This document shows, piece after piece, positions 1 to 64,000 of a stretch of 64,000 nt of DNA. Positions within the stretch are counted from its first letter, which is position 1. Each line of letters starts with the position of its first letter. The notes below the pieces were generated by a model. That model was given only the letters and a program-made list of their open reading frames with translations, was not told the origin of the DNA and ran no database searches. Made by a program: the position numbers and the translations under genes. The DNA comes from Parabacteroides faecis (GTDB lineage Bacteria > Bacteroidota > Bacteroidia > Bacteroidales > Tannerellaceae), in NCBI RefSeq assembly GCF_014647375.1, contig NZ_BMPB01000016.1, positions 1 through 64,000 on the forward strand, in the 5' to 3' direction.

Positions 1-103
1 GGTTGATATATCAGCAGGTGGTGGGTAGTAATACCTGTCATAAGCTCAAAGAAAATGAGTTACGTTAAAAGTAACGTTGTCCAAAGTCAAACATCTTAAA
101 AGG
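1..103. other. rRNA operon spacer (23S-5S)
   Basis: No gene is visible here. The stretch directly precedes the 5S rRNA gene and does not resemble the conserved 3' end of 23S rRNA, so it is read as the internal spacer of an rRNA operon whose 16S and 23S genes lie upstream of the window. Confidence 0.55.
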
Positions 104-217
<114 letters not shown>

Positions 218-241
218 TAGTAAGCGAGAGCTGAAAGGTAG

Positions 242-276
242 AAGGAGTTCATTCGAAAGAGTGGACTCCTTTTTGC
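242..276 (+). terminator. rRNA operon terminator
   Basis: AGGAGTTCA pairs with TGGACTCCT across a short loop, followed by a run of five T. It sits just after the 5S gene and before the sensor kinase gene, so it ends the rRNA transcript. Confidence 0.75.
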
Positions 277-386
277 ATTTATCATAGGTTCACTTTTTTC
301 TAAAATTGAATCTTTATTCTTCTTCCTTTTTATAATAATGTATCCTATTTTCCGTTCTAATATACATTGAGCATGAATTTTAGATT

Positions 387-1544
387 ATGAGCAGTATATA
401 TGATTCCCGGCAACGGCTGAAATATCTTTTTATTTTAATTGCCACATTGATTGCGATCGTATCTGTGTTCGTTTCTGATAAACTTGTGAAGAGTTTGGCA
501 CAGGAAGAACGCCAGAAGGTTGAGATTTGGGCAGAAGCGCAACGTATGATCGCTTCTGAAACGAATGGGTCGAATATGGCTCTTATCCTCAAAATTCTGG
601 AGAGTAATACGACTATCCCTGTTCTTTGGTGTAATGAAAAGGATAGTGTCATCGCTGAGAAGAATATCGAACTTCCCGAAAAGGAGGTCGACCAGTTTCT
701 CAAAAATAAGGTACGTGAATTAAAGAGTAAGAATCCTCCCATTCTGATCGATATGCAGGATGGAACTTTCCAGTATCTGTATTATGATGATTCCATTATC
801 CTGAAAAGGCTTCTTATTTATCCTTATGCCCAGTTGACGGTTGTATTCATATTTATCCTGATCGCTTTCCTTGCTCTTGCCAGCACGAAGAAAGCCGAAC
901 AAAATAAAGTATGGGTCGGACTATCCAAGGAAACAGCCCACCAGCTCGGAACCCCTATATCTTCGCTGATCGCGTGGGTGGAATATCTCCGTACCAAAGA
1001 AATAGATCCGTCGTTGCTCAGTGAGATGGAAAAAGACGTGAAGCGTTTGGAGATGATTGCAGAACGTTTCTCAAAGATCGGATCCAATCCGGACCCAATG
1101 CCTGTCAATATCAGTAATTCGATCTGTACGGCTTTAAATTACATGGAAACGCGCATTTCTTCCAAAGTAAAGATATATACTCATCTTCCGGAAAAACCGG
1201 TATTGGTTTTAATGAACGATTCTTTATTTGCCTGGGTGATTGAGAACCTGACAAAAAATGCAGTGGATGCTATGGAAGGACGGGGTGAAATCACTTTCCA
1301 GGTAGAAGAACGCGATAAGACGGTACGTATCGACATTACGGATTCAGGTAAAGGCATTCCCAAATCAAAATACAAAACAGTTTTCAATCCGGGCTATACG
1401 ACCAAGAAACGCGGATGGGGGCTCGGGCTGTCTTTGGTTAAGCGTATCATTGAATCTTATCATGGAGGTAAGATATTCGTTAAGAACTCGGAAGTCGGAA
1501 AAGGTACGACATTTCGTATAGAGCTTCGGAAATATAGAGGCTAA
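387..1544 (+). CDS. Membrane sensor histidine kinase
   Basis: A 385-residue two-component sensor kinase of the inner membrane. Two membrane segments (about residues 12-30 and 143-165) bracket a periplasmic sensing region of roughly 110 residues with no recognisable domain. The phospho-acceptor motif KETAHQLGTPISS places the histidine at residue 185. The N box (ENLTKNAVDAM), G1 (DSGKGIP) and G2 (GWGLGLSLVKRI) motifs of the ATPase domain follow. No response regulator gene is adjacent, so the partner must be encoded elsewhere. The H box, with Q-L-G-T after the His, belongs to a kinase subgroup common in Bacteroidota. The signal sensed cannot be read from sequence. Confidence 0.88.
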   Translation: MSSIYDSRQRLKYLFILIATLIAIVSVFVSDKLVKSLAQEERQKVEIWAEAQRMIASETNGSNMALILKILESNTTIPVLWCNEKDSVIAEKNIELPEKEVDQFLKNKVRELKSKNPPILIDMQDGTFQYLYYDDSIILKRLLIYPYAQLTVVFIFILIAFLALASTKKAEQNKVWVGLSKETAHQLGTPISSLIAWVEYLRTKEIDPSLLSEMEKDVKRLEMIAERFSKIGSNPDPMPVNISNSICTALNYMETRISSKVKIYTHLPEKPVLVLMNDSLFAWVIENLTKNAVDAMEGRGEITFQVEERDKTVRIDITDSGKGIPKSKYKTVFNPGYTTKKRGWGLGLSLVKRIIESYHGGKIFVKNSEVGKGTTFRIELRKYRG

Positions 1545-1577
1545 TTCATTCGATAATAAAAAATAACTGTAAAGGTA

Positions 1578-1609
1578 TTGCATTTGTGTTTAGTTTTTTC
1601 GTACCTTTG
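1578..1609 (+). promoter_or_regulatory. Promoter of the yceD-rpmF transcript
   Basis: A perfect Bacteroidales -7 motif TACCTTTG lies at 1602-1609, with TTG at 1578-1580 as the -33 element and a 21-base spacer. Transcription would begin near 1616, about 17 bases before the TTG start of the next gene. Confidence 0.6.
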
Positions 1610-1632
1610 CAAGGTTTTTACACTAAAAGGCT

Positions 1633-2217
1633 TTGGGAAAATTTAAATTATATAATGTAGATTTGAAAAATCTCGCTCCAGGAGTACACGAATTCGAGTA
1701 TTTACTGGAGAACAAGTTTTTTGTGGACATTGACGGAGATGAAGTCCAGAAGGGCAAAGTCAAGGTTCACCTGACGGTGAAACGTACGTCAGTGGCTTTT
1801 GAAATGAACTTTCAGATTGAAGGTGTAGCAATCGTTCCGTGCGACAGATGTCTGGACGACATGGAGATCCCGGTTGATACCCATAATCGCTTGGTGGTGA
1901 AGTTCGGTAAAGAATATGCCGAAGAGAGCGACGAAGTGGTAGTAATACCCGAAGAGGAAGGTGCTATAAATCTGGCATGGTTCCTTTATGAGTTTATTGC
2001 ATTGGCAGTACCGATGAAGCATGTACATGCTCCGGGCAAATGCAATAAGACTATGTCGACGAAGCTGAAGAAGCACACTGCTAAAAGTACAGATGACGGA
2101 GATGATGATTACGAAGAAGAAGAAGTGGACGATATTTCCATGGATGATGACGTAAGCGGTAATTCTGATCCTCGCTGGGATGCCCTGAAAGGTTTAATAG
2201 AGAATGATAACAATTAA
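1633..2217 (+). CDS. YceD/DUF177 family protein
   Basis: A 194-residue cytoplasmic protein of the YceD (DUF177) family, which is almost always encoded directly before rpmF and is linked in other bacteria to 23S rRNA and ribosome assembly. The motif VPCDRCLDDMEIPV (near residue 70) is the conserved family core. A very acidic tail (DDGDDDYEEEEVDD, residues 155-170) is typical of the Bacteroidales version. The start is a TTG codon: an in-frame stop lies only six bases upstream (1624-1626), no ATG occurs before the conserved KFKLYN sequence, and the promoter is immediately upstream. rpmF follows after 12 bases, so the two are co-transcribed. Confidence 0.87.
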   Translation: MGKFKLYNVDLKNLAPGVHEFEYLLENKFFVDIDGDEVQKGKVKVHLTVKRTSVAFEMNFQIEGVAIVPCDRCLDDMEIPVDTHNRLVVKFGKEYAEESDEVVVIPEEEGAINLAWFLYEFIALAVPMKHVHAPGKCNKTMSTKLKKHTAKSTDDGDDDYEEEEVDDISMDDDVSGNSDPRWDALKGLIENDNN

Positions 2218-2229
2218 ATAAATTAAAAC

Positions 2230-2415
2230 ATGGCACATCCTAAAAGAAGACAAGGTAAGACAAGAACAGCCAAGAGAAGAACTCATGACAAGGCTGTCAC
2301 TCCAACAATGGCTATTTGCCCGAACTGCGGCGCATGGCATATTTATCACACTGTATGCGGCGAATGCGGCTACTACAGAGGTAAATTAGCTATCGAAAAA
2401 GAAGCAGCTGTGTAA
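2230..2415 (+). CDS. rpmF: 50S ribosomal protein L32
   Basis: A 61-residue ribosomal protein L32 of the large subunit. The basic N-terminus (AHPKRRQGKTRTAKRR) contacts rRNA. The two cysteine pairs CPNC and CGECG form the zinc-ribbon variant that retains metal-binding cysteines. Its length matches the family. It is co-transcribed with yceD, and a strong terminator follows about 40 bases after the stop. Confidence 0.97.
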   Translation: MAHPKRRQGKTRTAKRRTHDKAVTPTMAICPNCGAWHIYHTVCGECGYYRGKLAIEKEAAV

Positions 2416-2454
2416 GTTTGTCACGAACATAACAGGTTCTGATAAACGAAAGAA

Positions 2455-2488
2455 ATAGCCCTAAAAGTATTTTTAGGGCTAATTTTTT
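2455..2488 (+). terminator. rpmF terminator
   Basis: TAGCCCTAAAA and TTTTAGGGCTA form a near-perfect 11-base stem, followed by AATTTTTT. It separates the yceD-rpmF transcript from fabH. Confidence 0.9.
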
Positions 2489-2521
2489 AATTGGGATATA
2501 GTCTCTATTATTTTTTAAGTT

Positions 2522-3526
2522 ATGGATAAATTAAATGCGGTTATAACAGGTGTAGGCGGATACGTTCCTGAAGATGTATTGACAAATGAGGATATCTCGA
2601 AGTTGGTCGATACGACGGATGAATGGATCATGACACGTGTTGGTATCAAAGAACGCCGAATTTTGAAAGGAGAGGGCGTAGGAACCTCTTACATGGGCAT
2701 ACGTGCTGTGAAGCAACTGCTTGAGAAAACGAATGTAAACCCGGAAGAGATAGAAGTGATTCTGACGGCTACTACGACAGCCGATCATCATTTCCCAACT
2801 ACCTCTTCGATCATCGCTTACCATACGGGATGCAAGAATGCAATGACTTTCGATTTGCAGGGTGCTTGCGCAGGTTTTCTGTATGGTCTGGAAACAGGTG
2901 CAAACTATATTCGTTCGGGACGTTATAAGAAAGTAATTGTTGTTGCCGGTGATAAGATGACATCGATTACTAATTATGAAGATCGTTCGACTTGTCCTTT
3001 GTTTGGCGATGCTTGTGGTGCCGTCCTACTGGAACCGACAACGGAAGATGTCGGTGTTATCGATACGATCTTGCGTACGGATGGTACAGGCTATTCTCAC
3101 CTGATCATGAAATCGGGTGGCTCGGCATATCCTTCCAGCCATGAAACTGTTGATAATCGTGAACATTTCGTTTTCCAGGATGGTAAATATGTATTTAAGT
3201 ATGCTGTTTCTTATATGGCCGATGTGGCTGCTGAGATAGCAGAGAAAAATAACTTGACTCACGACGATATTACATGGATCGTACCTCATCAGGCCAATTT
3301 ACGCATCATCGATGCAACTGCAAAACGCTTGGGTGTGGATATGGAGAAGGTAATGATCAATATCCAGAAATACGGTAATACAAGTGCCGGAACAATTCCT
3401 ATCTGCCTTTGGGAGTGGGAAGACAGGCTGAAGAAAGGGGATAACCTGATCCTGGCTGCATTCGGTGCCGGTTTTACCTGGGGTGCAATTTATCTTAAAT
3501 GGGGTTATAATGGAAAACAAGCATAA
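2522..3526 (+). CDS. fabH: Beta-ketoacyl-ACP synthase III (FabH)
   Basis: A 334-residue condensing enzyme that starts fatty-acid synthesis by joining an acyl-CoA primer to malonyl-ACP. The Cys-His-Asn triad is visible: C116 in [13 protein letters not shown]256 in [10 protein letters not shown] and N286 in [10 protein letters not shown]. The length is normal for FabH. The gene overlaps the start of era by 17 bases, so the two are translationally coupled. FabH in Bacteroidota often uses branched primers, but substrate choice cannot be read here. Confidence 0.95.
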
Positions 3527-4400
3527 GTCCGGCTTTGTTAATATTGTCGGTAATCCTAATGTAGGGAAGTCTACGCTGATGAACCGTCTGGTGGGGGAAC
3601 GTATCTCCATCATCACATCGAAGGCTCAGACTACCCGCCATCGTATCATGGGGATTGTGAATACCGACGATATGCAGATCGTGTATTCAGACACGCCGGG
3701 AGTCCTGCATCCGAACTATAAGTTGCAGGAATCTATGCTGAATTTTTCGGAGTCGGCACTAGGTGATGCCGACGTGTTACTCTATGTGACCGATGTCGTT
3801 GAGACAATCGATAAAAATGAAGAGTTTCTTCAACGGGTAAAAACGGTAGAATGTCCGGTCCTGTTGCTGATCAATAAGATCGATACAAGTAATCAGGCCG
3901 AACTGGAAAAGCTGGTCGCCCATTGGAAAGAGATACTTCCGAAGGCAGAGATCATTCCGATCTCAGCGCTTTCGAACTTCAATATTGATTATGTGAAGCA
4001 ACGGGTGGAGACTTTGATGCCCGAATCTCCCCCTTATTTTGAAAAAGACGCACTTACCGATAAACCGGCCCGCTTCTTTGTGACGGAGATCATTCGCGAG
4101 AAGATACTCCTGTACTATCAGAAGGAGATTCCGTATGCGGTGGAAGTCGTTGTAGAGCTGTTTAAGGAAGAAGAAGAAATGATTCACATCAAAGCGCTCA
4201 TCATTGTGGAACGGGATTCCCAGAAAGGGATTATCATCGGGCATAAGGGACAGGCTCTGAAAAAGGTCGGAGCGATGGCCCGCAAGGATATTGAACGTTT
4301 CTTTGATAAGAAGGTATTCCTGGAAATGTTTGTCAAGGTAGAAAAAGACTGGCGTAACAGGGATAACATTCTGAAGAATTTTGGTTATCAGCTGGATTAA
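3510..4400 (+). CDS. era: GTPase Era
   Basis: A 296-residue GTPase that binds the 3' end of 16S rRNA during 30S assembly. The G1 loop GNPNVGKS is at residues 14-21, G3 is DTPGV and G4 is NKID. A C-terminal KH domain contains the GxxG-type loop [13 protein letters not shown]. An upstream ATG at 3465 exists in the same frame, but it would add 15 residues lying wholly inside fabH and unlike any Era. The ATG at 3510 puts the G domain at its usual position. der follows after 24 bases. Confidence 0.95.
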
Positions 4401-4424
4401 TAACAGCGTACAGAAAGGAAATTT

Positions 4425-5738
4425 ATGGGAAATATTGTAGCAATCGTTGGTAGGCCCAACGTAGGAAAGTCCACCCTGTTCAACCGTCTGACACAATCGC
4501 GTCAGGCTATCGTGAACGATGAAGCAGGGACTACCCGCGACCGTCAATACGGTAAAGTGGACTGGACCGGTAAAGAGTTTTCGCTGGTAGATACAGGCGG
4601 ATGGGTAATTAATTCGGATGACGTTTTTGAAGAAGAGATAAACAAACAGGTACAGGTCGCACTCGATGAAGCAGATGTGATCTTGTTTGTCGTAGATGTA
4701 TTGAACGGTATTACCGACCTGGATATTGAAGTGGCTAAGATTCTGCGCCGCAACAAGAAGCCGGTTATTGTTGTTGCTAATAAGGCAGACAATTTTGAGA
4801 TGCACGCTGCTTCTGCGGAGTTCTATTCATTCGGTTTGGGTGATCCTTTCTGTGTATCGGCTATCAACGGTTCCAACTCGGGCGACCTGTTGGATAAGAT
4901 CATTGAAACGCTTCCTGAAGACAAACCGGAGGAATTAGAAGAAGAACTGCCCCGTATTGCCATCATCGGCCGTCCGAATGCCGGCAAGTCTTCCCTAATC
5001 AATGCGTTTATCGGCGAAGAGCGTCATATCGTAACGGATATTGCCGGTACGACCCGCGATTCGATCTATACGAAATACAATAAATTCGGCCTGAATTTCT
5101 ATTTGGTAGATACAGCCGGTATCCGTAAGAAAGGAAAAGTGAACGAAGATCTGGAATATTATTCTGTGATCCGTTCGATCCGTGCTATTGAAAATTCCGA
5201 TGTCTGTATCTTGATGGTGGATGCCACCCGTGGTATCGAGAGTCAGGATCTGAATATATTTTCTTTGGTGCAGAAGAATAAAAAGGGTTTGGTTGTTTGT
5301 GTAAACAAATGGGACCTGGTGGAAGATAAGAGCCAGCAAGTGATCGACAGTTATACGAATGCCATCCGTGAGCGTTTGGCTCCGTTTACCGATTTCCCTA
5401 TTCTGTTTATCTCGGCGTTGACCAAGCAGCGTATCCTGAAAGTGTTGGAAACGGCTAAAGAAGTCTACGACAACCGCCAGAAACGTATTCCTACAGCGAA
5501 ATTGAATGAGGTCATGTTGCCGATCATCGAGAACTATCCGCCTCCTGCATGGAAAGGAAAGTATATCAAGATCAAATATATTACCCAATTGCCTGCCGGA
5601 TCTGTTCCTTCGTTTGTTTTCTTTGCCAACCTGCCGCAATGGATTAAGGAACCTTATAAACGCTTCCTGGAGAACAAGATACGGGATAACTGGGATTTCA
5701 CCGGGACACCGATCAATATTTTCATTCGTGAGAAATGA
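4425..5738 (+). CDS. der: GTPase Der (EngA)
   Basis: A 437-residue tandem GTPase required for 50S subunit maturation. Two complete G domains are present: the first has GRPNVGKS near residue 9 and NKAD, the second has GRPNAGKSS near residue 183, [10 protein letters not shown] and NKWD. A KH-like C-terminal domain follows (about residues 350-437). An AAAGGAAA sequence lies just upstream of the ATG. It follows era in the same direction, and a terminator comes shortly after. Confidence 0.96.
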
Positions 5739-5773
5739 TTTTTGATAGAAATAATTTTTTACAACATAAGAAA

Positions 5774-5806
5774 AGCCGTTTCCTCTTTCGGGGAAGCGGT
5801 TTTTTC
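5774..5806 (+). terminator. der terminator
   Basis: GCCGTTTCC pairs with GGAAGCGGT (one wobble pair) and is followed by TTTTT. It ends the fabH-era-der transcript. Confidence 0.8.
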
Positions 5807-5917
5807 ATGAATAGGCTATATAACAATCGTAGGGATATGTTACAGATATAACTTTGAATGTTTATATTTACGCATTATTAATATGAATGACGTGCATCTG
5901 AAGAATATGAAGAGGCA

Positions 5918-6688
5918 TTGTTGATCGATAAAACTAGTATTATGATAAAATTAGGAACCCATAACTCAATGACTTACCTGACGCCTACAGGGGCACTTCA
6001 GGTATTGGCCTGGCCTACCGGAAAATGCCAGGATCTGACTATCGAAGAACAATATGAATTTGGTGTCAGACTTTTTGATCTGCGAATCCGTTTCGAGGAT
6101 AAAGACACGCCTTATTTTGCACACGGATTTTTAGAGTTTCGCAAGAAAAAAGTGACGGATGTTCTTGACTTCTTAAACGGGAAGCGGGATTGTGTCGTTA
6201 ATCTGGTAATGGAAAGTTTTGGTAAAGTGCAGGATACTCAGGATGCCTTTTTCGTTGATTTCTGCAAGATGTCCGAAGCCACCTATAAAGAGATTACTTT
6301 TATTGGCGGATGGAGTAAATTCCCGTCGAGTGGACATTCCCTTTATACTTTTGCCCCCAAAGAGCGGATTCAAAAAAACGAAGTCTATAAAGTGTTTACT
6401 TTGTTGAATCAAGGGATCCAGGAAGGCAAGTCTGAGATCCAAAATCCTAGCGGTAACGGGAAGGATGTCCTGAAAAAGATCGTCGACGGAGGTGTTGAAC
6501 TTCTGAAAAGCCCTGTGTTCTTTGCACAACAGAACAATCCGGAATACTGGAAGAACGTAAATGAAGATTCGTATACAATGATGGACTTTGTCCAGATCGG
6601 AGCTTCGGATGACTATCTGTCCAAATTGCCTGCATCATTGCAGGAGAGGATACGTCAACTGGCAAAGACCAGACCGAAGTTTGAATAG
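5918..6688 (+). CDS. PI-PLC X-domain-like phosphodiesterase
   Basis: A 256-residue protein resembling bacterial phosphatidylinositol-specific phospholipase C. The family's first catalytic motif appears as GTHNSMTY (residues 13-20), the strand motif GVRLFDLRIRFE near residue 50 carries the usual Asp and Arg, and FAHGF near residue 67 supplies the second histidine. The residue after the first histidine is Asn where GTHD is more usual. No signal peptide or lipobox is visible, which is unusual because most PI-PLCs are secreted. The start is uncertain: TTG at 5918 or ATG at 5942. The gene stands alone between two terminators. The true substrate is unknown. Confidence 0.75.
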   Translation: MLIDKTSIMIKLGTHNSMTYLTPTGALQVLAWPTGKCQDLTIEEQYEFGVRLFDLRIRFEDKDTPYFAHGFLEFRKKKVTDVLDFLNGKRDCVVNLVMESFGKVQDTQDAFFVDFCKMSEATYKEITFIGGWSKFPSSGHSLYTFAPKERIQKNEVYKVFTLLNQGIQEGKSEIQNPSGNGKDVLKKIVDGGVELLKSPVFFAQQNNPEYWKNVNEDSYTMMDFVQIGASDDYLSKLPASLQERIRQLAKTRPKFE

Positions 6689-6702
6689 AGCTTTGTAAGA
6701 AT

Positions 6703-6751
6703 AAAAAAGGTTGTAAGTGAAAGGATATTTCCGTTTCTTACAACCTTTTTT
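6703..6751 (+). terminator. Terminator after PI-PLC-like gene
   Basis: AAAAAAGGTTGTAAG and CTTACAACCTTTTTT form a perfect 15-base stem with a 19-base loop. The A and T runs on both sides would let it work in either direction. Confidence 0.88.
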
Positions 6752-6813
6752 GGGTAGTTAGGAAAAAAATATATTATCCTTTATTCGATTTCCGGAAACT
6801 GGTTTACACCGTT

Positions 6814-6839
6814 AAAAAATGCTTTCCGGATTTCCGGAA
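6814..6839 (-). terminator. Terminator of the small unknown gene
   Basis: Read on the minus strand, TTCCGGA-AA-TCCGGAA forms a perfect 7-base stem followed by AGCATTTTTT. It lies just past the stop codon of the gene ending at 6847. Confidence 0.7.
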
Positions 6840-6846
6840 GGCGACT

Positions 6847-7317
6847 TCACTTATTGGAGTCTTCTTTTTCTTTGGAAAATTGTTTCAAAAGATATTCCAC
6901 ATTTATATAATGACGGGTATATTCTGCATGCATCTTTCTTATAACCGAACTGGCAGACGCCATTTGTGCAAGGAATTGTAGATGTTTACCCAGAGAAACA
7001 TTCATCTCTAATCTTTCTTTTTTGGGGATAGAATCCTGCACGGAACAGATTCCGCAGGCCGTTTGTATTTCCAGCATGCCTTCGTCCCATGCATGTTGCG
7101 TGTATTTACATAATATTCCGAGGTTTCTCTTCAACTCTTTACGGAGTATGTTCAATACTTCGAATTCATTGCGATGAGGGGAACATGCGCTCGGATTAAT
7201 CAGACGGGCCAGTTTGAGGTAAAAATCTTTTAGTTCCTCTTCGGAAAGGGGAGAGGGGTTTCCACTTAGCTTTTGCAAGTCTTCACTTTGTTGGACAGTT
7301 AAAAAATCTGTTTCCAT
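6847..7317 (-). CDS. Hypothetical protein, helical, CGIC motif
   Basis: I do not recognise this 156-residue protein. It begins METDFLTVQQSEDLQKL and is predicted by eye to be mainly helical and soluble, with no signal peptide. A single CGIC motif lies in the middle. An in-frame ATG further upstream (7395) would add 26 residues, but that stretch lies inside a palindromic element and has glycine-rich, unlikely protein composition, so the ATG at 7317 is preferred. The gene has its own terminator and lies alone. Its function is unknown. Confidence 0.6.
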   Translation of the reverse strand: METDFLTVQQSEDLQKLSGNPSPLSEEELKDFYLKLARLINPSACSPHRNEFEVLNILRKELKRNLGILCKYTQHAWDEGMLEIQTACGICSVQDSIPKKERLEMNVSLGKHLQFLAQMASASSVIRKMHAEYTRHYINVEYLLKQFSKEKEDSNK

Positions 7318-7382
7318 ACCTATTAATATTAGATGTGAAGGCGAATATTTTCTGAATATAAGAGCGGTTCCGCCTGTCCCGT

Positions 7383-7534
7383 TGCATTTCATCATTCTTC
7401 CGAAGACAGTAGATGCATTAACATTCTACACGGGGGTACGGAACCGCCATATAGAATGGTCGCAGGCGGGCATAAAAATGCCCGCTACGATAGAAGGCGG
7501 GATTTCCCGTCTTCGGAATATTTAATGAAATGCA
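7383..7534. repeat. Large palindromic element with internal hairpins
   Basis: The outer arms are GCATTTCAT (7384-7392) with ATGAAATGC (7525-7533), and TTCCGAAGAC (7398-7407) with GTCTTCGGAA (7510-7519). Inside, GCGGGCAT and ATGCCCGC (7466-7485) form a perfect hairpin. GCGGTTCCG just outside (7364-7372) matches CGGAACCGC inside (7439-7447). The whole could fold as one branched structure. It may be a small non-autonomous mobile element or a structured RNA leader for the minus-strand gene. No protein-coding content is supported. Confidence 0.55.
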
Positions 7535-7680
7535 CGACAAATATACGGTAATAATTAAAGCCTGCAATGAAATAGATGTAATCTTTATCAGAAAAATTTA
7601 TGCTTTTATCTCATAGGGCTTTTGGCTTTTTAGAATATTTCCGGCTTTTTCTGAATATAATAGGATATATATTTCTTAAA

Positions 7681-7719
7681 TAAAAAGCCGGTGTGTTAAC
7701 CCTAATGACACACCGGCTT
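7681..7719 (-). terminator. Terminator of the GH123-like gene
   Basis: AAGCCGGTGTGT (7685-7696) and ACACACCGGCTT (7708-7719) form a perfect 12-base stem. On the minus strand it is followed by a T run. It lies about 30 bases past the stop of the gene ending at 7746. The remaining bases from 7535 to 7680 show no gene. Confidence 0.9.
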
Positions 7720-7745
7720 CTCATTATTTTTTGAAGAACAATTTA

Positions 7746-9509
7746 TCAATACGAATTCAGCACCTTGTTCAATTCGTTCACCATTTCCGTAGCCGACTTT
7801 TGTGTTTCAGCCAACCCTTCCGGGGTAAACATGGCAACAGTCTTGTTCAATTTTTCCAGTTTGCCGCCTTTCAACTCTTTGCGGAGGATACGGATCTTTT
7901 CTGCATCCTGAAGACCTTCTACCAGACGTTCGAAACGGATACTGCTGCGAGGACCCGGATAGATACTGTACGTATCGCCGGCAGCCCAGGTACGGAAACG
8001 GGAGTCGCGCAACGGATCTTTTGTCCAGCTGTTGACAGCCCAGCGCAGATAACCGTCGTAACCTCCGGCAACAGCGTGCAGGATTGTCCACGGAGCTTCT
8101 GCCGGCTCAGAGAAGGTAAATGTATTCGGGAAAGCCTCCGAGCAGCAAGTGTAAACGGTACTGATCTGGCCTTTGCGGTCGCGTTCAGCTTTTACGTCTT
8201 CCGGGAATTTGTGGCCGTAGGGGATACTCAGGTAATACAGGTCGCCTTGTATCTCTTTATGATAGTTTCCAGCCAGCGTGATCTTAAATTCAGGGTCAGC
8301 TTGCTTGATCACCTTGATGGCTTCTTGCATGGCTTCCAACGGACGTTCATCCATAGAAATCGCAGTCTTTTCAAACCAGCCTTTTGCACGCAGGTGGCGG
8401 GAGAAATCTTTCAGGAAAGAACCCCAGTAGTCGGCGTAAGCTGCATCACCCGGTTTGGCTTCGATGAACTGGATGCGGTTGGTTGCCTGGTCGTAATAGT
8501 CGAAGCTGAGCGCCCACGGGATCATCGTATAGCAGCTGATCAGATCCTTGATACCCACTTCGTTCATCATAAATTCGACCCATTTATCGAAGACCGTATA
8601 ATCGTATTCCCATGTGCCGTCAATCTTTTTCATGCGGAATACCATACTGTCGAAATGATCTTCCGTCTGTCCGGCCCACGGTTTGTGCATGATACTGGTC
8701 GTGATGGCACGTTGTCCGGCGTTAGCCAGCATCTTCATGATCGGAAGCATTGCATCGAAATGTTCCTTGCTCCAGAGAGGCACGTTGTAGAAACGGGCAA
8801 CGGAGTATGGGTTTTGCCACAAATCCAGATGGAATTTCCAGTCCTGCGGTTCAGGCAAGGTACGGTTCAAGACGTCTATTTCAACCTGCAGGTTCATCGG
8901 CTGGAAGTTTTTACCTGAAACGGTCAGCGTTCCTTTATATTTTCCGGGGCGTGCATCCGACGGTACCCATACATTCATCCAGATAGGTTGTGTCGTACGG
9001 GCCTTGATGTCGTGCATTTTTACGATATCAAGCACGTCGGCAACAATCGAAGAATCCCATTCTGCTTTATTTTCACGGTGTCCGCAGCCGCCGTTACGTT
9101 CTTTATTCAATTCGTCGGTCATGACGTAGCGTACGAAATTGGTTGTGACGGCAGAGGCCGGGATGACTGACGAGCCGTTCTTCAGCTCACTGACTGTGAT
9201 GGTCGCATCCGACAGGTCGTTGGTAGTCCATAGAACAGCCTGTGCATTCACCCGTTCCCCTTTCCAGGCTTTTGTCTGCCAGCGGGAATTTTTAGTAACG
9301 GTCGGGATGCTGAGTTTCGGATAACGTACATCCGTACTTGCCCAGCTTAGTTGCGTAGGTGTGGTTATTTTATTCCAGACAGCCTCACTATCGTGTGGCT
9401 TGGTGTCGGTTAGTTCGGTGTAATCGGTGGTAACTTTATAATCCGATTGCTGCGCGTAACAGACCGGGCCTAGCGTTAGCAGGGCACAAAGGATAAGCGA
9501 GTTTTTCAT
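7746..9509 (-). CDS. GH123-like glycoside hydrolase (DUF4091)
   Basis: A 587-residue exported glycosidase. A signal peptide (MKNSLILCALLTLGPVCYAQ) ends near residue 20. A beta-sandwich N-terminal part leads into a TIM-barrel DUF4091 region. The adjacent acidic pair D387-E388 in ISMDERPLE matches the Asp-Glu pair used by GH123 beta-N-acetylgalactosaminidases, which act by substrate-assisted catalysis. Likely targets are GalNAc-terminated glycans such as glycosphingolipids, but the specificity is inferred. The gene is monocistronic, with a strong terminator behind it. The next gene in the same direction (radical SAM) is separated by a repeat-filled gap. Confidence 0.85.
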   Translation of the reverse strand: MKNSLILCALLTLGPVCYAQQSDYKVTTDYTELTDTKPHDSEAVWNKITTPTQLSWASTDVRYPKLSIPTVTKNSRWQTKAWKGERVNAQAVLWTTNDLSDATITVSELKNGSSVIPASAVTTNFVRYVMTDELNKERNGGCGHRENKAEWDSSIVADVLDIVKMHDIKARTTQPIWMNVWVPSDARPGKYKGTLTVSGKNFQPMNLQVEIDVLNRTLPEPQDWKFHLDLWQNPYSVARFYNVPLWSKEHFDAMLPIMKMLANAGQRAITTSIMHKPWAGQTEDHFDSMVFRMKKIDGTWEYDYTVFDKWVEFMMNEVGIKDLISCYTMIPWALSFDYYDQATNRIQFIEAKPGDAAYADYWGSFLKDFSRHLRAKGWFEKTAISMDERPLEAMQEAIKVIKQADPEFKITLAGNYHKEIQGDLYYLSIPYGHKFPEDVKAERDRKGQISTVYTCCSEAFPNTFTFSEPAEAPWTILHAVAGGYDGYLRWAVNSWTKDPLRDSRFRTWAAGDTYSIYPGPRSSIRFERLVEGLQDAEKIRILRKELKGGKLEKLNKTVAMFTPEGLAETQKSATEMVNELNKVLNSY

Positions 9510-9540
9510 GTATAAATGTTTTAGAAGTTTATTCGGGGGA

Positions 9541-9574
9541 TAAAGATAGGAAAAAGATGGGATATTGTACCAAA
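9541..9574 (-). promoter_or_regulatory. Candidate promoter of the GH123-like gene
   Basis: Minus strand: TTTG at 9574-9571, a 22-base spacer, then TATCTTTA (9548-9541), one base from the TAnnTTTG consensus. The spacer is slightly long. It lies about 32 bases upstream of the start codon. Confidence 0.35.
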
Positions 9575-9626
9575 GGCTATTGCTGCAAAATTATTTATTT
9601 CGGTTTTTGTCTGAAATAGACCCCCC

Positions 9627-9745
9627 TTTTCCAGTTGACAAGTGACAGTTGACAGATGACAGTTTTTTCGGCTTTCAGCCGACTTAATTTACCGAGCGCG
9701 AAGCCTAACTGTCAACTGTCACTTGTCAACTGTCAACTGGAAAAA
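9627..9745. repeat. Heptamer-built inverted repeat
   Basis: Two arms of about 38 bases (9627-9664 and 9708-9745) are built from the 7-mer GTTGACA and its variants AGTGACA and GATGACA, and are near-complementary to each other. They enclose a small hairpin, TCGGCT-TTC-AGCCGA. The right arm ends directly at the stop codon of the radical-SAM gene. No T run follows on either strand, so it is not a classical terminator. Intergenic heptamer repeats of this kind are common in Bacteroidales. Confidence 0.75.
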
Positions 9746-9747
9746 GT

Positions 9748-10818
9748 TTACTTGATCCTGTTATAATGGCAAAACAGCAGGTTGCCGTCATCATCATATA
9801 AGTGCATGCCGTTGCCTTCACAGTATCTGTACATTTTGCAGTCGGCACACTGGCCTTTGCGCGTCCATTTGCGGTTACGGTAAGGCTTGAACTCATTGTT
9901 CCAGATGTCGATGAATTTGTCTTTGTAGATATTTCCCTGATGGAAGTTGGCACGGATACTCGGACAACCGGAAATGGAACCATCCGCCAGAACCGATGCT
10001 GTGCTGATACCTGCGTTGCATTGGAAGATCGAATCGCGTACTTCCGCTTCGTAGTTTCCGAGAAAACCTTCACATCCGTAGCTGACCTGTATCTTTCCTT
10101 CTTTCCGGCAGTAACGGATGAAGTTGAGCAGCCAGGTAAACTGTTCGTTGTCCAGTTGCAACTCTGCTTCTTCGGCGGCACGTCCGACCGGGAAGATCGT
10201 AAATAGCCGCCATTGCTTAACTCCCATTTCAACCAGGAACTCCTTGAAAAGTTTCAGGTCCTTGAAATTTTTCTGATTGACGCAGGTTACGACATCCCAG
10301 ATGATTTCCTTTTCTTCTGCCAGCATGCAGATGGCATTGACTGCATTTTCGAAGCTTTTCGGGTGACGGCGCAACCAGTTATGTGCTTCTTCAAAGCCGT
10401 CGAGGCTGATTGTTGCCGAATGAAGTCCGGAAGCCAATAACGAATCGAGCCGTTCGCGGGTTAGCAACAGGCCGTTTGAAACGATTCCCCAGGGATAACC
10501 CCGGCGGTAAAGTTCCATCCCGCAGGTCTCGATATCTTTGCGCACCAGCGCTTCGCCTCCGGTAAAGATAACCAACACCTTATTCGGTTCCACGAAAGGG
10601 GTGATATCATCCACTACTTTCAGAAAATCCTCCATCGGCATATCCTTCATGCCTGCCGATACATGGCAATCGCTGCCGCAATGACGGCAGGATGCATTGC
10701 ATCGAAGCGTACATTCCCAAAAGAGCGTGCGTAGTTCGTGTAATTTGGCTTTGTTCCTCCTGATGCTTCGGGCGAGTTCCAGAGCGATGCGCTTACGAAA
10801 TCCGGGGCGTTTGTCCAT
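9748..10818 (-). CDS. Radical SAM/SPASM protein of rSAM/lipoprotein type
   Basis: A 356-residue radical SAM enzyme. The [4Fe-4S] motif CNASCRHC gives C40, C44 and C47, followed by the FTGGEAL glycine motif. A C-terminal SPASM-like region has additional cysteines (CNAG, SGCPS, CADCKMYRYCEGN), as in enzymes that modify peptides. It lies 18 bases downstream of a lipoprotein gene in the same direction. That pairing matches the 'radical SAM enzyme, rSAM/lipoprotein system' family defined for Bacteroidetes. The chemistry and substrate are not established; the neighbouring lipoprotein is the obvious candidate. Confidence 0.85.
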   Translation of the reverse strand: MDKRPGFRKRIALELARSIRRNKAKLHELRTLFWECTLRCNASCRHCGSDCHVSAGMKDMPMEDFLKVVDDITPFVEPNKVLVIFTGGEALVRKDIETCGMELYRRGYPWGIVSNGLLLTRERLDSLLASGLHSATISLDGFEEAHNWLRRHPKSFENAVNAICMLAEEKEIIWDVVTCVNQKNFKDLKLFKEFLVEMGVKQWRLFTIFPVGRAAEEAELQLDNEQFTWLLNFIRYCRKEGKIQVSYGCEGFLGNYEAEVRDSIFQCNAGISTASVLADGSISGCPSIRANFHQGNIYKDKFIDIWNNEFKPYRNRKWTRKGQCADCKMYRYCEGNGMHLYDDDGNLLFCHYNRIK

Positions 10819-10836
10819 CCTTATCGTTTTTAGTTA

Positions 10837-11655
10837 CTATTTCTTTTTCAGAGTGAAGTTTACTTCTTTTGATCCTTTTCCGATCAGCATCCCTTTACCC
10901 CCTGACAATTCAATTTCTGCAAAGTTAATAATTTCTGATTTCATTTCATAGGAATTCCCGTATCCTTCTAAAGGTGATGTTTCGATCGTGTATTCTTCTA
11001 TCGCCTCCAGGTCGCATGTGAAACTGTACATGCCATATTCGTTTGTAATAGCCAGATATTTTGAAGCATTGCCAGGGACATTCGGCAGCAGGGAGGGGGT
11101 AGTGCTGATGACTATGGCACCCATCGGATGACCTTCGTCGTTTGTGACCTGTCCATGGATCGTATAAAAAGCATGGGGCGCCTTATGTGTGTCGACATAT
11201 CGGTCGAGCGTTATTTCCGTTTCCAGTGAAGCGGCTCCTTCATACCAGGTGCCTCCTCCTTTAAAATCTGCATTTCTGAATGAGACGAAAGAGGTCTTGG
11301 TTACGAACTGGCCGCCGTTATCTTCTTCATCGATATCTCTGGAAATCAGTTGGAAGGTATTTCTCGGAAAATCTCCTCTTTTCCACTGAAATTTTCCGTC
11401 TGAATCGGTGTAAAGCGTATCTTTCTGCATCCATCCGTTTTCAGGGATAGAATCGCTGATCTCTATTTGTATGTTCGCGATCGGGTAGCCTTGGTTGTCT
11501 ACCACTTTCCCTTTGATCTCATAATCGGCGTAAGGAGAGCCGTATTCGCAAGTTCCCCCTTTATCGCAGGCAGCCAGTGAGAAACCCAGTAATGTGAGAA
11601 GTCCTGCCAGAAGTTTATTCATACTGATCAGGAACAATTGTTTTGCTTTATCCAT
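10837..11655 (-). CDS. Lipoprotein of the rSAM/lipoprotein system
   Basis: A lipoprotein of 272 residues as annotated from ATG 11655; the ATG at 11622 (261 residues) gives a more standard signal peptide, MNKLLAGLLTLLGFSLAAC. The lipobox SLAAC is at residue 30 of the longer form. Directly after it lies CEYGSPYADYEIKG, a conserved head motif of this family. Two carboxypeptidase-regulatory-like beta-sandwich domains follow, starting IKGKVVDNQGYPI and IHGQVTNDEGHPM. It is likely exported to the outer membrane or periplasmic face. The gene precedes the radical-SAM gene by 18 bases and is read away from the divergent ABC transporter gene. Confidence 0.82.
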   Translation of the reverse strand: MDKAKQLFLISMNKLLAGLLTLLGFSLAACDKGGTCEYGSPYADYEIKGKVVDNQGYPIANIQIEISDSIPENGWMQKDTLYTDSDGKFQWKRGDFPRNTFQLISRDIDEEDNGGQFVTKTSFVSFRNADFKGGGTWYEGAASLETEITLDRYVDTHKAPHAFYTIHGQVTNDEGHPMGAIVISTTPSLLPNVPGNASKYLAITNEYGMYSFTCDLEAIEEYTIETSPLEGYGNSYEMKSEIINFAEIELSGGKGMLIGKGSKEVNFTLKKK

Positions 11656-11768
11656 AATAATGTTGTTTGTGTAGTGTTATATCTAATAGATGCAAAGATC
11701 GTAATAAACGTTGCACCACCTGTTTTTTATGAGTAACTTGCGCGCCGAATCCAATCGACTAAATAAAC

Positions 11769-13616
11769 ATGAAAGATTTTCTACGCATATTAAGGCGTTT
11801 TGTACCTCCTTATAAGAAGTATATGGTGTTGAATATTGTATTCAACATATTGTCTGCCATACTGAATCTTTTCTCTTTCGCACTGATCATTCCTATTTTG
11901 AATATATTGTTCAAGCTGAATGATGATGTGTATTCTTACAAAGCCTGGGTCTTTGATCCCTGGACATGGGAAAGCTGGAAAGGTACTCCCGAATTGATAA
12001 AAAACAATTTCTTTTGGTTCGTCAGCGACCTGATCGAAAAGGAAGGCGGTTCGTTTACTTTGATCGTTTTGGGAGCCTTCCTTATTATCTCCACTTTTTT
12101 GAAGGTGGGTACTATGTACATGGCTTTTTTTACAATGATTCCTATCCGTACAGGGGTTGTCCGTGATATTCGTAACCAGATCAATAAGAAAATAACCGAA
12201 CTGCCGTTAGGTTTTTTCTCGGAAGAACGTAAGGGGGACATCATCGCCCGTGTGTCCGGTGATGTGAATGAAGTGGAAGCATCCATCATGAGTTCTTTGG
12301 ATATGTTGTTCAAGAATCCGATTCTGATCATCATCTATCTGATCGGTATGATCGTGATCAGTTGGCAACTGACGATCTTCGTCCTGATACTCCTGCCGGT
12401 AGCCGGTTATATCATGGGACAGGTTGGAAAGAAGCTGAAACGCAAATCGTTGGAAGGACAGCAGATGTGGGGTGGCCTGATGAGCCAGATAGAAGAAACG
12501 TTGGGTGGCTTACGCATTATTAAAGCATTTAATGCCGAGAAGAAGATACAGACCCGTTTTGAGAACAGCAACGATCAGTTCCGCCGTATGACTAACCGTA
12601 TCTATCGCCGCCAGCAGATGGCGCATCCGATGAGTGAGTTCCTGGGGACAGCAACGATTGCCATTGTGCTTTGGTATGGAGGTACTCTTATTCTTAGTAA
12701 CAACAGTTCGATTGACGCATCTACTTTTATTTATTATCTGGTGATCTTCTACAGTATAATCAATCCGGCAAAAGATTTGAGCAAATCGGTTTATGCCATC
12801 CAAAAAGGGTTAGCTTCTATGGAACGTATCGATAAGATATTGAAAGCTGAAAGTGATATCAACGACCCGGTTCATCCTCAAAAGATTGCACTGCAAAAAG
12901 AAATACGATATAATAATGTCTGGTTTAAATATCAGCATGACTGGATCATAAAAGGCGTTGACCTGGAAATCCCCAAAGGGAAAACAGTTGCTCTGGTAGG
13001 CCAGTCCGGTTCCGGTAAAAGTACGCTGGTGGATCTGTTACCCCGTTTTTATGATGTGGAAAAGGGAAGCATTACCATCGACGGTACGGATATCCGTGAT
13101 GCATCCCTTTATGACCTGCGTGGTCTGATGGGGAACGTGAACCAGGAAGCGATCCTGTTTAACGATACTTTCTTCAATAACATCTCTTTCGGTGTGGAAG
13201 GTGCGACACCGGAGCAGGTTCAGGAAGCTGCCCGTATTGCAAATGCCCACGAGTTTATCATGGCAAGTGAAGAAGGATATAACACAAATATCGGTGACCG
13301 CGGAGGAAAACTGTCCGGCGGACAACGGCAGCGTATCAGTATTGCCCGTGCTATATTGAAGAACCCACCGATACTGATCCTCGATGAAGCAACTTCAGCA
13401 TTGGATACGGAGTCGGAACGCCTTGTCCAGGAAGCTCTGGAGAACCTGATGCGTAACCGTACCACCATCGTTATCGCCCACCGTCTTTCTACGATCCGTA
13501 ATGCGGACGAAATATGCGTGATGCATGAGGGAGAGATCGTGGAACGCGGACGCCATGAAGAACTGTTGAATTTGAATGGGTATTATAAGAGACTGTGTGA
13601 TATGCAGAGTTTCTGA
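11769..13616 (+). CDS. ABC exporter, fused TMD-NBD (MsbA-like)
   Basis: A 615-residue half-transporter of the type that flips lipids or exports lipophilic compounds. About six membrane helices span residues 15-330. The ATPase domain follows with Walker A GQSGSGKST near residue 413, Q-loop NQEAILFNDT, signature LSGGQRQR, Walker B ILILDEATSALD and H-loop IAHRLST. Length and order match MsbA-like lipid A flippases, and a duplicated essential MsbA is possible. The divergent neighbour is the rSAM lipoprotein and the downstream neighbour is GH95. No terminator is seen before GH95 (38-base gap), so they may be co-transcribed. Confidence 0.9.
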   Translation: MKDFLRILRRFVPPYKKYMVLNIVFNILSAILNLFSFALIIPILNILFKLNDDVYSYKAWVFDPWTWESWKGTPELIKNNFFWFVSDLIEKEGGSFTLIVLGAFLIISTFLKVGTMYMAFFTMIPIRTGVVRDIRNQINKKITELPLGFFSEERKGDIIARVSGDVNEVEASIMSSLDMLFKNPILIIIYLIGMIVISWQLTIFVLILLPVAGYIMGQVGKKLKRKSLEGQQMWGGLMSQIEETLGGLRIIKAFNAEKKIQTRFENSNDQFRRMTNRIYRRQQMAHPMSEFLGTATIAIVLWYGGTLILSNNSSIDASTFIYYLVIFYSIINPAKDLSKSVYAIQKGLASMERIDKILKAESDINDPVHPQKIALQKEIRYNNVWFKYQHDWIIKGVDLEIPKGKTVALVGQSGSGKSTLVDLLPRFYDVEKGSITIDGTDIRDASLYDLRGLMGNVNQEAILFNDTFFNNISFGVEGATPEQVQEAARIANAHEFIMASEEGYNTNIGDRGGKLSGGQRQRISIARAILKNPPILILDEATSALDTESERLVQEALENLMRNRTTIVIAHRLSTIRNADEICVMHEGEIVERGRHEELLNLNGYYKRLCDMQSF

Positions 13617-13653
13617 TACCGGATTAGAATAATTATTTTTATTTTATAATACT

Positions 13654-16119
13654 ATGAACTCAATTCGATTAAAGGAGATAGGGCGGAAGATGATTCGTCC
13701 TTCTGTTGCCGTCTTATTGGTCTTACTGACAGCCTGCGATATGCCGGAAATGAAAACAGCCAACAAGATTGCTTATCATTTTGATGAACCTGCCCGTATC
13801 TGGGAGGAAACACTACCATTGGGAAACGGCCGCTTGGGAATGATGCCTGACGGAGGGGTCGACAAGGAGAACATTCTGTTGAATGAAATATCCATGTGGT
13901 CGGGAAGTAAACAGGATACGGATAATCCGCAAGCTGTATGGTCACTGGCGAACATACGTCGTCTGCTCTTTGAAGGAAAGAATGACGAAGCACAGGACCT
14001 GATGTATCGTACTTTTGTTTGTAAAGGTGCGGGTAGCGGTCAGGGGCAAGGTGCCAATGTACCGTATGGCAGTTATCAGTTGCTGGGAAATCTCGTTCTG
14101 GATTATATCTATGTTGGTGATTCGGATTCAGTGGCTGCTTACCGGAGGGAACTGAATCTGAATGATGCGATCGCTTCAACTTCATTCCGTAAAGGAAAAG
14201 TGAACTACAGCCGTGAATCGTTTACCTCTTTTTCCGGAGATCTGGGGGTGGTACATCTGGTGGCGGATGCTGATAAGGCGCTTAATTTCACGGTAGGCAT
14301 GAACCGTCCCGAGCATTATGCATTGTCGGTCGACGGCAAAGACTTGCTGATGAAAGGCCAGTTGCCCGACGGTGTGGATACATTGGAGATGAAAGGTACC
14401 AAATATGCAGCACGTGTACGTGTTGTCCTGCCGAAAGGAGGCTCGCTTATCCCCGGGGATAGTTCGCTGACTGTTCAGAATGCTTCCGAGGCTATTCTTT
14501 TGGTAAGCATGGCTACCAATTATAAGAATGAAGGATTCGAGGATCAGATATTCTCGTTGTTGGCTGAATCGGAAAGAAAAGATTATCCGACTTTAAGAAA
14601 AGAGCATGTGAATGCCTACCGTTCCTTGTTTGACCGGGTCGAACTGGATCTGGGACGTTCCGAAAGGGACGATATGCCGATCGATGAACGTTTGCAGGCT
14701 TTCCAGCAAGACCGGAACGATCCCTCATTGGGTGCGCTTTATTTCCAGTTCGGACGTTATCTGCTGATCTCTTCGACCCGTACCGGTTCGTTACCTCCCA
14801 ATCTTCAGGGATTGTGGTGTAATACGATCAATACCCCCTGGAACGGAGATTATCATTTGAATATCAACTTTCAGATGAATCATTGGCCTGCAGAAGTGGC
14901 CAACCTTTCCGAACTGCATCTTCCGATGACGGAATGGATCAAACAACAGGTAGAAAGTGGAGAGCGTACGGCGAAAGTCTTTTATAATGCCCGTGGATGG
15001 GTGACTCATATCCTGGGAAATGTATGGGAATTTACGGCTCCGGGCGAGCATCCTTCGTGGGGGGCGACCAATACCTCTGCTGCGTGGCTTTGTGAACATC
15101 TGTTCACCCATTATCAATACACACTGGATAAAGAATATCTGAAAGAAGTATATCCGGCAATGAAAGGGGCGGCCCTGTTCTTTACGGATATGTTGGTACG
15201 TGATCCCCGAAGTAATTATTTGGTAACGGCTCCTACTACTTCGCCGGAAAATGCTTATCGCATGCCGAACGGTAAAGTGGTGCATATCTGTGCCGGATCG
15301 ACAATGGATAACCAGATCGTTCGCGAGTTATTTACCAATACGATTCAAGCCGCCAACATTCTCGGTGTCGATTCTGCTTTTTGTCAGGAGCTGGCTGATA
15401 AACGTTCCCGTTTGATGCCGACTACGATCGGTAAAGATGGCCGTATCATGGAATGGCTGGAACAATTTGAAGAGGTAGAACCTCATCATCGCCATGTCTC
15501 TCATCTGTATGGCCTGTATCCGGGAAATGAAATTTCGATGGAGCATACACCTGAACTGGCTGAAGCAGCCCGTAAGACCTTGGAGGCCCGTGGTGATAAA
15601 AGCACCGGTTGGTCGATGGCCTGGAAGATCAATTTCTGGGCACGCCTGCATGATGGCGACCATGCTTATAAATTGCTGGTAGACCTGCTTCGTCCTTGTG
15701 TGGAGAAGGGGACGAACATGGTGAACGGAGGCGGTTCTTATCCGAACCTGTTCTGTGCGCATCCGCCTTTCCAGATCGATGGTAATTATGGCGGTTGTGC
15801 CGGTATTGCCGAAATGTTGATACAGAGCCAGACCGGAAATATAGAGTTGCTTCCTGCTTTACCGTCTGCTTGGGAGACCGGTAGTTTTAAAGGCTTAAAG
15901 GTACAGGGTGGCGGCGAAGTTTCAGCTAAATGGGCGGAAGGGCAACTGACAGAAGCCGGATTGAAAGCTACTGTACCGGGAACATTCCGGATCAAGCTTC
16001 CCGCTCAATCGGCAAATCTGAGTATCAAAATGAATCAGAATCCGGCATCCCTCCCTGTTATCGACGGTATGCTGACAGTAGATATGAAGGCTGGGGATTC
16101 GTTGTTATTACAGTTCTAG
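13654..16119 (+). CDS. GH95 alpha-L-fucosidase (lipoprotein)
   Basis: An 821-residue glycoside hydrolase of family 95, whose members mostly cleave alpha-1,2-linked L-fucose from host glycans by inversion. A lipobox LLTAC near residue 28 indicates a membrane-anchored enzyme. N-terminal YHFDEPARIWEETLPLGNGRLG is the family hallmark. Candidate catalytic residues by comparison with the Bifidobacterium enzyme are E532 in TSPENAYR, the asparagines in NINFQMNHW near residue 403, and D709 in IDGNYGGCAGIAEML. The stop codon overlaps that of the convergent porin gene. Some GH95 members prefer L-galactose, so specificity is inferred. Confidence 0.9.
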   Translation: MNSIRLKEIGRKMIRPSVAVLLVLLTACDMPEMKTANKIAYHFDEPARIWEETLPLGNGRLGMMPDGGVDKENILLNEISMWSGSKQDTDNPQAVWSLANIRRLLFEGKNDEAQDLMYRTFVCKGAGSGQGQGANVPYGSYQLLGNLVLDYIYVGDSDSVAAYRRELNLNDAIASTSFRKGKVNYSRESFTSFSGDLGVVHLVADADKALNFTVGMNRPEHYALSVDGKDLLMKGQLPDGVDTLEMKGTKYAARVRVVLPKGGSLIPGDSSLTVQNASEAILLVSMATNYKNEGFEDQIFSLLAESERKDYPTLRKEHVNAYRSLFDRVELDLGRSERDDMPIDERLQAFQQDRNDPSLGALYFQFGRYLLISSTRTGSLPPNLQGLWCNTINTPWNGDYHLNINFQMNHWPAEVANLSELHLPMTEWIKQQVESGERTAKVFYNARGWVTHILGNVWEFTAPGEHPSWGATNTSAAWLCEHLFTHYQYTLDKEYLKEVYPAMKGAALFFTDMLVRDPRSNYLVTAPTTSPENAYRMPNGKVVHICAGSTMDNQIVRELFTNTIQAANILGVDSAFCQELADKRSRLMPTTIGKDGRIMEWLEQFEEVEPHHRHVSHLYGLYPGNEISMEHTPELAEAARKTLEARGDKSTGWSMAWKINFWARLHDGDHAYKLLVDLLRPCVEKGTNMVNGGGSYPNLFCAHPPFQIDGNYGGCAGIAEMLIQSQTGNIELLPALPSAWETGSFKGLKVQGGGEVSAKWAEGQLTEAGLKATVPGTFRIKLPAQSANLSIKMNQNPASLPVIDGMLTVDMKAGDSLLLQF

Positions 16120-17213
16120 AATAAAGGTATTTTATATACAAACCCGATGGAAAGGCGTCCGGTGTTCTCGACAGAGGCATCGAGCGCCTTTGCTCTTTCT
16201 GTCAGACTGTAAGCCCGTCCGGTTCCGGTAATGAAAAGATGGAGATTATCGTCGCCCAGCGGGTAGAATTCGACACCTCCCTGATATCCCCAGGAAGTAC
16301 GGTATTTGCCGGATTCGAATAGGTTGTTCGTTTTGTAGACAGAGGCTGTTTCATACATCCCTTTTACAAAAAGATTCCATTTCGGATGTATTTGATAGTT
16401 TAGTCGGGCTACCAGGGATAGATAGCCGGTATTGGCAATTTCGGCTCCCGATTCTTCATCTTCCGGTTCAAATTGTTCTGCTAACAATCCCAGCGGATCC
16501 ATTTTCCCCCGTGTATACATGATGTCGAAATATCCGAGAAATTTACCGGCTTCTACCTGTTGTCCGCCCCAGACCATCCACATCCAGTTTCCTTTTGCTT
16601 GTTGTCCGGCGGTAACCGAATAGCGAAGCGATAACATTTCGTCCAGATAACTGCTGTTCCATCCCAGATTATAGAATGAAGGAGATTTGCTACGGTTCTC
16701 GTTACCGTTAGTCACTTGCAAACAGATTTCCTGTGTTTCGACGGGTTCATAACTGACTCCGATTCCGGTAAAATAACAATCCATCCAGTCGTTCATATCG
16801 CTGTAGTCATAAATCCGGTAAGGATACTCGTCATATTCAAATCCTCCCCAGGCAGCATCCTGTTTCCCGGCTGTCACGGAAAACTTCTCCGATAACTGGA
16901 AATTTACCCAGGCATTCTCGATATAGGAACCGAATCCGTTTGCCCGTACCCAGTCATTCCGGTAACAAAGAACCTGCCGGTAAGCATAAGAAAGCCAGGG
17001 GGTAACGGTTCCTGTCGCTTCCACTTTAAGATCATTCAGCAGAAAACGGTCCCGTTCCGCTTCTCCGGAAAGAGCTTCGTTGTAAGATCCATGTGTTTCC
17101 AGAAATAATTTGAAAGCTTCCGTATTGTTCGGGATTAATGGCTTTTGAGAAGAAGCGGTAAAAGTAGTCCCTGCCAGAAAGGCGGACAGGCAAAGTACCA
17201 GTAGTCGTTTCAT
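16116..17213 (-). CDS. Outer-membrane porin-like beta-barrel protein
   Basis: A 365-residue exported protein. The signal peptide starts MKRLLVLCLSAFLAGTTF and is cut near ASSQ. The rest alternates aromatic and polar residues and ends with KIPLF, a terminal Phe as in outer-membrane barrels. Segments such as WLSYAYRQVLCYR and GKQDAAWGG resemble phosphate-selective or OprO/P-type porins, but no family can be fixed by eye. An in-frame ATG at 17267 would precede the signal peptide and is rejected because the promoter lies downstream of it. The gene converges on GH95 and shares the CTAG at the stop codons. Confidence 0.72.
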   Translation of the reverse strand: MKRLLVLCLSAFLAGTTFTASSQKPLIPNNTEAFKLFLETHGSYNEALSGEAERDRFLLNDLKVEATGTVTPWLSYAYRQVLCYRNDWVRANGFGSYIENAWVNFQLSEKFSVTAGKQDAAWGGFEYDEYPYRIYDYSDMNDWMDCYFTGIGVSYEPVETQEICLQVTNGNENRSKSPSFYNLGWNSSYLDEMLSLRYSVTAGQQAKGNWMWMVWGGQQVEAGKFLGYFDIMYTRGKMDPLGLLAEQFEPEDEESGAEIANTGYLSLVARLNYQIHPKWNLFVKGMYETASVYKTNNLFESGKYRTSWGYQGGVEFYPLGDDNLHLFITGTGRAYSLTERAKALDASVENTGRLSIGFVYKIPLF

Positions 17214-17244
17214 GAATCTTTTTTCTGTTTGTTGATTTGGGGTG

Positions 17245-17275
17245 CAAAGATATATATAAACCGGCAACGAAACAA
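17245..17275 (-). promoter_or_regulatory. Promoter of the porin-like gene
   Basis: Minus strand: TTG (17275-17273), a 20-base spacer, then a perfect -7 motif TATCTTTG (17252-17245). Transcription would start near 17238, about 25 bases before the ATG at 17213. Confidence 0.65.
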
Positions 17276-17403
17276 TATAGGATACTTTTGCTCATTTGTT
17301 CTAAAAATTAGTACAGATCGCTTTTTCTTCTTCTCTTCGACATATATGGCAAAATGGGACAAAAGGATGATAATTCGGGCAAAAAGACTTTTTATTATCC
17401 ATG

Positions 17404-17411
17404 TACATTTG
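17404..17411 (+). promoter_or_regulatory. Candidate -7 element for GH105 / PUL 1
   Basis: TACATTTG fits the TAnnTTTG consensus and lies 28 bases before the ATG at 17439. No good -33 element is present at the expected distance, as is common for activator-dependent PUL promoters controlled by hybrid two-component regulators. Confidence 0.4.
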
Positions 17412-17438
17412 AGCAAGAAATCACCTAAATCACAAGCC

Positions 17439-18536
17439 ATGAAGTTGAAATTTGTTTTTATTAGCGTATTGACAATCCAGCTATGCTCCTGTTCATTATC
17501 CGGTGAAAAGAAGATAACCGGGGATGAAATTTATTCGCAGTCATTTATTAAAGAAAAGATGCTCGAGGTTTTTCGATGGCAGATTGGTCATCCGGTAGAT
17601 CTGAATGCAGAACAGGAACAATGGGCTCGTTCCGTATTCTATTCAGGAATAATGTACGCCTACCAGACAACTTCCGACCCTGTTTATCTGGAACAGACCA
17701 AGAAATGGGCCGATGGATGGGATTGGAAAAGAGGACGCCGGTTTCGTCATGCGGATGATCTGGCTTGCGGACAGGCTTATTTGGATGTATATAAAGTAGA
17801 AAGCGATCCTAAAATGCTTTGGGGAATCCAACAGGCGGTAGACAGTCTGATTGCTGATCCGAAGCCCGGGCGTGTCGATTGGTGGTGGTGTGATGCTTTA
17901 TATATGGAACCTCCGGTATTAGCCCGGTTGGCTGATATAACAGGAGATACTAAGTATTATGAATATCTTCAGGATATGTATTGGGATTCGACTGATTTTC
18001 TGTATAGTAAGGAAGATAGCCTTTTTTTCAGAGATAAACGTTATTTTAATGCATTGACTGCTAATGGACAAAAAGTGTTCTGGGGCCGCGGAAACGCCTG
18101 GGTGATAGGAGGACTGGCCCAACTGCTTTCACTTGTTCCGAAAAATAACCCTATTTATAAAGATTACCAGGAATTATATATACAGATGATGACGAAAATA
18201 GCTTCAGTACAGCAACCGGATGGCCTTTGGCGGGCCAGCCTTCTCGATCCGGATGAGGTTCCGGTAAAAGAAACCAGCAGCAGTACATTTTTCACTTTTG
18301 CCATGATCTGGGGAATCAATAACGGATTATTACCGCAGGATACTTATTTGCCGAAGGTGCGTCGGGCATGGACTGCTTTACTGGACTGTATCGACGAAAA
18401 TGGTAAATTGGGATATGTACAGGCGATTGGGGCCAGTCCGGAAAATGTAAAAGCTTCTGACAACCAGGAATATGGTAGTGGAGCTTTTCTGATGGCGGCT
18501 TCCGAGATGTACAAGTTTGCAGAACGTGAGAAATAA
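17439..18536 (+). CDS. GH105 unsaturated glycuronyl hydrolase (lipoprotein)
   Basis: A 365-residue (alpha/alpha)6-barrel hydrolase that removes 4,5-unsaturated uronic acid from the non-reducing end of oligosaccharides made by polysaccharide lyases. The lipobox LCSC is near residue 18. Active-site features are HADD (D106/D107) and WWWCDALYMEPPV (D152), matching the paired Asp of GH105. The ATG at 17439 is chosen because it opens a proper signal peptide; an earlier in-frame ATG at 17229 lies upstream of the putative promoter. This is the first gene of PUL 1 and pairs logically with the two lyases at 24536-28391. Confidence 0.85.
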   Translation: MKLKFVFISVLTIQLCSCSLSGEKKITGDEIYSQSFIKEKMLEVFRWQIGHPVDLNAEQEQWARSVFYSGIMYAYQTTSDPVYLEQTKKWADGWDWKRGRRFRHADDLACGQAYLDVYKVESDPKMLWGIQQAVDSLIADPKPGRVDWWWCDALYMEPPVLARLADITGDTKYYEYLQDMYWDSTDFLYSKEDSLFFRDKRYFNALTANGQKVFWGRGNAWVIGGLAQLLSLVPKNNPIYKDYQELYIQMMTKIASVQQPDGLWRASLLDPDEVPVKETSSSTFFTFAMIWGINNGLLPQDTYLPKVRRAWTALLDCIDENGKLGYVQAIGASPENVKASDNQEYGSGAFLMAASEMYKFAEREK

Positions 18537-18573
18537 AAGAATATATGTTTAACCTTTTTAGTTGTTTTGACAC

Positions 18574-19263
18574 ATGAAAAAACTAAGTATTTATTTCAGT
18601 GCATTTTTATGCCTGGTTTGCATTTGTTTTGGTTGTGGAAGTGAGGATGTGAGCGATTATCCACCTTCCAATATGCGTAGTATAGTCAGGTTTACCTTGA
18701 ATCCGGCACAAAACGGGGGGAATGTGTATGTGCAGCATATAGCAACAATCGACCAAAGTAAAAAAACAATTACATTGAAATTGCCTCCTCATCTGGATTT
18801 GAAAAATATCCGTCCGGAGATTGTAGCAGCCCCCTGGAGTGATGTCACTCCTAAAAGTTTGGAGGCAATAGATTTTTCTGCAGATCTGATTGAATATACG
18901 GTTGTGGCCGAAAGTGGTAAAAAGGCCGTGTATGAGGTGATTAAGGATATGACATACCAGTATGCGGCATGTCAGCTATATGCCGTTACTTTCCCGGGAG
19001 TGGCTGATCCGGAAACAGGCGAACCGATCAGGGCGATCTGTAATGAAAATAATAAAACTGCGACTCTGAAAGTGCCCGCAAACACTGATATTACAAAACT
19101 GGTCCCGAAGTTTGAACTGTCTCCTGAATCATTTAATGCCTCGTTTGACAAGCCGGATGGGAAAGCATATGATTTTACGGACCCTGTTAAGTTTACTGTC
19201 ACTTCGGAAGATGGAAAAAAGACAGCTACTTATACAATCACTGTGACAACAATACAAGAATAA
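18574..19263 (+). CDS. PUL surface lipoprotein, DUF5018-like
   Basis: A 229-residue lipoprotein (signal MKKLSIYFSAFLCLVCICFGC, lipobox CFGC). Two similar beta-rich modules, each ending in a TVxxxxGKKAxY-type strand (residues 105-125 and 205-225), resemble DUF5018-type domains found beside SusC/SusD. The likely role is as a surface glycan-binding accessory of PUL 1. It lies 37 bases after GH105 and 21 bases before susC. No binding residues can be named. Confidence 0.7.
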   Translation: MKKLSIYFSAFLCLVCICFGCGSEDVSDYPPSNMRSIVRFTLNPAQNGGNVYVQHIATIDQSKKTITLKLPPHLDLKNIRPEIVAAPWSDVTPKSLEAIDFSADLIEYTVVAESGKKAVYEVIKDMTYQYAACQLYAVTFPGVADPETGEPIRAICNENNKTATLKVPANTDITKLVPKFELSPESFNASFDKPDGKAYDFTDPVKFTVTSEDGKKTATYTITVTTIQE

Positions 19264-19284
19264 TAACAATAAATCCAGTACATA

Positions 19285-22200
19285 ATGAACCACATTAATA
19301 CATATAGACAGTTTTTGCTCTTTATGCTTTTTATAAGTATAGGGACTTTCCTTTCTGCCCAGAATATACAAGTTACCGGAACGGTGAATGACAAATTAGG
19401 CCCGATGGCAGGAGTCAATATCGTGTTGAAAGGAACGCAAACCGGAACCATGACCGATATGGATGGTAAATACTCTATTCAGGTACCTCCTACAGGTGTT
19501 TTGGAATTCACATTTCTTGGATATAATACACATACGGTAAATGTAAACAGCCGGGTAATTATCAATGTGAATATGGAAGAATCTTCCCAGGCGTTGGATG
19601 AAGTCGTTGTTGTCGGCTACGGTTCGATGAAAAAGAGGGATATAACCGGGTCTATTGTTTCTGTGAGTGACAAGGACTTGCAATCGAATGAACCTGTCAA
19701 TATCGCATCTGCTTTGCAAGGGAAGGTATCCGGACTGGATATCATGAGTACTTCCGAACCAGGTACTGATGCTACATTTCGTATCCGTGGTACATCCACT
19801 TTAAGTGATGGAGGGTCCAACCCGTTGTTTATCGTTGACGGAATGGAAGTTTCAAGCATTGATAATATCAATCCGCGTGATATCGCTTCTGTTGAAGTTT
19901 TGAAAGATGCTGCATCAGCAGCAATTTACGGTTCCCGTTCAGCTAATGGTGTTGTAATCATTTCAACGAAGCAGGGACAAGAAGGAAAGGCTAAAGTTTC
20001 AGCCAACTATTCATTAAAACAATCGCGTATTGGAAAGAAATTAGCACAGATGAGCCGTTTACAAGGTATCCAGTATGAAACATTGCGTAATTTCCTGAAT
20101 GGAAACTATACGACAATAGCCAATCGTGACTCTTTGAACCCCTCTATGACCGCTGATAATTTTTATCAGGATCTGCTGTTCAGACATGCCTGGACCAACC
20201 AGGTGGATGTCAGTGTATCCGGTGCGGAAAAGAAAATAAAATATTTTATCAGTGCCGGTTATCTGGGTGAGCAGGGGATTCAGATCAATACCTTTAACAA
20301 ACGCCTGACCACCCGTATCAATGCGGATTATAATGCGACACCGCGATTGACTATCGGTAATCGTTTGGCACTGACTATTTCCAATCAACGGAGATCTACC
20401 AGTGAATCCCGGTCACGACTCCTCCAGCGGCCTGCTAATTATAATGTAATAGAACCTGACGGTAGTTACACTCCGATCCTTGCCAGTCGTAGTAACCCAT
20501 TGGCTGAAAGTATGGTGGGGAAGAATAACTATAAAATATACAATCTGGATATATATGAATTTCTGGAATATAAGATATTAGATGAATTAAAATTCAAGGC
20601 AAGTATTGCCGGTAGTATCAATTTGCAAAAATATCAGAGCTTCCGTCCGGCTATCCTGGATGTAAATGAACGGCGTAAAGCAACTAATCAGGATGATACA
20701 AAGACCAGTTGGACGCACGAAGATGTACTGACCTATAACAAGACATTTAATAAAGATCATTCATTGACCGTATTGGGAGGTTTCAGTATCCAGGAATTTA
20801 AAACAGAAATGACAAAACTGGCTGTAGTGGATAATATCAGCGATGCCATTGAGATTTCCAATGCCTATGGTGGTGTAGATATGACCAATACGAAAGCGAC
20901 CTGGACGGCAAACCGACTAGCTTCTTTCTTTGGACGTGTGTCTTATAGCTATAAAGGTAAGTATCTGTTTAATTCGAATTTGCGTTATGATGGTTCTTCC
21001 CGTTTCGGTACTGACAAACGTTGGGGATTTTTCCCTTCCGCATCGATCGGGTGGCGGTTCTCTGACGAGATTTTTATGCAATGGATGAAACCTGTGGTCA
21101 GTGACTCCAAATTGCGTTTGAGTTATGGTGTAACAGGTAATCAGGTAGCCGGAAATTTCTCGTCTTTGGGTTTATACACGACCAATTTTTATGCAGATAT
21201 GCCGGGTATTTATCCGAACCAGTTGGAAAACAGGAATCTGGGATGGGAACAAACGAAGCAATATAATATAGGTCTCGATGTGTCTTTCCTGGATGGACGG
21301 ATCGGATTAATAGCTGATTATTATAATAAAAAGACCTCAGATGTCCTTTATCAGGTAAAATTACCTCAGACATCCGGTTTTAGTAGTTCTTATCAGAATA
21401 TCGGGGATGTGAAAAATACCGGTTGGGAGATTACGATCAATTCAACAAACATCGATACGAAAGATTTCCAGTGGAGTACCTCTTTGAATCTTTCTTTCAA
21501 TAAAAATAAGATTGTTTCTATTCCGGAAGGTGGCCAGCAGTTTATCAATACCGTGTATATCCTTGATAAAGGCTATGCCGTAGGAACAATGTACGGTTGG
21601 AAAGCAAAAGCTATTTTCCCGTATGATGAATCCAACGCTTTTACTTCCGACTGGCGGCAATTGACTCCGATATTTGATGCGAAAGACCGTTTTACCGGAT
21701 ATGAGTTGGATGGAAAAGCCTATGATGGTGAGATCAAACAATATCGTTATAATACGGCCAACGGAGATGTATTCAAAGGTGGTGATGTGATGTGGGATGA
21801 CGTGAATAAAGATGGTATTATCGATGCTAAAGACCGTCAGGTACTGGGGTGTGGTCAACCGGATGTGATCGGAGGTTTCAATAACGATTTTACCTATAAA
21901 GGTTTTACGCTTTCTTTATTCTTCTCATTTGCTTTGGGAGGGGATGTTTTCAATGCCTATGAACAGAGTCGTTCTGAACATAAATGGTCGGCTATTACCC
22001 GTGGAAATCCGGCCAATATAGCAAACTCATGGAAGGCTCCCGGTGATATTGCTAAGTTCCCGAAACCGAACGGTGCGGCTGTAATGGATAACACCCGTTT
22101 TGCCAGCAGTCTCTGGATTGAAGACGGCTCTTATATCCGTCTGAAGAATATCCGTTTGGCTTATGAGGTTCCCAGGAATATAGTGAAAAAGATCGGTCTT

Positions 22201-22362
22201 GAATCTCTGAGTGTATCGGCTATGATGCAGAACTTCTTTACCTGGTCGAACTATTCAGGATTCGATCCGGAATTACCTAGTAGCGGATTTTCAGTAGGTT
22301 ATGATAATAATTCCTATCCGAAAGCAAAAGATATTTTGTTTGGCGTAAATGTTAATTTTTAA
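19285..22362 (+). CDS. SusC-like TonB-dependent transporter (PUL 1)
   Basis: A 1025-residue outer-membrane importer for oligosaccharides. Signal peptide (to about residue 25), then a carboxypeptidase-like beta-sandwich (VTGTVNDKLGPMAGVNIVLKG), a TonB box LDEVVVVGYGS, a plug domain (GKVSGLDI... RIRGTSTLSDGG... YGSRSANGVVIISTK) and a 22-strand barrel ending FGVNVNF. There is no STN domain, consistent with control by the hybrid two-component regulator downstream rather than by a sigma/anti-sigma pair. susD follows immediately after the stop codon. Confidence 0.95.
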   Translation: MNHINTYRQFLLFMLFISIGTFLSAQNIQVTGTVNDKLGPMAGVNIVLKGTQTGTMTDMDGKYSIQVPPTGVLEFTFLGYNTHTVNVNSRVIINVNMEESSQALDEVVVVGYGSMKKRDITGSIVSVSDKDLQSNEPVNIASALQGKVSGLDIMSTSEPGTDATFRIRGTSTLSDGGSNPLFIVDGMEVSSIDNINPRDIASVEVLKDAASAAIYGSRSANGVVIISTKQGQEGKAKVSANYSLKQSRIGKKLAQMSRLQGIQYETLRNFLNGNYTTIANRDSLNPSMTADNFYQDLLFRHAWTNQVDVSVSGAEKKIKYFISAGYLGEQGIQINTFNKRLTTRINADYNATPRLTIGNRLALTISNQRRSTSESRSRLLQRPANYNVIEPDGSYTPILASRSNPLAESMVGKNNYKIYNLDIYEFLEYKILDELKFKASIAGSINLQKYQSFRPAILDVNERRKATNQDDTKTSWTHEDVLTYNKTFNKDHSLTVLGGFSIQEFKTEMTKLAVVDNISDAIEISNAYGGVDMTNTKATWTANRLASFFGRVSYSYKGKYLFNSNLRYDGSSRFGTDKRWGFFPSASIGWRFSDEIFMQWMKPVVSDSKLRLSYGVTGNQVAGNFSSLGLYTTNFYADMPGIYPNQLENRNLGWEQTKQYNIGLDVSFLDGRIGLIADYYNKKTSDVLYQVKLPQTSGFSSSYQNIGDVKNTGWEITINSTNIDTKDFQWSTSLNLSFNKNKIVSIPEGGQQFINTVYILDKGYAVGTMYGWKAKAIFPYDESNAFTSDWRQLTPIFDAKDRFTGYELDGKAYDGEIKQYRYNTANGDVFKGGDVMWDDVNKDGIIDAKDRQVLGCGQPDVIGGFNNDFTYKGFTLSLFFSFALGGDVFNAYEQSRSEHKWSAITRGNPANIANSWKAPGDIAKFPKPNGAAVMDNTRFASSLWIEDGSYIRLKNIRLAYEVPRNIVKKIGLESLSVSAMMQNFFTWSNYSGFDPELPSSGFSVGYDNNSYPKAKDILFGVNVNF

Positions 22363-22374
22363 ATGTATACAAAT

Positions 22375-23832
22375 ATGAAAAAGATATATGCAGTTTTCTT
22401 ATCGGCTCTTTTGTTCACCTCTTGTCTGAATGACTTTTTGGATGTGAACCCAGTGAGCGACATTGCAACTTCTACTTTCTGGCAAACAGACAATGATGTG
22501 CGCGCCGCGTTGAATTCAATTTATGCAGATTTTCAGACGAATTATAATAAGAATAGCGGGGGGAATTATATGACCTGGTTTGAGATGCGTTCCGATAATT
22601 TTATTGGCACGACAGTCTCATCCAGTATGCCTACATTTGCGGCCAATACAAATAAACTGAATTCTTCCCATGCTTCTGCAGACTGGAATGTATGGTATAA
22701 ATCAATTTCTACAGCAAATTATGCTTTGTATTATATTCCGGATGTGCAAGGTCTGACGGAAATTAAGAAGAATAATTATATGGCTGAGGCTTATTTTTTA
22801 CGTGCTTTTTGTTATTTCAACCTGACGCGAATATGGGGAAATGTGCCTTTGATTGAAAAACCGACCCTTTCTTTGACGGATGTTGAAAAACCGACCCAGT
22901 CTTCTCAGGTCCAGATTTTGGAACTCATAGGGAAGGACCTGGGAGAAGCGGTTAAACTGGCAGATGAAGGATTGAATGATGTTTTTCGTTTTAATCCAGG
23001 AGCTTTATATGCTCTTTACACTGATTATGCCATGTGGATGCACGATTATGATAAAGCGATATTATATTCCGGAAAGTTGATGGATCTACAACGTTATTCA
23101 CTGGTCAAAGGTACTGAGTTCGGACAGGTTTGTGCAGATGGTACGACTAGCGAAAATATCTGGACCATGAAATGGTCTTACCAGAATAACAAACAGAACT
23201 GGATCATTTATATGATGTGCCGTACGTCTGCCCCTCAGATGATCCCATCGGAAGGGGTAAAGAATTTGTGGAATACCGAGGAGTATCAGGCTGATCTTCG
23301 CCGATACCAGACGATCGATACGACAGTAGTCTATGCTTCCAATCATATTTCCAGTCCGAACGGGGATGCAGCCATCTGGAAGTGGCAACCTGGTGAACGG
23401 GTCATTGAAGCAAATGAAAAATATTTCCCATTCTATCGTTATGCCGATATTCTGTTGTTGAGGGCTGAGGCACTGAATAAGCAACAAAGGCAGGCTGAAG
23501 CTCTGGAACTTTTGAATATGATCCGTGAACGTGCCGGTCTGTCTCTGAAAACGATGAATGATTTTACACAAGCATCGGATAAGATACTAGCTATGGAAGA
23601 TGCCATCTTACAAGAAAGACAACTGGAGCTATTAGGGGAGGGGCATCGTTGGTTTGACCTGATCCGTACGGGACGGGCCATGAAAGTAATGAACAACTAT
23701 TTTGAGAACTATATTGAAGCGCAGACAAGTGATGTATGTCCTCGCTTCACAGAAGAATGGCAACTCTATTGGCCTGTTTATTATAACAATATACTGGAAA
23801 ATGCGAATTTGGTTCAAAACGGTAATTATTAA
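22375..23832 (+). CDS. SusD-like glycan-binding lipoprotein (PUL 1)
   Basis: A 485-residue SusD/RagB family protein that caps the SusC barrel and captures glycan at the cell surface. Lipobox LLFTSC near residue 17, then FLDVNPVSDIATSTFWQTDND, TPR-like helices (AEAYFLRAFCYFNLTRIWGN) and the C-terminal RAEALNKQ... RERAGL... QERQLELLGEGHRWFDLIRTG typical of the family. An ATG directly abutting the susC stop (22363) is in frame, but the one at 22375 gives a standard signal peptide. Ligand unknown, probably a uronic-acid glycan. Confidence 0.95.
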   Translation: MKKIYAVFLSALLFTSCLNDFLDVNPVSDIATSTFWQTDNDVRAALNSIYADFQTNYNKNSGGNYMTWFEMRSDNFIGTTVSSSMPTFAANTNKLNSSHASADWNVWYKSISTANYALYYIPDVQGLTEIKKNNYMAEAYFLRAFCYFNLTRIWGNVPLIEKPTLSLTDVEKPTQSSQVQILELIGKDLGEAVKLADEGLNDVFRFNPGALYALYTDYAMWMHDYDKAILYSGKLMDLQRYSLVKGTEFGQVCADGTTSENIWTMKWSYQNNKQNWIIYMMCRTSAPQMIPSEGVKNLWNTEEYQADLRRYQTIDTTVVYASNHISSPNGDAAIWKWQPGERVIEANEKYFPFYRYADILLLRAEALNKQQRQAEALELLNMIRERAGLSLKTMNDFTQASDKILAMEDAILQERQLELLGEGHRWFDLIRTGRAMKVMNNYFENYIEAQTSDVCPRFTEEWQLYWPVYYNNILENANLVQNGNY

Positions 23833-23844
23833 AAAGATATAGAT

Positions 23845-24444
23845 ATGAAAAAGATACTATTACAATTGATTATAGGTTGTTTCATGGTTCCCTTGTTCAG
23901 TTCATGTAATTTGTTCGGACTTGACTTACAAAAGGATTTTGAATATGAATACAGTCCGGTAGAGCTAACAATGGATATGAATGCTTATGCTTTTATTGAA
24001 AGTCGTAAAAATATGGATATGTCCTTGTTGTATGATGCCATTAACCTGGCAGGTTATCAGCAGGAATATGAAACCGAAGGACGGACCTTTATTGTCCTCA
24101 ATGATGTAGCATTTACCAGCTATTTGAAAGATCAGCATTATTCTGGTTTGCAGGCGATGAAAATTGAGGATATTAAGACTTTGTTGAATTCTTACATAAT
24201 AAAAGGACGTTATCATTCTTTGGATTTGACCACGACACCGGTCAAAGTGGAAACAATAAATCCGAATACGACCATGTATCTTAGTCTGAGGGCTCAGAAC
24301 AATGATGCACAGAATAAATTTGAGGTTAGAATCAATGAAGTGGTAAACTCTGGAAAAATCGTTTCTGTGGTAACGTCTAATCTGCAACCGACTAATGGTA
24401 TCATGCATGTTGTCGATGCTTATCCTGAATATAAACTGAAATGA
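23845..24444 (+). CDS. Fasciclin-domain lipoprotein (PUL 1)
   Basis: A 199-residue lipoprotein with lipobox FSSC near residue 20. It holds one FAS1 (fasciclin) fold: the pattern SLLYDAINLAGYQQEY, GRTFIVLNDVAFTSYL, LLNSYIIKGRY and the closing TNGIMHVVDAYPE is characteristic. FAS1 lipoproteins are frequent third members behind SusC/SusD pairs and are thought to act as surface binding accessories; the ligand is not known. A strong intrinsic terminator follows, placing the lyase genes behind a transcription barrier. Confidence 0.85.
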   Translation: MKKILLQLIIGCFMVPLFSSCNLFGLDLQKDFEYEYSPVELTMDMNAYAFIESRKNMDMSLLYDAINLAGYQQEYETEGRTFIVLNDVAFTSYLKDQHYSGLQAMKIEDIKTLLNSYIIKGRYHSLDLTTTPVKVETINPNTTMYLSLRAQNNDAQNKFEVRINEVVNSGKIVSVVTSNLQPTNGIMHVVDAYPEYKLK

Positions 24445-24463
24445 TCGGATAATCGATCTGTCG

Positions 24464-24506
24464 TGTACCGGATTTTCCGGAAGGAATCCGGTACATTTGT
24501 TTTTTA
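24464..24506 (+). terminator. Internal PUL 1 terminator
   Basis: TGTACCGGATT (24464-24474) and AATCCGGTACA (24485-24495) form a perfect 11-base stem followed by TTTGTTTTTT. It lies inside PUL 1 between the fasciclin lipoprotein gene and the first lyase. No promoter consensus is seen between it and the lyase start. Confidence 0.85.
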
Positions 24507-24535
24507 TTAATTTAGTTGGCTGAAAGGAGGAAAGA

Positions 24536-26473
24536 ATGAAACAGTATATCCAATTGATCATGCTACTATTATTACCGGTAGTTTTGCATGCGCAGTCGTT
24601 ATCCGGAGTCTCTTCGAACGAGGTAATCCCGGATCATCCCCGTCTTCTTTTATTGAAGGCGGAAGAGAAGATCCTGAAAGACAAAATAGCTACCGAACCA
24701 TTGTTGAAGAATCTGCATGAGGAGATCATTCTGGAGTGTAACAGGATGTTACCGTTGTCTGTTCTTACCCGTAACCAGCAAGGACGTAGGATATTACATA
24801 CTTCACGGGAAGCTATCCGGAGAATTTTCTACCTCTCGTATGCTTTTCGTCTGACCGGAGATGGGAAATATTTCAAGCGGGCCGAGAAAGAACTGTTGGC
24901 GGTGGCGGCCTTATCGGATTGGAATCCAAGCCATTTTCTGGACGTAGCAGAGATGACCGCTGCGGTGTCGGTCGGATATGACTGGTTATATCACGAACTG
25001 TCCGAAAACTCGAGGAAGGAGATTGCTTCGGCGATCAGAAGTAAGGGGTTGCAACCTTCTTTGGAAAAGCAATATAATGGCTGGTTGGCTGGTAATAACA
25101 ACTGGAACCAGGTGTGTAACGGAGGAATAACTTTCGGAGCATTGGCCTTATATGAGCTGCAACCGGAAGAATCGGCAGCTTTGGTCAATCGTGCTTTGGA
25201 ATCCATACGTAGACCAATGACCGTCTATGTGAATAACGGTGCTTATCCGGAAGGGTATGGTTACTGGATTTATGGTACAACCTATAATGTTTTGTTCATA
25301 AATATGCTGGAAACGATCTGGAAGAAAGATTTCGGCCTTTGCGAAGCTCCCGGATTTCTGAACACGGCCACTTTCATGCAACATATGGAAGGAACTGCGA
25401 AAGTCGTAAATAAATTGGCTGTTAAGTCGTTGGAGCGTGTAACGGAATCGAAGCAGGCTAACCTGCAGTGTTTTAACTTTGCAGATAACGGAAGCTCAAC
25501 TGTTATTAATCCGGTCATGTACTGGTTTGCAGGTAAAACTAAGAATTTATCACTTATCTGGCGGGAATTGGATAAGCTGGCAACACTGGAGGTCAAGAAA
25601 GACCCGAGCCTGACAAAAGACCGCTATCTCCCTATGTTGCTTGTATGGAGTAAGGATGTATCGTTCAGGAATGTGAAAACTCCTGCAGAACGGATGTATA
25701 CCGGACAGGGAAAAAGTGCTCTGGCCATTATGCGAACTTCCTGGGATTCGGATCATTCGATCTATTTAGGTGTAAAAGGTGGAACGCCGAATGAAAGTCA
25801 CGGTCATATGGATATCGGCTCTTTTGTAATGGAGGCGGATGGTATCCGTTGGGCGATGGATTTCGGAGCACAGGATTATCATTCCCTGGAATCGAAAGGT
25901 ATTGATCTGTGGAATATGAAGCAGGAATCTCCGAGGTGGGATGTGTTCCGTTATAATAATATGGCCCATAATACGCTGACAATAAATGGGAAGAAACAGA
26001 TTATAGCCGGTCATGCTCCGATTGAAAATAGTACGGAGAAAAGGGGACAAATGTCTGTGTCGATGGATTTGACTCCTTTGTATGAGACGGAAGTCAGTAG
26101 TCTGAAAAGAGGTGCCGGGATCATAAATGATGAATATGTATTGATTCGTGATGAGGTCCGGACCGGAAATAAAGAGGCTTCCGTTCGCTGGAATCTTTTG
26201 ACTGCTGCAACTCCGGAACTCATAGACGATCACACTATCCTGCTTTCAATGGATAACCGGAAACTGACCATTAAAGCTAACGGAACGGTATCTTTGAAAA
26301 GCAAGATCTGGAGTACCGAGTCGCCCCATGATTATGATACATCGAATGCCGGAACGACTTTTGTCGGTTTTGAGTTCGATGTTCCGGCGAATACCCGACA
26401 GTCTATCGATGTGATCCTGATACCGGGTGATAAACAACCGGTAATGGAATGTTCTGAGATACAATTATTTTAA
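24536..26473 (+). CDS. Heparinase II/III-fold polysaccharide lyase A
   Basis: A 645-residue exported protein (signal ends near LHAQS). An alpha/alpha toroid (residues 100-330) is followed by a heparinase II/III beta-sheet domain. Likely catalytic features are NNNWNQVCNGG near residue 190, the Tyr-rich YPEGYGYWIYGT near residue 240 and SHGHMDIGSF near residue 421, matching the Asn/His-Tyr-His arrangement of this lyase fold. It would cleave next to a uronic acid by beta-elimination. The exact PL family cannot be set by eye. An unusually strong ribosome site, AAAGGAGG, precedes the ATG. The gene follows an internal terminator. Confidence 0.8.
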   Translation: MKQYIQLIMLLLLPVVLHAQSLSGVSSNEVIPDHPRLLLLKAEEKILKDKIATEPLLKNLHEEIILECNRMLPLSVLTRNQQGRRILHTSREAIRRIFYLSYAFRLTGDGKYFKRAEKELLAVAALSDWNPSHFLDVAEMTAAVSVGYDWLYHELSENSRKEIASAIRSKGLQPSLEKQYNGWLAGNNNWNQVCNGGITFGALALYELQPEESAALVNRALESIRRPMTVYVNNGAYPEGYGYWIYGTTYNVLFINMLETIWKKDFGLCEAPGFLNTATFMQHMEGTAKVVNKLAVKSLERVTESKQANLQCFNFADNGSSTVINPVMYWFAGKTKNLSLIWRELDKLATLEVKKDPSLTKDRYLPMLLVWSKDVSFRNVKTPAERMYTGQGKSALAIMRTSWDSDHSIYLGVKGGTPNESHGHMDIGSFVMEADGIRWAMDFGAQDYHSLESKGIDLWNMKQESPRWDVFRYNNMAHNTLTINGKKQIIAGHAPIENSTEKRGQMSVSMDLTPLYETEVSSLKRGAGIINDEYVLIRDEVRTGNKEASVRWNLLTAATPELIDDHTILLSMDNRKLTIKANGTVSLKSKIWSTESPHDYDTSNAGTTFVGFEFDVPANTRQSIDVILIPGDKQPVMECSEIQLF

Positions 26474-26489
26474 ATACATATAGTTTACC

Positions 26490-28391
26490 ATGAAAAAATA
26501 CATTTTACTATTTAGTCTTTTGTCATTTGCGCTGACGGCACAAGTTCCAAAAAGTATACCGTTTGAAGAAAATAACCGGCAGCGGATCGACGAGATTACC
26601 AGTTATCTTGATGATGAACCGGCTGGTTTCGGTTATTCTTACAAGAATCGTACGGAATGGGAAAAGGTCAGGAATAAGATAGATTATAAAGCTGTAATGG
26701 AACGGGCAGAGGAAGTATTGAATACGGAAATGCCTCCCTGGGATGATGATCTTTATCTGGAGTTCTCGAGAAATGGGCTCAGACCTCCCGGCGAAAAAAT
26801 GCTGAATGCCCGTAAATCACGTCTGGCACCTTTAGTGTGGGCTGAATGTATGGAGAATAAAGGACGTTTCGTTCCTAAGATAGAATCGACTTTGAGAGAG
26901 TTGATCTCTCATCGCTCCTGGATACTTCCTGCCCATGATACTTATCTGAATGTCTTTTATGGAAAGAAACATGAGGTGGATTTGGTTGCGGCAGCTTTTG
27001 TACATGAATTGGCGGAAACCCTTTATTTTCTGGATGATAAAATAAGCGAACCAGTACGTCAGGAAGTGATCGATTCCATGTATGTTCGTGCTTTTGATCC
27101 GGTTAAAGATGCATTGAAAACCGGAAAGGGATATACGTTCGGTTGGTTTAACAATACGAATAACTGGAATGCGGTTTGTCTTGCCGGAGTGACCAGTGCG
27201 GCTGTAGGTATCATAAAAGATAAGAGAGAACGTGCTTTTTTTGTGGCGGCCGCTGAATATTATTCTCAAAACAGTGTGTTGGGATATACTGACGACGGGT
27301 ATTGTACCGAAGGATTGGGCTATTTCAATTATGGATTTCAACATTATATTATTTTGCGTGAACAGTTATATCAACGGACAAAAGGAGCTATCGACCTGTT
27401 CAAGAGTGAGAAGATGAAGAAAATAGCGATGTATGGTATCAATTTTGAGATTATAAACGGTACTTATCCGGCATTTGCAGACTGCCGGATCGGAACGACT
27501 GTGTCTCCTTTGATCCTGTGGTACTGTAATCATAACCTGGGACTAGGGTTAGCTGCTTATGACAGACTTGACGACAACGATCTGCGGCCTTCGGTTTTAA
27601 CTGCGATGCTTCTTTTTCCCAATACGGCTCAACAGACTTCCAGTCATATTGACGGTAGTGCAAAAGTGGAAGGAAAACAGCCGGTCAGAATGTTTTTTGA
27701 TAAAGCTGGTGTCCTGATCTGCCGTCCGGAAAAAATGTCTGATCATTCTATGGGGGTAGCTCTTAAAGGAGGAAACAATGCTGAACATCATAATCACAAT
27801 GATGTAGGGAGCTATTCGTTGATCGTAGGAAATGAAACGTTGGCAGGCGATCCCGGAGGCCCTTATCATTATGCCGGTGCTATGTGGACGAACAAGCGAT
27901 ATACATTTAAATCCATCTCTTCATTCGGGCATCCGGTTGCTGTGGTGGATCAGACCTTGCAGGGAGCCGGTAAAGAATATGAGGCAGAAATAGCCGGAAC
28001 CGATTTTACTGCACTTCGTGATGAATATGTGCTCGATCTGACAAAGGTGTATGATTGCCCAAATCTTAAATCCTATATCCGCAAATTCGTTTATGACCGG
28101 ACCGGAACTGGTAGCCTGTTAATAGAAGACCGGTTCGAATTGAAAAATGCCGGATCATTCGAATCTGCAATTATAACTTTGGCCGATTGGCAGGAGAATG
28201 GAGGTAAAACTCTGAAGTTGTCGGGAAAGCAACATACAGTGAATGTGAAGATTGAAACCTCTTCTCCAAAAGGATATACACTTATTCCTGAGAAAATACA
28301 GGAGAATGGTCCTGAATTTTCCCGTATCGGAATCCGTCTGAATGAAAAAATAAAAACGGGTTACATTCGTGTGTTTTTCAAGGTTGAATAA
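26490..28391 (+). CDS. Heparinase II/III-fold polysaccharide lyase B
   Basis: A 633-residue exported protein (signal MKKYILLFSLLSFALTAQ) 16 bases after lyase A. It shares the fold but is diverged: NNTNNWNAVCLAG near residue 227, YTDDGYCTEGLGYFNYG near residue 267 and EHHNHNDVGSYSLIVG near residue 432 are the counterparts of the active-site segments. The HHNHND sequence has three histidines where lyase A has two. The two lyases probably act in sequence on one polymer, either endo then exo or on different linkages. Uronic-acid-containing substrate inferred; family number uncertain. Confidence 0.78.
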   Translation: MKKYILLFSLLSFALTAQVPKSIPFEENNRQRIDEITSYLDDEPAGFGYSYKNRTEWEKVRNKIDYKAVMERAEEVLNTEMPPWDDDLYLEFSRNGLRPPGEKMLNARKSRLAPLVWAECMENKGRFVPKIESTLRELISHRSWILPAHDTYLNVFYGKKHEVDLVAAAFVHELAETLYFLDDKISEPVRQEVIDSMYVRAFDPVKDALKTGKGYTFGWFNNTNNWNAVCLAGVTSAAVGIIKDKRERAFFVAAAEYYSQNSVLGYTDDGYCTEGLGYFNYGFQHYIILREQLYQRTKGAIDLFKSEKMKKIAMYGINFEIINGTYPAFADCRIGTTVSPLILWYCNHNLGLGLAAYDRLDDNDLRPSVLTAMLLFPNTAQQTSSHIDGSAKVEGKQPVRMFFDKAGVLICRPEKMSDHSMGVALKGGNNAEHHNHNDVGSYSLIVGNETLAGDPGGPYHYAGAMWTNKRYTFKSISSFGHPVAVVDQTLQGAGKEYEAEIAGTDFTALRDEYVLDLTKVYDCPNLKSYIRKFVYDRTGTGSLLIEDRFELKNAGSFESAIITLADWQENGGKTLKLSGKQHTVNVKIETSSPKGYTLIPEKIQENGPEFSRIGIRLNEKIKTGYIRVFFKVE

Positions 28392-28398
28392 AAACATA

Positions 28399-28437
28399 TC
28401 CCCCGAATATCTTTATATTTGGGGGAATCTTTGTTTT
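28399..28437 (+). terminator. Terminator after lyase B
   Basis: TCCCCCGAATAT (28399-28410) pairs with ATATTTGGGGGA (28415-28426) with one G-T pair and a 4-base loop, followed by a T-rich tract. It separates the lyase genes from the regulator gene. Confidence 0.82.
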
Positions 28438-28456
28438 ACACCAAAAAGGGATTTCC

Positions 28457-31400
28457 ATGGGGATCTGGAGAAAAAATCATAGAATATATAAGCTGATACT
28501 GTTTATCTGCCTGTTTTTTAGTTTGCCGTGTCCGGCTGAAAATATAAAGAACTACAAATTCCATACGTTATCGCCGGAGGGAGGTTTTTATTATGATGGT
28601 GTAAAATCTATCCAGCAAGACAGCGACGGGTTTATTTGGATCGTCATGGAAAATGACCTTTTTCGTTTTGACGGTTACCAGTTCAAAAGGTATTATTCTT
28701 ATTTCAGGATGCTGGATACCTCTGATAAATGGTATTTCAGAGAAGTCGAACTGGATGCGTCCGGACATTTGTTCGTTTCTACCAATAAAGGTCTTTTTAT
28801 TTATGATAAAGTGACCGATTCTTTTAAAAGAATGTTTAAACCCGATGTCAGGAGTCTTAAAACTGATTCGCGAGGGAACCTTTGGTTGTTAAGCGCCAGC
28901 TTAGGGATATTTGATATAGAAAAAAGAACATTTTTTGGAATGGAATCGGAAAAAGGATTGTTGCAAAACGCAGTGGCTTTGTGTGCTGATGGAGATGAGT
29001 TTATTACCGGTACTTCAAATGGTGAAATTTACCGTTTTGAGTATGATAAAACACAATTTGAGCTGCTTAGTACACTTCCGGATAACCAATCTATCATTCA
29101 ATTGAAGAAATTTAAAGACGAGTTGTGGGTGCTTACCGAAAGTTATGGATTGTATAAACTGAATTACAAAACATTGTCTATAACCAACCATTACAGTTTT
29201 TTTTGTACGTTGAATAATGAATTTGTTCCAGCTAAAACATTATATGTCGATAAAAACGGATATGTCTGGATTGGTACACAACGGGGTTTGTATATCATGA
29301 ATCCGGAGAGTGAAGAGTATACCCATTTTACGAATTCAAAATCAGATATTTTTACATTGCCCAGCAACTCCGTCTGGACGATAAAAGAAGATGCCCAAAA
29401 AAATGTCTGGATAGGTACTTATTCCGGTGGTTTATGCTATCTTAATTTCCAGGAAACCTCGCGGTTCCGGACTTTTACTCCCCGCGAGAATGGCTTGAAC
29501 CATAAAGTTGTAAGTGGTTTTGCCGAGAATGACGATTTTTTATGGATTGCAACGGAAGGAGGAGGTATTAACCGGATGGATAAGAAAACCGGGGAGTTTA
29601 AATATTATACTCATAATCCCTTGATGAATAGTCTTACTTATGACAATGTTAAGTCGTTGGTAATTGATCCGAGTCACAATTTGTGGGTGGCTATGTTCCG
29701 GGGTGGGTTGGATTGTTTCTCCCATAATTCTTCGACTTTCAGAAGATTCAATCATAAATATCGCTCTGATAACAGGATGCTGACAAACGATTTGAGAAAG
29801 ATTATACTGGAGGCTGATTCCGGTCTGTGGATTAGTTACCAGTCGACGGGCATCTCTTTTTATTCATTTGCATCGGATCGTTTTACCCATTATATGTTGA
29901 AAAGAGATAATAACAATAGCAGTATTTCTGACCTTTGCAGGGGAGAAAATGACGATTTGTGGATTATCAATAATGAGGAACTCTATTATATGGATGTCAG
30001 TAAGAAGGAGTTTAAAAAGATTGTTCCTGATTCGGTTAGTAGCCTCAGAGCGCAGGTATTGTGCCTGGATAAATCGGGAAATGTTTGGGTGGGAACTGTC
30101 GGTAGCGGATTAATAAAATATGATGTAAAGGAGAATCGCTTTTACTCGGTAAACGATATTTTGAGATATGAAGTATCCACTATCTACAGCCTTTGTGCAG
30201 ATGACGAGAATGATCTTTGGATGGGAACGGATAATGGTTTATTCAAATACAATATAGAGAAAAATACGTTTTTCCGCTTTGATAAAAAAGATGGGATACA
30301 AGGAATTGTCTTTTATCCGAAAGCCTGTATGAAAGGAAAAAACGGAGAGTTGTATTTTGGTGGTACCAATGGTTTTACTATTGTCAATCCAAAGGAAGTA
30401 TTGCTCAGCGAATTTAAACCTACTGCTATTATTACTGATTTTTATATAGATAATGAGATTGTCAAACCGGACTCAACAGGGTCTCCTTTGCATCAGTCTA
30501 TATCTACAACCAAAGAGATCGCGTTGGATTATAATCAGATCAATTTTGGTTTTAAAATATCTTCTAATAATTATCTTATCCCTGAGAAAAACCGGTTTAA
30601 ATACCGGTTGGTCGGATATGATAACCGTTGGATCGAGATCGATGCGACTAATCGTATCATATCCTATGCTAAAGTACCTTCCGGAACTTATACTTTAGAG
30701 GTGATGGCATCCAATAATGATGGTGTTTGGAATGAAGTACCGACGACGATACAGATCAGAAGGTTACCTGCTCCCTGGTTCAGTTGGTGGGCCTATACAA
30801 TTTATGGGTTGCTGTTTTTGGGGCTGGTCTGTACAATCATGCATTATTACAATCATCAGAAGAAACTGAAACTGGAACTTTATATGGAATCTCTGGAAAT
30901 GCAACGGAAGGAGGAGAATCATCAGGCTCAATTGCGTTTCTTTACGAATATCTCCCATGACTTCCGTACCCCATTGTCACTGATTATGGCGGCAGTCGAG
31001 CATATGCAGCAACAATACGGGAACAATCATTATATCCAATTGCTGAATAGTAATGCCCGCCGGTTGCTAAATCTGGTCAATGAACTGATGGATTTCAGGA
31101 CGGTGGAGAATGGCAAAATGAAATTGAAGGTACAATCTTCAAATATTAACAGCTTTGTAAAGGAGATAGCTTCCGACTTTCAGGAATATGCTTTGCAGAA
31201 AGAGATAAATTATACAATTTCTTGCGATCCGTCTTTATCCGATCCTGTTTATTTCGACGAGCAGGTTATGGAGAAGGTAATAATGAACCTCTTGAATAAT
31301 GCTTTTAAATATACGGGGAACGGAGGACATATCATTATTGAGACACGCTTGGATGAGAAACCTTTTCATTCGGATTTCCAGAATAATTACAGAATACAGC

Positions 31401-32545
31401 GTAATCCGAATTTAAACCGGACTTTCAGCATTTTAGTAAAAGATACAGGGGTCGGTATATCTGCAGAATCTATTGCTCAGGTGTTTGAGCGTTTCTATAA
31501 AGTCGACTCAAATGATACGGAAGCCCATATCGGATCAGGGATCGGACTGGCTTTGGTAAAGAGTTTGGTACTACTTCATAAAGGAGCGGTTTCTATTTAT
31601 AGCGAAAGAAATGAAGGAACGGAAATGCTTGTACAGTTTCCTTTGGATAAGGATTTGTATGATATGACGGAACTGTCTGAAAGTGAAGTTCCAATGCGAC
31701 ATATGATATCATATGTCGTTGAACCGGATGTCCGGTTCAACGAGTATGACGATAAGCAGGAATCTTTGTTGTTGAGAGTACAGAAGCGTATACTTTTAGT
31801 CGAAGATAATACAGACTTGCGCGGTTTAATAGCAGAATATCTTCGTTCTTCTTTTGATGTTGTTGAGGCAGGAGACGGAGGTGAGGCGGCTGATCTGATG
31901 GAAAAAATAGAGATAGATCTTATTATCAGTGATATAATGATGCCGGTAAAGAACGGAATCACCCTGTGTAGGGAGGTGAAAGAGAATATAAACTTTTCTC
32001 ATATCCCATTTGTCATGTTAACAGCTAAAAGTGGATTGGAGAACCAGTTGGAAGGATTGGATTCCGGAGCTGATGCTTATTTTGAAAAACCGCTCGATTT
32101 TGGGCTTTTGAAACTTACTGTACAGAATATATTCAAGCAACAACAGAAATTGAAAGAACATTATGCCCGAAATTATTTTGTTGATAGCCGGGAACTGGCT
32201 GCAAACCAGCAGGACAATAAGTTTATCACCCGTTTGATCGAAATTATCGAGAGTCGGATCGACCAACCGGATATGGATGTGAATTATATTGCTTCCGAAT
32301 TGTCTATGAGCCGCAGTAAATTATATGCTAAGGTTAAATCGTTGACGGATAAATCGATCGTGGAGTTTATCAGAAGCTATCGTTTACGGAAAGCTGCGGC
32401 TTTGCTGATAGAAGAAAATTTGTCAATCCGTGACACGATGGAACGGATTGGTATAGAAAGCCAGTCCTATTTTACCCGCATATTTAAAAATGAGTTTGGA
32501 ATGATCCCTACGGCTTTTATTCAGAAAAATAAGAAAAGAGAGTGA
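28457..32545 (+). CDS. Hybrid two-component system regulator (PUL 1)
   Basis: A 1362-residue single-polypeptide sensor and activator. Signal/membrane segment (residues 10-27), periplasmic two-component beta-propeller repeats (about 45-690) and a Y_Y_Y domain (about 700-770), a membrane helix (near 780-800), histidine kinase with ISHDFRTPLSL (His near 834) and ATPase motifs, receiver domain with SDIMMP (Asp near 1159) and KSG, then an AraC-type helix-turn-helix (about 1255-1355). Such proteins bind an oligosaccharide in the periplasm and activate the adjacent PUL. It is the likely regulator of genes 17439-28391; the ligand is probably a lyase product. Confidence 0.95.
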   Translation: MGIWRKNHRIYKLILFICLFFSLPCPAENIKNYKFHTLSPEGGFYYDGVKSIQQDSDGFIWIVMENDLFRFDGYQFKRYYSYFRMLDTSDKWYFREVELDASGHLFVSTNKGLFIYDKVTDSFKRMFKPDVRSLKTDSRGNLWLLSASLGIFDIEKRTFFGMESEKGLLQNAVALCADGDEFITGTSNGEIYRFEYDKTQFELLSTLPDNQSIIQLKKFKDELWVLTESYGLYKLNYKTLSITNHYSFFCTLNNEFVPAKTLYVDKNGYVWIGTQRGLYIMNPESEEYTHFTNSKSDIFTLPSNSVWTIKEDAQKNVWIGTYSGGLCYLNFQETSRFRTFTPRENGLNHKVVSGFAENDDFLWIATEGGGINRMDKKTGEFKYYTHNPLMNSLTYDNVKSLVIDPSHNLWVAMFRGGLDCFSHNSSTFRRFNHKYRSDNRMLTNDLRKIILEADSGLWISYQSTGISFYSFASDRFTHYMLKRDNNNSSISDLCRGENDDLWIINNEELYYMDVSKKEFKKIVPDSVSSLRAQVLCLDKSGNVWVGTVGSGLIKYDVKENRFYSVNDILRYEVSTIYSLCADDENDLWMGTDNGLFKYNIEKNTFFRFDKKDGIQGIVFYPKACMKGKNGELYFGGTNGFTIVNPKEVLLSEFKPTAIITDFYIDNEIVKPDSTGSPLHQSISTTKEIALDYNQINFGFKISSNNYLIPEKNRFKYRLVGYDNRWIEIDATNRIISYAKVPSGTYTLEVMASNNDGVWNEVPTTIQIRRLPAPWFSWWAYTIYGLLFLGLVCTIMHYYNHQKKLKLELYMESLEMQRKEENHQAQLRFFTNISHDFRTPLSLIMAAVEHMQQQYGNNHYIQLLNSNARRLLNLVNELMDFRTVENGKMKLKVQSSNINSFVKEIASDFQEYALQKEINYTISCDPSLSDPVYFDEQVMEKVIMNLLNNAFKYTGNGGHIIIETRLDEKPFHSDFQNNYRIQRNPNLNRTFSILVKDTGVGISAESIAQVFERFYKVDSNDTEAHIGSGIGLALVKSLVLLHKGAVSIYSERNEGTEMLVQFPLDKDLYDMTELSESEVPMRHMISYVVEPDVRFNEYDDKQESLLLRVQKRILLVEDNTDLRGLIAEYLRSSFDVVEAGDGGEAADLMEKIEIDLIISDIMMPVKNGITLCREVKENINFSHIPFVMLTAKSGLENQLEGLDSGADAYFEKPLDFGLLKLTVQNIFKQQQKLKEHYARNYFVDSRELAANQQDNKFITRLIEIIESRIDQPDMDVNYIASELSMSRSKLYAKVKSLTDKSIVEFIRSYRLRKAAALLIEENLSIRDTMERIGIESQSYFTRIFKNEFGMIPTAFIQKNKKRE

Positions 32546-32598
32546 GAGCCTCTTTGAGCAATAGTGACTTTTGGGGAACTCTGATTGTGAAAAGCAAT

Positions 32599-32636
32599 GC
32601 CGGTTCACAGAAAGTATACTTTTCTGATAAACCGGC
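32599..32636. terminator. Convergent terminator (HTCS / phoU)
   Basis: GCCGGTT (32599-32605) pairs with AACCGGC (32630-32636), and AAAGTATACTTT lies inside as a second palindrome. It sits between the converging HTCS and phoU genes and probably serves both, though T runs are short. Confidence 0.55.
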
Positions 32637-32657
32637 GATTTATAGTGGGAGTAAATA

Positions 32658-33332
32658 TTAATTCTCTGTCTTTCCGATATGCTTCATCACCTTGGCATCC
32701 AGATAGAAGATCAGTTCTTCGGCTATGTTGGTACAATGGTCGCCGAAACGTTCCATCTTGCGGATGACTCCTGCCATATACAGACCTACCAGGGCACTTC
32801 CGGGATGCTTTTCGATATAGTCGGCAATGATTTTGGTTGAGTTATGGTTGATTTCGTCGATGAGGTTGTCTTTTAAAAAGATACGCGATGCAATTTCCGA
32901 ACTTTCTTTTTCGAAAGCTTCCTGGCTGAGGGTGAGCATACTTAATAATTCATGTAACATTTCCTCTACCCGGGTTTCTTTGATCAATTGCGGGTCGACG
33001 GGAGCACCTTCCGGCAGATTACCTGCAAAACGTGCGATACTTTCAGCAAAGTCACCCAGGCGTTCCAGGTTTGTGTTGATCTTGTACATGGCAAGGACAA
33101 AGCGCAGATCGACGGCAACCGGAGCATACAGGGCAATGATATCTTCGCAATCGCTGTCTATCTTCAATTCAAAAGCATTTACACGGCGTTCGCGACTGAT
33201 CACTTTATAAGCCAGTTCCTTGTCTCCGGTAAGCATTGCTTCCCCTGCATTATATAACTGTTGGTGGACCAAAGCCCACATTTCGCTGATACTGTTTTTT
33301 AAGGAGGCAATCTCCTGATCTATTACTTTCAT
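32658..33332 (-). CDS. phoU: Phosphate signalling/transport regulator PhoU
   Basis: A 224-residue cytoplasmic all-helical protein with the two PhoU repeats. Metal-binding-type acidic motifs are visible in each: EDIIALYAPVAVDLRFVLAMYKINTNLERLGDFAESIA and RKMERFGDHCTNIAEELIFYL contain the E/DxxxD core. PhoU damps Pst uptake and Pho kinase signalling. It is the last gene of the pstC-pstA-pstB-phoU cluster. Confidence 0.95.
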   Translation of the reverse strand: MKVIDQEIASLKNSISEMWALVHQQLYNAGEAMLTGDKELAYKVISRERRVNAFELKIDSDCEDIIALYAPVAVDLRFVLAMYKINTNLERLGDFAESIARFAGNLPEGAPVDPQLIKETRVEEMLHELLSMLTLSQEAFEKESSEIASRIFLKDNLIDEINHNSTKIIADYIEKHPGSALVGLYMAGVIRKMERFGDHCTNIAEELIFYLDAKVMKHIGKTEN

Positions 33333-33366
33333 ATGTAATTATCGATTTTCAATTATCAATTTTCAA

Positions 33367-34119
33367 TTACCCGAATCGTCCCGTAATATAATTCTGAGTC
33401 GATTCTTTCTCCGGATTCGTGAATATCTTTCGCGTATTGTCGAACTCAATCAACTCTCCCAGATAAAAATACCCCGTCTTGTCGCTGACACGTGCAGCCT
33501 GCTGCATATTATGGGTAACGATGACGATCGTATATTCATTTTTAAGCTCATGTATCAGTTCCTCTATCTTGCTTGTCGATATCGGGTCCAGTGCAGAAGT
33601 CGGCTCATCCATCAGAAGAATAGAAGGTGATATCGCCAATGCACGGGCGATACACAAACGCTGCTGTTGTCCGCCGGACAAGGCAAAAGCCGATTCTTTC
33701 AGTTTATCTTTTACTTCGTCCCAGAGAACGACCTGTTTAAGCGTCTTGACAACAGTTTCTTCGATATAGCCATTGTCTTTTACCCCGTTTACCCGGAGTC
33801 CGTACGCTACGTTTTCAAAGATTGTTTTCGGGAAAGGATTCGGTTTCTGGAATACCATACCCACATTTTTACGGAGCTGGTCCACCTTTTCCCCTTTTCC
33901 GTAAATATCCCTTCCGTCGATCCCGATTTTTCCGTCCATATGCGTATCGGGTATCAGATCGTTCATTCGGTTGAACAAGCGTAAGAAGGTGGATTTACCG
34001 CAACCGGAAGGACCGATGAAAGCGACCGAGGTGTTTGCTTCAATCTGCATCGAGATATTCTTTAAGGCATGGAAATCGCCATAATAGAAATCTACGTTTT
34101 GAGCATCAATCTTTATCAT
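33367..34119 (-). CDS. pstB: Phosphate ABC transporter ATPase PstB
   Basis: A 250-residue ATPase of the high-affinity phosphate importer. Walker [10 protein letters not shown], signature [14 protein letters not shown], Walker [13 protein letters not shown] and H-loop [13 protein letters not shown] are complete. PstB-specific features include [15 protein letters not shown]. The gap to phoU holds an AATTTTCAATTA-type intergenic repeat. Confidence 0.97.
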
Positions 34120-34146
34120 ATTATTATTGTTTTATTCTTTCTGTTG

Positions 34147-35034
34147 TTAGTTCATTTTTACTTTTTTGGCAAAATAACTTCTTAGTGCATTGGCCAGTAA
34201 GTTTACAACCAGTACGATGGCGATCAGGACCAGCGCCGTTCCGTATGCCATTCCGCGTGAAGCCTCGATATCTGTTCCGCTGGTGGATATTACATACAAA
34301 TGGTATGGTAAAGCCATACACTGGTCGAAGATACTTCCCGGTAATTGCGGGAGGAAGTAAGCAGCAACGGTGAAAAGGATGGGGGCTGTTTCTCCGGATA
34401 CGCGTCCGATCGACAGGATCAGTCCGGTAATGATATTCGGGAAAGCCATCGGTAATACGACACGGCCTATAGTTTGCAGTTTGGTTGCTCCCAGTGCCAG
34501 GCTGCCGTGGCGGAAAGAATCATCGATACTTTTCAGGGCTTCTTCCGTCGTGCGAATGATCAACGGTAGAGACATCAATGCCAGAGTGAACGAGCCGGCG
34601 ATAATAGAATCTCCCCATCCCAGCGTGATCACGAACAGTGACATACCGAATAACCCGAAAACAACGGATGGTACACCGCTCAGGTTGTTGGTCATGATCC
34701 GGATGAAACGGATGATCTTTCCGTTTGTAGCATATTCATTCATATAAATCCCGCTCATGATCCCGATAGGGAAACTGATCAGGCTGCTGCCTAATACGAG
34801 ATAAAGTGTTCCGACGATAGCCGGGAAAATACCTCCGGCAGTCATCCCTTCGGCAGGAGCTTTCGTAAGGAAATCCCAACTGATTACTTTTCCTCCCTGG
34901 ATAATGATAAAACCGAGGATAAAGAAGAGTATGACTACGACCAGATAACTGAGAAGAGTGAATATACCGAACGCAACTTTCTGTGAAGTCCGTTTCTTTG
35001 TGTCGACGTTGCCTAATTTTTGAACAGGTGCCAT
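34147..35034 (-). CDS. pstA: Phosphate ABC transporter permease PstA
   Basis: A 295-residue inner-membrane permease with about six helices. The EAA-type coupling segment, TEEALKSIDDSFRHGSLALGATKLQTI, contacts PstB. The loop GVPSVVFGLFGMSLF is typical of the PstA/PstC family. It lies 7 bases downstream of pstC and 27 bases upstream of pstB, so all belong to one operon. Confidence 0.95.
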   Translation of the reverse strand: MAPVQKLGNVDTKKRTSQKVAFGIFTLLSYLVVVILFFILGFIIIQGGKVISWDFLTKAPAEGMTAGGIFPAIVGTLYLVLGSSLISFPIGIMSGIYMNEYATNGKIIRFIRIMTNNLSGVPSVVFGLFGMSLFVITLGWGDSIIAGSFTLALMSLPLIIRTTEEALKSIDDSFRHGSLALGATKLQTIGRVVLPMAFPNIITGLILSIGRVSGETAPILFTVAAYFLPQLPGSIFDQCMALPYHLYVISTSGTDIEASRGMAYGTALVLIAIVLVVNLLANALRSYFAKKVKMN

Positions 35035-35041
35035 AGCTTAA

Positions 35042-36229
35042 TCACATTTTTCTTTTGGATGAGATATATTCTACTGAAATACTTAACAGCAGCGTGATAA
35101 TAAATAATACTGCCCCTAACAGGAACAATGCCTGGTAATGGGCTCCCCCGGCAGGTGCTTCACCCAGTTCTGCTGCGATGGTTGCCGGAATGGTTCGTAC
35201 CGGCTCAAAGAAAGAAGTCGGTATAACGGCCGCATTACCTGTCACCATTAAAACGGCCATTGTCTCTCCGATAGCCCGTCCGATACCCAGGACGATCGCC
35301 GATGTGATACCGGATATGGAATAGGGGATAATCACTTTATAAATTGTTTGCCATTGAGTAGCTCCCAATGCCAGACTGGCCTCTTTCATTGCCCGGGGAG
35401 TCGTGCGCATGGCATCTTCTGCAACTGTGATAATGGTCGGTAATGCCATGATAGCCAATACGACGCTACCGGCAAAGGCTGTCTCTCCGACCGGAAGGTT
35501 CAATCCTTTCTGTATGAGCGGAACGATTACGACCAGACCAAAGAAACCATATACAACGGAAGGAATACCAGCCAGAAGCTCAATAACCGGTTTCAGTATT
35601 TCACGGGTTCGCTTATTGGCTATTTCCGCCAGATAGATGGCGACTGCCACACCGAATGGAAGTGAAAGGACGATTGCTCCGATGCTGACCAGCAATGTTC
35701 CCAGCAATAAAGGAATAAGTCCGAAGATGGGAGCAGGTGCGGAAGTCGGATACCATTTAGTCCCGGCGAAGAAATCGGATAGTGATATTTTCTCTTCAGG
35801 AAGAACAGTCCCCTGGAAATTTTGTGCCAGATATTGCTGGGGGAAGAATGCAATGATTCCCGGCTCTTTTCCGACCAGTTCGCTGATTTTTTCCGGGACA
35901 TACTGGAACTCATCTCCCAATTCTTCTTCACTGTAGTATTGTGTCAGGTCGGAAAAGCGAAAGACCAGGATCTCTTCATCTTTGCCGTTCACCTCTTTCC
36001 AGTTGGTTATTTTGGCATCGAAAATATCCATGATCGTTTCCGGAGACAGATGGCTTACATCATTACTCTTATTCACAGCGAGTACATACCCTTCTTCCAC
36101 AACCGGACTGCTAAAAAGGCCGGAAGCCTCTTTAAAAAGGAAAAAGACAATCAGCAGGATCGTGAAACTGGTTACACTTCCGCTGATCAATAGTCCTCCT
36201 TCGACAATTTTTTCAAAAAACTTTCTCAC
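35042..36229 (-). CDS. pstC: Phosphate ABC transporter permease PstC with PstS-like insertion
   Basis: A 395-residue permease, longer than the usual 310-320. The normal core runs from about residue 150 to the end, with GIPSVVYGFFGLVV and the coupling loop KEASLALGATQWQTIYKV. Between the first membrane helix (20-34) and that core lies about 105 extra residues (44-147). These read like part of a phosphate-binding protein: AVNKSNDVSHLSPETIMDIF, then AKITNWKEVNG, then EPGIIAFF. The SGT phosphate-binding motif of true PstS is missing. No pstS gene is next to this operon, which is unusual. Confidence 0.93.
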   Translation of the reverse strand: MRKFFEKIVEGGLLISGSVTSFTILLIVFFLFKEASGLFSSPVVEEGYVLAVNKSNDVSHLSPETIMDIFDAKITNWKEVNGKDEEILVFRFSDLTQYYSEEELGDEFQYVPEKISELVGKEPGIIAFFPQQYLAQNFQGTVLPEEKISLSDFFAGTKWYPTSAPAPIFGLIPLLLGTLLVSIGAIVLSLPFGVAVAIYLAEIANKRTREILKPVIELLAGIPSVVYGFFGLVVIVPLIQKGLNLPVGETAFAGSVVLAIMALPTIITVAEDAMRTTPRAMKEASLALGATQWQTIYKVIIPYSISGITSAIVLGIGRAIGETMAVLMVTGNAAVIPTSFFEPVRTIPATIAAELGEAPAGGAHYQALFLLGAVLFIITLLLSISVEYISSKRKM

Positions 36230-36254
36230 GTCATTTACCTCTTTGTTCTGAGTG

Positions 36255-36289
36255 CAAAGTAAGGTAACATGTATTAAGAACAGGTTAAG
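36255..36289 (-). promoter_or_regulatory. Candidate Pho-regulated promoter of pstC
   Basis: Minus strand: a near-consensus -7 motif TTACTTTG (36262-36255). Upstream, the pentamer CTTAA occurs twice with an 11-base period (36289-36285 and 36278-36274), like the direct-repeat layout of Pho boxes. The -33 position has no TTTG, as expected for an activator-dependent promoter. Assignment is by position and layout only. Confidence 0.3.
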
Positions 36290-36430
36290 ACGCTTTGAAG
36301 TAAATGTTACATTGATATTTCAAAAATGTTACACGGACTGACAGGTATTAATCGTAAGCCTTTTTATGTTGTAAATTCAAGTATCTTACCTTTTTTGGAT
36401 GGTTATGTCGAATTTTAGAATATAAACCAG

Positions 36431-36438
36431 TATATTTG
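36431..36438 (+). promoter_or_regulatory. -7 element of the GH88-kduD operon
   Basis: TATATTTG is a perfect TAnnTTTG motif 36 bases before the GH88 ATG. No clear -33 element occurs at 19-21 bases upstream, suggesting activation by a regulator. Confidence 0.5.
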
Positions 36439-36473
36439 CCACAAACTTAAAAACTTAATAACCTATTTTTATC

Positions 36474-37676
36474 ATGAACAAATTTCTTTCGTACGGAGTG
36501 TTTGCGTTCACAGTGCTATTGGCTTCTTGTGATTCACAACCCAAACAGGAACCTATTGCTGATGTTATTGACCGCGGTCTGAAGGCTTCGACCGAACAAG
36601 CTCTTTTAATGGCAAAAGACCTGGAAAACCAGGAAGGTCGTCTGCCTAAAGCGATCAACAAAGAAGGCACGTTGGAAACAAGCGACTATAGCTGGTGGTG
36701 TAGCGGCTTTTTCCCTGGTGAATTATGGTATCTGTATGAAAACAATCCGACTCCGGAATTAAAGAAATATGCCGAAATGTATACCGACCGTGTGGAAGAA
36801 GTGAAGAATATCACTTACAGCCATGACGTCGGTTTTATGTTGTATTGTAGCTATGGTAACGGATACCGTCTAACCGGAAAACCGGAATATAAGGATGTGA
36901 TGCTGACCGGAGCTAATTCGTTGGCGACTCGTTTCGACGAACGGGTGGGAGCGATCCGTTCCTGGGATTTCAATAAAAAGGTATGGCAGTTCCCGGTTAT
37001 TATCGATAATATGATGAACCTGGAGTTTTTCAGCTGGGCATCCAAAGCATCGGGTGATGACCGTTTTCGCAAAATGGCTATCTCTCATGCAGATAAGACA
37101 ATGAACAACCATTTCCGTGACGATTATAGCTGTTACCATGTAGTCTCTTATGATACGATAACCGGTGTTCCCCATAAAAAACAGACCCATCAGGGAGCTG
37201 CCGACGAGTCTGCATGGGCCCGCGGACAGGCATGGGCTTTGTACGGATTTACTATGATGTATCGTGAAACGGGAAAGCCTGAATATCTGGATCAGGCAAA
37301 ACATATCGCTGCATTTATCATGAACAATCCGAATATGCCGGCTGATAAAGTGCCGTATTGGGATTTTGATGCTCCGGGCATTCCGAATGTTCCGAGAGAT
37401 GCATCCGCCGCCGCTATTATGGCATCTGCCCTGATCGAATTGAGCCAGTTGGATAAGAGTGAAGAGGCCAAAAGTTACCTTGATTTCGCTGAACAACAGG
37501 TGCGTTCGTTGACTACTCCTGAGTATTTGGCAGCTAAAGGTTCCAATTGTAATTTTGCATTGATGCATTCTACCGGTCATTTCCCGGGTAACAGCGAAGT
37601 GGATGTGCCATTGAGCTATGCAGACTATTATTATGTGGAAGCATTGATGCGTTTAAAAAAACTGACAGAAAAATAA
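36474..37676 (+). CDS. GH88 unsaturated glucuronyl hydrolase (lipoprotein)
   Basis: A 400-residue lipoprotein (lipobox LLASC at residue 19) of the GH88 family. It hydrates the 4,5-double bond of unsaturated glucuronides released from glycosaminoglycans or related polymers, liberating the uronate as a keto-acid. The catalytic Asp pair appears as D118 in YSHDVGF and D178 in IIDNMMNLEFF. DESAWARGQAWALYGF is the conserved barrel signature. First gene of an operon with DUF2264, kduI and kduD, which process the released sugar. Confidence 0.92.
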   Translation: MNKFLSYGVFAFTVLLASCDSQPKQEPIADVIDRGLKASTEQALLMAKDLENQEGRLPKAINKEGTLETSDYSWWCSGFFPGELWYLYENNPTPELKKYAEMYTDRVEEVKNITYSHDVGFMLYCSYGNGYRLTGKPEYKDVMLTGANSLATRFDERVGAIRSWDFNKKVWQFPVIIDNMMNLEFFSWASKASGDDRFRKMAISHADKTMNNHFRDDYSCYHVVSYDTITGVPHKKQTHQGAADESAWARGQAWALYGFTMMYRETGKPEYLDQAKHIAAFIMNNPNMPADKVPYWDFDAPGIPNVPRDASAAAIMASALIELSQLDKSEEAKSYLDFAEQQVRSLTTPEYLAAKGSNCNFALMHSTGHFPGNSEVDVPLSYADYYYVEALMRLKKLTEK

Positions 37677-37682
37677 GACTTT

Positions 37683-38903
37683 ATGACTAATCTGATAAAA
37701 ACAACTGCTTTTTTAGTATGTTTCCTGTGTTTTTCATTGAATGGTAAAGCACAGCAGAGCGGGGCGGAAGACCGTGCTTTTTGGGTAGAAACATTGACCC
37801 GTATTGCTGATCCGGTATTGACGAATCTGAGTAACAATACGTTGAAGAAGAATATGCCCTATGAATCTCTGTCGAAAGACAGGAGTGATTTCTCTCACCT
37901 GGAAGCTGTAGGCCGTCTGATCTGTGGTATTTCTCCCTGGCTGGAATTGGGGCCGGATAATACACCGGAAGGTCAGTTACGCGATAAATATATCCGCCTG
38001 GCGGTAAAAGGACTGAAGAATGCCGTCAATCCGGAATCTCCCGACTATCTGGTATTTGGAAAACCTTATCAGCCTTTGGTGGATGCCGCTTTTCTGGCGC
38101 AAGGTTTGTTACGGGCGAGAACGCAATTGTGGGATAAGTTGGATTCGCAGGCTAAAGAATGGATGATTACTGAATTTAAACGCAGTCGTGCCATCAAACC
38201 CTGGGATAACAACTGGCTTTTATTTGCTTCGACAGTTGAGGCGGCTTTGCTGGAATTTACCGGTGAGTGTGATATGGACCGTCTGACTTATGGTGTTAAG
38301 AAATTCCGTGATGACTGGTATAAAGGGGATGCCTTGTATGGTGACGGCCCTGCTTTCCACATGGACTACTATAATAGTTTTGTTATCCATCCGATGCTGA
38401 CAGATGTATTGCTGGTTATGAAAAAGCATAATCTGGAAGGTGCCGATTTTGTCGATACCCAGTTGCCTCGCTTGACCCGTTATGCAGAACAGTTGGAACG
38501 TTTTATCTCTCCGGAAGGAACTTTCCCGGTAGTCGGTCGTTCTATCGTGTACCGTTTCGGTGCATTTCATGCATTGGCACAGGCTAGTTTGATGCAGGTG
38601 TTGCCCGAACGGGTAAAACCTGCTCAGGTGCGTTGTGCTATGACAGCAGTGATCCGTAACCAGATGAAATCGCCGAAGAACTTCGATGCCAACGGGTGGT
38701 TGCGTGTCGGCTTTACCGGTGAACAAATCGATATGTCTGAGTCTTATATTAATACAGGGAGTGTCTATCTGTGTGCTGTCGGTTTGCTGGCATTGGGATT
38801 GCCGGCTTCAAATGAATTCTGGTCGGCTCCTTATGCGGAGTGGACAAACCTGCGTGCCTGGAAAGGTGAAAGTGACGTAAAGGCAGATCATGCGCTTAAG
38901 TAA
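37683..38903 (+). CDS. DUF2264 family exported protein
   Basis: A 406-residue protein with a signal peptide (MTNLIKTTAFLVCFLCFSLNGKAQ). It matches DUF2264 by the patterns DFSHLEAVGRLICGISPWLEL and NNWLLFASTVEAALLEF, and has an alpha/alpha-barrel character. The family is repeatedly found with GH88/GH105 and lyase genes and may hold an uncharacterised glycoside hydrolase or lyase. It is 6 bases from GH88, so co-expressed. The catalytic residues are not known. Confidence 0.85.
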   Translation: MTNLIKTTAFLVCFLCFSLNGKAQQSGAEDRAFWVETLTRIADPVLTNLSNNTLKKNMPYESLSKDRSDFSHLEAVGRLICGISPWLELGPDNTPEGQLRDKYIRLAVKGLKNAVNPESPDYLVFGKPYQPLVDAAFLAQGLLRARTQLWDKLDSQAKEWMITEFKRSRAIKPWDNNWLLFASTVEAALLEFTGECDMDRLTYGVKKFRDDWYKGDALYGDGPAFHMDYYNSFVIHPMLTDVLLVMKKHNLEGADFVDTQLPRLTRYAEQLERFISPEGTFPVVGRSIVYRFGAFHALAQASLMQVLPERVKPAQVRCAMTAVIRNQMKSPKNFDANGWLRVGFTGEQIDMSESYINTGSVYLCAVGLLALGLPASNEFWSAPYAEWTNLRAWKGESDVKADHALK

Positions 38904-38949
38904 TTGAAAGTGGAGAATTGAAAATTGAAAATTAAATACAGATAAGAAG

Positions 38950-39792
38950 ATGAAAACAAATTATGAATTGCGTTATGCTGCGCATCCGGAAGATGCGAAG
39001 CAATATGATACGAAACGTATTCGTCGGGATTTCCTGATCGAAACGGTTTTCGCACCGAATGAAGTGAATATGGTTTATTCCATGTACGATCGTATGATTG
39101 TGGGTGGCGCCATGCCTGTGGGTGAGGTCCTGAAACTGGAAGCGATCGATCCGTTGAAAGCTCCTTATTTCCTGACACGCCGTGAAATAGGTATTTTCAG
39201 TGTCGGTGGTCCCGGTATTGTAAAAGCGGGTGATGCAACTTTTGAACTGGACTTTAAAGAAGCGCTTTACCTGGGTTCGGGTGATCGCGAAGTGACATTT
39301 GAAAGCAAAGATGCCAAGAATCCTGCTAAATTCTATTTTAATTCGACTACGGCTCATCGTAATTATCCGGATAAAAAAGTGACCAAGGCGGATGCTGTTG
39401 TGGCTGCTATGGGGTCGCTGGAAATGTCGAACGACCGTAATATCAACAAGATGATCGTGAATCAGGTATTGCCTACCTGCCAGCTACAGATGGGTATGAC
39501 CGAACTGAAACCGGGTAGTGTATGGAATACGATGCCGGCACACGTTCATAGCCGTCGTATGGAAGCTTATTTCTATTTCGATATTCCGGAAGATCAGGCT
39601 ATCTGTCATTTTATGGGTGAAGTAGACGAAACCCGCCATATCTGGATGAAAGGCGACCAGGCTGTTCTGTCTCCGGAATGGTCTATCCACAGTGCGGCCG
39701 CTACTCATAATTATACTTTTATCTGGGGTATGGGTGGTGAAAACCTGGATTATGGCGATCAGGATTTTTCTAAAATTACAGACTTAAAATAA
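38950..39792 (+). CDS. kduI: 5-keto-4-deoxyuronate isomerase KduI
   Basis: A 280-residue cupin-fold isomerase converting 4-deoxy-L-threo-5-hexosulose uronate to 2,5-diketo-3-deoxygluconate in the cytoplasm. Zinc ligands are visible as H198, H200 and E205 in HVHSRRME and H247 in [12 protein letters not shown]. Length matches the family. The gap before it contains an AATTGAAAATTGAAAATT repeat. Confidence 0.96.
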
Positions 39793-39805
39793 ATCGAATA
39801 CTAAA

Positions 39806-40600
39806 ATGGTAAATTTCTCATTAGAAGGAAAAGTGGCACTTGTAACAGGTGCTTCTTACGGGATTGGTTTTGCGTTGGCTACTGCTTTTTCTCAGGCAGG
39901 TGCAAAGATCGTCTTCAATGACATCAAACAGGAACTGGTGGATAAAGGTCTGGCTGCCTATAAGGCAGAAGGTATCGATGCCAAAGGTTATGTTTGCGAC
40001 GTGACCAACGAAGAACAGGTAAATGCGATGGTTGCCCAGATCGAAAAAGAAGTAGGCGTGATCGATATTCTGGTAAACAATGCCGGTATTATCAAACGTA
40101 TTCCGATGCACGAAATGACGGCTGCCGAGTTCCGCCAGGTGATCGATGTCGACCTGAATGCTCCGTTCATCGTTTCAAAAGCAGTTATCCCTTCAATGAT
40201 CAAAAAAGGTCACGGAAAGATCATCAATATCTGTTCGATGATGAGTGAACTGGGACGTGAAACTGTTTCTGCCTATGCCGCAGCTAAAGGTGGCCTGAAA
40301 ATGCTGACACGCAATATCGCTTCTGAATACGGCGAATATAACATCCAATGTAACGGTATTGGTCCGGGTTATATCGCGACACCGCAGACGGCTCCGCTTC
40401 GTGAACTTCAGCCGGACGGTTCACGTCATCCGTTCGACTCTTTCATCATTGCCAAGACACCGGCAGCCCGTTGGGGAACTCCGGAAGATCTGATGGGACC
40501 GGCTGTGTTCCTGGCTTCCGATGCTTCCGACTTCGTAAACGGACATGTGTTGTATGTAGACGGTGGTATTCTGGCTTATATCGGAAAACAACCGAAATAA
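39806..40600 (+). CDS. kduD: 2-dehydro-3-deoxy-D-gluconate 5-dehydrogenase KduD
   Basis: A 264-residue short-chain dehydrogenase reducing 2,5-diketo-3-deoxygluconate to 2-keto-3-deoxygluconate with NAD(P)H. The cofactor motif TGASYGIG is near residue 12, NNAG near residue 91, and the catalytic YAAAKGG (Tyr, Lys) near residue 157. It is 13 bases after kduI, in the same operon. Confidence 0.95.
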   Translation: MVNFSLEGKVALVTGASYGIGFALATAFSQAGAKIVFNDIKQELVDKGLAAYKAEGIDAKGYVCDVTNEEQVNAMVAQIEKEVGVIDILVNNAGIIKRIPMHEMTAAEFRQVIDVDLNAPFIVSKAVIPSMIKKGHGKIINICSMMSELGRETVSAYAAAKGGLKMLTRNIASEYGEYNIQCNGIGPGYIATPQTAPLRELQPDGSRHPFDSFIIAKTPAARWGTPEDLMGPAVFLASDASDFVNGHVLYVDGGILAYIGKQPK

Positions 40601-40640
40601 ATAGCCTGATAAAGACGATGGTCTTTGCTGGTAAAAAGGG

Positions 40641-40687
40641 TTCCTTCCGGGAGAAATTCAGATTTCTTTCGGAAGGAATTTTATTTT
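40641..40687 (+). terminator. kduD operon terminator
   Basis: TTCCTTCCG with the following GAGAAA pairs with TTTCTTTCGGAAGGAA, then a T-rich tract. It ends the GH88-DUF2264-kduI-kduD transcript. Confidence 0.82.
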
Positions 40688-40727
40688 CTACCGGATGGAA
40701 TATAAAATACTCTATAAAAAGGAAATC

Positions 40728-42002
40728 TTACCCCATTAATGTAATCTCCTTCACGACATGATTTTTGACAAGGGCATACATTATATGTCCCGCAAAGGAA
40801 TCATCCCTGTCTTGGAAATAGAGTTCCAACTCATACAGAATACAGCCATCTTCTTGCTCTTCTGTCTTTATATGCAAAGACTGTAAATCAATTCGAGATG
40901 CAAAGTCTTCTACCGACAAAGGAGGTTCTCCTGTTGCCTCTCTCCATGAGACCAGACTCTCTGCCATGCCTTCGGCCATTCGCCGACGCCAAACCGTTTC
41001 ACCTTCATCCTCCAGTTCCTTGACATACGTGTGAATGGCTGAAAGATGCTTTTTTATCAGTTCTTCATGCGGACACGGTACAATCTCCTGCCTTTTACGA
41101 TTTTGCTTTTTTACGAGTTCTATCGCTTGTTCCAGATACTCTATTCGGTCGACTGGTGACAATAGGCGATTTTCCCAAAGCGTTTGCAGCATGACCAACC
41201 GTTCTTCTATCGGTTTGTCTCCATACAACGCTTCTCCATCCAATTCCAGAGAGGCGTTATGCTCATCCAAAGTCATTCTCCGTTCTATACCGAACAGTTT
41301 ATTTCCTCCCTCAATCATCCGGTCGGTAAAATCATCTATGAAAACAATCAACTCATGTAGTTGAACAGGTAAATCGATCCGGTTCTTCTCTGCATTCTCT
41401 TCCACGATTCGGGCAAACTGTAGAACCCTCGCCAATACCAAAGAGAACTTCGTATCATCACGCATCAACTCGTCCGGTAAGTGCATAGCTTGTAGAGCAG
41501 GTAACATTCTAGCCAGATACTCGCTTGCCTCGCGGCATTTCACAATCATATCCGCTTCCTTATTATCCCAGGCAACAGCTGCACATTGCAGATTGTCAAT
41601 AAAAGACTGGCGATCTAAATAATCCCAGTACCGCTTTTCCATCGCTTCATCCGGAAGTTCAGGAAGATGTTCCTTCAACTCTTTTATTTTAACCTTCAAC
41701 GAATTCACATAAGCGCGTTGCTCCGGTGGAAACGGCGCAGTTATCTTCTTTTTTTGAGGTGCGGCAGTAACAGGAGGGTAGTCTGTCGGCATTCCCACAG
41801 GTGCGATGGAAAAAGAGAAATCCACTTTTCTGCCCCAGATGGTCACTTTATAATCTTTCGATGTCTTATAGCCGTAAAACCATAATTTCATCGATTCGAG
41901 CCAAAACTCCGTATTCTCCTCTATCGATACTTGCGAGATATTCGCAATCTTGTCCGTTAAGCGAAATTTCCACACATTTGTTTTATCCTCTCCATTTCCC
42001 AT
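40728..42002 (-). CDS. Hypothetical protein with DUF2262-like C-terminus
   Basis: A 424-residue soluble protein with no signal peptide that I do not recognise as a whole. The N-terminal 80 residues are beta-rich. A long helical, acidic middle (residues 95-330) follows a proline-rich linker (PVTAAPQKKKITAPFPPEQ). The C-terminus YELELYFQDRDDSFAGHIMYALVKN resembles the short beta motif of DUF2262/DUF6985 proteins, some of which are immunity-like. No toxin gene is seen nearby. The gene lies alone and its role is unknown. Confidence 0.6.
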   Translation of the reverse strand: MGNGEDKTNVWKFRLTDKIANISQVSIEENTEFWLESMKLWFYGYKTSKDYKVTIWGRKVDFSFSIAPVGMPTDYPPVTAAPQKKKITAPFPPEQRAYVNSLKVKIKELKEHLPELPDEAMEKRYWDYLDRQSFIDNLQCAAVAWDNKEADMIVKCREASEYLARMLPALQAMHLPDELMRDDTKFSLVLARVLQFARIVEENAEKNRIDLPVQLHELIVFIDDFTDRMIEGGNKLFGIERRMTLDEHNASLELDGEALYGDKPIEERLVMLQTLWENRLLSPVDRIEYLEQAIELVKKQNRKRQEIVPCPHEELIKKHLSAIHTYVKELEDEGETVWRRRMAEGMAESLVSWREATGEPPLSVEDFASRIDLQSLHIKTEEQEDGCILYELELYFQDRDDSFAGHIMYALVKNHVVKEITLMG

Positions 42003-42045
42003 CTTTCTTAAATTTTCAATTCTGCTATATGTTTATTTGAATACG

Positions 42046-43170
42046 TTAGTTTTCCATAAATACAACCACCGGATTATCATCTGGTGAAATTGATTTGATA
42101 AAACTGAGATTAGAGTTTGGCGATACTTCATTTTTCTCTATATAATCGCAAATCTCTTCTGCATTCAAAACCCCTAGACAAGTTCCGTCATCACAGGTGG
42201 TAGATATTCGGACAGGCATAAAACCATTGATGTCATCAACTAATCCTTTTTCACACAAATAGTAAGAGCTTTCCTTTGTCTGTTTATTATAGATACACAG
42301 TTGATATCTTTCACTCATATAATAATCAAATGCTATGTTCGCATCGTTTTCATATATAAAAATAGGAGATATCGCTTCCCTATGTCTGTCATAACGTTCT
42401 TTATACGGTACAGAGCGAGATGTTATGTTTAACATATACTTTGCTTTCAACGGATTATTACTAACCTGATAAACCGTATCAATAAACATTTCTTTAAAAT
42501 AGAGATTATCTTTATATTTATAAATAAGACCATCATTCGTATCAAGAATGTATTTTTTTGTCTCAACAAAATGATGATTGGGATATTCTTTTATAATATT
42601 TCCATTATAATCAAATAGAACTATTCTTTTTTTTTCTCGTCCACTTCTATTCGCAAAAAAAGAGAAAAAGGTCTTTGAATCTAAAGGTCTTATTATTTGA
42701 GGGGAGACATCGGCCGATAATGGGACTTTCATTTTTCCTGCATATTTGCCGTCTAAACTGTACTTTACCCACACTCCGTTTACACCTAAAAAATAAAGGA
42801 GTCCATCGTATGGATTATGAAAATTTTCATAAAATGAATATACAGCTTCCGGATCGTCACCTTTATGTCCTATTTTCCGTATGAATTTTCCGTCTTTAGC
42901 ACTAAACAAGCAACAACTATTGTAATCCCATGCAAGTATATAATCTTGTATCTTCTGCACATGAATATAAGAAAGTAAGCATTCATCTGTTGTTTCTAAA
43001 GGAATATATTTCACTTTGCGGAATAATTTACTCATCTGAGCCGTCTGTTTGGGAGTATGTGACGGTAAGTCGATTGTCAATATTTTTTCATGACTAAATG
43101 AACAAAATACCACAACTACCAGTAAAAAAAGTTTCACAAGTTTCATGTTATTAATCGTTTTATGGTTCAC
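42046..43170 (-). CDS. 6-bladed beta-propeller protein
   Basis: A 374-residue exported protein (or 366 from the ATG at 43146, which begins the signal MKLVKLFLLVVVVFCSF). The opening VKYIPLETTDECLLS is the hallmark of the Bacteroidales 6-bladed beta-propeller family. Repeated hydrophobic-aromatic blades with D-x-G turns follow (DYNSCCLFSAKDGKFIRKIG and others). Family members are periplasmic or surface proteins of unknown function, often present in many diverged copies. The gene is richer in A+T than its neighbours and borders a large AT-rich gap, which suggests acquisition. Confidence 0.78.
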   Translation of the reverse strand: MNHKTINNMKLVKLFLLVVVVFCSFSHEKILTIDLPSHTPKQTAQMSKLFRKVKYIPLETTDECLLSYIHVQKIQDYILAWDYNSCCLFSAKDGKFIRKIGHKGDDPEAVYSFYENFHNPYDGLLYFLGVNGVWVKYSLDGKYAGKMKVPLSADVSPQIIRPLDSKTFFSFFANRSGREKKRIVLFDYNGNIIKEYPNHHFVETKKYILDTNDGLIYKYKDNLYFKEMFIDTVYQVSNNPLKAKYMLNITSRSVPYKERYDRHREAISPIFIYENDANIAFDYYMSERYQLCIYNKQTKESSYYLCEKGLVDDINGFMPVRISTTCDDGTCLGVLNAEEICDYIEKNEVSPNSNLSFIKSISPDDNPVVVFMEN

Positions 43171-43196
43171 TGTCTCATAGTTCTAAGGAAACGTCG

Positions 43197-43228
43197 GGAA
43201 GTTACAGAAAAAGTTTCGTGCTGACAAA
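43197..43228 (-). promoter_or_regulatory. Candidate promoter of the beta-propeller gene
   Basis: Minus strand: TTTG (43228-43225), an exact 20-base spacer, then TAACTTCC (43204-43197), which matches six of eight -7 positions. About 27-50 bases upstream of the two possible starts. Confidence 0.35.
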
Positions 43229-43825
43229 TAGATATACTCTTTATTATTTTACTAATAAAATCTTGTTTAGGATACTATTCAGTTTTGATTTATTGGAAAT
43301 ATATCAAAATGACAATTCACCTATCCTATGGTTGTCCCCTCTGTGTCCTTTATCAAGTCTATTGAATCAAATGCGTTTTAATAGAAGTTGTCGGAGGTCG
43401 TTGTGTTGCTGATTGACTGGTTATTGTGTCGGTTGGCTTTTATTTGTGGTTTGGGTTTTTCAATGTGTTATATATTTATTCCTTATGGTGATATTGTGAT
43501 GTTTATATTTATATCTGTTTCAGTGGTGAAATAGAAGATGAAAACTGCTAAAAAGCATACTTTAGGGTCTGGATATGGTTACTTTTAATAGGTGTTTTTA
43601 CTATAATTAACAAAAATATCTCTTTAAATGGTCCCCCATTTTATTTAAAAGGAATTTTTTTTCGTTTAAAACGAACTTACATTTTATTTAAAACGAGATG
43701 AAAGGTAGATGTTTTTTAGAGAATGTGTTAATATTTGTATTCGAAGTTTGTCTGGAAGGAAGAAAAAGAGAAATAGTAGTGTTCTTATAAAGGTCTGTTT
43801 TGTGTCAAAAAGAAATAAAAGGCGG
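43229..43825. other. AT-rich gap without a supported gene
   Basis: No credible gene is visible. At 43661-43675 there is a palindrome, TTCGTTT-A-AAACGAA. It is flanked by two direct copies of CATTTTATTTAAAA (43637-43650 and 43680-43693). Composition is much richer in A+T than the flanking operons. It may be a regulatory site or the remains of a degraded gene. Confidence 0.45.
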
Positions 43826-43872
43826 GAAAAGAATAGCACGCAGACAGATTATTCATTGTTCTGCGTGCTATT
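43826..43872 (-). terminator. Terminator of the CoA-transferase gene
   Basis: AATAGCACGCAGA (43832-43844) and TCTGCGTGCTATT (43860-43872) form a perfect 13-base stem, followed on the minus strand by CTTTTCC. It begins about 13 bases past the stop codon at 43885. Confidence 0.8.
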
Positions 43873-43884
43873 AATATGTGATAA

Positions 43885-45381
43885 TTACTTGTTGTATTTG
43901 CTCCAGTCTACATTGTGCATGTCACCGCTTGCTGCCAGTTCTTCGTGGAAAGCGAAGCAACATTTCAGGTTCTGCGGAGTGTGACCTTTTACACCCATTG
44001 CCAGATATTCTCTCAATAACGGCTTGTAATCCGGATGGACGCAATTGTCAATGATACAGTTTGCACGTTCGATCGGCGATTTACCACGCAGGTCGGCTAC
44101 ACCGTATTCTGTGATGATGATCTTTACAGAGTGTTCGCTATGATCCAGGTGAGAAACCATCGGAACGAAAGCACTGATCTTACCTTCTTTGGCTGTAGAA
44201 GGAGTCGTGAAGATAGACAGCATAGCTGAACGGGTAAAGTCGCCTGAACCACCGATACCGTTCATCATTCTTGTTCCTGATACGTGGGTAGAGTTGATGT
44301 TACCGAAGATGTCGGCTTCCAATGCAGTGTTGATAGCGATCAGACCTAAACGGCGGGCAACTTCCGGGTTGTTGGAAATTTCCTGCGGACGAAGAAGGAT
44401 TTTATCCTTGAAGAAATCGAGGTTCGCATAAATTTCGCGGATCACTTCGTTGCTTACAGATAAAGAGCAACCACTGGCGAATTTAACGCGGCCTTCTTTC
44501 ATCAGGCTGATAACAGCATCCTGGATAACTTCTGTATATACATTAAATGCCGGGATTTCTTCGTTAGCTCCCATACAGCCTAAAACAGCATTGGCAACGT
44601 TGCCTACACCACTCTGCAGGGGAACGAATTCTTTCGGCAGACGGCCTGCTTTGATTTCGCTAACCAGGAAGTCGGCAACATTCTTACCGATAGCCATTGT
44701 AACGTCATCCAGCGGAGAGAACTTACCACCTTCGTTCGGTTCTTCTGTTTTAACAATGCCGACGATTTTAGCCGGATCTACCTTTACATAAGGTGTACCG
44801 ATACGGTCGGAAGGAGTATAAACAGGAATTTCACGGCGATAAGGAGGATCGGCCGGTTCATAAATATCATGCATGCCACGAATTTCTTTCGGGTGGCGGC
44901 TGTTCAATTCAATAATAATACGGTCAGCCATCCGGCAGATAGTCGGCAGGATACCGACGCCACTGGTCGGAACGATTTCACCGTCTTCTGTTACATCGGC
45001 TGCTTCAACGATCGCTACATCGATTTTTCCCAGGAAACCGTAGCGCAGGTCTTGCGCCAGTTCGGAAAGGTGCATATCGAAATACTGTGCTCCGTGAGAA
45101 TTCAACAATGCGCGGAGGTCTTTGTTCGATTGATATGGAGTACGGAACTTGATAGCGTTGGCACGTGCCAGTTCGCCGTCCAGCTTATCACCGGTAGAAG
45201 CGCCGGTAAACATACCGATCTGGAAAGGATTACCTTTTTCATGTTCCTCCATCGCTTTTTTTGCAATGGCTCCCGGAACAACTTTCGGACATCCGGCAGG
45301 TGTAAAACCACTGAATCCCACATTGTCGTCGTGATGTACGAACGAAGCAGCTTCTTCAGCTGTAATGAATTTTAAAGCCAT
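43885..45381 (-). CDS. Acetyl-CoA hydrolase/transferase (succinate CoA-transferase type)
   Basis: A 498-residue class I CoA-transferase. The catalytic glutamate is E284 in VYTEVIQD, and GVGNVANAV (residues 258-266) supplies the oxyanion loop. The length and sequence resemble AarC-type acetate/succinate and propionate/succinate CoA-transferases. In Bacteroidales such enzymes are expected to move CoA between acyl groups in the succinate-propionate fermentation route. It is monocistronic, with its own promoter and terminator. Confidence 0.92.
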   Translation of the reverse strand: MALKFITAEEAASFVHHDDNVGFSGFTPAGCPKVVPGAIAKKAMEEHEKGNPFQIGMFTGASTGDKLDGELARANAIKFRTPYQSNKDLRALLNSHGAQYFDMHLSELAQDLRYGFLGKIDVAIVEAADVTEDGEIVPTSGVGILPTICRMADRIIIELNSRHPKEIRGMHDIYEPADPPYRREIPVYTPSDRIGTPYVKVDPAKIVGIVKTEEPNEGGKFSPLDDVTMAIGKNVADFLVSEIKAGRLPKEFVPLQSGVGNVANAVLGCMGANEEIPAFNVYTEVIQDAVISLMKEGRVKFASGCSLSVSNEVIREIYANLDFFKDKILLRPQEISNNPEVARRLGLIAINTALEADIFGNINSTHVSGTRMMNGIGGSGDFTRSAMLSIFTTPSTAKEGKISAFVPMVSHLDHSEHSVKIIITEYGVADLRGKSPIERANCIIDNCVHPDYKPLLREYLAMGVKGHTPQNLKCCFAFHEELAASGDMHNVDWSKYNK

Positions 45382-45431
45382 GATATTATTTTTTTTATTA
45401 GATAAATACTTGTTAGTCAGCTAAACGGCTG

Positions 45432-45460
45432 CAAAGGTATTAAAAAAGAAGATAGATCAA
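45432..45460 (-). promoter_or_regulatory. Promoter of the CoA-transferase gene
   Basis: Minus strand: a perfect -7 motif TACCTTTG (45439-45432), with TTG at 45460-45458 and an 18-base spacer, one base below the usual range. The -33 element lies at the very end of the upstream coding region. Confidence 0.55.
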
Positions 45461-45894
45461 TACTTACGGTTAAGTATTTCTGAGTAAATAACAGCTTTTC
45501 TTAACTCTTCGATATTATTGAACTCAATATCTTCCAGCATGGTGTGTTCTTCTTCATACGGAAAGGCCATAGGGCGGGACGTACTGACTTTGGATTGATG
45601 GATTTCTTTTTCTGCGGAAAGGAAAGTTTTCGGAGTCTGCGCCTCTTTTTTCAAATTCTTTTTACCGGAAGTGGCTTTGGCCGGAGCCGGTTGTTGTGGC
45701 GACACATTTTTTACTTCTTCCAGAATTTCCCAGAAACCTTTGCCCGAAGATGTATTTTCTTCAGGGAACGTGTCATGTCCGGGCTGTCCGAGTACCTGTG
45801 TCGGGCGCTTTTTTTTGTTTTTTGAACTGAATAAACCGCTCACGGCGGCAATTATCAGAAAAACAATATAGATCCAATCGCCTAAGTTATCCAT
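45457..45894 (-). CDS. Small membrane-anchored hypothetical protein
   Basis: A 145-residue protein with one N-terminal membrane helix (WIYIVFLIIAAVSGLF, residues 7-22), then a basic KNKKKRP stretch, a long low-complexity cytoplasmic linker and a conserved-looking C-terminal helix (FNNIEELRKAVIYSEILNRKY). I recognise it only as a type of small protein kept in Bacteroidales; the closing IYSEILNRKY motif is typical of that group. Its function is unknown. It has an upstream promoter with a possible long leader and is read in the same direction as the CoA-transferase gene. Confidence 0.7.
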   Translation of the reverse strand: MDNLGDWIYIVFLIIAAVSGLFSSKNKKKRPTQVLGQPGHDTFPEENTSSGKGFWEILEEVKNVSPQQPAPAKATSGKKNLKKEAQTPKTFLSAEKEIHQSKVSTSRPMAFPYEEEHTMLEDIEFNNIEELRKAVIYSEILNRKY

Positions 45895-45977
45895 AACTTT
45901 GATTATTTTTGCACTCCAAATGTAAGAAGAATAATTGAATAGTGAAAGAGGTAAGTAATATAAGCAGTATAAAAGTA

Positions 45978-46087
45978 AATAAGGGTAACTTCACAGCCAC
46001 CCTTATTCGATTTAACCAAAACCTTAACTATGAAAAAATTTACGTTTTTCGTATGCAAATATAGCAGTCGAATTTGAACTGTGCAAA
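45978..46087 (-). promoter_or_regulatory. Promoter and hairpin leader upstream of the small membrane gene
   Basis: Minus strand: TTTG (46087-46084), a 20-base spacer, then a perfect -7 TATATTTG (46063-46056). Transcription would start near 46049. About 45 bases later comes a 9-base perfect stem, AATAAGGGT/ACCCTTATT (46007-45978), followed by TTACTTTTAT. This could be a short RNA of about 70 bases or an attenuated leader; the coding start is a further 84 bases on. Confidence 0.5.
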
Positions 46088-46145
46088 CCTTTGGAGGTTT
46101 ATTTTTATAGAACGTAAGATTTTAAATTTTATTAACAAGGACAAA

Positions 46146-47516
46146 ATGACGAATCAGGAAAATGGCGCAGACTTAAAATCTGCAGCCGGATTTGAGGAGA
46201 AAAAGTTGTTCATCGAAACCTACGGGTGCCAGATGAATGTAGCGGACAGTGAGGTAGTCGCTTCCATTATGAAAATGGATGGATATGCCATGACTGACAA
46301 AATTGAAGAAGCGGATGCTGTTTTTGTGAATACCTGTTCTGTGCGTGATAATGCGGAACAGAAAATTTACGGAAGGCTACAGTATTTCCAGTCACTTAAA
46401 CGCAAAAAGAAATCGCTGATTGTCGGTGTATTGGGATGTATGGCCGAACGGGTGAAAGAAGAGTTGATCAATGTGCATCATGCGGACCTGGTTGTCGGGC
46501 CGGACTCTTATATGGACCTGCCGAACCTGGTAGGCGCCGTAGAGCATGGTGAAAAAGCGATCAATGTGGAGCTTTCCACGCAGGAGACCTATAAAGATGT
46601 GATGCCGCTGAAATTGGGGGGTGTGCATATCTCCGGTTTTGTGTCGATCATGCGCGGATGCAATAATTTTTGTACGTATTGCATTGTACCTTATACCCGC
46701 GGTCGTGAACGTAGCCGGGATGTGGAAAGTATCCTGAACGAGATACGGGATATGCGTGACAAAGGCTTTAAGGAAGCAACGTTGTTGGGGCAGAATGTGA
46801 ATTCGTATGCTTTTGAGAAGGATGGCGAAACCGTAACGTTCCCGATGTTGCTGGAACGTGTGGCTTTGGAAGCTCCCGAAATGCGTATCCGTTTTGTGAC
46901 ATCTCATCCGAAAGATATGAGCGACGATACGCTCCGTGTGATTGCCGCCCATGATAATATCTGTAAGTATATCCATCTTCCGGCCCAGTCGGGAAGTTCG
47001 AAGATACTGAAAGTGATGAACCGGAAATATACCCGCGAATGGTATCTGGACCGTATCGCTGCTATCCGCCGCATCGTCCCCGAAGCGTCTATCGCAACCG
47101 ATTTGTTTTGCGGCTTCCATTCGGAAACGGAAGAGGATTATCAGGAAACGCTTTCATTGATGCGTGAAGTCAAGTATGATGCAGCTTTCCTGTTCAAATA
47201 TTCCGAACGTCCTGGCACTTATGCAGCCAAACATCTTCCGGATACTGTATCGGAAGAAGAAAAAGTGCGCCGCTTGCAGGGAATGATCGACCTGCAAAAT
47301 AAGTTGTCGGAAGAAAGTAATCTGCGTGATATCGGAAAAGAATTTGAAGTGTTGATCGAAGGCTTCTCCAAACGTTCCCGCGAACAGTTGTTCGGTCGTA
47401 CCAGTCAGAACAAAGTCGTTATTTTTGATAAGAAGAACTATAAAGTCGGACAGTTTGTGAAGGTGCGGATTACCCGTGCTTCTTCTGCTACATTATTTGG
47501 CGAAACGGTAGAATAA
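46146..47516 (+). CDS. miaB: tRNA methylthiotransferase MiaB
   Basis: A 456-residue enzyme that adds the methylthio group to isopentenyladenosine-37 of tRNAs. The N-terminal domain has its own cluster cysteines in YGCQMN (C28), NTCSVR and LGCMAE. The radical-SAM motif is CNNFCTYC (C172, C176, C179), followed by VPYTRGRERSR. A TRAM-like C-terminal domain (VLIEGFSKRS... GETVE) is present. An in-frame ATG at 46074 would add 24 unsupported residues over the divergent promoter, so 46146 is preferred. A terminator follows closely. Confidence 0.95.
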   Translation: MTNQENGADLKSAAGFEEKKLFIETYGCQMNVADSEVVASIMKMDGYAMTDKIEEADAVFVNTCSVRDNAEQKIYGRLQYFQSLKRKKKSLIVGVLGCMAERVKEELINVHHADLVVGPDSYMDLPNLVGAVEHGEKAINVELSTQETYKDVMPLKLGGVHISGFVSIMRGCNNFCTYCIVPYTRGRERSRDVESILNEIRDMRDKGFKEATLLGQNVNSYAFEKDGETVTFPMLLERVALEAPEMRIRFVTSHPKDMSDDTLRVIAAHDNICKYIHLPAQSGSSKILKVMNRKYTREWYLDRIAAIRRIVPEASIATDLFCGFHSETEEDYQETLSLMREVKYDAAFLFKYSERPGTYAAKHLPDTVSEEEKVRRLQGMIDLQNKLSEESNLRDIGKEFEVLIEGFSKRSREQLFGRTSQNKVVIFDKKNYKVGQFVKVRITRASSATLFGETVE

Positions 47517-47539
47517 TACTAATTTTATATAGAAAAAGG

Positions 47540-47583
47540 CTCTGCTTTTATACTAATTTGCTATAAAAGCAGAGTTATTTTTT
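47540..47583 (+). terminator. miaB terminator
   Basis: CTCTGCTTTTAT and ATAAAAGCAGAG form a perfect 12-base stem, followed by TTATTTTTT. Confidence 0.9.
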
Positions 47584-47595
47584 ATAAATAAGTAT

Positions 47596-47755
47596 TTAGT
47601 ACTGATAGAACTAAACCTTTTCTAACACGCAAATATAGTTTATTTTAAACAAGTTAGCTCCACATCACTAAAAAAAGACGTCCTCTTCCTTTTTCTTAAC
47701 TCCTTATTATTCAGGCCTAAAAACAGTCTAAAAACCTTAGTTCTATCAGAACTAA
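47596..47755. promoter_or_regulatory. Putative invertible promoter segment of PUL 2
   Basis: Two 19-base sites are inverted relative to each other with one mismatch: TTAGTACTGATAGAACTAA (47596-47614) and TTAGTTCTATCAGAACTAA (47737-47755). Each is itself palindromic, with the core AGTWC-N5-GAACT. The segment between holds no gene. It carries one perfect -7 motif, TATATTTG, on the minus strand (47637-47630), facing away from the sigma gene. Inversion would move it to about 47714-47721 facing that gene. This layout matches recombinase-controlled promoters of Bacteroides surface proteins. Confidence 0.7.
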
Positions 47756-47800
47756 GTCCGACTTATTTTCGGGTGAGCATGAAAAACTGTGTCTGAGCTA

Positions 47801-48379
47801 ATGGAGGGGGAAATGAGATATACTGAAATGTCTGATGCACAATTGTGGATTTTGATAATAGAAAAGGATAAAGCAGCTTTTGAACAACTTTACCGACGTT
47901 ATTATTCTCCACTATTGGCTTATGCTTTGTCTTTTCGTTTTGATGACGAGATGTCTAAAGATTGTATTCAGGACTTATTTGTCAAGCTTTTTACTTCTGA
48001 TTCATTAACCCCGATTGAATATGTAAAAGCTTATTTATACAGGGCATTGAGAAACCTCCTGATCGACAGGTCTAATATGGTTATGGAAAGTGTGAGTTTG
48101 GAAGAGAATTTAACCATAGATTTTCTGATCGAGGATATTGAACTGGTGAGATTATTTGAAAAGGAAGATGATTATCTTGAAAAAAGTAGATTATTAGTGA
48201 AAGCCTATGCTCAGTTGTCGGATAACCAAAAAAATGCAGTTTACCTTTATTATATAAAAGAATTTTCATGGGATGAAATGTCTGTATCTTTGGATATTAA
48301 CACACATTCTTGTATGAATCTGGTCGCCCGTTCCGTTGCCAAACTCAGGAAAATAATGGGGACAGAAAATAAAAAATGA
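47801..48379 (+). CDS. ECF-type RNA polymerase sigma factor (FecI-like)
   Basis: About 192 residues. The sigma-2 region (AFEQLYRRYYSPLLAYALSF... SKDCIQDLFVKLF) lies at about residues 25-75 and the sigma-4 helix-turn-helix (LSDNQKNAVYLYYIKEFSWDEMS... TRAM-free SVAKLRK) at about 135-185. It is released by its anti-sigma to transcribe the adjacent SusC/SusD locus when glycan binds. The start is unclear: GTG 47789, ATG 47801 and ATG 47813 are all in frame. It is preceded by the putative invertible promoter. Confidence 0.88.
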   Translation: MEGEMRYTEMSDAQLWILIIEKDKAAFEQLYRRYYSPLLAYALSFRFDDEMSKDCIQDLFVKLFTSDSLTPIEYVKAYLYRALRNLLIDRSNMVMESVSLEENLTIDFLIEDIELVRLFEKEDDYLEKSRLLVKAYAQLSDNQKNAVYLYYIKEFSWDEMSVSLDINTHSCMNLVARSVAKLRKIMGTENKK

Positions 48380-48446
48380 ATTTTTTACTCAAAAAGTGAG
48401 GAGTAAAAAGTCTTTTTCCAGTTATACTAATGATATTTCAATAAAA

Positions 48447-49511
48447 ATGGAAAAAGATTATAAACAATTTCAGAAAGTTACAGAGCGATTGACGACTTAT
48501 CTTCGTATCCGTGAAAATGTACAGAGACGAGGCGAAGACGAGGTGTGGAAAAGAATAGAGGAGAATATTGAAGGAAAGAAGAGATTTCTGTTTAGACGCC
48601 GGCTTTCTATTATTTCTACTGCAGCCGCTGTGCTTTTGCTCTTGTTCTTATCGGTTGAGTATCTGTGGCTCAGGGATTCTGATCCTCTGGATGCTTATGT
48701 CGCCTTATTGGATGAACCGACATTGGATAGTTCTCAGATTCAGGTCTATTTGTCTCCGGAAGAAAAAGTGATGGTCGAAGAGAATACGGCATCTGTGAGT
48801 TACTCACCTAAAGGAAATGTTTCTATCAACCAGATGGAGCAATCGGATACTCTATCAAAAAATAAAGAGCAAGAGTTTAATCAAATCGTTGTTCCCAAAG
48901 GGAAATATACTCATTTGACACTTTCCGACGGATCGACTGTCCATATAAATTCCGGTAGTCGTGTCGTATATCCGCGTGTATTTTCTTCGGAGAGCAGGGA
49001 GATATATGTTGAAGGAGAGGTCTGTTTGGATGTGACTAAAAATGAAAATGTTCCGTTCATTGTTAAAACAGCGTCTTTCGATGTAAAAGTTTTAGGCACA
49101 ATCTTTAATGTGAACGCATACAAGGGGGATTCGGATCACGAGGTCGTGTTGATTGAAGGATCGGTCCGTTTGTCCGACCAGCATAAAAACAGGATAGAAT
49201 TAAGGCCGGATCAGTTGGTTGCGGTCAATCAAGGGAAAATAGGGGAGATAAAAAAAGTTGATGCTTCAGACTATATTGCATGGACGAATGGATTGTTGGT
49301 TTTGCAGTCCGAGCCATTGTCTAAAGTCTTTAAAAAGTTAGAACGCTTTTATGGGATTTCAATTCACGTTTCTCCTGATGCCGGTTTGCTGAAGATGAAG
49401 GGGAAAATTGATCTGAAACAATCATTGGACGACCTGATCGTGCTGATCTCTTCATCGGCTCCAATTCGTTGGAATAAAACAGACGGAGAATATTATATAG
49501 ATGTAAAATGA
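48447..49511 (+). CDS. FecR-family anti-sigma factor
   Basis: A 354-residue inner-membrane protein. A cytoplasmic N-terminal part of about 50 residues binds the sigma factor, one membrane helix (SIISTAAAVLLLLFLSV, near residue 55-72) follows, and a periplasmic FecR domain (VVPKGKYTHLTLSDGSTVHINSGSRVVYP... EVCLDV... VLGTIFNVNAY) ends with a secretin-like DUF4974 domain (SEPLSKVFKKLERFYGISI). A GTG at 48396 is in frame, but the ATG at 48447 gives the normal N-terminus. It transmits the SusC STN-domain signal to the ECF sigma. Confidence 0.9.
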   Translation: MEKDYKQFQKVTERLTTYLRIRENVQRRGEDEVWKRIEENIEGKKRFLFRRRLSIISTAAAVLLLLFLSVEYLWLRDSDPLDAYVALLDEPTLDSSQIQVYLSPEEKVMVEENTASVSYSPKGNVSINQMEQSDTLSKNKEQEFNQIVVPKGKYTHLTLSDGSTVHINSGSRVVYPRVFSSESREIYVEGEVCLDVTKNENVPFIVKTASFDVKVLGTIFNVNAYKGDSDHEVVLIEGSVRLSDQHKNRIELRPDQLVAVNQGKIGEIKKVDASDYIAWTNGLLVLQSEPLSKVFKKLERFYGISIHVSPDAGLLKMKGKIDLKQSLDDLIVLISSSAPIRWNKTDGEYYIDVK

Positions 49512-49582
49512 GAGAGATAATACAATTTGTTCAACCTTAAAATTAATAAGCCTATGAGATGATAAAAAGATAAAAATAAAAA

Positions 49583-49613
49583 ATCCGGATAGTATTAGCG
49601 GTACTACCCGGAT
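49583..49613. repeat. Stem-loop before PUL 2 susC
   Basis: ATCCGG-a-TAGTA pairs with TACTA-c-CCGGAT around a 7-base loop, with one internal mismatch. No T run follows, so it is probably not a terminator. It lies in the 153-base gap between the anti-sigma gene and susC and may stabilise or regulate the susC message. Confidence 0.6.
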
Positions 49614-49664
49614 GATTAGATTGAACCAATTTGCATACAGGTTAAATCCTTAAATCACAAAGAT

Positions 49665-52600
49665 ATGAATTATAATACATTTAAAATGAAGTGGATGATA
49701 AAAAAAATAAAAATCCTCTTCTTTGTTAATCTTTTTTTGACAATTTCGTTGAATCTTGATGCTGCTTCGGTATCGAATTATGCTCAGATAAAACAGTTTA
49801 CTTTCCATTTTGAGAAAAAAACAATACAAGACGTTTTTAATTATATAGAGCAGAACAGCGAGTTTGTATTCCTTTTTTACGAAAAAGTGTTGGATACGAA
49901 CCGCAAGGTAAATGTTTCCGTCAAAGATGAATCTATTGAGTCTGTATTAAATAAGTTGCTGAAAGATACTTCAGTGACATACGATATCAAAGATCGTCAG
50001 GTTGTATTAAAAAAGAAAGAAGAGAAATCTCTGCCAGTTCCTGCATCGACTCCGCAACAGCAAAAAAGTGTGACGGGAAAAGTAGTGGATGAAACGGGAG
50101 AACCGTTACCAGGTGTGGCCATTGTGGTAGAAGGATCTCCTCGTGGTGTCACGACGGATATCGACGGAACTTTTAGTATAGATGTAAAAAGTTCGGACAA
50201 GCTGATATTCTCTTATTTGGGAATGGAACCTCAGACGATCCCTGTGGCAAGTAAGAAAGAATTGATTGTCACTTTGAAAGCGAAGGTGGATGAATTGGAA
50301 GAAGTTACGGTGGTTGCTTTTGCCAAACAGAAAAAAGAAAGTGTGATTGCTTCCGTTTCAACGGTTAAACCTTCTGACTTGAAAGTTCCTTCCAGTAACT
50401 TGACAAATGCTTTTTCCGGGCGTATTGCCGGTATGATCTCTTATCAGCGTACGGGGGAACCCGGAGAAGATAATTCGGACTTCTTCATTCGTGGTGTGAC
50501 GACCTTTGGTACCGGAAAGTCGAATCCGTTGATCCTGATTGATGGTGTGGAAATGACGACAGAGGACTTGGCCCGTTTGACAACCGATGATATTGCCAGC
50601 TTCTCTATTATGAAGGACGCGAATGCAACTGCTCTTTACGGAGCGCGTGGTGCGAATGGTGTGATTCTTGTCAGTACCAAGGAAGGAAAAGAGGGAAAAG
50701 TCAGTATTTCCGTTCGGGCAGAAGGTTCGTTCTCTTCTCCGACAGAACAAGTAGGAATTGCCGATCCGGTCACTTACATGCGTATGCACAATGAAGCTGT
50801 GCGTACACGTGACCCGTTGGCTGCATTACCTTACTCTACATCAAAAATAGTAAATACGGAAAAAGGATTAAATCCTCTCCAATACCCGGCCATCGATTGG
50901 CGTGATATGTTGTTCAACAATCACACGTTCAATCAGCGTTACAACATGAGTATTAGCGGTGGTGGTAAAATTGCCCGTTATTATGTTGCAGCAGCTTATA
51001 ATAAGGACAATGGTATCATTCAGATGGATAAACGTAATAATTTTAATAATAATATCAGTATCAATAAATATATATTACGTTCAAACATTAATATAGACCT
51101 GACAAAATCGACTGAAATCATTGTCCGTCTGCATGGAGCTTTTGATGATTATTCCGGTCCGCTGGACGGTGGTTCGTCTTTATATGAGAAAGCGTTAAAT
51201 GCCAGTCCTGTATTGTTCCAACCTTATTATCCGGCTGACGAAGCTAATAAATATACTTCTCATATTCTTTTCGGTAATTATGGGGAAGGAAATTATTCGA
51301 ATCCTTATGCCGATATGGTTAAAGGCTATCAGGAATATAGCCGTTCGACCATGTTAGCTCAATTTGAGGCAAAGCAGAAACTTGATTTTATTACAGAGGG
51401 ATTATCGGCAAGAGCTTTGTTTAATGTGAACCGATATTCTAAACTGGGTAATTCAAATTCATATAAACCGTTTTATTATTCCTATTCTGCCAATCCGGAC
51501 AGTCCGGACTTATATAAATTGACAGCCTTGAATCCGGATGGAGGTACAGAATATCTGGAGTTTGCAACCGGAGCCAGGGAGGTAACCAGTACCTTGTATT
51601 TTGAAGGTGCGCTTGCTTATCAGAGGGAATTTAATGATAAGCATAATGTTTCCGGAATGTTGGTTTATACAATGCGCGATTATGTGGACAGTAATGCAGA
51701 GACATTGCAGTTGGCTCTTCCGCATCGTAACATAGGATTGGCCGGACGTTTTACTTACGGATACGATAGCCGTTATTTTGTGGAGGGTAACTTCGGTTAC
51801 AATGGTTCCGAACGGTTTGCTAAGAATGAACGCTTCGGTTTTTTCCCTTCTATCGGTTTAGGGTGGATAGTATCCAATGAGTCTTTTATGAAGCCTTATT
51901 CCAAGTGGTTAAGTAAACTAAAGTTGAAGGCTACATACGGATTGGTCGGTAACGACCAGATCGGAGAGAATAAAGACCGTTTCTTCTATCTTTCCCAAGT
52001 AAACGCAAACGATTCGGGGAAAGGTTTTACTTTCGGCGAATATTTTAATTATACCAGAAATGGTGTTTCCATATCTCGTTATGAAGATCCTTTCATTACC
52101 TGGGAAATAGGAAAGAAAATGAACCTGGGACTTGAGTTGAATTTGTGGAATAGTTTGGAGTTGCAGGTGGATTATTTTACGGAACATCGTTCGAATATTC
52201 TACAGGAACGTTCATATATTCCGACTACAATGGGATTGCAAGCCACTCCGCAGGCTAATGTTGGTAAAGCCAAAGGGGGAGGTATAGATATTTCCCTTGA
52301 CTATAATCATTCTTTCTCAAAAGATTTATGGGTATCTATGCGCGGAAATTTTACTTACGCAAGTAGTGAATATGTGGAATATGAAGAACCCGATTACAGT
52401 GATACACCTTGGCTGTCGCGTAAAGGAAAGAAAATATCCCAGACATGGGGGTTGGTTGCGGAACGTTTATTCCTGGACGAAGAAGAAGTAAAGAATTCAC
52501 CTAAACAAACTTTCGGCGATTACGGAGCCGGTGATATCAAGTACAAGGATATTAACGGCGACCAGATCATCGACGATCGCGACAAGGTGCCCATCGGTTT

Positions 52601-53096
52601 TCCGAAAACACCGGAAATAAATTATGGTTTCGGACTTTCTGCCGGTTATAAAGGTCTTGATTTCTCTTGTTTCTTCCAGGGGTCGGCTCGTTCTTCTTTC
52701 TGGATTGATCCTGCAAAAACAGCTCCGTTTGTAGGAAATACTGCTCCGAGAGCCTTGTTACAATATTATGCAGATGATCATTGGTCTGAAGACAATAAGA
52801 ATATTTACGCTTTGTGGCCCAGGTTATCGGCTAGTCAGGTCAAAAATAATGAGCAGGCCAGTACCTGGTTTATGCGGGACGGTGCATTCATTCGTTTAAA
52901 AACTGTGGAAGTAGGTTATTCTTTGCCTCAAAAATGGGTAAAAACGATAAGTCTGGCTAATGTGAGGCTTTATGTGACCGGCAACAACCTTTGTGTCTGG
53001 TCGAAATTTAAAATGTGGGATCCTGAGCTGGCTGGCAATGCTTTTAATTACCCGTTACAGCGTGTCTTTAATTTTGGAGTCAATATTAACTTATAA
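49665..53096 (+). CDS. SusC-like transporter with STN signalling domain (PUL 2)
   Basis: An 1143-residue TonB-dependent outer-membrane importer. After the signal peptide comes an STN domain (KQFTFHFEKKTIQDVFNYIEQ to DRQVVLKK, about residues 44-117) that contacts the FecR anti-sigma. A carboxypeptidase-like domain (VTGKVVDETGEPLPGVAIVVEG), TonB box LEEVTVVAFA, plug and barrel follow, ending FGVNINL. The STN domain makes it a sensor-transporter, matching the sigma/anti-sigma pair upstream. SusD begins 11 bases later. Confidence 0.95.
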   Translation: MNYNTFKMKWMIKKIKILFFVNLFLTISLNLDAASVSNYAQIKQFTFHFEKKTIQDVFNYIEQNSEFVFLFYEKVLDTNRKVNVSVKDESIESVLNKLLKDTSVTYDIKDRQVVLKKKEEKSLPVPASTPQQQKSVTGKVVDETGEPLPGVAIVVEGSPRGVTTDIDGTFSIDVKSSDKLIFSYLGMEPQTIPVASKKELIVTLKAKVDELEEVTVVAFAKQKKESVIASVSTVKPSDLKVPSSNLTNAFSGRIAGMISYQRTGEPGEDNSDFFIRGVTTFGTGKSNPLILIDGVEMTTEDLARLTTDDIASFSIMKDANATALYGARGANGVILVSTKEGKEGKVSISVRAEGSFSSPTEQVGIADPVTYMRMHNEAVRTRDPLAALPYSTSKIVNTEKGLNPLQYPAIDWRDMLFNNHTFNQRYNMSISGGGKIARYYVAAAYNKDNGIIQMDKRNNFNNNISINKYILRSNINIDLTKSTEIIVRLHGAFDDYSGPLDGGSSLYEKALNASPVLFQPYYPADEANKYTSHILFGNYGEGNYSNPYADMVKGYQEYSRSTMLAQFEAKQKLDFITEGLSARALFNVNRYSKLGNSNSYKPFYYSYSANPDSPDLYKLTALNPDGGTEYLEFATGAREVTSTLYFEGALAYQREFNDKHNVSGMLVYTMRDYVDSNAETLQLALPHRNIGLAGRFTYGYDSRYFVEGNFGYNGSERFAKNERFGFFPSIGLGWIVSNESFMKPYSKWLSKLKLKATYGLVGNDQIGENKDRFFYLSQVNANDSGKGFTFGEYFNYTRNGVSISRYEDPFITWEIGKKMNLGLELNLWNSLELQVDYFTEHRSNILQERSYIPTTMGLQATPQANVGKAKGGGIDISLDYNHSFSKDLWVSMRGNFTYASSEYVEYEEPDYSDTPWLSRKGKKISQTWGLVAERLFLDEEEVKNSPKQTFGDYGAGDIKYKDINGDQIIDDRDKVPIGFPKTPEINYGFGLSAGYKGLDFSCFFQGSARSSFWIDPAKTAPFVGNTAPRALLQYYADDHWSEDNKNIYALWPRLSASQVKNNEQASTWFMRDGAFIRLKTVEVGYSLPQKWVKTISLANVRLYVTGNNLCVWSKFKMWDPELAGNAFNYPLQRVFNFGVNINL

Positions 53097-53107
53097 ATCA
53101 GAATATT

Positions 53108-55000
53108 ATGAAATACTTTTCGAGATTGATCATAATTGCATTGACCTTTTTCTCTACCTCATGTGCAGATTATCTGGATATTGTGCCGGATGATATTGCT
53201 ACAATAGAGAAATCGTTTAATAACAGGGCGGCAGCAGAACGTTTCTTCTTTACTTGTTACAGTTATCTTCCGAATCCGACGGATATTTGGAATAGTACGG
53301 AGCTGATGACCGGAGATGAGATATGGTGGGATATTGATCAACCTAACTGGGTTACCAATCCGGTGACTTATATTGCTAAAGGTAGTCAGAATGCCAATAA
53401 CCCGTATCTCAACTATTGGGATGGCGAACAAAACGGGAAGAAATTATTTGTGGCAATACGCGACTGCAATATTTTTCTGGAAAATATTGACCGGGTGCAT
53501 GATATGGAGGAGTATGAAAGGAGCCGCTGGATTTCGGAAGTTAAGTTCCTGAAAGCCTACTATCATTACTATTTAATGACTTTATACGGACCTGTTCCGA
53601 TCATTGATAAGAATTTACCGGTTTCGGCTTCTCCGGAAGATGTTCGTGTATACCGGGAGCCGGTGGATGATGTTGTAGAATATATTGTGAATTTGATAAA
53701 TGAAGCTATCCCCGATCTTCCGCTTGAAATTGCTGATAAGACAAATGAAGCCGGACGTATCACGCAGCCTATAGCGGTTGCAATAAAAGCAAAAGCTTTA
53801 GTCTGGGCTGCCAGCCCGTTATTCAACGGGAATGCGGATTATATACATTTTGTAGATAATCAGGGACGGAAACTGGTTGATACTGAATTTAAAGTAGAGA
53901 AATGGCAACGTGCGGCAACTGCACTAAAAAATGCGATAGATACCTGTGAGCTGGCAGGACATCAATTGCATACTTTTAGACCGACCACTTCTATATCTGA
54001 TACAACTGCATTAAAGTTGACACTTCGTTCTGCCTTTTCTGAAAAATGGAATAAAGAGGTTGTTTGGGGATCGACGCATGATGTGGGGGCTTTACAAAAA
54101 CTTTGTATGCCTCACCTGGTCGTAAACAATTTGGGGAACGGTACAAATGAAATATGTGCTACTCTGAAGATTGCAGAACAATTTTATACCGAAAATGGTA
54201 TTCCTATCGATGAGGACCCTTCATGGGACTACGAAAATAGATATGATACGCAGAAAGTTACGGATAAGGATAAGTTTTATCTGGAACCGGGTGAGGTGAC
54301 AGCCAAACTTCATTTTAACCGGGAACCTCGTTTTTATGCGACCCTGGGATTTGACAGATCTGTTTTTGAAGGTGCCGGTAAAATCACGGATAATGATAAG
54401 TGGTATTTACATGCCCGCAAGAGTGAGATATCCGGATTCAGAAGTACGGGTGAACATATTCCGACCGGCTACTTTATTAAAAAGTTGATCAATTATGAAA
54501 CAACGGCAGGGACAGCTTCCAATACTTACAACGGCGTTCGCTATTCATTCCCGCTAGTCCGTATGTCCGATCTCTATCTTTTATATGCCGAGGCCTTGAA
54601 TGAGGCAAACTCTACTCCTGTGGCAGACGTTTATGCATATACCGACAAAGTTCGGGAACGGGCCGGACTAAAAGGTGTTGTCGAATCCTGGAAGAAATCC
54701 AAACTGGCTAATAAACCGAATACGCAGGAGGGGATGCGGGAGATCATTCATCAGGAGCGTCTGAACGAACTGGCTTGTGAAGGTGTACGTTCCGCTGATT
54801 TGCGCCGTTGGAAAGAAGCTATGGATTATTTGAACCAACCGGTTAGAGGCTGGAATTATCAAGGGGAAACGGCCGACTCTTATTATACGGTGGTGACTTA
54901 TGCAAACCGTATATTTAAGACTAAAGATTATCTATGGCCGATCAAAACGAATTCTATAACTATTAATTCGAATCTGGTACAGAATCCTGGCTGGGAGTAA
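53108..55000 (+). CDS. SusD-like glycan-binding lipoprotein (PUL 2)
   Basis: A 630-residue SusD/RagB protein, at the large end for the family. Lipobox STSC near residue 19, then ADYLDIVPDDIATIEKSF, the TPR signature WISEVKFLKAYYHYYLMTLYGPVPI and the C-terminal YAEALNEAN... VRERAGLKGV... HQERLNELACEGVRSADLRRW. It is paired with the preceding SusC. Likely ligands are host-type oligosaccharides, inferred only from the adjacent GH89. Confidence 0.95.
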   Translation: MKYFSRLIIIALTFFSTSCADYLDIVPDDIATIEKSFNNRAAAERFFFTCYSYLPNPTDIWNSTELMTGDEIWWDIDQPNWVTNPVTYIAKGSQNANNPYLNYWDGEQNGKKLFVAIRDCNIFLENIDRVHDMEEYERSRWISEVKFLKAYYHYYLMTLYGPVPIIDKNLPVSASPEDVRVYREPVDDVVEYIVNLINEAIPDLPLEIADKTNEAGRITQPIAVAIKAKALVWAASPLFNGNADYIHFVDNQGRKLVDTEFKVEKWQRAATALKNAIDTCELAGHQLHTFRPTTSISDTTALKLTLRSAFSEKWNKEVVWGSTHDVGALQKLCMPHLVVNNLGNGTNEICATLKIAEQFYTENGIPIDEDPSWDYENRYDTQKVTDKDKFYLEPGEVTAKLHFNREPRFYATLGFDRSVFEGAGKITDNDKWYLHARKSEISGFRSTGEHIPTGYFIKKLINYETTAGTASNTYNGVRYSFPLVRMSDLYLLYAEALNEANSTPVADVYAYTDKVRERAGLKGVVESWKKSKLANKPNTQEGMREIIHQERLNELACEGVRSADLRRWKEAMDYLNQPVRGWNYQGETADSYYTVVTYANRIFKTKDYLWPIKTNSITINSNLVQNPGWE

Positions 55001-55027
55001 TATGTAGAAATAATAAAAGAGAACATT

Positions 55028-56212
55028 ATGAAACAGTTAATATATTCATTTTTTTTGTTGGTATTGATCTCATCATGTGCGGAAGATCATATCGGACAAA
55101 CTCCAACGGATGGTACAGCTCCGTCGACGATCACGGCGGTGGAGGTAGAAAGTACACCCGGTGGAGCTAAGATATCGTATACAATACCTAAAGAAACCGA
55201 TATTTCGTATGTGAAGGGTGTTTATTATGTAAATAACCGGGAGCATGTGGTGAGGTCTTCCATCTATAAAAACAGTTTGGAAATTGAAGGTCTGGGTACA
55301 ACGGATCCATTAGATATCACATTATATGTCGTCGATCATAGTGAGAATGTTTCCGAACCGTACGTGGTGACCATCAATCCGTCGACACCGATAGTCGATC
55401 TTATATTGAGCTCTGTTAAATTGCAGGCAGACTTTGGCGGTGTCAATGCCACCTGGAACAATGGTTTGGGCTCGGAGATTGGTTTAACTATAATGGCTAC
55501 AAACAGCAAAGGAGAATTGGAAGATGGCGAAACATATTATTCGAATATGAAAGAAGGTGACTATTCATTTAGAGGTTATGATGATGTCAAACGAGTGTTT
55601 GCATTATATCTGACTGATAAGTGGGGAAATGTTTCTGATACCATTCAACAGGAGGTTTCTCCGTATTATGAAATGCAGTTGGATAAGAGCAAGCATAAAC
55701 GGCTTGTTTTGCCAAAGGATAATAGTACGAACCTGAATACAAATTATACATTCGAAAAAATGTTTGATAATAGCCTTTCGAGTATGTGGCATACAACGGA
55801 AAAAGATGGCTCTATACCAATCTATTTCACACTGGATTTGGGTGTCGATGCAAAATTGAGTCGCTTTAAGCTGTATCATCGTGACGGTACGTCCTGGTTC
55901 TATAAACATTACAACCCCAAAACATTTGAAGTATGGGCTACCGATACTTATAAAGAAGGAATGGGGGATGAATATTGGACGGAAGAGTGGAAGAATGATT
56001 GGGTACAAGTGGGCGATTATGTCACCTTGAAACCTTCCGGAGACGGAACTGTCACCAATGAAGATGCGGAGTATGCTTCTAAGGGATTCGAGTATTCTGC
56101 ACCTTTGGACCTGAAAAAAGTACGTTATCTGCGTTTTGTCGTGAAAAGTACATGGTCGGGAGCTGCCTATTTGCATATTGCTGAATTGACTTTCTGGGGT
56201 AATGATCGATAA
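55028..56212 (+). CDS. DUF4959/DUF5126/DUF5000 surface lipoprotein
   Basis: A 394-residue lipoprotein (lipobox LISSC near residue 17). Three modules can be seen: a fibronectin-like DUF4959 (TPGGAKISYTIPKETDISYVKGVYY), a DUF5126-like middle (ATWNNGLGSEIGLTIMA... LYLTDKWGNVSDT) and a C-terminal DUF5000 galactose-binding-like domain (FDNSLSSMWHTTEK... LRFVVKSTWSGAAYLHIAELTFWG). This is a frequent partner of sigma/anti-sigma PULs for host glycans and likely binds glycan at the surface. Confidence 0.86.
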   Translation: MKQLIYSFFLLVLISSCAEDHIGQTPTDGTAPSTITAVEVESTPGGAKISYTIPKETDISYVKGVYYVNNREHVVRSSIYKNSLEIEGLGTTDPLDITLYVVDHSENVSEPYVVTINPSTPIVDLILSSVKLQADFGGVNATWNNGLGSEIGLTIMATNSKGELEDGETYYSNMKEGDYSFRGYDDVKRVFALYLTDKWGNVSDTIQQEVSPYYEMQLDKSKHKRLVLPKDNSTNLNTNYTFEKMFDNSLSSMWHTTEKDGSIPIYFTLDLGVDAKLSRFKLYHRDGTSWFYKHYNPKTFEVWATDTYKEGMGDEYWTEEWKNDWVQVGDYVTLKPSGDGTVTNEDAEYASKGFEYSAPLDLKKVRYLRFVVKSTWSGAAYLHIAELTFWGNDR

Positions 56213-56221
56213 ACTATTAAA

Positions 56222-56941
56222 ATGAGAATCAGAATGAAAAGTATAATAAAAAACATTGCAGGGTTTATTTGTATCATCATAGGATTGAGCAGCTGTGAAA
56301 ATATCAATGATGTACATGAAGAGTATCTGAAATGGGGGGAAGAAATCTATACAGGCGTTGTAGATTCATTGGAAGCGTATCCCGGAAATGAGCGTATTAA
56401 ATTTACCTGGATGATCAATGCGGATCCTCGTATTACTAAAACTGTAATTTACTGGAATGACGGGGGAGATTCTGCTGTTGTAGAAGTCAATCGTACTCAA
56501 TCAGGTATTATGCGGATGGAAACAAGTTTGAATTTGCCTGAGAATAGCTATATTTTCAAATTTGTGACAAAAGATGATGAAGGTCATAAATCGTTGAACG
56601 TAGAAAAAACAGCGGATATTTATGGTTCCAGATATGTTTCTACTTTGCGAAACAGGGAAATCAGAACGATAGTAGCTCAGGAAGGTAATAGCGTTAAGTT
56701 GACCTGGAGTTCGATCGAGAGCGAGACTTTATCGTATACTATGATCACTTATACGGATAATACCGAGCCGTCTGATCCGAAGACGATTGAGAAGAAAGTG
56801 GAGAATGATATGTCAGAAACCGTCCTGTCGAACCTGAAAGCAGGTGATGAATTTGCTGTGCTTTCTGTTTATCAACCTCATGGTTCACTGGATACTTTTG
56901 AAGCGAGTGCAACGGTCTATCATGTCCCGATTGCGGAATAG
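56222..56941 (+). CDS. DUF4998 surface lipoprotein
   Basis: A 239-residue lipoprotein (lipobox LSSC near residue 24). It resembles DUF4998: HEEYLKWGEEIYTGVVDSLEAYPGNERIKFTW followed by two fibronectin-like beta sandwiches. These lie next to DUF4959/DUF5000 lipoproteins in many PULs. The precise ligand is unknown. It starts 9 bases after the preceding gene and precedes GH89. Confidence 0.82.
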   Translation: MRIRMKSIIKNIAGFICIIIGLSSCENINDVHEEYLKWGEEIYTGVVDSLEAYPGNERIKFTWMINADPRITKTVIYWNDGGDSAVVEVNRTQSGIMRMETSLNLPENSYIFKFVTKDDEGHKSLNVEKTADIYGSRYVSTLRNREIRTIVAQEGNSVKLTWSSIESETLSYTMITYTDNTEPSDPKTIEKKVENDMSETVLSNLKAGDEFAVLSVYQPHGSLDTFEASATVYHVPIAE

Positions 56942-57084
56942 TAACTGAAAGGTGATTATGAACTGATGGTATGCAGATAATACGTTCGGAATGTGTTATT
57001 GTGCATACCATTGGTATGTTTGGAGATAGTTTATTCTAAATTACGAGTATTTGATACTAATAAATAACAAACAAGATATACGAA

Positions 57085-59346
57085 ATGAAACTAAAAATAG
57101 CATTATTTATTCTTACAATATTCTGTATTGGATGTACGAAAGACCCGCAGATCCGGGCGGCTTACGATTTGATCGAGCGTGTTACACCCGGATATGGAAA
57201 ACAGTTCAAACTGGAACTGATCGAACCTGTCGACGGACAGGACGCATATGAAATAACATCCGTAGATGGAAAAGTGCTTCTTCGGGGTAATAATACCGTT
57301 TCTTTGGCTACAGCCTACAATCAATATCTGAAATATACCTGCAATGCGCATGTTTCCTGGTTTGGTGACCAGCTGGATTTACCGGAACAGTTGCCTCTCC
57401 CTGAAAAAGAAATAAAAAATACGATCAATGGAAAATACAGAGTGTACATGAATTACTGTACTGTCAGCTATACCGCTGCCTGGTGGGACTGGGACCGCTG
57501 GCAAAGGGAATTGGACTATATGGCGATGAACTCCATCAATATGCCATTGTCCGTTGTCGGACTGGAAGCTGTGTGGTATAATACTTTATTGAAATATGGC
57601 TTTACCGATGAAGAGGCCCGTGCTTTCCTGGCAGGACCCGGACATTTCGCCTGGCAGTGGATGCAAAACCTGCAAAGTTATGGTGGTCCGTTACCGAAGT
57701 CCTGGATTGACAGCCATGTAGAATTAGGGAAAAAAGTCATCGATCGGCAATTGGAATTGGGAATGCAACCCATACAGCAGGGATTCTCCGGTTATGTCCC
57801 GCGTGAACTGAAAAATAAATATCCGGATGCAAAAATTCAATTGCAACCTTCTTGGTGCGGTTTTACCGGTGCTGCACAGTTGGATCCGACCGATCCGCTT
57901 TTCAGTGCTTTTGGACGTGACTTTCTGGAGGAGGAAAAGAGATTGTTCGGTGCGCATGGCGTGTATGCTGCCGATCCGTTTCATGAAAGCCGACCGCCGG
58001 TCGATACACCCGAATATCTGAGTGCTGTAGGTAATTCTATCTACGAATTATTCAAAAATTTCGATCCTTCGGCTATGTGGGTTATGCAAGCCTGGAGCCT
58101 TCGCGAACCGATCGTGAAAGCCGTTCCTAAAGAACATCTTTTGATACTCGACCTGAATGGCGGAAGAAGCAGACAGGAAAATACTTGTTGGGGATATCCG
58201 GTTGTTGCCGGGAATCTACACAACTTCGGTGGTCGTATCAACCTGCACGGTGACTTACGTCTGCTGGCTTCCAATCAATATGTGCTTGCCAACCGGAAGT
58301 CGTCCAATGTTTGCGGTTCCGGTTTGTTTATGGAGTCGATCGAACAGAATCCGGTTTATTATGATTTGGCCTTTGAAATTCCGCTTCATGCCGGTGAAGT
58401 GGATGTCGAGGAGTGGTTAGGCAACTACGCAAAGCGGCGTTACGGAGCTACTTCTGAGAATGCGCATAGGGCCTGGTTGTATTTGTTAGAAGGTCCGTAC
58501 CGCCCCGGGACAAATGGTACGGAGCGTAGTTCCATTATTGCTGCTCGTCCGGCACTGAATGTGAAAAAATCCGGTCCGAATGCGGGATTAGGTATTCCGT
58601 ATTCACCCTTATTGGTTATCCGGGCACAAGGTTTATTGTTGAAAGATGCCGATAATTTAAAGGCCTCTGCTCCTTACCGTTTTGATGTGGTCGATATTCA
58701 ACGCCAACTAATGTCGAATCTGGGTCAGGCTATTCATAAAAAAGCGGCCGAAGCTTTTGAAAAGAAGGATAAAGCTGCTTTCGCTCTGCATAGCAGCCGT
58801 TTTCTGGAAATGCTTCGTGATGCAGATATCTTGTTGCGTACGCGTCCGGAGTTCAATTTTGATAAATGGTTGACTGACGCTCGTAGCTGGGGAACTACCG
58901 GTGAAGAAAAAGACTTGCTTGAAAAAGATGCCACAGCACTGGTGACTATTTGGGGAGCTGACGGTGATCCGCTGATCTTTGATTATTCGTGGCGCGAATG
59001 GTCAGGTCTGATCGATTGTTATTACCTGAAACGTTGGGAAATGTTTTACGCTATGCTGCAGGAGCATCTGGATATGGGAAAGGATTATTCGGAAAAAGGT
59101 CTTCCTATGACCCATGGCCGTGAAGCCTTTCGTGCCAATGAATTCTATAGTCAACTGGGAGATTGGGAACTGGAATTTGTTTCAAAAACCGGCAAAGCCC
59201 GTACTCCGGTCATTCAGGGGGATGAAATAGAAACGGTTCAGAAAATGTATAAAAAGTATGCAACTCTAGCCCGGGAATATTATCAGGATGAAATGAAAGC
59301 GGATAATATTCAGGAAGGTAACATTTTTGAAAATCTGGGTGAATGA
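57085..59346 (+). CDS. GH89 alpha-N-acetylglucosaminidase (lipoprotein)
   Basis: A 753-residue family 89 enzyme that releases terminal alpha-linked GlcNAc, as in gastric mucin O-glycans or heparan sulfate. Lipobox FCIGC near residue 16. An N-terminal beta/alpha domain is followed by the TIM-barrel core YRVYMNYCTVSYTAAWWDWDRWQREL. The two catalytic glutamates by comparison with human NAGLU and Clostridium GH89 are E301 in DPFHESRPP and E417 in FMESIEQNPVYYD. It is the only glycosidase of PUL 2 inside the window. Confidence 0.94.
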   Translation: MKLKIALFILTIFCIGCTKDPQIRAAYDLIERVTPGYGKQFKLELIEPVDGQDAYEITSVDGKVLLRGNNTVSLATAYNQYLKYTCNAHVSWFGDQLDLPEQLPLPEKEIKNTINGKYRVYMNYCTVSYTAAWWDWDRWQRELDYMAMNSINMPLSVVGLEAVWYNTLLKYGFTDEEARAFLAGPGHFAWQWMQNLQSYGGPLPKSWIDSHVELGKKVIDRQLELGMQPIQQGFSGYVPRELKNKYPDAKIQLQPSWCGFTGAAQLDPTDPLFSAFGRDFLEEEKRLFGAHGVYAADPFHESRPPVDTPEYLSAVGNSIYELFKNFDPSAMWVMQAWSLREPIVKAVPKEHLLILDLNGGRSRQENTCWGYPVVAGNLHNFGGRINLHGDLRLLASNQYVLANRKSSNVCGSGLFMESIEQNPVYYDLAFEIPLHAGEVDVEEWLGNYAKRRYGATSENAHRAWLYLLEGPYRPGTNGTERSSIIAARPALNVKKSGPNAGLGIPYSPLLVIRAQGLLLKDADNLKASAPYRFDVVDIQRQLMSNLGQAIHKKAAEAFEKKDKAAFALHSSRFLEMLRDADILLRTRPEFNFDKWLTDARSWGTTGEEKDLLEKDATALVTIWGADGDPLIFDYSWREWSGLIDCYYLKRWEMFYAMLQEHLDMGKDYSEKGLPMTHGREAFRANEFYSQLGDWELEFVSKTGKARTPVIQGDEIETVQKMYKKYATLAREYYQDEMKADNIQEGNIFENLGE

Positions 59347-59389
59347 TCTGATTGTTGTAATCTGTTAATTGTCACTACTGTTATTTATT

Positions 59390-59420
59390 CAGGTGTCAGT
59401 GTCGTTTCGACTGGCACCTG
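59390..59420 (+). terminator. Weak terminator or stem-loop after GH89
   Basis: CAGGTGTCAGT pairs with ACTGGCACCTG around a 9-base loop with one G-T-type mismatch. Only GATTATT follows, so termination strength is doubtful. It marks the probable end of the PUL 2 transcript. Confidence 0.5.
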
Positions 59421-59582
59421 GATTATTGATATGGAAAAACTACACGAAAGTAAGAATTTTTGTTTACATCTTTTTTTATATGTTATTATGTCGATTGGCA
59501 AGGTGAAATAGTGTATGGATTCTCAAATAGCGGATTGTTTTGCATCAAATGATATTCAAGGATAGAAAGGATAAATTAACAT

Positions 59583-59958
59583 AGTTCTCGTAGGACTACG
59601 TTCTTAGTAAATGCAAATTTACACATATATTTATTTATATAAATTAAATAGCGGGAGAAAATATAGCAAAACTGTCGTATAACATATATTCTTTTTTATA
59701 GACTACCTTATTGCACAAATTGTATTTTAAATGATTTTATTGATTTGTAGCTTGCTTCATATGCTGTTTTATTCCCGCTTAACGCATATTTATTATTCTT
59801 TATAATTACAGTTTGTTGTATAAAATATGTTAAGCAGTTTATTTGGCGCTAATTTTTATCACCTCAATTAAAAAAGCGTAAGGCGCTGTTTGGCACTTTA
59901 TTAAGTTCCTCCTTCATTGTAGACCTCTCTGATAATTTACATAAGTCCTACGAGTACT
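59583..59958. promoter_or_regulatory. Putative invertible promoter segment of PUL 3
   Basis: Inverted sites AGTTCTCGTAGGACT (59583-59597) and AGTCCTACGAGTACT (59944-59958) match at 14 of 15 positions and share the AGTNC-N5-GNACT design of the PUL 2 sites. They enclose about 346 bases of AT-rich DNA with no gene, directly before susC. A plus-strand promoter candidate inside has TTTG/TTG (59812-59818) and TTTATTTG (59838-59845), 19 bases apart. A minus-strand TAAATTTG also occurs (59621-59614). Confidence 0.68.
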
Positions 59959-59997
59959 TAGTATTATAGACTTAATACTCAATCTAAATGTAAAATT

Positions 59998-62955
59998 ATG
60001 AGAAGAAGAATGATGTTATTACTTACCTGTTGTATAATAGGTGTAGGTTTGGTGATGGCTCAGTCGTCTAAGGTAACTGGTAAAGTTCTTTCCGATGAGG
60101 ATGGAGAAGCTATTATTGGAGCGACTGTGATGGTGAAAGGGACAGCTATCGGTACTGTAACTGATGCAGATGGTTTTTTCAGTTTGAGTAATGTCCCGGC
60201 TTCGGCAAAAGTTCTGGAAATCTCGTTTGTCGGAATGGAAACGATGACCGTTAAAATCGCTCCGAATCTGACAATCCGGATGAGAAACTCTTCAGAGATG
60301 CTGGATGAGGTGCTGATTACAGGAACCTATGGTTCGGCAAAGAAATTAGGTTCAATGGTTGGGTCTGTTGCCGCCGTTAAATCGGAAAAGATTTCTAATC
60401 GTCCGAGTGCGAACTTTGCAGACGCTTTACAAGGGCAAGTTGCCGGTCTACAGGTATACACCTCTTCGGGAGAACCGAGCGAAAATGTTTCTATGCGTTT
60501 GCGTGGTGTCGGTTCTATCAATTCTTCTACCGAGCCCTTATTTGTTTTGGATGGCTCCCCGATTTCCAGCGGTGTTTTTACCGCTTTGAACCCGAGTGAT
60601 ATTGAAAATGTCACAGTTTTGAAGGATGCGTCGTCAACATCCATTTACGGTTCCCGTGCAGCGAATGGTGTCGTGATAATTACAACTAAGCGTGGTAAAG
60701 GTTCAAAACCTACGGTTAGCGTTAAAGGACAGTATGGCTTTTCACAGCCGGCGTTGCCTACAACGGAAATGATGAACACGACGCAATATTACAATTTCTG
60801 GAAAACGGTTAAGCCGGATGCCAATCTTTCTACGGTTGAAAAATACATGAATATGGGAATTTCTACCGATTGGGCTGATTATTTTTTGAAGGATAATGCC
60901 CCGACATGGCAATTGGATGCAAGTATTACAGGTGTTGCCAATAATACGAACTACTTTATTTCTGCCAGTCATTATGATGCGGAAGGTGTGGAACCGGCTT
61001 CCGGTATGCGTCGTGAAACATTACGTAGTAATATTGATTCAAAAGTATTTAGCTGGCTGCGGGTAGGGCTGAATTTGGGTTTGTCTTATGAAGATTTTGA
61101 GACAAACGGATTTGCCAGTACAGGAAATAGTTGGTATAATGTTGGTACTTTAAGCCGTTGGGCTGTCCCTTATGAAACTCCTTATGAAATAATAGAAAAC
61201 GCGGATGGCAGTATATCCTATGGTAAGCGGAAAGATTTACTGGATGTGCTGGGACTGTGGAATCCATATTATTTATTAGAAAATCAACCGACTGAAAAAA
61301 ATAAAATTCGTCTTTATGGGAATATGTTTGAAGAACTGACTCCGGTTAAGGGACTGACAATTCGTGCTGCCCAGGCTATGGATGCATTTGATTACAGGTA
61401 TCGCTATAAAAGTTTACCGGCCAGATATAATAATTATTCCGGCAGTGCTGCCGAAACTTTCCAGCGGTATTCTTCTTTTACGTTGACTAATACGGCTGAA
61501 TATAAGTTTGATATCAATAAGTCGCATAACCTTACAGCCCTGGTGGGGCAAGAGTCGATTATATACGATGGCAGTTCTTTCGGAACCAGCGTAGATGGCA
61601 TAACCGATTCTCGTTTGTCGATGGTAAGTCATGGTACAACATACAAAGCGCCGAGCGCGAGTCTGAAGAAGAAAACGATGAACTCTTTCTTCGCACGCGC
61701 GGAATATAATTTCAATGAAAAATATTATCTGGATGCCTCTTACCGTACGGATGGTTCTTCTTTGTTTGGGGTAAACAAACGCTGGGCTTCCTTCTTTTCT
61801 GTTGGGGCTATGTGGAATATGAAGAAAGCACAATTCCTGGCTGATGTAGACTGGTTGGACGAATTGCGTGTGAAAGCCAGTTATGGTACAACCGGTAACT
61901 CTGCATTTGAAGGTGACCCCTATTACCCATCCTTAGGATTGATCGGTACAGGACTTTACAACGGGAACCAGAGTTTCGGAGTTTCTTCCGTACAAAATGA
62001 CGATCTGACCTGGGAAAAACAAAAAACATTGAATATCGGCTTCAATTCACGTTTCTTTAATCGCTTGAGTATCGACTTTGACTTCTATAACAAGGTGACG
62101 ACGGATATGTTGATGACGATCCCGTTCTCTTATACAACCGGTCATGATTCAGGGTGGGGAAATATTGGCAGTATGTTTAATCGTGGTATCGAACTTACCG
62201 CTTCTTATGATATAATCTCCAATAAAGATCTCTTTTGGAGTGTTTCGGCTAATATCAACTATAACAAGAACCAGATTACAGAATTGTTTGGCGGACGTGA
62301 TGAGTATGTAGTGGCTAATACAGGTGTTAAATATGAAGTAGGTAAAACATATGGCGATTTCTATTATGTGAGATGGAAAGGCGTTGATCCGCAGGACGGA
62401 CAGCAAATATGGCTGGATAAAGACGGGAATGAAACAAAAACTTATTCTGAAGATAATGCCGTGTTTACCGGAAAAAATCAATTTGCACCCTGGATAGGTG
62501 GTTTCAATACCCAGTTTTCCTGGAAGGGTTTCACTTTGAATGCGGACTTTTCTTTTATGTTGGGTAAATATATGATCGATAATAACCGCTACTTCGTTGA
62601 AAATCCGAATTTCGTCGGACAGTTAAACCAGGCTGTCGTGATGGAAAATATGTGGACAACACCTGGGCAGGTAACGGATATTCCGGCAGCAAATTCTGCA
62701 ATTCAATTTGATACTCACTTGATTGAAAATGCATCGTTTATGCGTCTGAAGAATTTGACGATCGGTTATAACCTGCCGGACAATTTATTAAGAAAAACAG
62801 GCTTTATCCGTGGTGTCAGAGTCTTTGCTGTTGGCCGTAACTTGTTGACTGTTACAAAATATCAGGGAGCGGACCCGGAGGTGGATTCAAACTTGCAGTT
62901 AGGTAAATATCCGAATACCCGCCAGTTCTCATTTGGTGCTGAATTTACGTTCTAA
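59998..62955 (+). CDS. SusC-like TonB-dependent transporter (PUL 3)
   Basis: A 985-residue TonB-dependent importer of the outer membrane. Signal peptide (MRRRMMLLLTCCIIGVGLVMAQ), carboxypeptidase-like domain (VTGKVLSDEDGEAIIGATVMVKG), TonB box LDEVLITGTYG, plug (VAGLQVY... LRGVGSINSS... YGSRAANGVVIITTKRG) and a barrel ending FSFGAEFTF. It has no STN domain, so it is not wired to a sigma/anti-sigma pair like PUL 2. No local regulator precedes it; the upstream region is the putative invertible promoter. Confidence 0.95.
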   Translation: MRRRMMLLLTCCIIGVGLVMAQSSKVTGKVLSDEDGEAIIGATVMVKGTAIGTVTDADGFFSLSNVPASAKVLEISFVGMETMTVKIAPNLTIRMRNSSEMLDEVLITGTYGSAKKLGSMVGSVAAVKSEKISNRPSANFADALQGQVAGLQVYTSSGEPSENVSMRLRGVGSINSSTEPLFVLDGSPISSGVFTALNPSDIENVTVLKDASSTSIYGSRAANGVVIITTKRGKGSKPTVSVKGQYGFSQPALPTTEMMNTTQYYNFWKTVKPDANLSTVEKYMNMGISTDWADYFLKDNAPTWQLDASITGVANNTNYFISASHYDAEGVEPASGMRRETLRSNIDSKVFSWLRVGLNLGLSYEDFETNGFASTGNSWYNVGTLSRWAVPYETPYEIIENADGSISYGKRKDLLDVLGLWNPYYLLENQPTEKNKIRLYGNMFEELTPVKGLTIRAAQAMDAFDYRYRYKSLPARYNNYSGSAAETFQRYSSFTLTNTAEYKFDINKSHNLTALVGQESIIYDGSSFGTSVDGITDSRLSMVSHGTTYKAPSASLKKKTMNSFFARAEYNFNEKYYLDASYRTDGSSLFGVNKRWASFFSVGAMWNMKKAQFLADVDWLDELRVKASYGTTGNSAFEGDPYYPSLGLIGTGLYNGNQSFGVSSVQNDDLTWEKQKTLNIGFNSRFFNRLSIDFDFYNKVTTDMLMTIPFSYTTGHDSGWGNIGSMFNRGIELTASYDIISNKDLFWSVSANINYNKNQITELFGGRDEYVVANTGVKYEVGKTYGDFYYVRWKGVDPQDGQQIWLDKDGNETKTYSEDNAVFTGKNQFAPWIGGFNTQFSWKGFTLNADFSFMLGKYMIDNNRYFVENPNFVGQLNQAVVMENMWTTPGQVTDIPAANSAIQFDTHLIENASFMRLKNLTIGYNLPDNLLRKTGFIRGVRVFAVGRNLLTVTKYQGADPEVDSNLQLGKYPNTRQFSFGAEFTF

Positions 62956-62978
62956 TAATTTGTAAAAAGAAGAAAATC

Positions 62979-64000
62979 ATGAAGAAAAAATCTATTATAT
63001 TGTCAGTTGCGACCTGTTGCTTTGCTGCTTTTACGGCTTGCGATATGGATTTGGCTTCGGAAACAAGCATACCTACCAATCAATCTGTTCTGTCTGTACA
63101 GGATTGTGGGAAATATAGTAATTTGTTCCATGCGGAATGGCGTGGTTATGTGCAAAATGCCTATACCATGGATGCGTTGGTCCAGTCAGGATTGATAACA
63201 GCCACGGCTGATTACGGAAATACGTATGGTGCTTTTTACCGCTGGGATTATACTATTACAGATGGTGCTTTTTCTGGCTGTTGGAGTAATAATTATAATT
63301 TTATAGCAAACGCCAACGTCCTGTTGAAAGGGGCAGAAGCTTTATTAGCAGATAATTCGTTATCGGATGCTGATCGGAATGAAATCCGGCTTTATATGGG
63401 CCATGCTTATTTTACAAGAGCGTATGCTTATTTTGAGTTGGCTCTTCATTTCTGTAAAAATTACGATCCGACTACCGCTGCTAAGGAATATGGCGTTCCT
63501 CTTGTGGAAGAATATAATTCGACTCCATCTATCGCCGGAACTTATCCGGGACGTAGTACGCTGGAAGAAACTTATAAACAGATTGATAGCGATTTGGCAA
63601 AAGCAGAAGAATATGTAACGACAACAGGAGAGATAAACTCTGCTTATATCACGGCTGATGTGGTAAAAGCTTTAAAAGCCAGAATAGCATTGGAAAAAGA
63701 GGATTACCCGACTGCTATATCTGCCGCTACCGCGCTGATAAACAGTGGTACTTATCCATTGATGACAGACGGTGATGCTTATGCTGATATGTGGCTGCAT
63801 GACAACGGAACGGAAGCCATCTGGCAGTTTGCTATGGTGAAAGCCAAAGAAACGGGACCGAATGCCTTGGGTAGCGCTTTCTGCGGTATTATAGATAAAT
63901 TACCCCGCCCTTCTTATTTGCCGACTAACACTGTATTGAATTTGTATGATAAGGAGAATGATATTCGTTATAATGCCTATTTTACGTATGACTCGATCGA
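62979..64000 (+). CDS. SusD-like lipoprotein (PUL 3), incomplete
   Basis: A SusD/RagB protein that starts 23 bases after the SusC stop and runs past the window end (340 complete codons visible). Signal MKKKSIILSVATCCFAAF with a lipobox FTAC near residue 21. The helical signature MGHAYFTRAYAYFELALHFC and the later DVVKALKARIALEKEDY repeat mark the TPR-like part. The C-terminal half, including the usual glycan-binding end, is missing from this window. Confidence 0.93.
   Translation, partial: MKKKSIILSVATCCFAAFTACDMDLASETSIPTNQSVLSVQDCGKYSNLFHAEWRGYVQNAYTMDALVQSGLITATADYGNTYGAFYRWDYTITDGAFSGCWSNNYNFIANANVLLKGAEALLADNSLSDADRNEIRLYMGHAYFTRAYAYFELALHFCKNYDPTTAAKEYGVPLVEEYNSTPSIAGTYPGRSTLEETYKQIDSDLAKAEEYVTTTGEINSAYITADVVKALKARIALEKEDYPTAISAATALINSGTYPLMTDGDAYADMWLHDNGTEAIWQFAMVKAKETGPNALGSAFCGIIDKLPRPSYLPTNTVLNLYDKENDIRYNAYFTYDSI

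Follow-up and report, generated by a model that had tools for sequence, protein, structure and literature searches.

A gene-free segment in the window, the whole stretch of 64,000 nucleotides of Parabacteroides faecis DNA that was analysed, is very probably a phase-variable promoter, OFF in the assembly, which gates a signalling locus and belongs to a genome-wide family of invertible promoters. An initial annotation of this DNA had read the segment as an invertible promoter in the OFF orientation that gates a sigma factor, and that reading is now supported at the level of the family by paired sites, by the distance of the promoter box from them and by orthologues found flipped. It is founded on direct observation of the site class, of the pairing and spacer identity of its members, of promoter position and direction, of gene order and of the inversion of other members.

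The two 19-nt arms described in that annotation, TTAGTACTGATAGAACTAA on the left and TTAGTTCTATCAGAACTAA on the right, are inverted copies of each other with one mismatch and lie where they had been placed, to the base (Table 1). Across the 551-bp region, the closest-matching 19-nt inverted repeat carried one mismatch; in 60 dinucleotide shuffles it carried three to six. The palindromes noted within the arms were also recovered, the right site being a perfect AGTTC-N5-GAACT and the left having AGTAC as its outer half, and the 5-bp spacer is the same in both sites. The 122 bp between the arms, described as gene-free, hold no ORF of at least 90 aa. When both strands of the segment were scanned, the single perfect TANNTTTG was the motif reported earlier, TATATTTG on the minus strand, read from 47637 to 47630 and facing away from the sigma gene; a scripted inversion carried it to 47714-47721 on the plus strand, the position that had been forecast. 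Judged from its sequence and its class-conserved position, this box would be the outward promoter of the segment. No clear -33 element was found in the window segment or across the site class. In the inverted arrangement the transcript start is estimated near 47728, and the right site would fall in the leader as a small hairpin.

Table 1. Features of the switch and of the genes around it; positions are those of the window.
Feature	Position	Strand	Remarks
MtaB/RimO-type radical SAM gene	46074..47516	+	Upstream neighbour, outside the switch; UPF0004, Radical_SAM, TRAM
Hairpin region 3′ of the MtaB-like gene	47520..47596	.	z -5.67 (plus), -4.64 (minus); stable on both strands
Left inverted-repeat arm	47596..47614	+	Core site 47598-47612, AGTACTGATAGAACT; outer half AGTAC off consensus
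Segment predicted to invert	47615..47736	.	122 bp, no ORF ≥90 aa
-7 box TATATTTG(C)	47630..47637	-	17 nt from inner edge of left core site; OFF direction
Right inverted-repeat arm	47737..47755	-	Core site 47739-47753, AGTTCTATCAGAACT; perfect class consensus
ECF sigma factor gene	47789..48379	+	Sigma70_r2, Sigma70_r4_2; start GTG 47789, ATG 47813 possible
FecR-type anti-sigma factor	48396..49511	+	FecR, FecR_C
SusC-like TonB-dependent transducer with N-terminal STN domain	49665..53096	+	STN, CarbopepD_reg_2, Plug
SusD-like lipoprotein	53108..55000	+	
DUF4959/DUF5126/DUF5000 protein, DUF4998 protein, NAGLU alpha-N-acetylglucosaminidase	55028..59346	+	Rest of the locus

An ECF sigma gene does lie directly behind the segment, as the annotation had it, and its product has both region 2 and region 4 of a sigma factor; next come FecR and an STN-bearing TonB receptor, which is the composition of an ECF sigma/FecR/SusC transducer system. 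The complete order, sigma-FecR-SusC(STN)-SusD-NAGLU, is the usual layout of a trans-envelope signalling locus, a family of loci in which FecR and the STN domain generally pass a glycan signal to the sigma factor. Since the locus ends in an alpha-N-acetylglucosaminidase, a host glycan is perhaps the target. The window lies on contig C16 of a 6.66-Mb genome assembled in 33 contigs. It contains another switch of this class, with more degenerate sites, at 59583-59958 (sites 59583-59597, AGTTCTCGTAGGACT, and 59944-59958, AGTCCTACGAGTACT), directly 5′ of a SusC-like gene (59998-62955); a TAAATTTG placed 16 nt from its left site faces away from that gene, so that this switch is also OFF.

On the other side of the segment, the product of the MtaB-like gene is 95-96% identical to the Parabacteroides gordonii and P. 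goldsteinii versions. The promoter in its present orientation reads through the left site toward this gene, as would be expected if it drove a useful leftward antisense or small RNA and both orientations were functional; this is nevertheless most improbable, since a stable minus-strand hairpin lies in the path and the stretch from the promoter to the MtaB-like gene is free of minus-strand ORFs of at least 90 aa, the closest one (46392-47120, 242 aa) lying inside that gene and beyond the hairpin. The hairpin could also halt transcripts from the OFF promoter before they read the MtaB-like gene in antisense.

The window sites are members of a large class. Exact AGTTC-N5-GAACT sites number 66 in the genome, compared with one for the reversed pattern (each site counted once). 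Fifty-seven of the 66, the window site included, were retrieved with their flanks, and 55 of the 57 have an inverted mate with at most two mismatches within 3 kb; 45 mates are exact, nine carry one mismatch, one carries two, and two sites are without a mate. With three relatives added, for which twenty regions each, holding part of their sites, were taken, 88 pair entries from four species were obtained (33 here, 20 from P. gordonii G019, 17 from G022 and 18 from G024), the three-site locus L048 accounting for two of the 33. The 5-bp spacer varies from pair to pair and shows no within-pair difference in any of the 88 entries. Mates were accepted with up to two mismatches, a search that would miss pairs with more; because these were allowed anywhere in the 15 bases, spacer identity was not imposed by the search. 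Off-consensus bases in the pairs of L036-L066, the window and L181-L240 number 19 in outer half-sites, outside the segment, and three in inner ones. At L048:4065-4260, three sites with the same spacer stand at one SusC promoter, two of them on the gene side, so that inversion could use either of these two as partner site.

Among 39 Parabacteroides genomes, the excess of sites over control is strong in this genome (G000, 66/1) and in G019, G022 and G024 (54/2, 46/2 and 45/2, respectively), weaker in some of the others and absent from many. The exact module of TATATTTG plus site occurs in 2 of 247 Bacteroidales genomes, namely the present one and G060, also a Parabacteroides. Nine of the 247 contain TTAGTTC-N5-GAACTAA and six its reversed control; apart from the present genome, G135 alone has more than a single copy, with three sites and no inverted pairs. 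The expansion of the sites looks concentrated in this genus, as judged from a survey of one -7 variant and few genomes per genus.

Promoter placement is likewise a property of the class. Fifty-two of the 83 segments no longer than 700 bp (five of the 88 exceed this length and were set aside) have an outward TANNTTTG whose distance to the inner edge of a site is 13-21 nt; 200 shuffles averaged 1.4 and never exceeded 5. The box is present on both ends in one of the 83, and 31 have none at this distance. The published consensus for the Bacteroides -7 box is TANNTTTGY (PMC12632263). Between the right site and the sigma gene, and thus outside the segment, lies a weak -7-like sequence with one mismatch, TATTTTCG at 47764; by its sequence it is the main alternative promoter and could transcribe regardless of orientation. 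If the main promoter of the sigma gene lay there, the segment would invert with little effect, and the want of an evident -33 box in the segment fits such an arrangement. It is unlikely, given that promoter direction and distance are conserved throughout the class beside both SusC and sigma genes.

Entries were scored ON or OFF where a box lay 12-36 nt from a site and the nearest gene was a sigma, FecR or SusC gene, called with profiles built from this genome's own genes; entries flanked on both sides by such genes counted as ON. Scored in this way, the 33 entries of this genome comprise 14 OFF, 5 ON and 14 that could be scored neither way, and the 88 entries of the four genomes comprise 32, 13 and 43, respectively. 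In 16 of the 88 entries the closest outward gene that could be recognised encodes a sigma factor; some of these entries are ON and some OFF, and several are mutual orthologues. Seven are in this genome (the window, L038, L040, L042, L049, L059 and L061, identified with Pfam) and three in each of G019, G022 and G024 (identified by profile only); L042 and L061 showed no perfect box at the expected place. A further site at G000:C1:652913-652953, with TATATTTG at the class distance and about 1.2 kb from a FecR match (C1:651171-651758), is perhaps another sigma switch with a degenerate mate.

Inversion was observed by comparing segments and flanks across the four genomes. Among 53 segment matches, 42 were in the same orientation and 11 were inverted; several of the latter, which involve paralogues or are flanked by SusC genes left and right, are unsafe, and L048 is counted twice. 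With both flanks aligned, the segment is inverted between L055 and L207 (199 of 205 bases identical) and between L206 and L228 (523 of 577), as it is between L055 and L232 and, more weakly, between L048 and L193. The sigma/FecR switch L038 aligns with its counterparts L190, L212 and L225 only when inverted, with scores of 57.5, 48.5 and 48.0, compared with -2, -8 and -1 in the same direction and shuffled maxima of 12, 11 and 7; flank homology in these comparisons is on the sigma side only. The L038 promoter is OFF here and ON in all three relatives; at L190 a further box stands 33 nt from the opposite site. A possible additional sigma case is the pair L049 (ON) and L233 (OFF), whose segments align poorly in both directions (6.0 inverted, -7.0 in the same direction). 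Since orthologous segments are inverted between species, switches of this site class, including one before a sigma gene, flip over evolutionary time.

Some segments carry coding sequence. At L047:4040-4610 (G000:C10:57039-57609) the inverted sites, at 57039 and 57595, lie inside a FecR gene, and the 0.54-kb segment between them carries the FecR N-terminus; the left-facing half is a 242-aa frame with FecR and FecR_C, and a complete FecR of 314 aa is encoded facing right. Computed inversion yields a 314-aa left-facing and a 242-aa right-facing frame, the N-terminus being joined in frame to the opposite FecR C-terminal half. The same in-frame exchange is found at L192, L202 and L224 in the three relatives and is thus conserved in four species, in all of which the locus is assembled in the same orientation.

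The sites have features that would also suit operators for a repressor or activator, two per promoter and perhaps acting by DNA looping, with no inversion: each is an interrupted palindrome, and many stand at a fixed distance from the promoter box. Operators, however, need no spacers that differ between pairs and match within them, the match here being without exception in the 88 entries, and they account neither for orthologous segments inverted between species nor for in-frame swaps produced by inverting sites within FecR genes in four species, so that such a role is very unlikely.

Other segments with genes were noted. The 1.6-kb segment at L052:4121-5787 (G000:C12:219620-221286) contains a FecR gene and a stranded 74-aa N-terminus that inversion would fuse in frame to the SusC on the left, which would afterwards measure 1119 aa. 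The 74-aa fragment was considered as an STN domain; the likeness is by eye only, and no STN match came from Pfam. The segment at L054:3931-5125 contains a gene for an AraC-type regulator, and L188, L214 and L235 have segments (1167 bp) that come close to it in length.

The window locus itself was sought elsewhere. No inverted copy of its segment was seen in a DNA search of 60 genomes or in the ortholog searches; outside its own genome, the DNA search returned matches of at most 49 bases in six genomes, three of them covering the right repeat arm. The sigma protein had no relative in a scan of genome contigs, and neither it nor the window FecR protein is encoded in any of 80 loci at E 1e-5 (flank lengths vary). 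None of the 38 MtaB-gene loci from Parabacteroides and its kin (L071-L108, with flanks of varying length) has a site of the AGTTC class. A FecR search of 39 genomes gave a match at 1e-10 in 35, its own included; among the matches listed for 38 other Parabacteroides species representatives there was no orthologue of the window FecR, the best-scoring foreign match being 37% identical and the highest identity 41%. A plasmid search gave no match, nor did a search of viral contigs for the right arm extended by one base.

The left site, with its AGTAC outer half, may be slow or locked. It is one mismatch off consensus, and no second orientation is known at the window locus, as would be the case had a genuine switch become locked OFF or too slow through degeneration of this half-site. 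We consider this rather unlikely, as outer-half mismatches are common (10 of the 33 own pair entries) and are present in L059 and L060, which have a well-placed promoter box and were scored ON. The AGTAC variant also occurs in L057 and L240, whose orientation is ambiguous, with SusC genes on both sides.

A phase-variable promoter at the window locus could operate as follows. A site-specific recombinase, putatively of the tyrosine type from the layout of the sites, would pair both AGTTC-N5-GAACT-type sites, and strand exchange within the identical 5-bp spacers would flip the 122-bp segment. In the OFF state the single outward promoter would fire away from the locus, toward the hairpin predicted to be stable on both strands; in the ON state it would stand 17 nt before the right site and would be expected to drive the ECF sigma and FecR genes. 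Only ON cells would then answer the cognate glycan by inducing SusC/SusD/NAGLU, presumably by the signalling route usual for such loci, so that a single flip would decide if the locus is available to a cell in the first place.

Candidates for the recombinase were sought among the tyrosine recombinases of the genome, where the phage-integrase family gave 23 matches, 22 of them above the cut-off; L005 and L006 are presumably XerC/XerD. A candidate of 406 aa (C8:253492-254709) shows 93-97% conservation in G019, G022, G024, G014, G012, G033 and G026, and its eight carriers exceed other species in excess sites (p 0.0013, uncorrected for relatedness), yet G026 carries it and is without excess sites. 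The L025 family tracks the site excess better (p 0.00014, likewise uncorrected), and three members of this family lie next to different repeats of their own. Invertase-like genes L021 and L023-L026 each lie beside a segment of about 0.4 kb between repeats of 18-26 bp, which have a different, CTTATTT-type motif (ACCTTATTTATATAATAAGGG and kin), and these segments are probably a second invertible class. Because the neighbouring repeats are of another kind, it is doubted that L021 and L023-L026 act on AGTTC sites; the L025 family nonetheless gives the best species profile.

The repeat that looked solitary in the window is one of dozens of switches, so the earlier claim was right and understated. 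A switch before a sigma/anti-sigma pair would make the sensing and use of a glycan an all-or-none, heritable and reversible trait of the single cell, and, given the seven candidate sigma-gene switches of this genome, the cells of one clone could diverge into many nutrient-sensing types. More tentatively, and with somewhat more doubt than belief, we suggest that one recombination system in the P. gordonii/goldsteinii group rewires trans-envelope signalling: by flipping sigma/FecR promoters (the window and 15 other entries in four species), by swapping the FecR sensor half in frame between two outward-facing alternatives, and by joining or removing an N-terminal part of SusC that is STN-like by eye. 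Usual accounts of phase variation in gut Bacteroidales concern capsules and surface proteins; if the suggestion is true, DNA inversion shuffles nutrient sensing itself, beyond surface structure.

Promoter inversion between recombination sites is of a known kind. The flagellar operon of Clostridioides difficile includes a sigma gene, sigD. As described, its switch (RecV; PMC5386303) resembles the one here in consisting of a 154-bp segment, flanked by 21-bp repeats, ahead of an operon, and in setting a whole programme, flagella and toxins, with one flip, as proposed here; it differs in acting after the start of transcription and in belonging to an unrelated phylum. In B. fragilis one tyrosine recombinase inverts a local promoter and distant ones, each lying between inverted repeats, as proposed here, and the local promoter is described as shifted to OFF in culture (PMC4747536). 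The one-recombinase regulon of the same source likewise has many dispersed invertible regions tied to SusC/SusD surface proteins; its text names the SusC/SusD clusters and gives nine other regions without description, and the likeness is one of layout. The B. fragilis ECF sigma gene BF3407 is reported among the genes raised in an ON/ON mutant (PMC4747536), so a sigma-gene level that depends on promoter inversion is already on record. As reported there, however, BF3397 and not the sigma gene lies directly behind IVp-II, and disrupting BF3407 left BF3397 expression unchanged, whereas at the window locus the first gene behind the switch is the sigma gene.

The invertible promoters of the BT1927 S-layer and of capsules are likewise promoter inversions at surface loci, and surveys of invertons in gut Bacteroidales report SusC/SusD and TonB-receptor genes near them (PMC12548429, PMC12632263, PMC10939037, PMC11892184), invertible regions ranging from regulatory genes to surface molecules (PMC10939037). 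In the text of these sources, supplementary tables aside, no switch before an ECF sigma/FecR pair is described, and a literature search with the same reservation found no invertible promoter directly before such a pair in Bacteroidales, BF3407 being nearest. Compared with the known systems as their main descriptions give them, what seems new here is the combination of repeated switches directly before Bacteroidales ECF sigma/FecR pairs with in-frame FecR swapping by the same sites, and the conserved FecR swaps are perhaps the larger finding.
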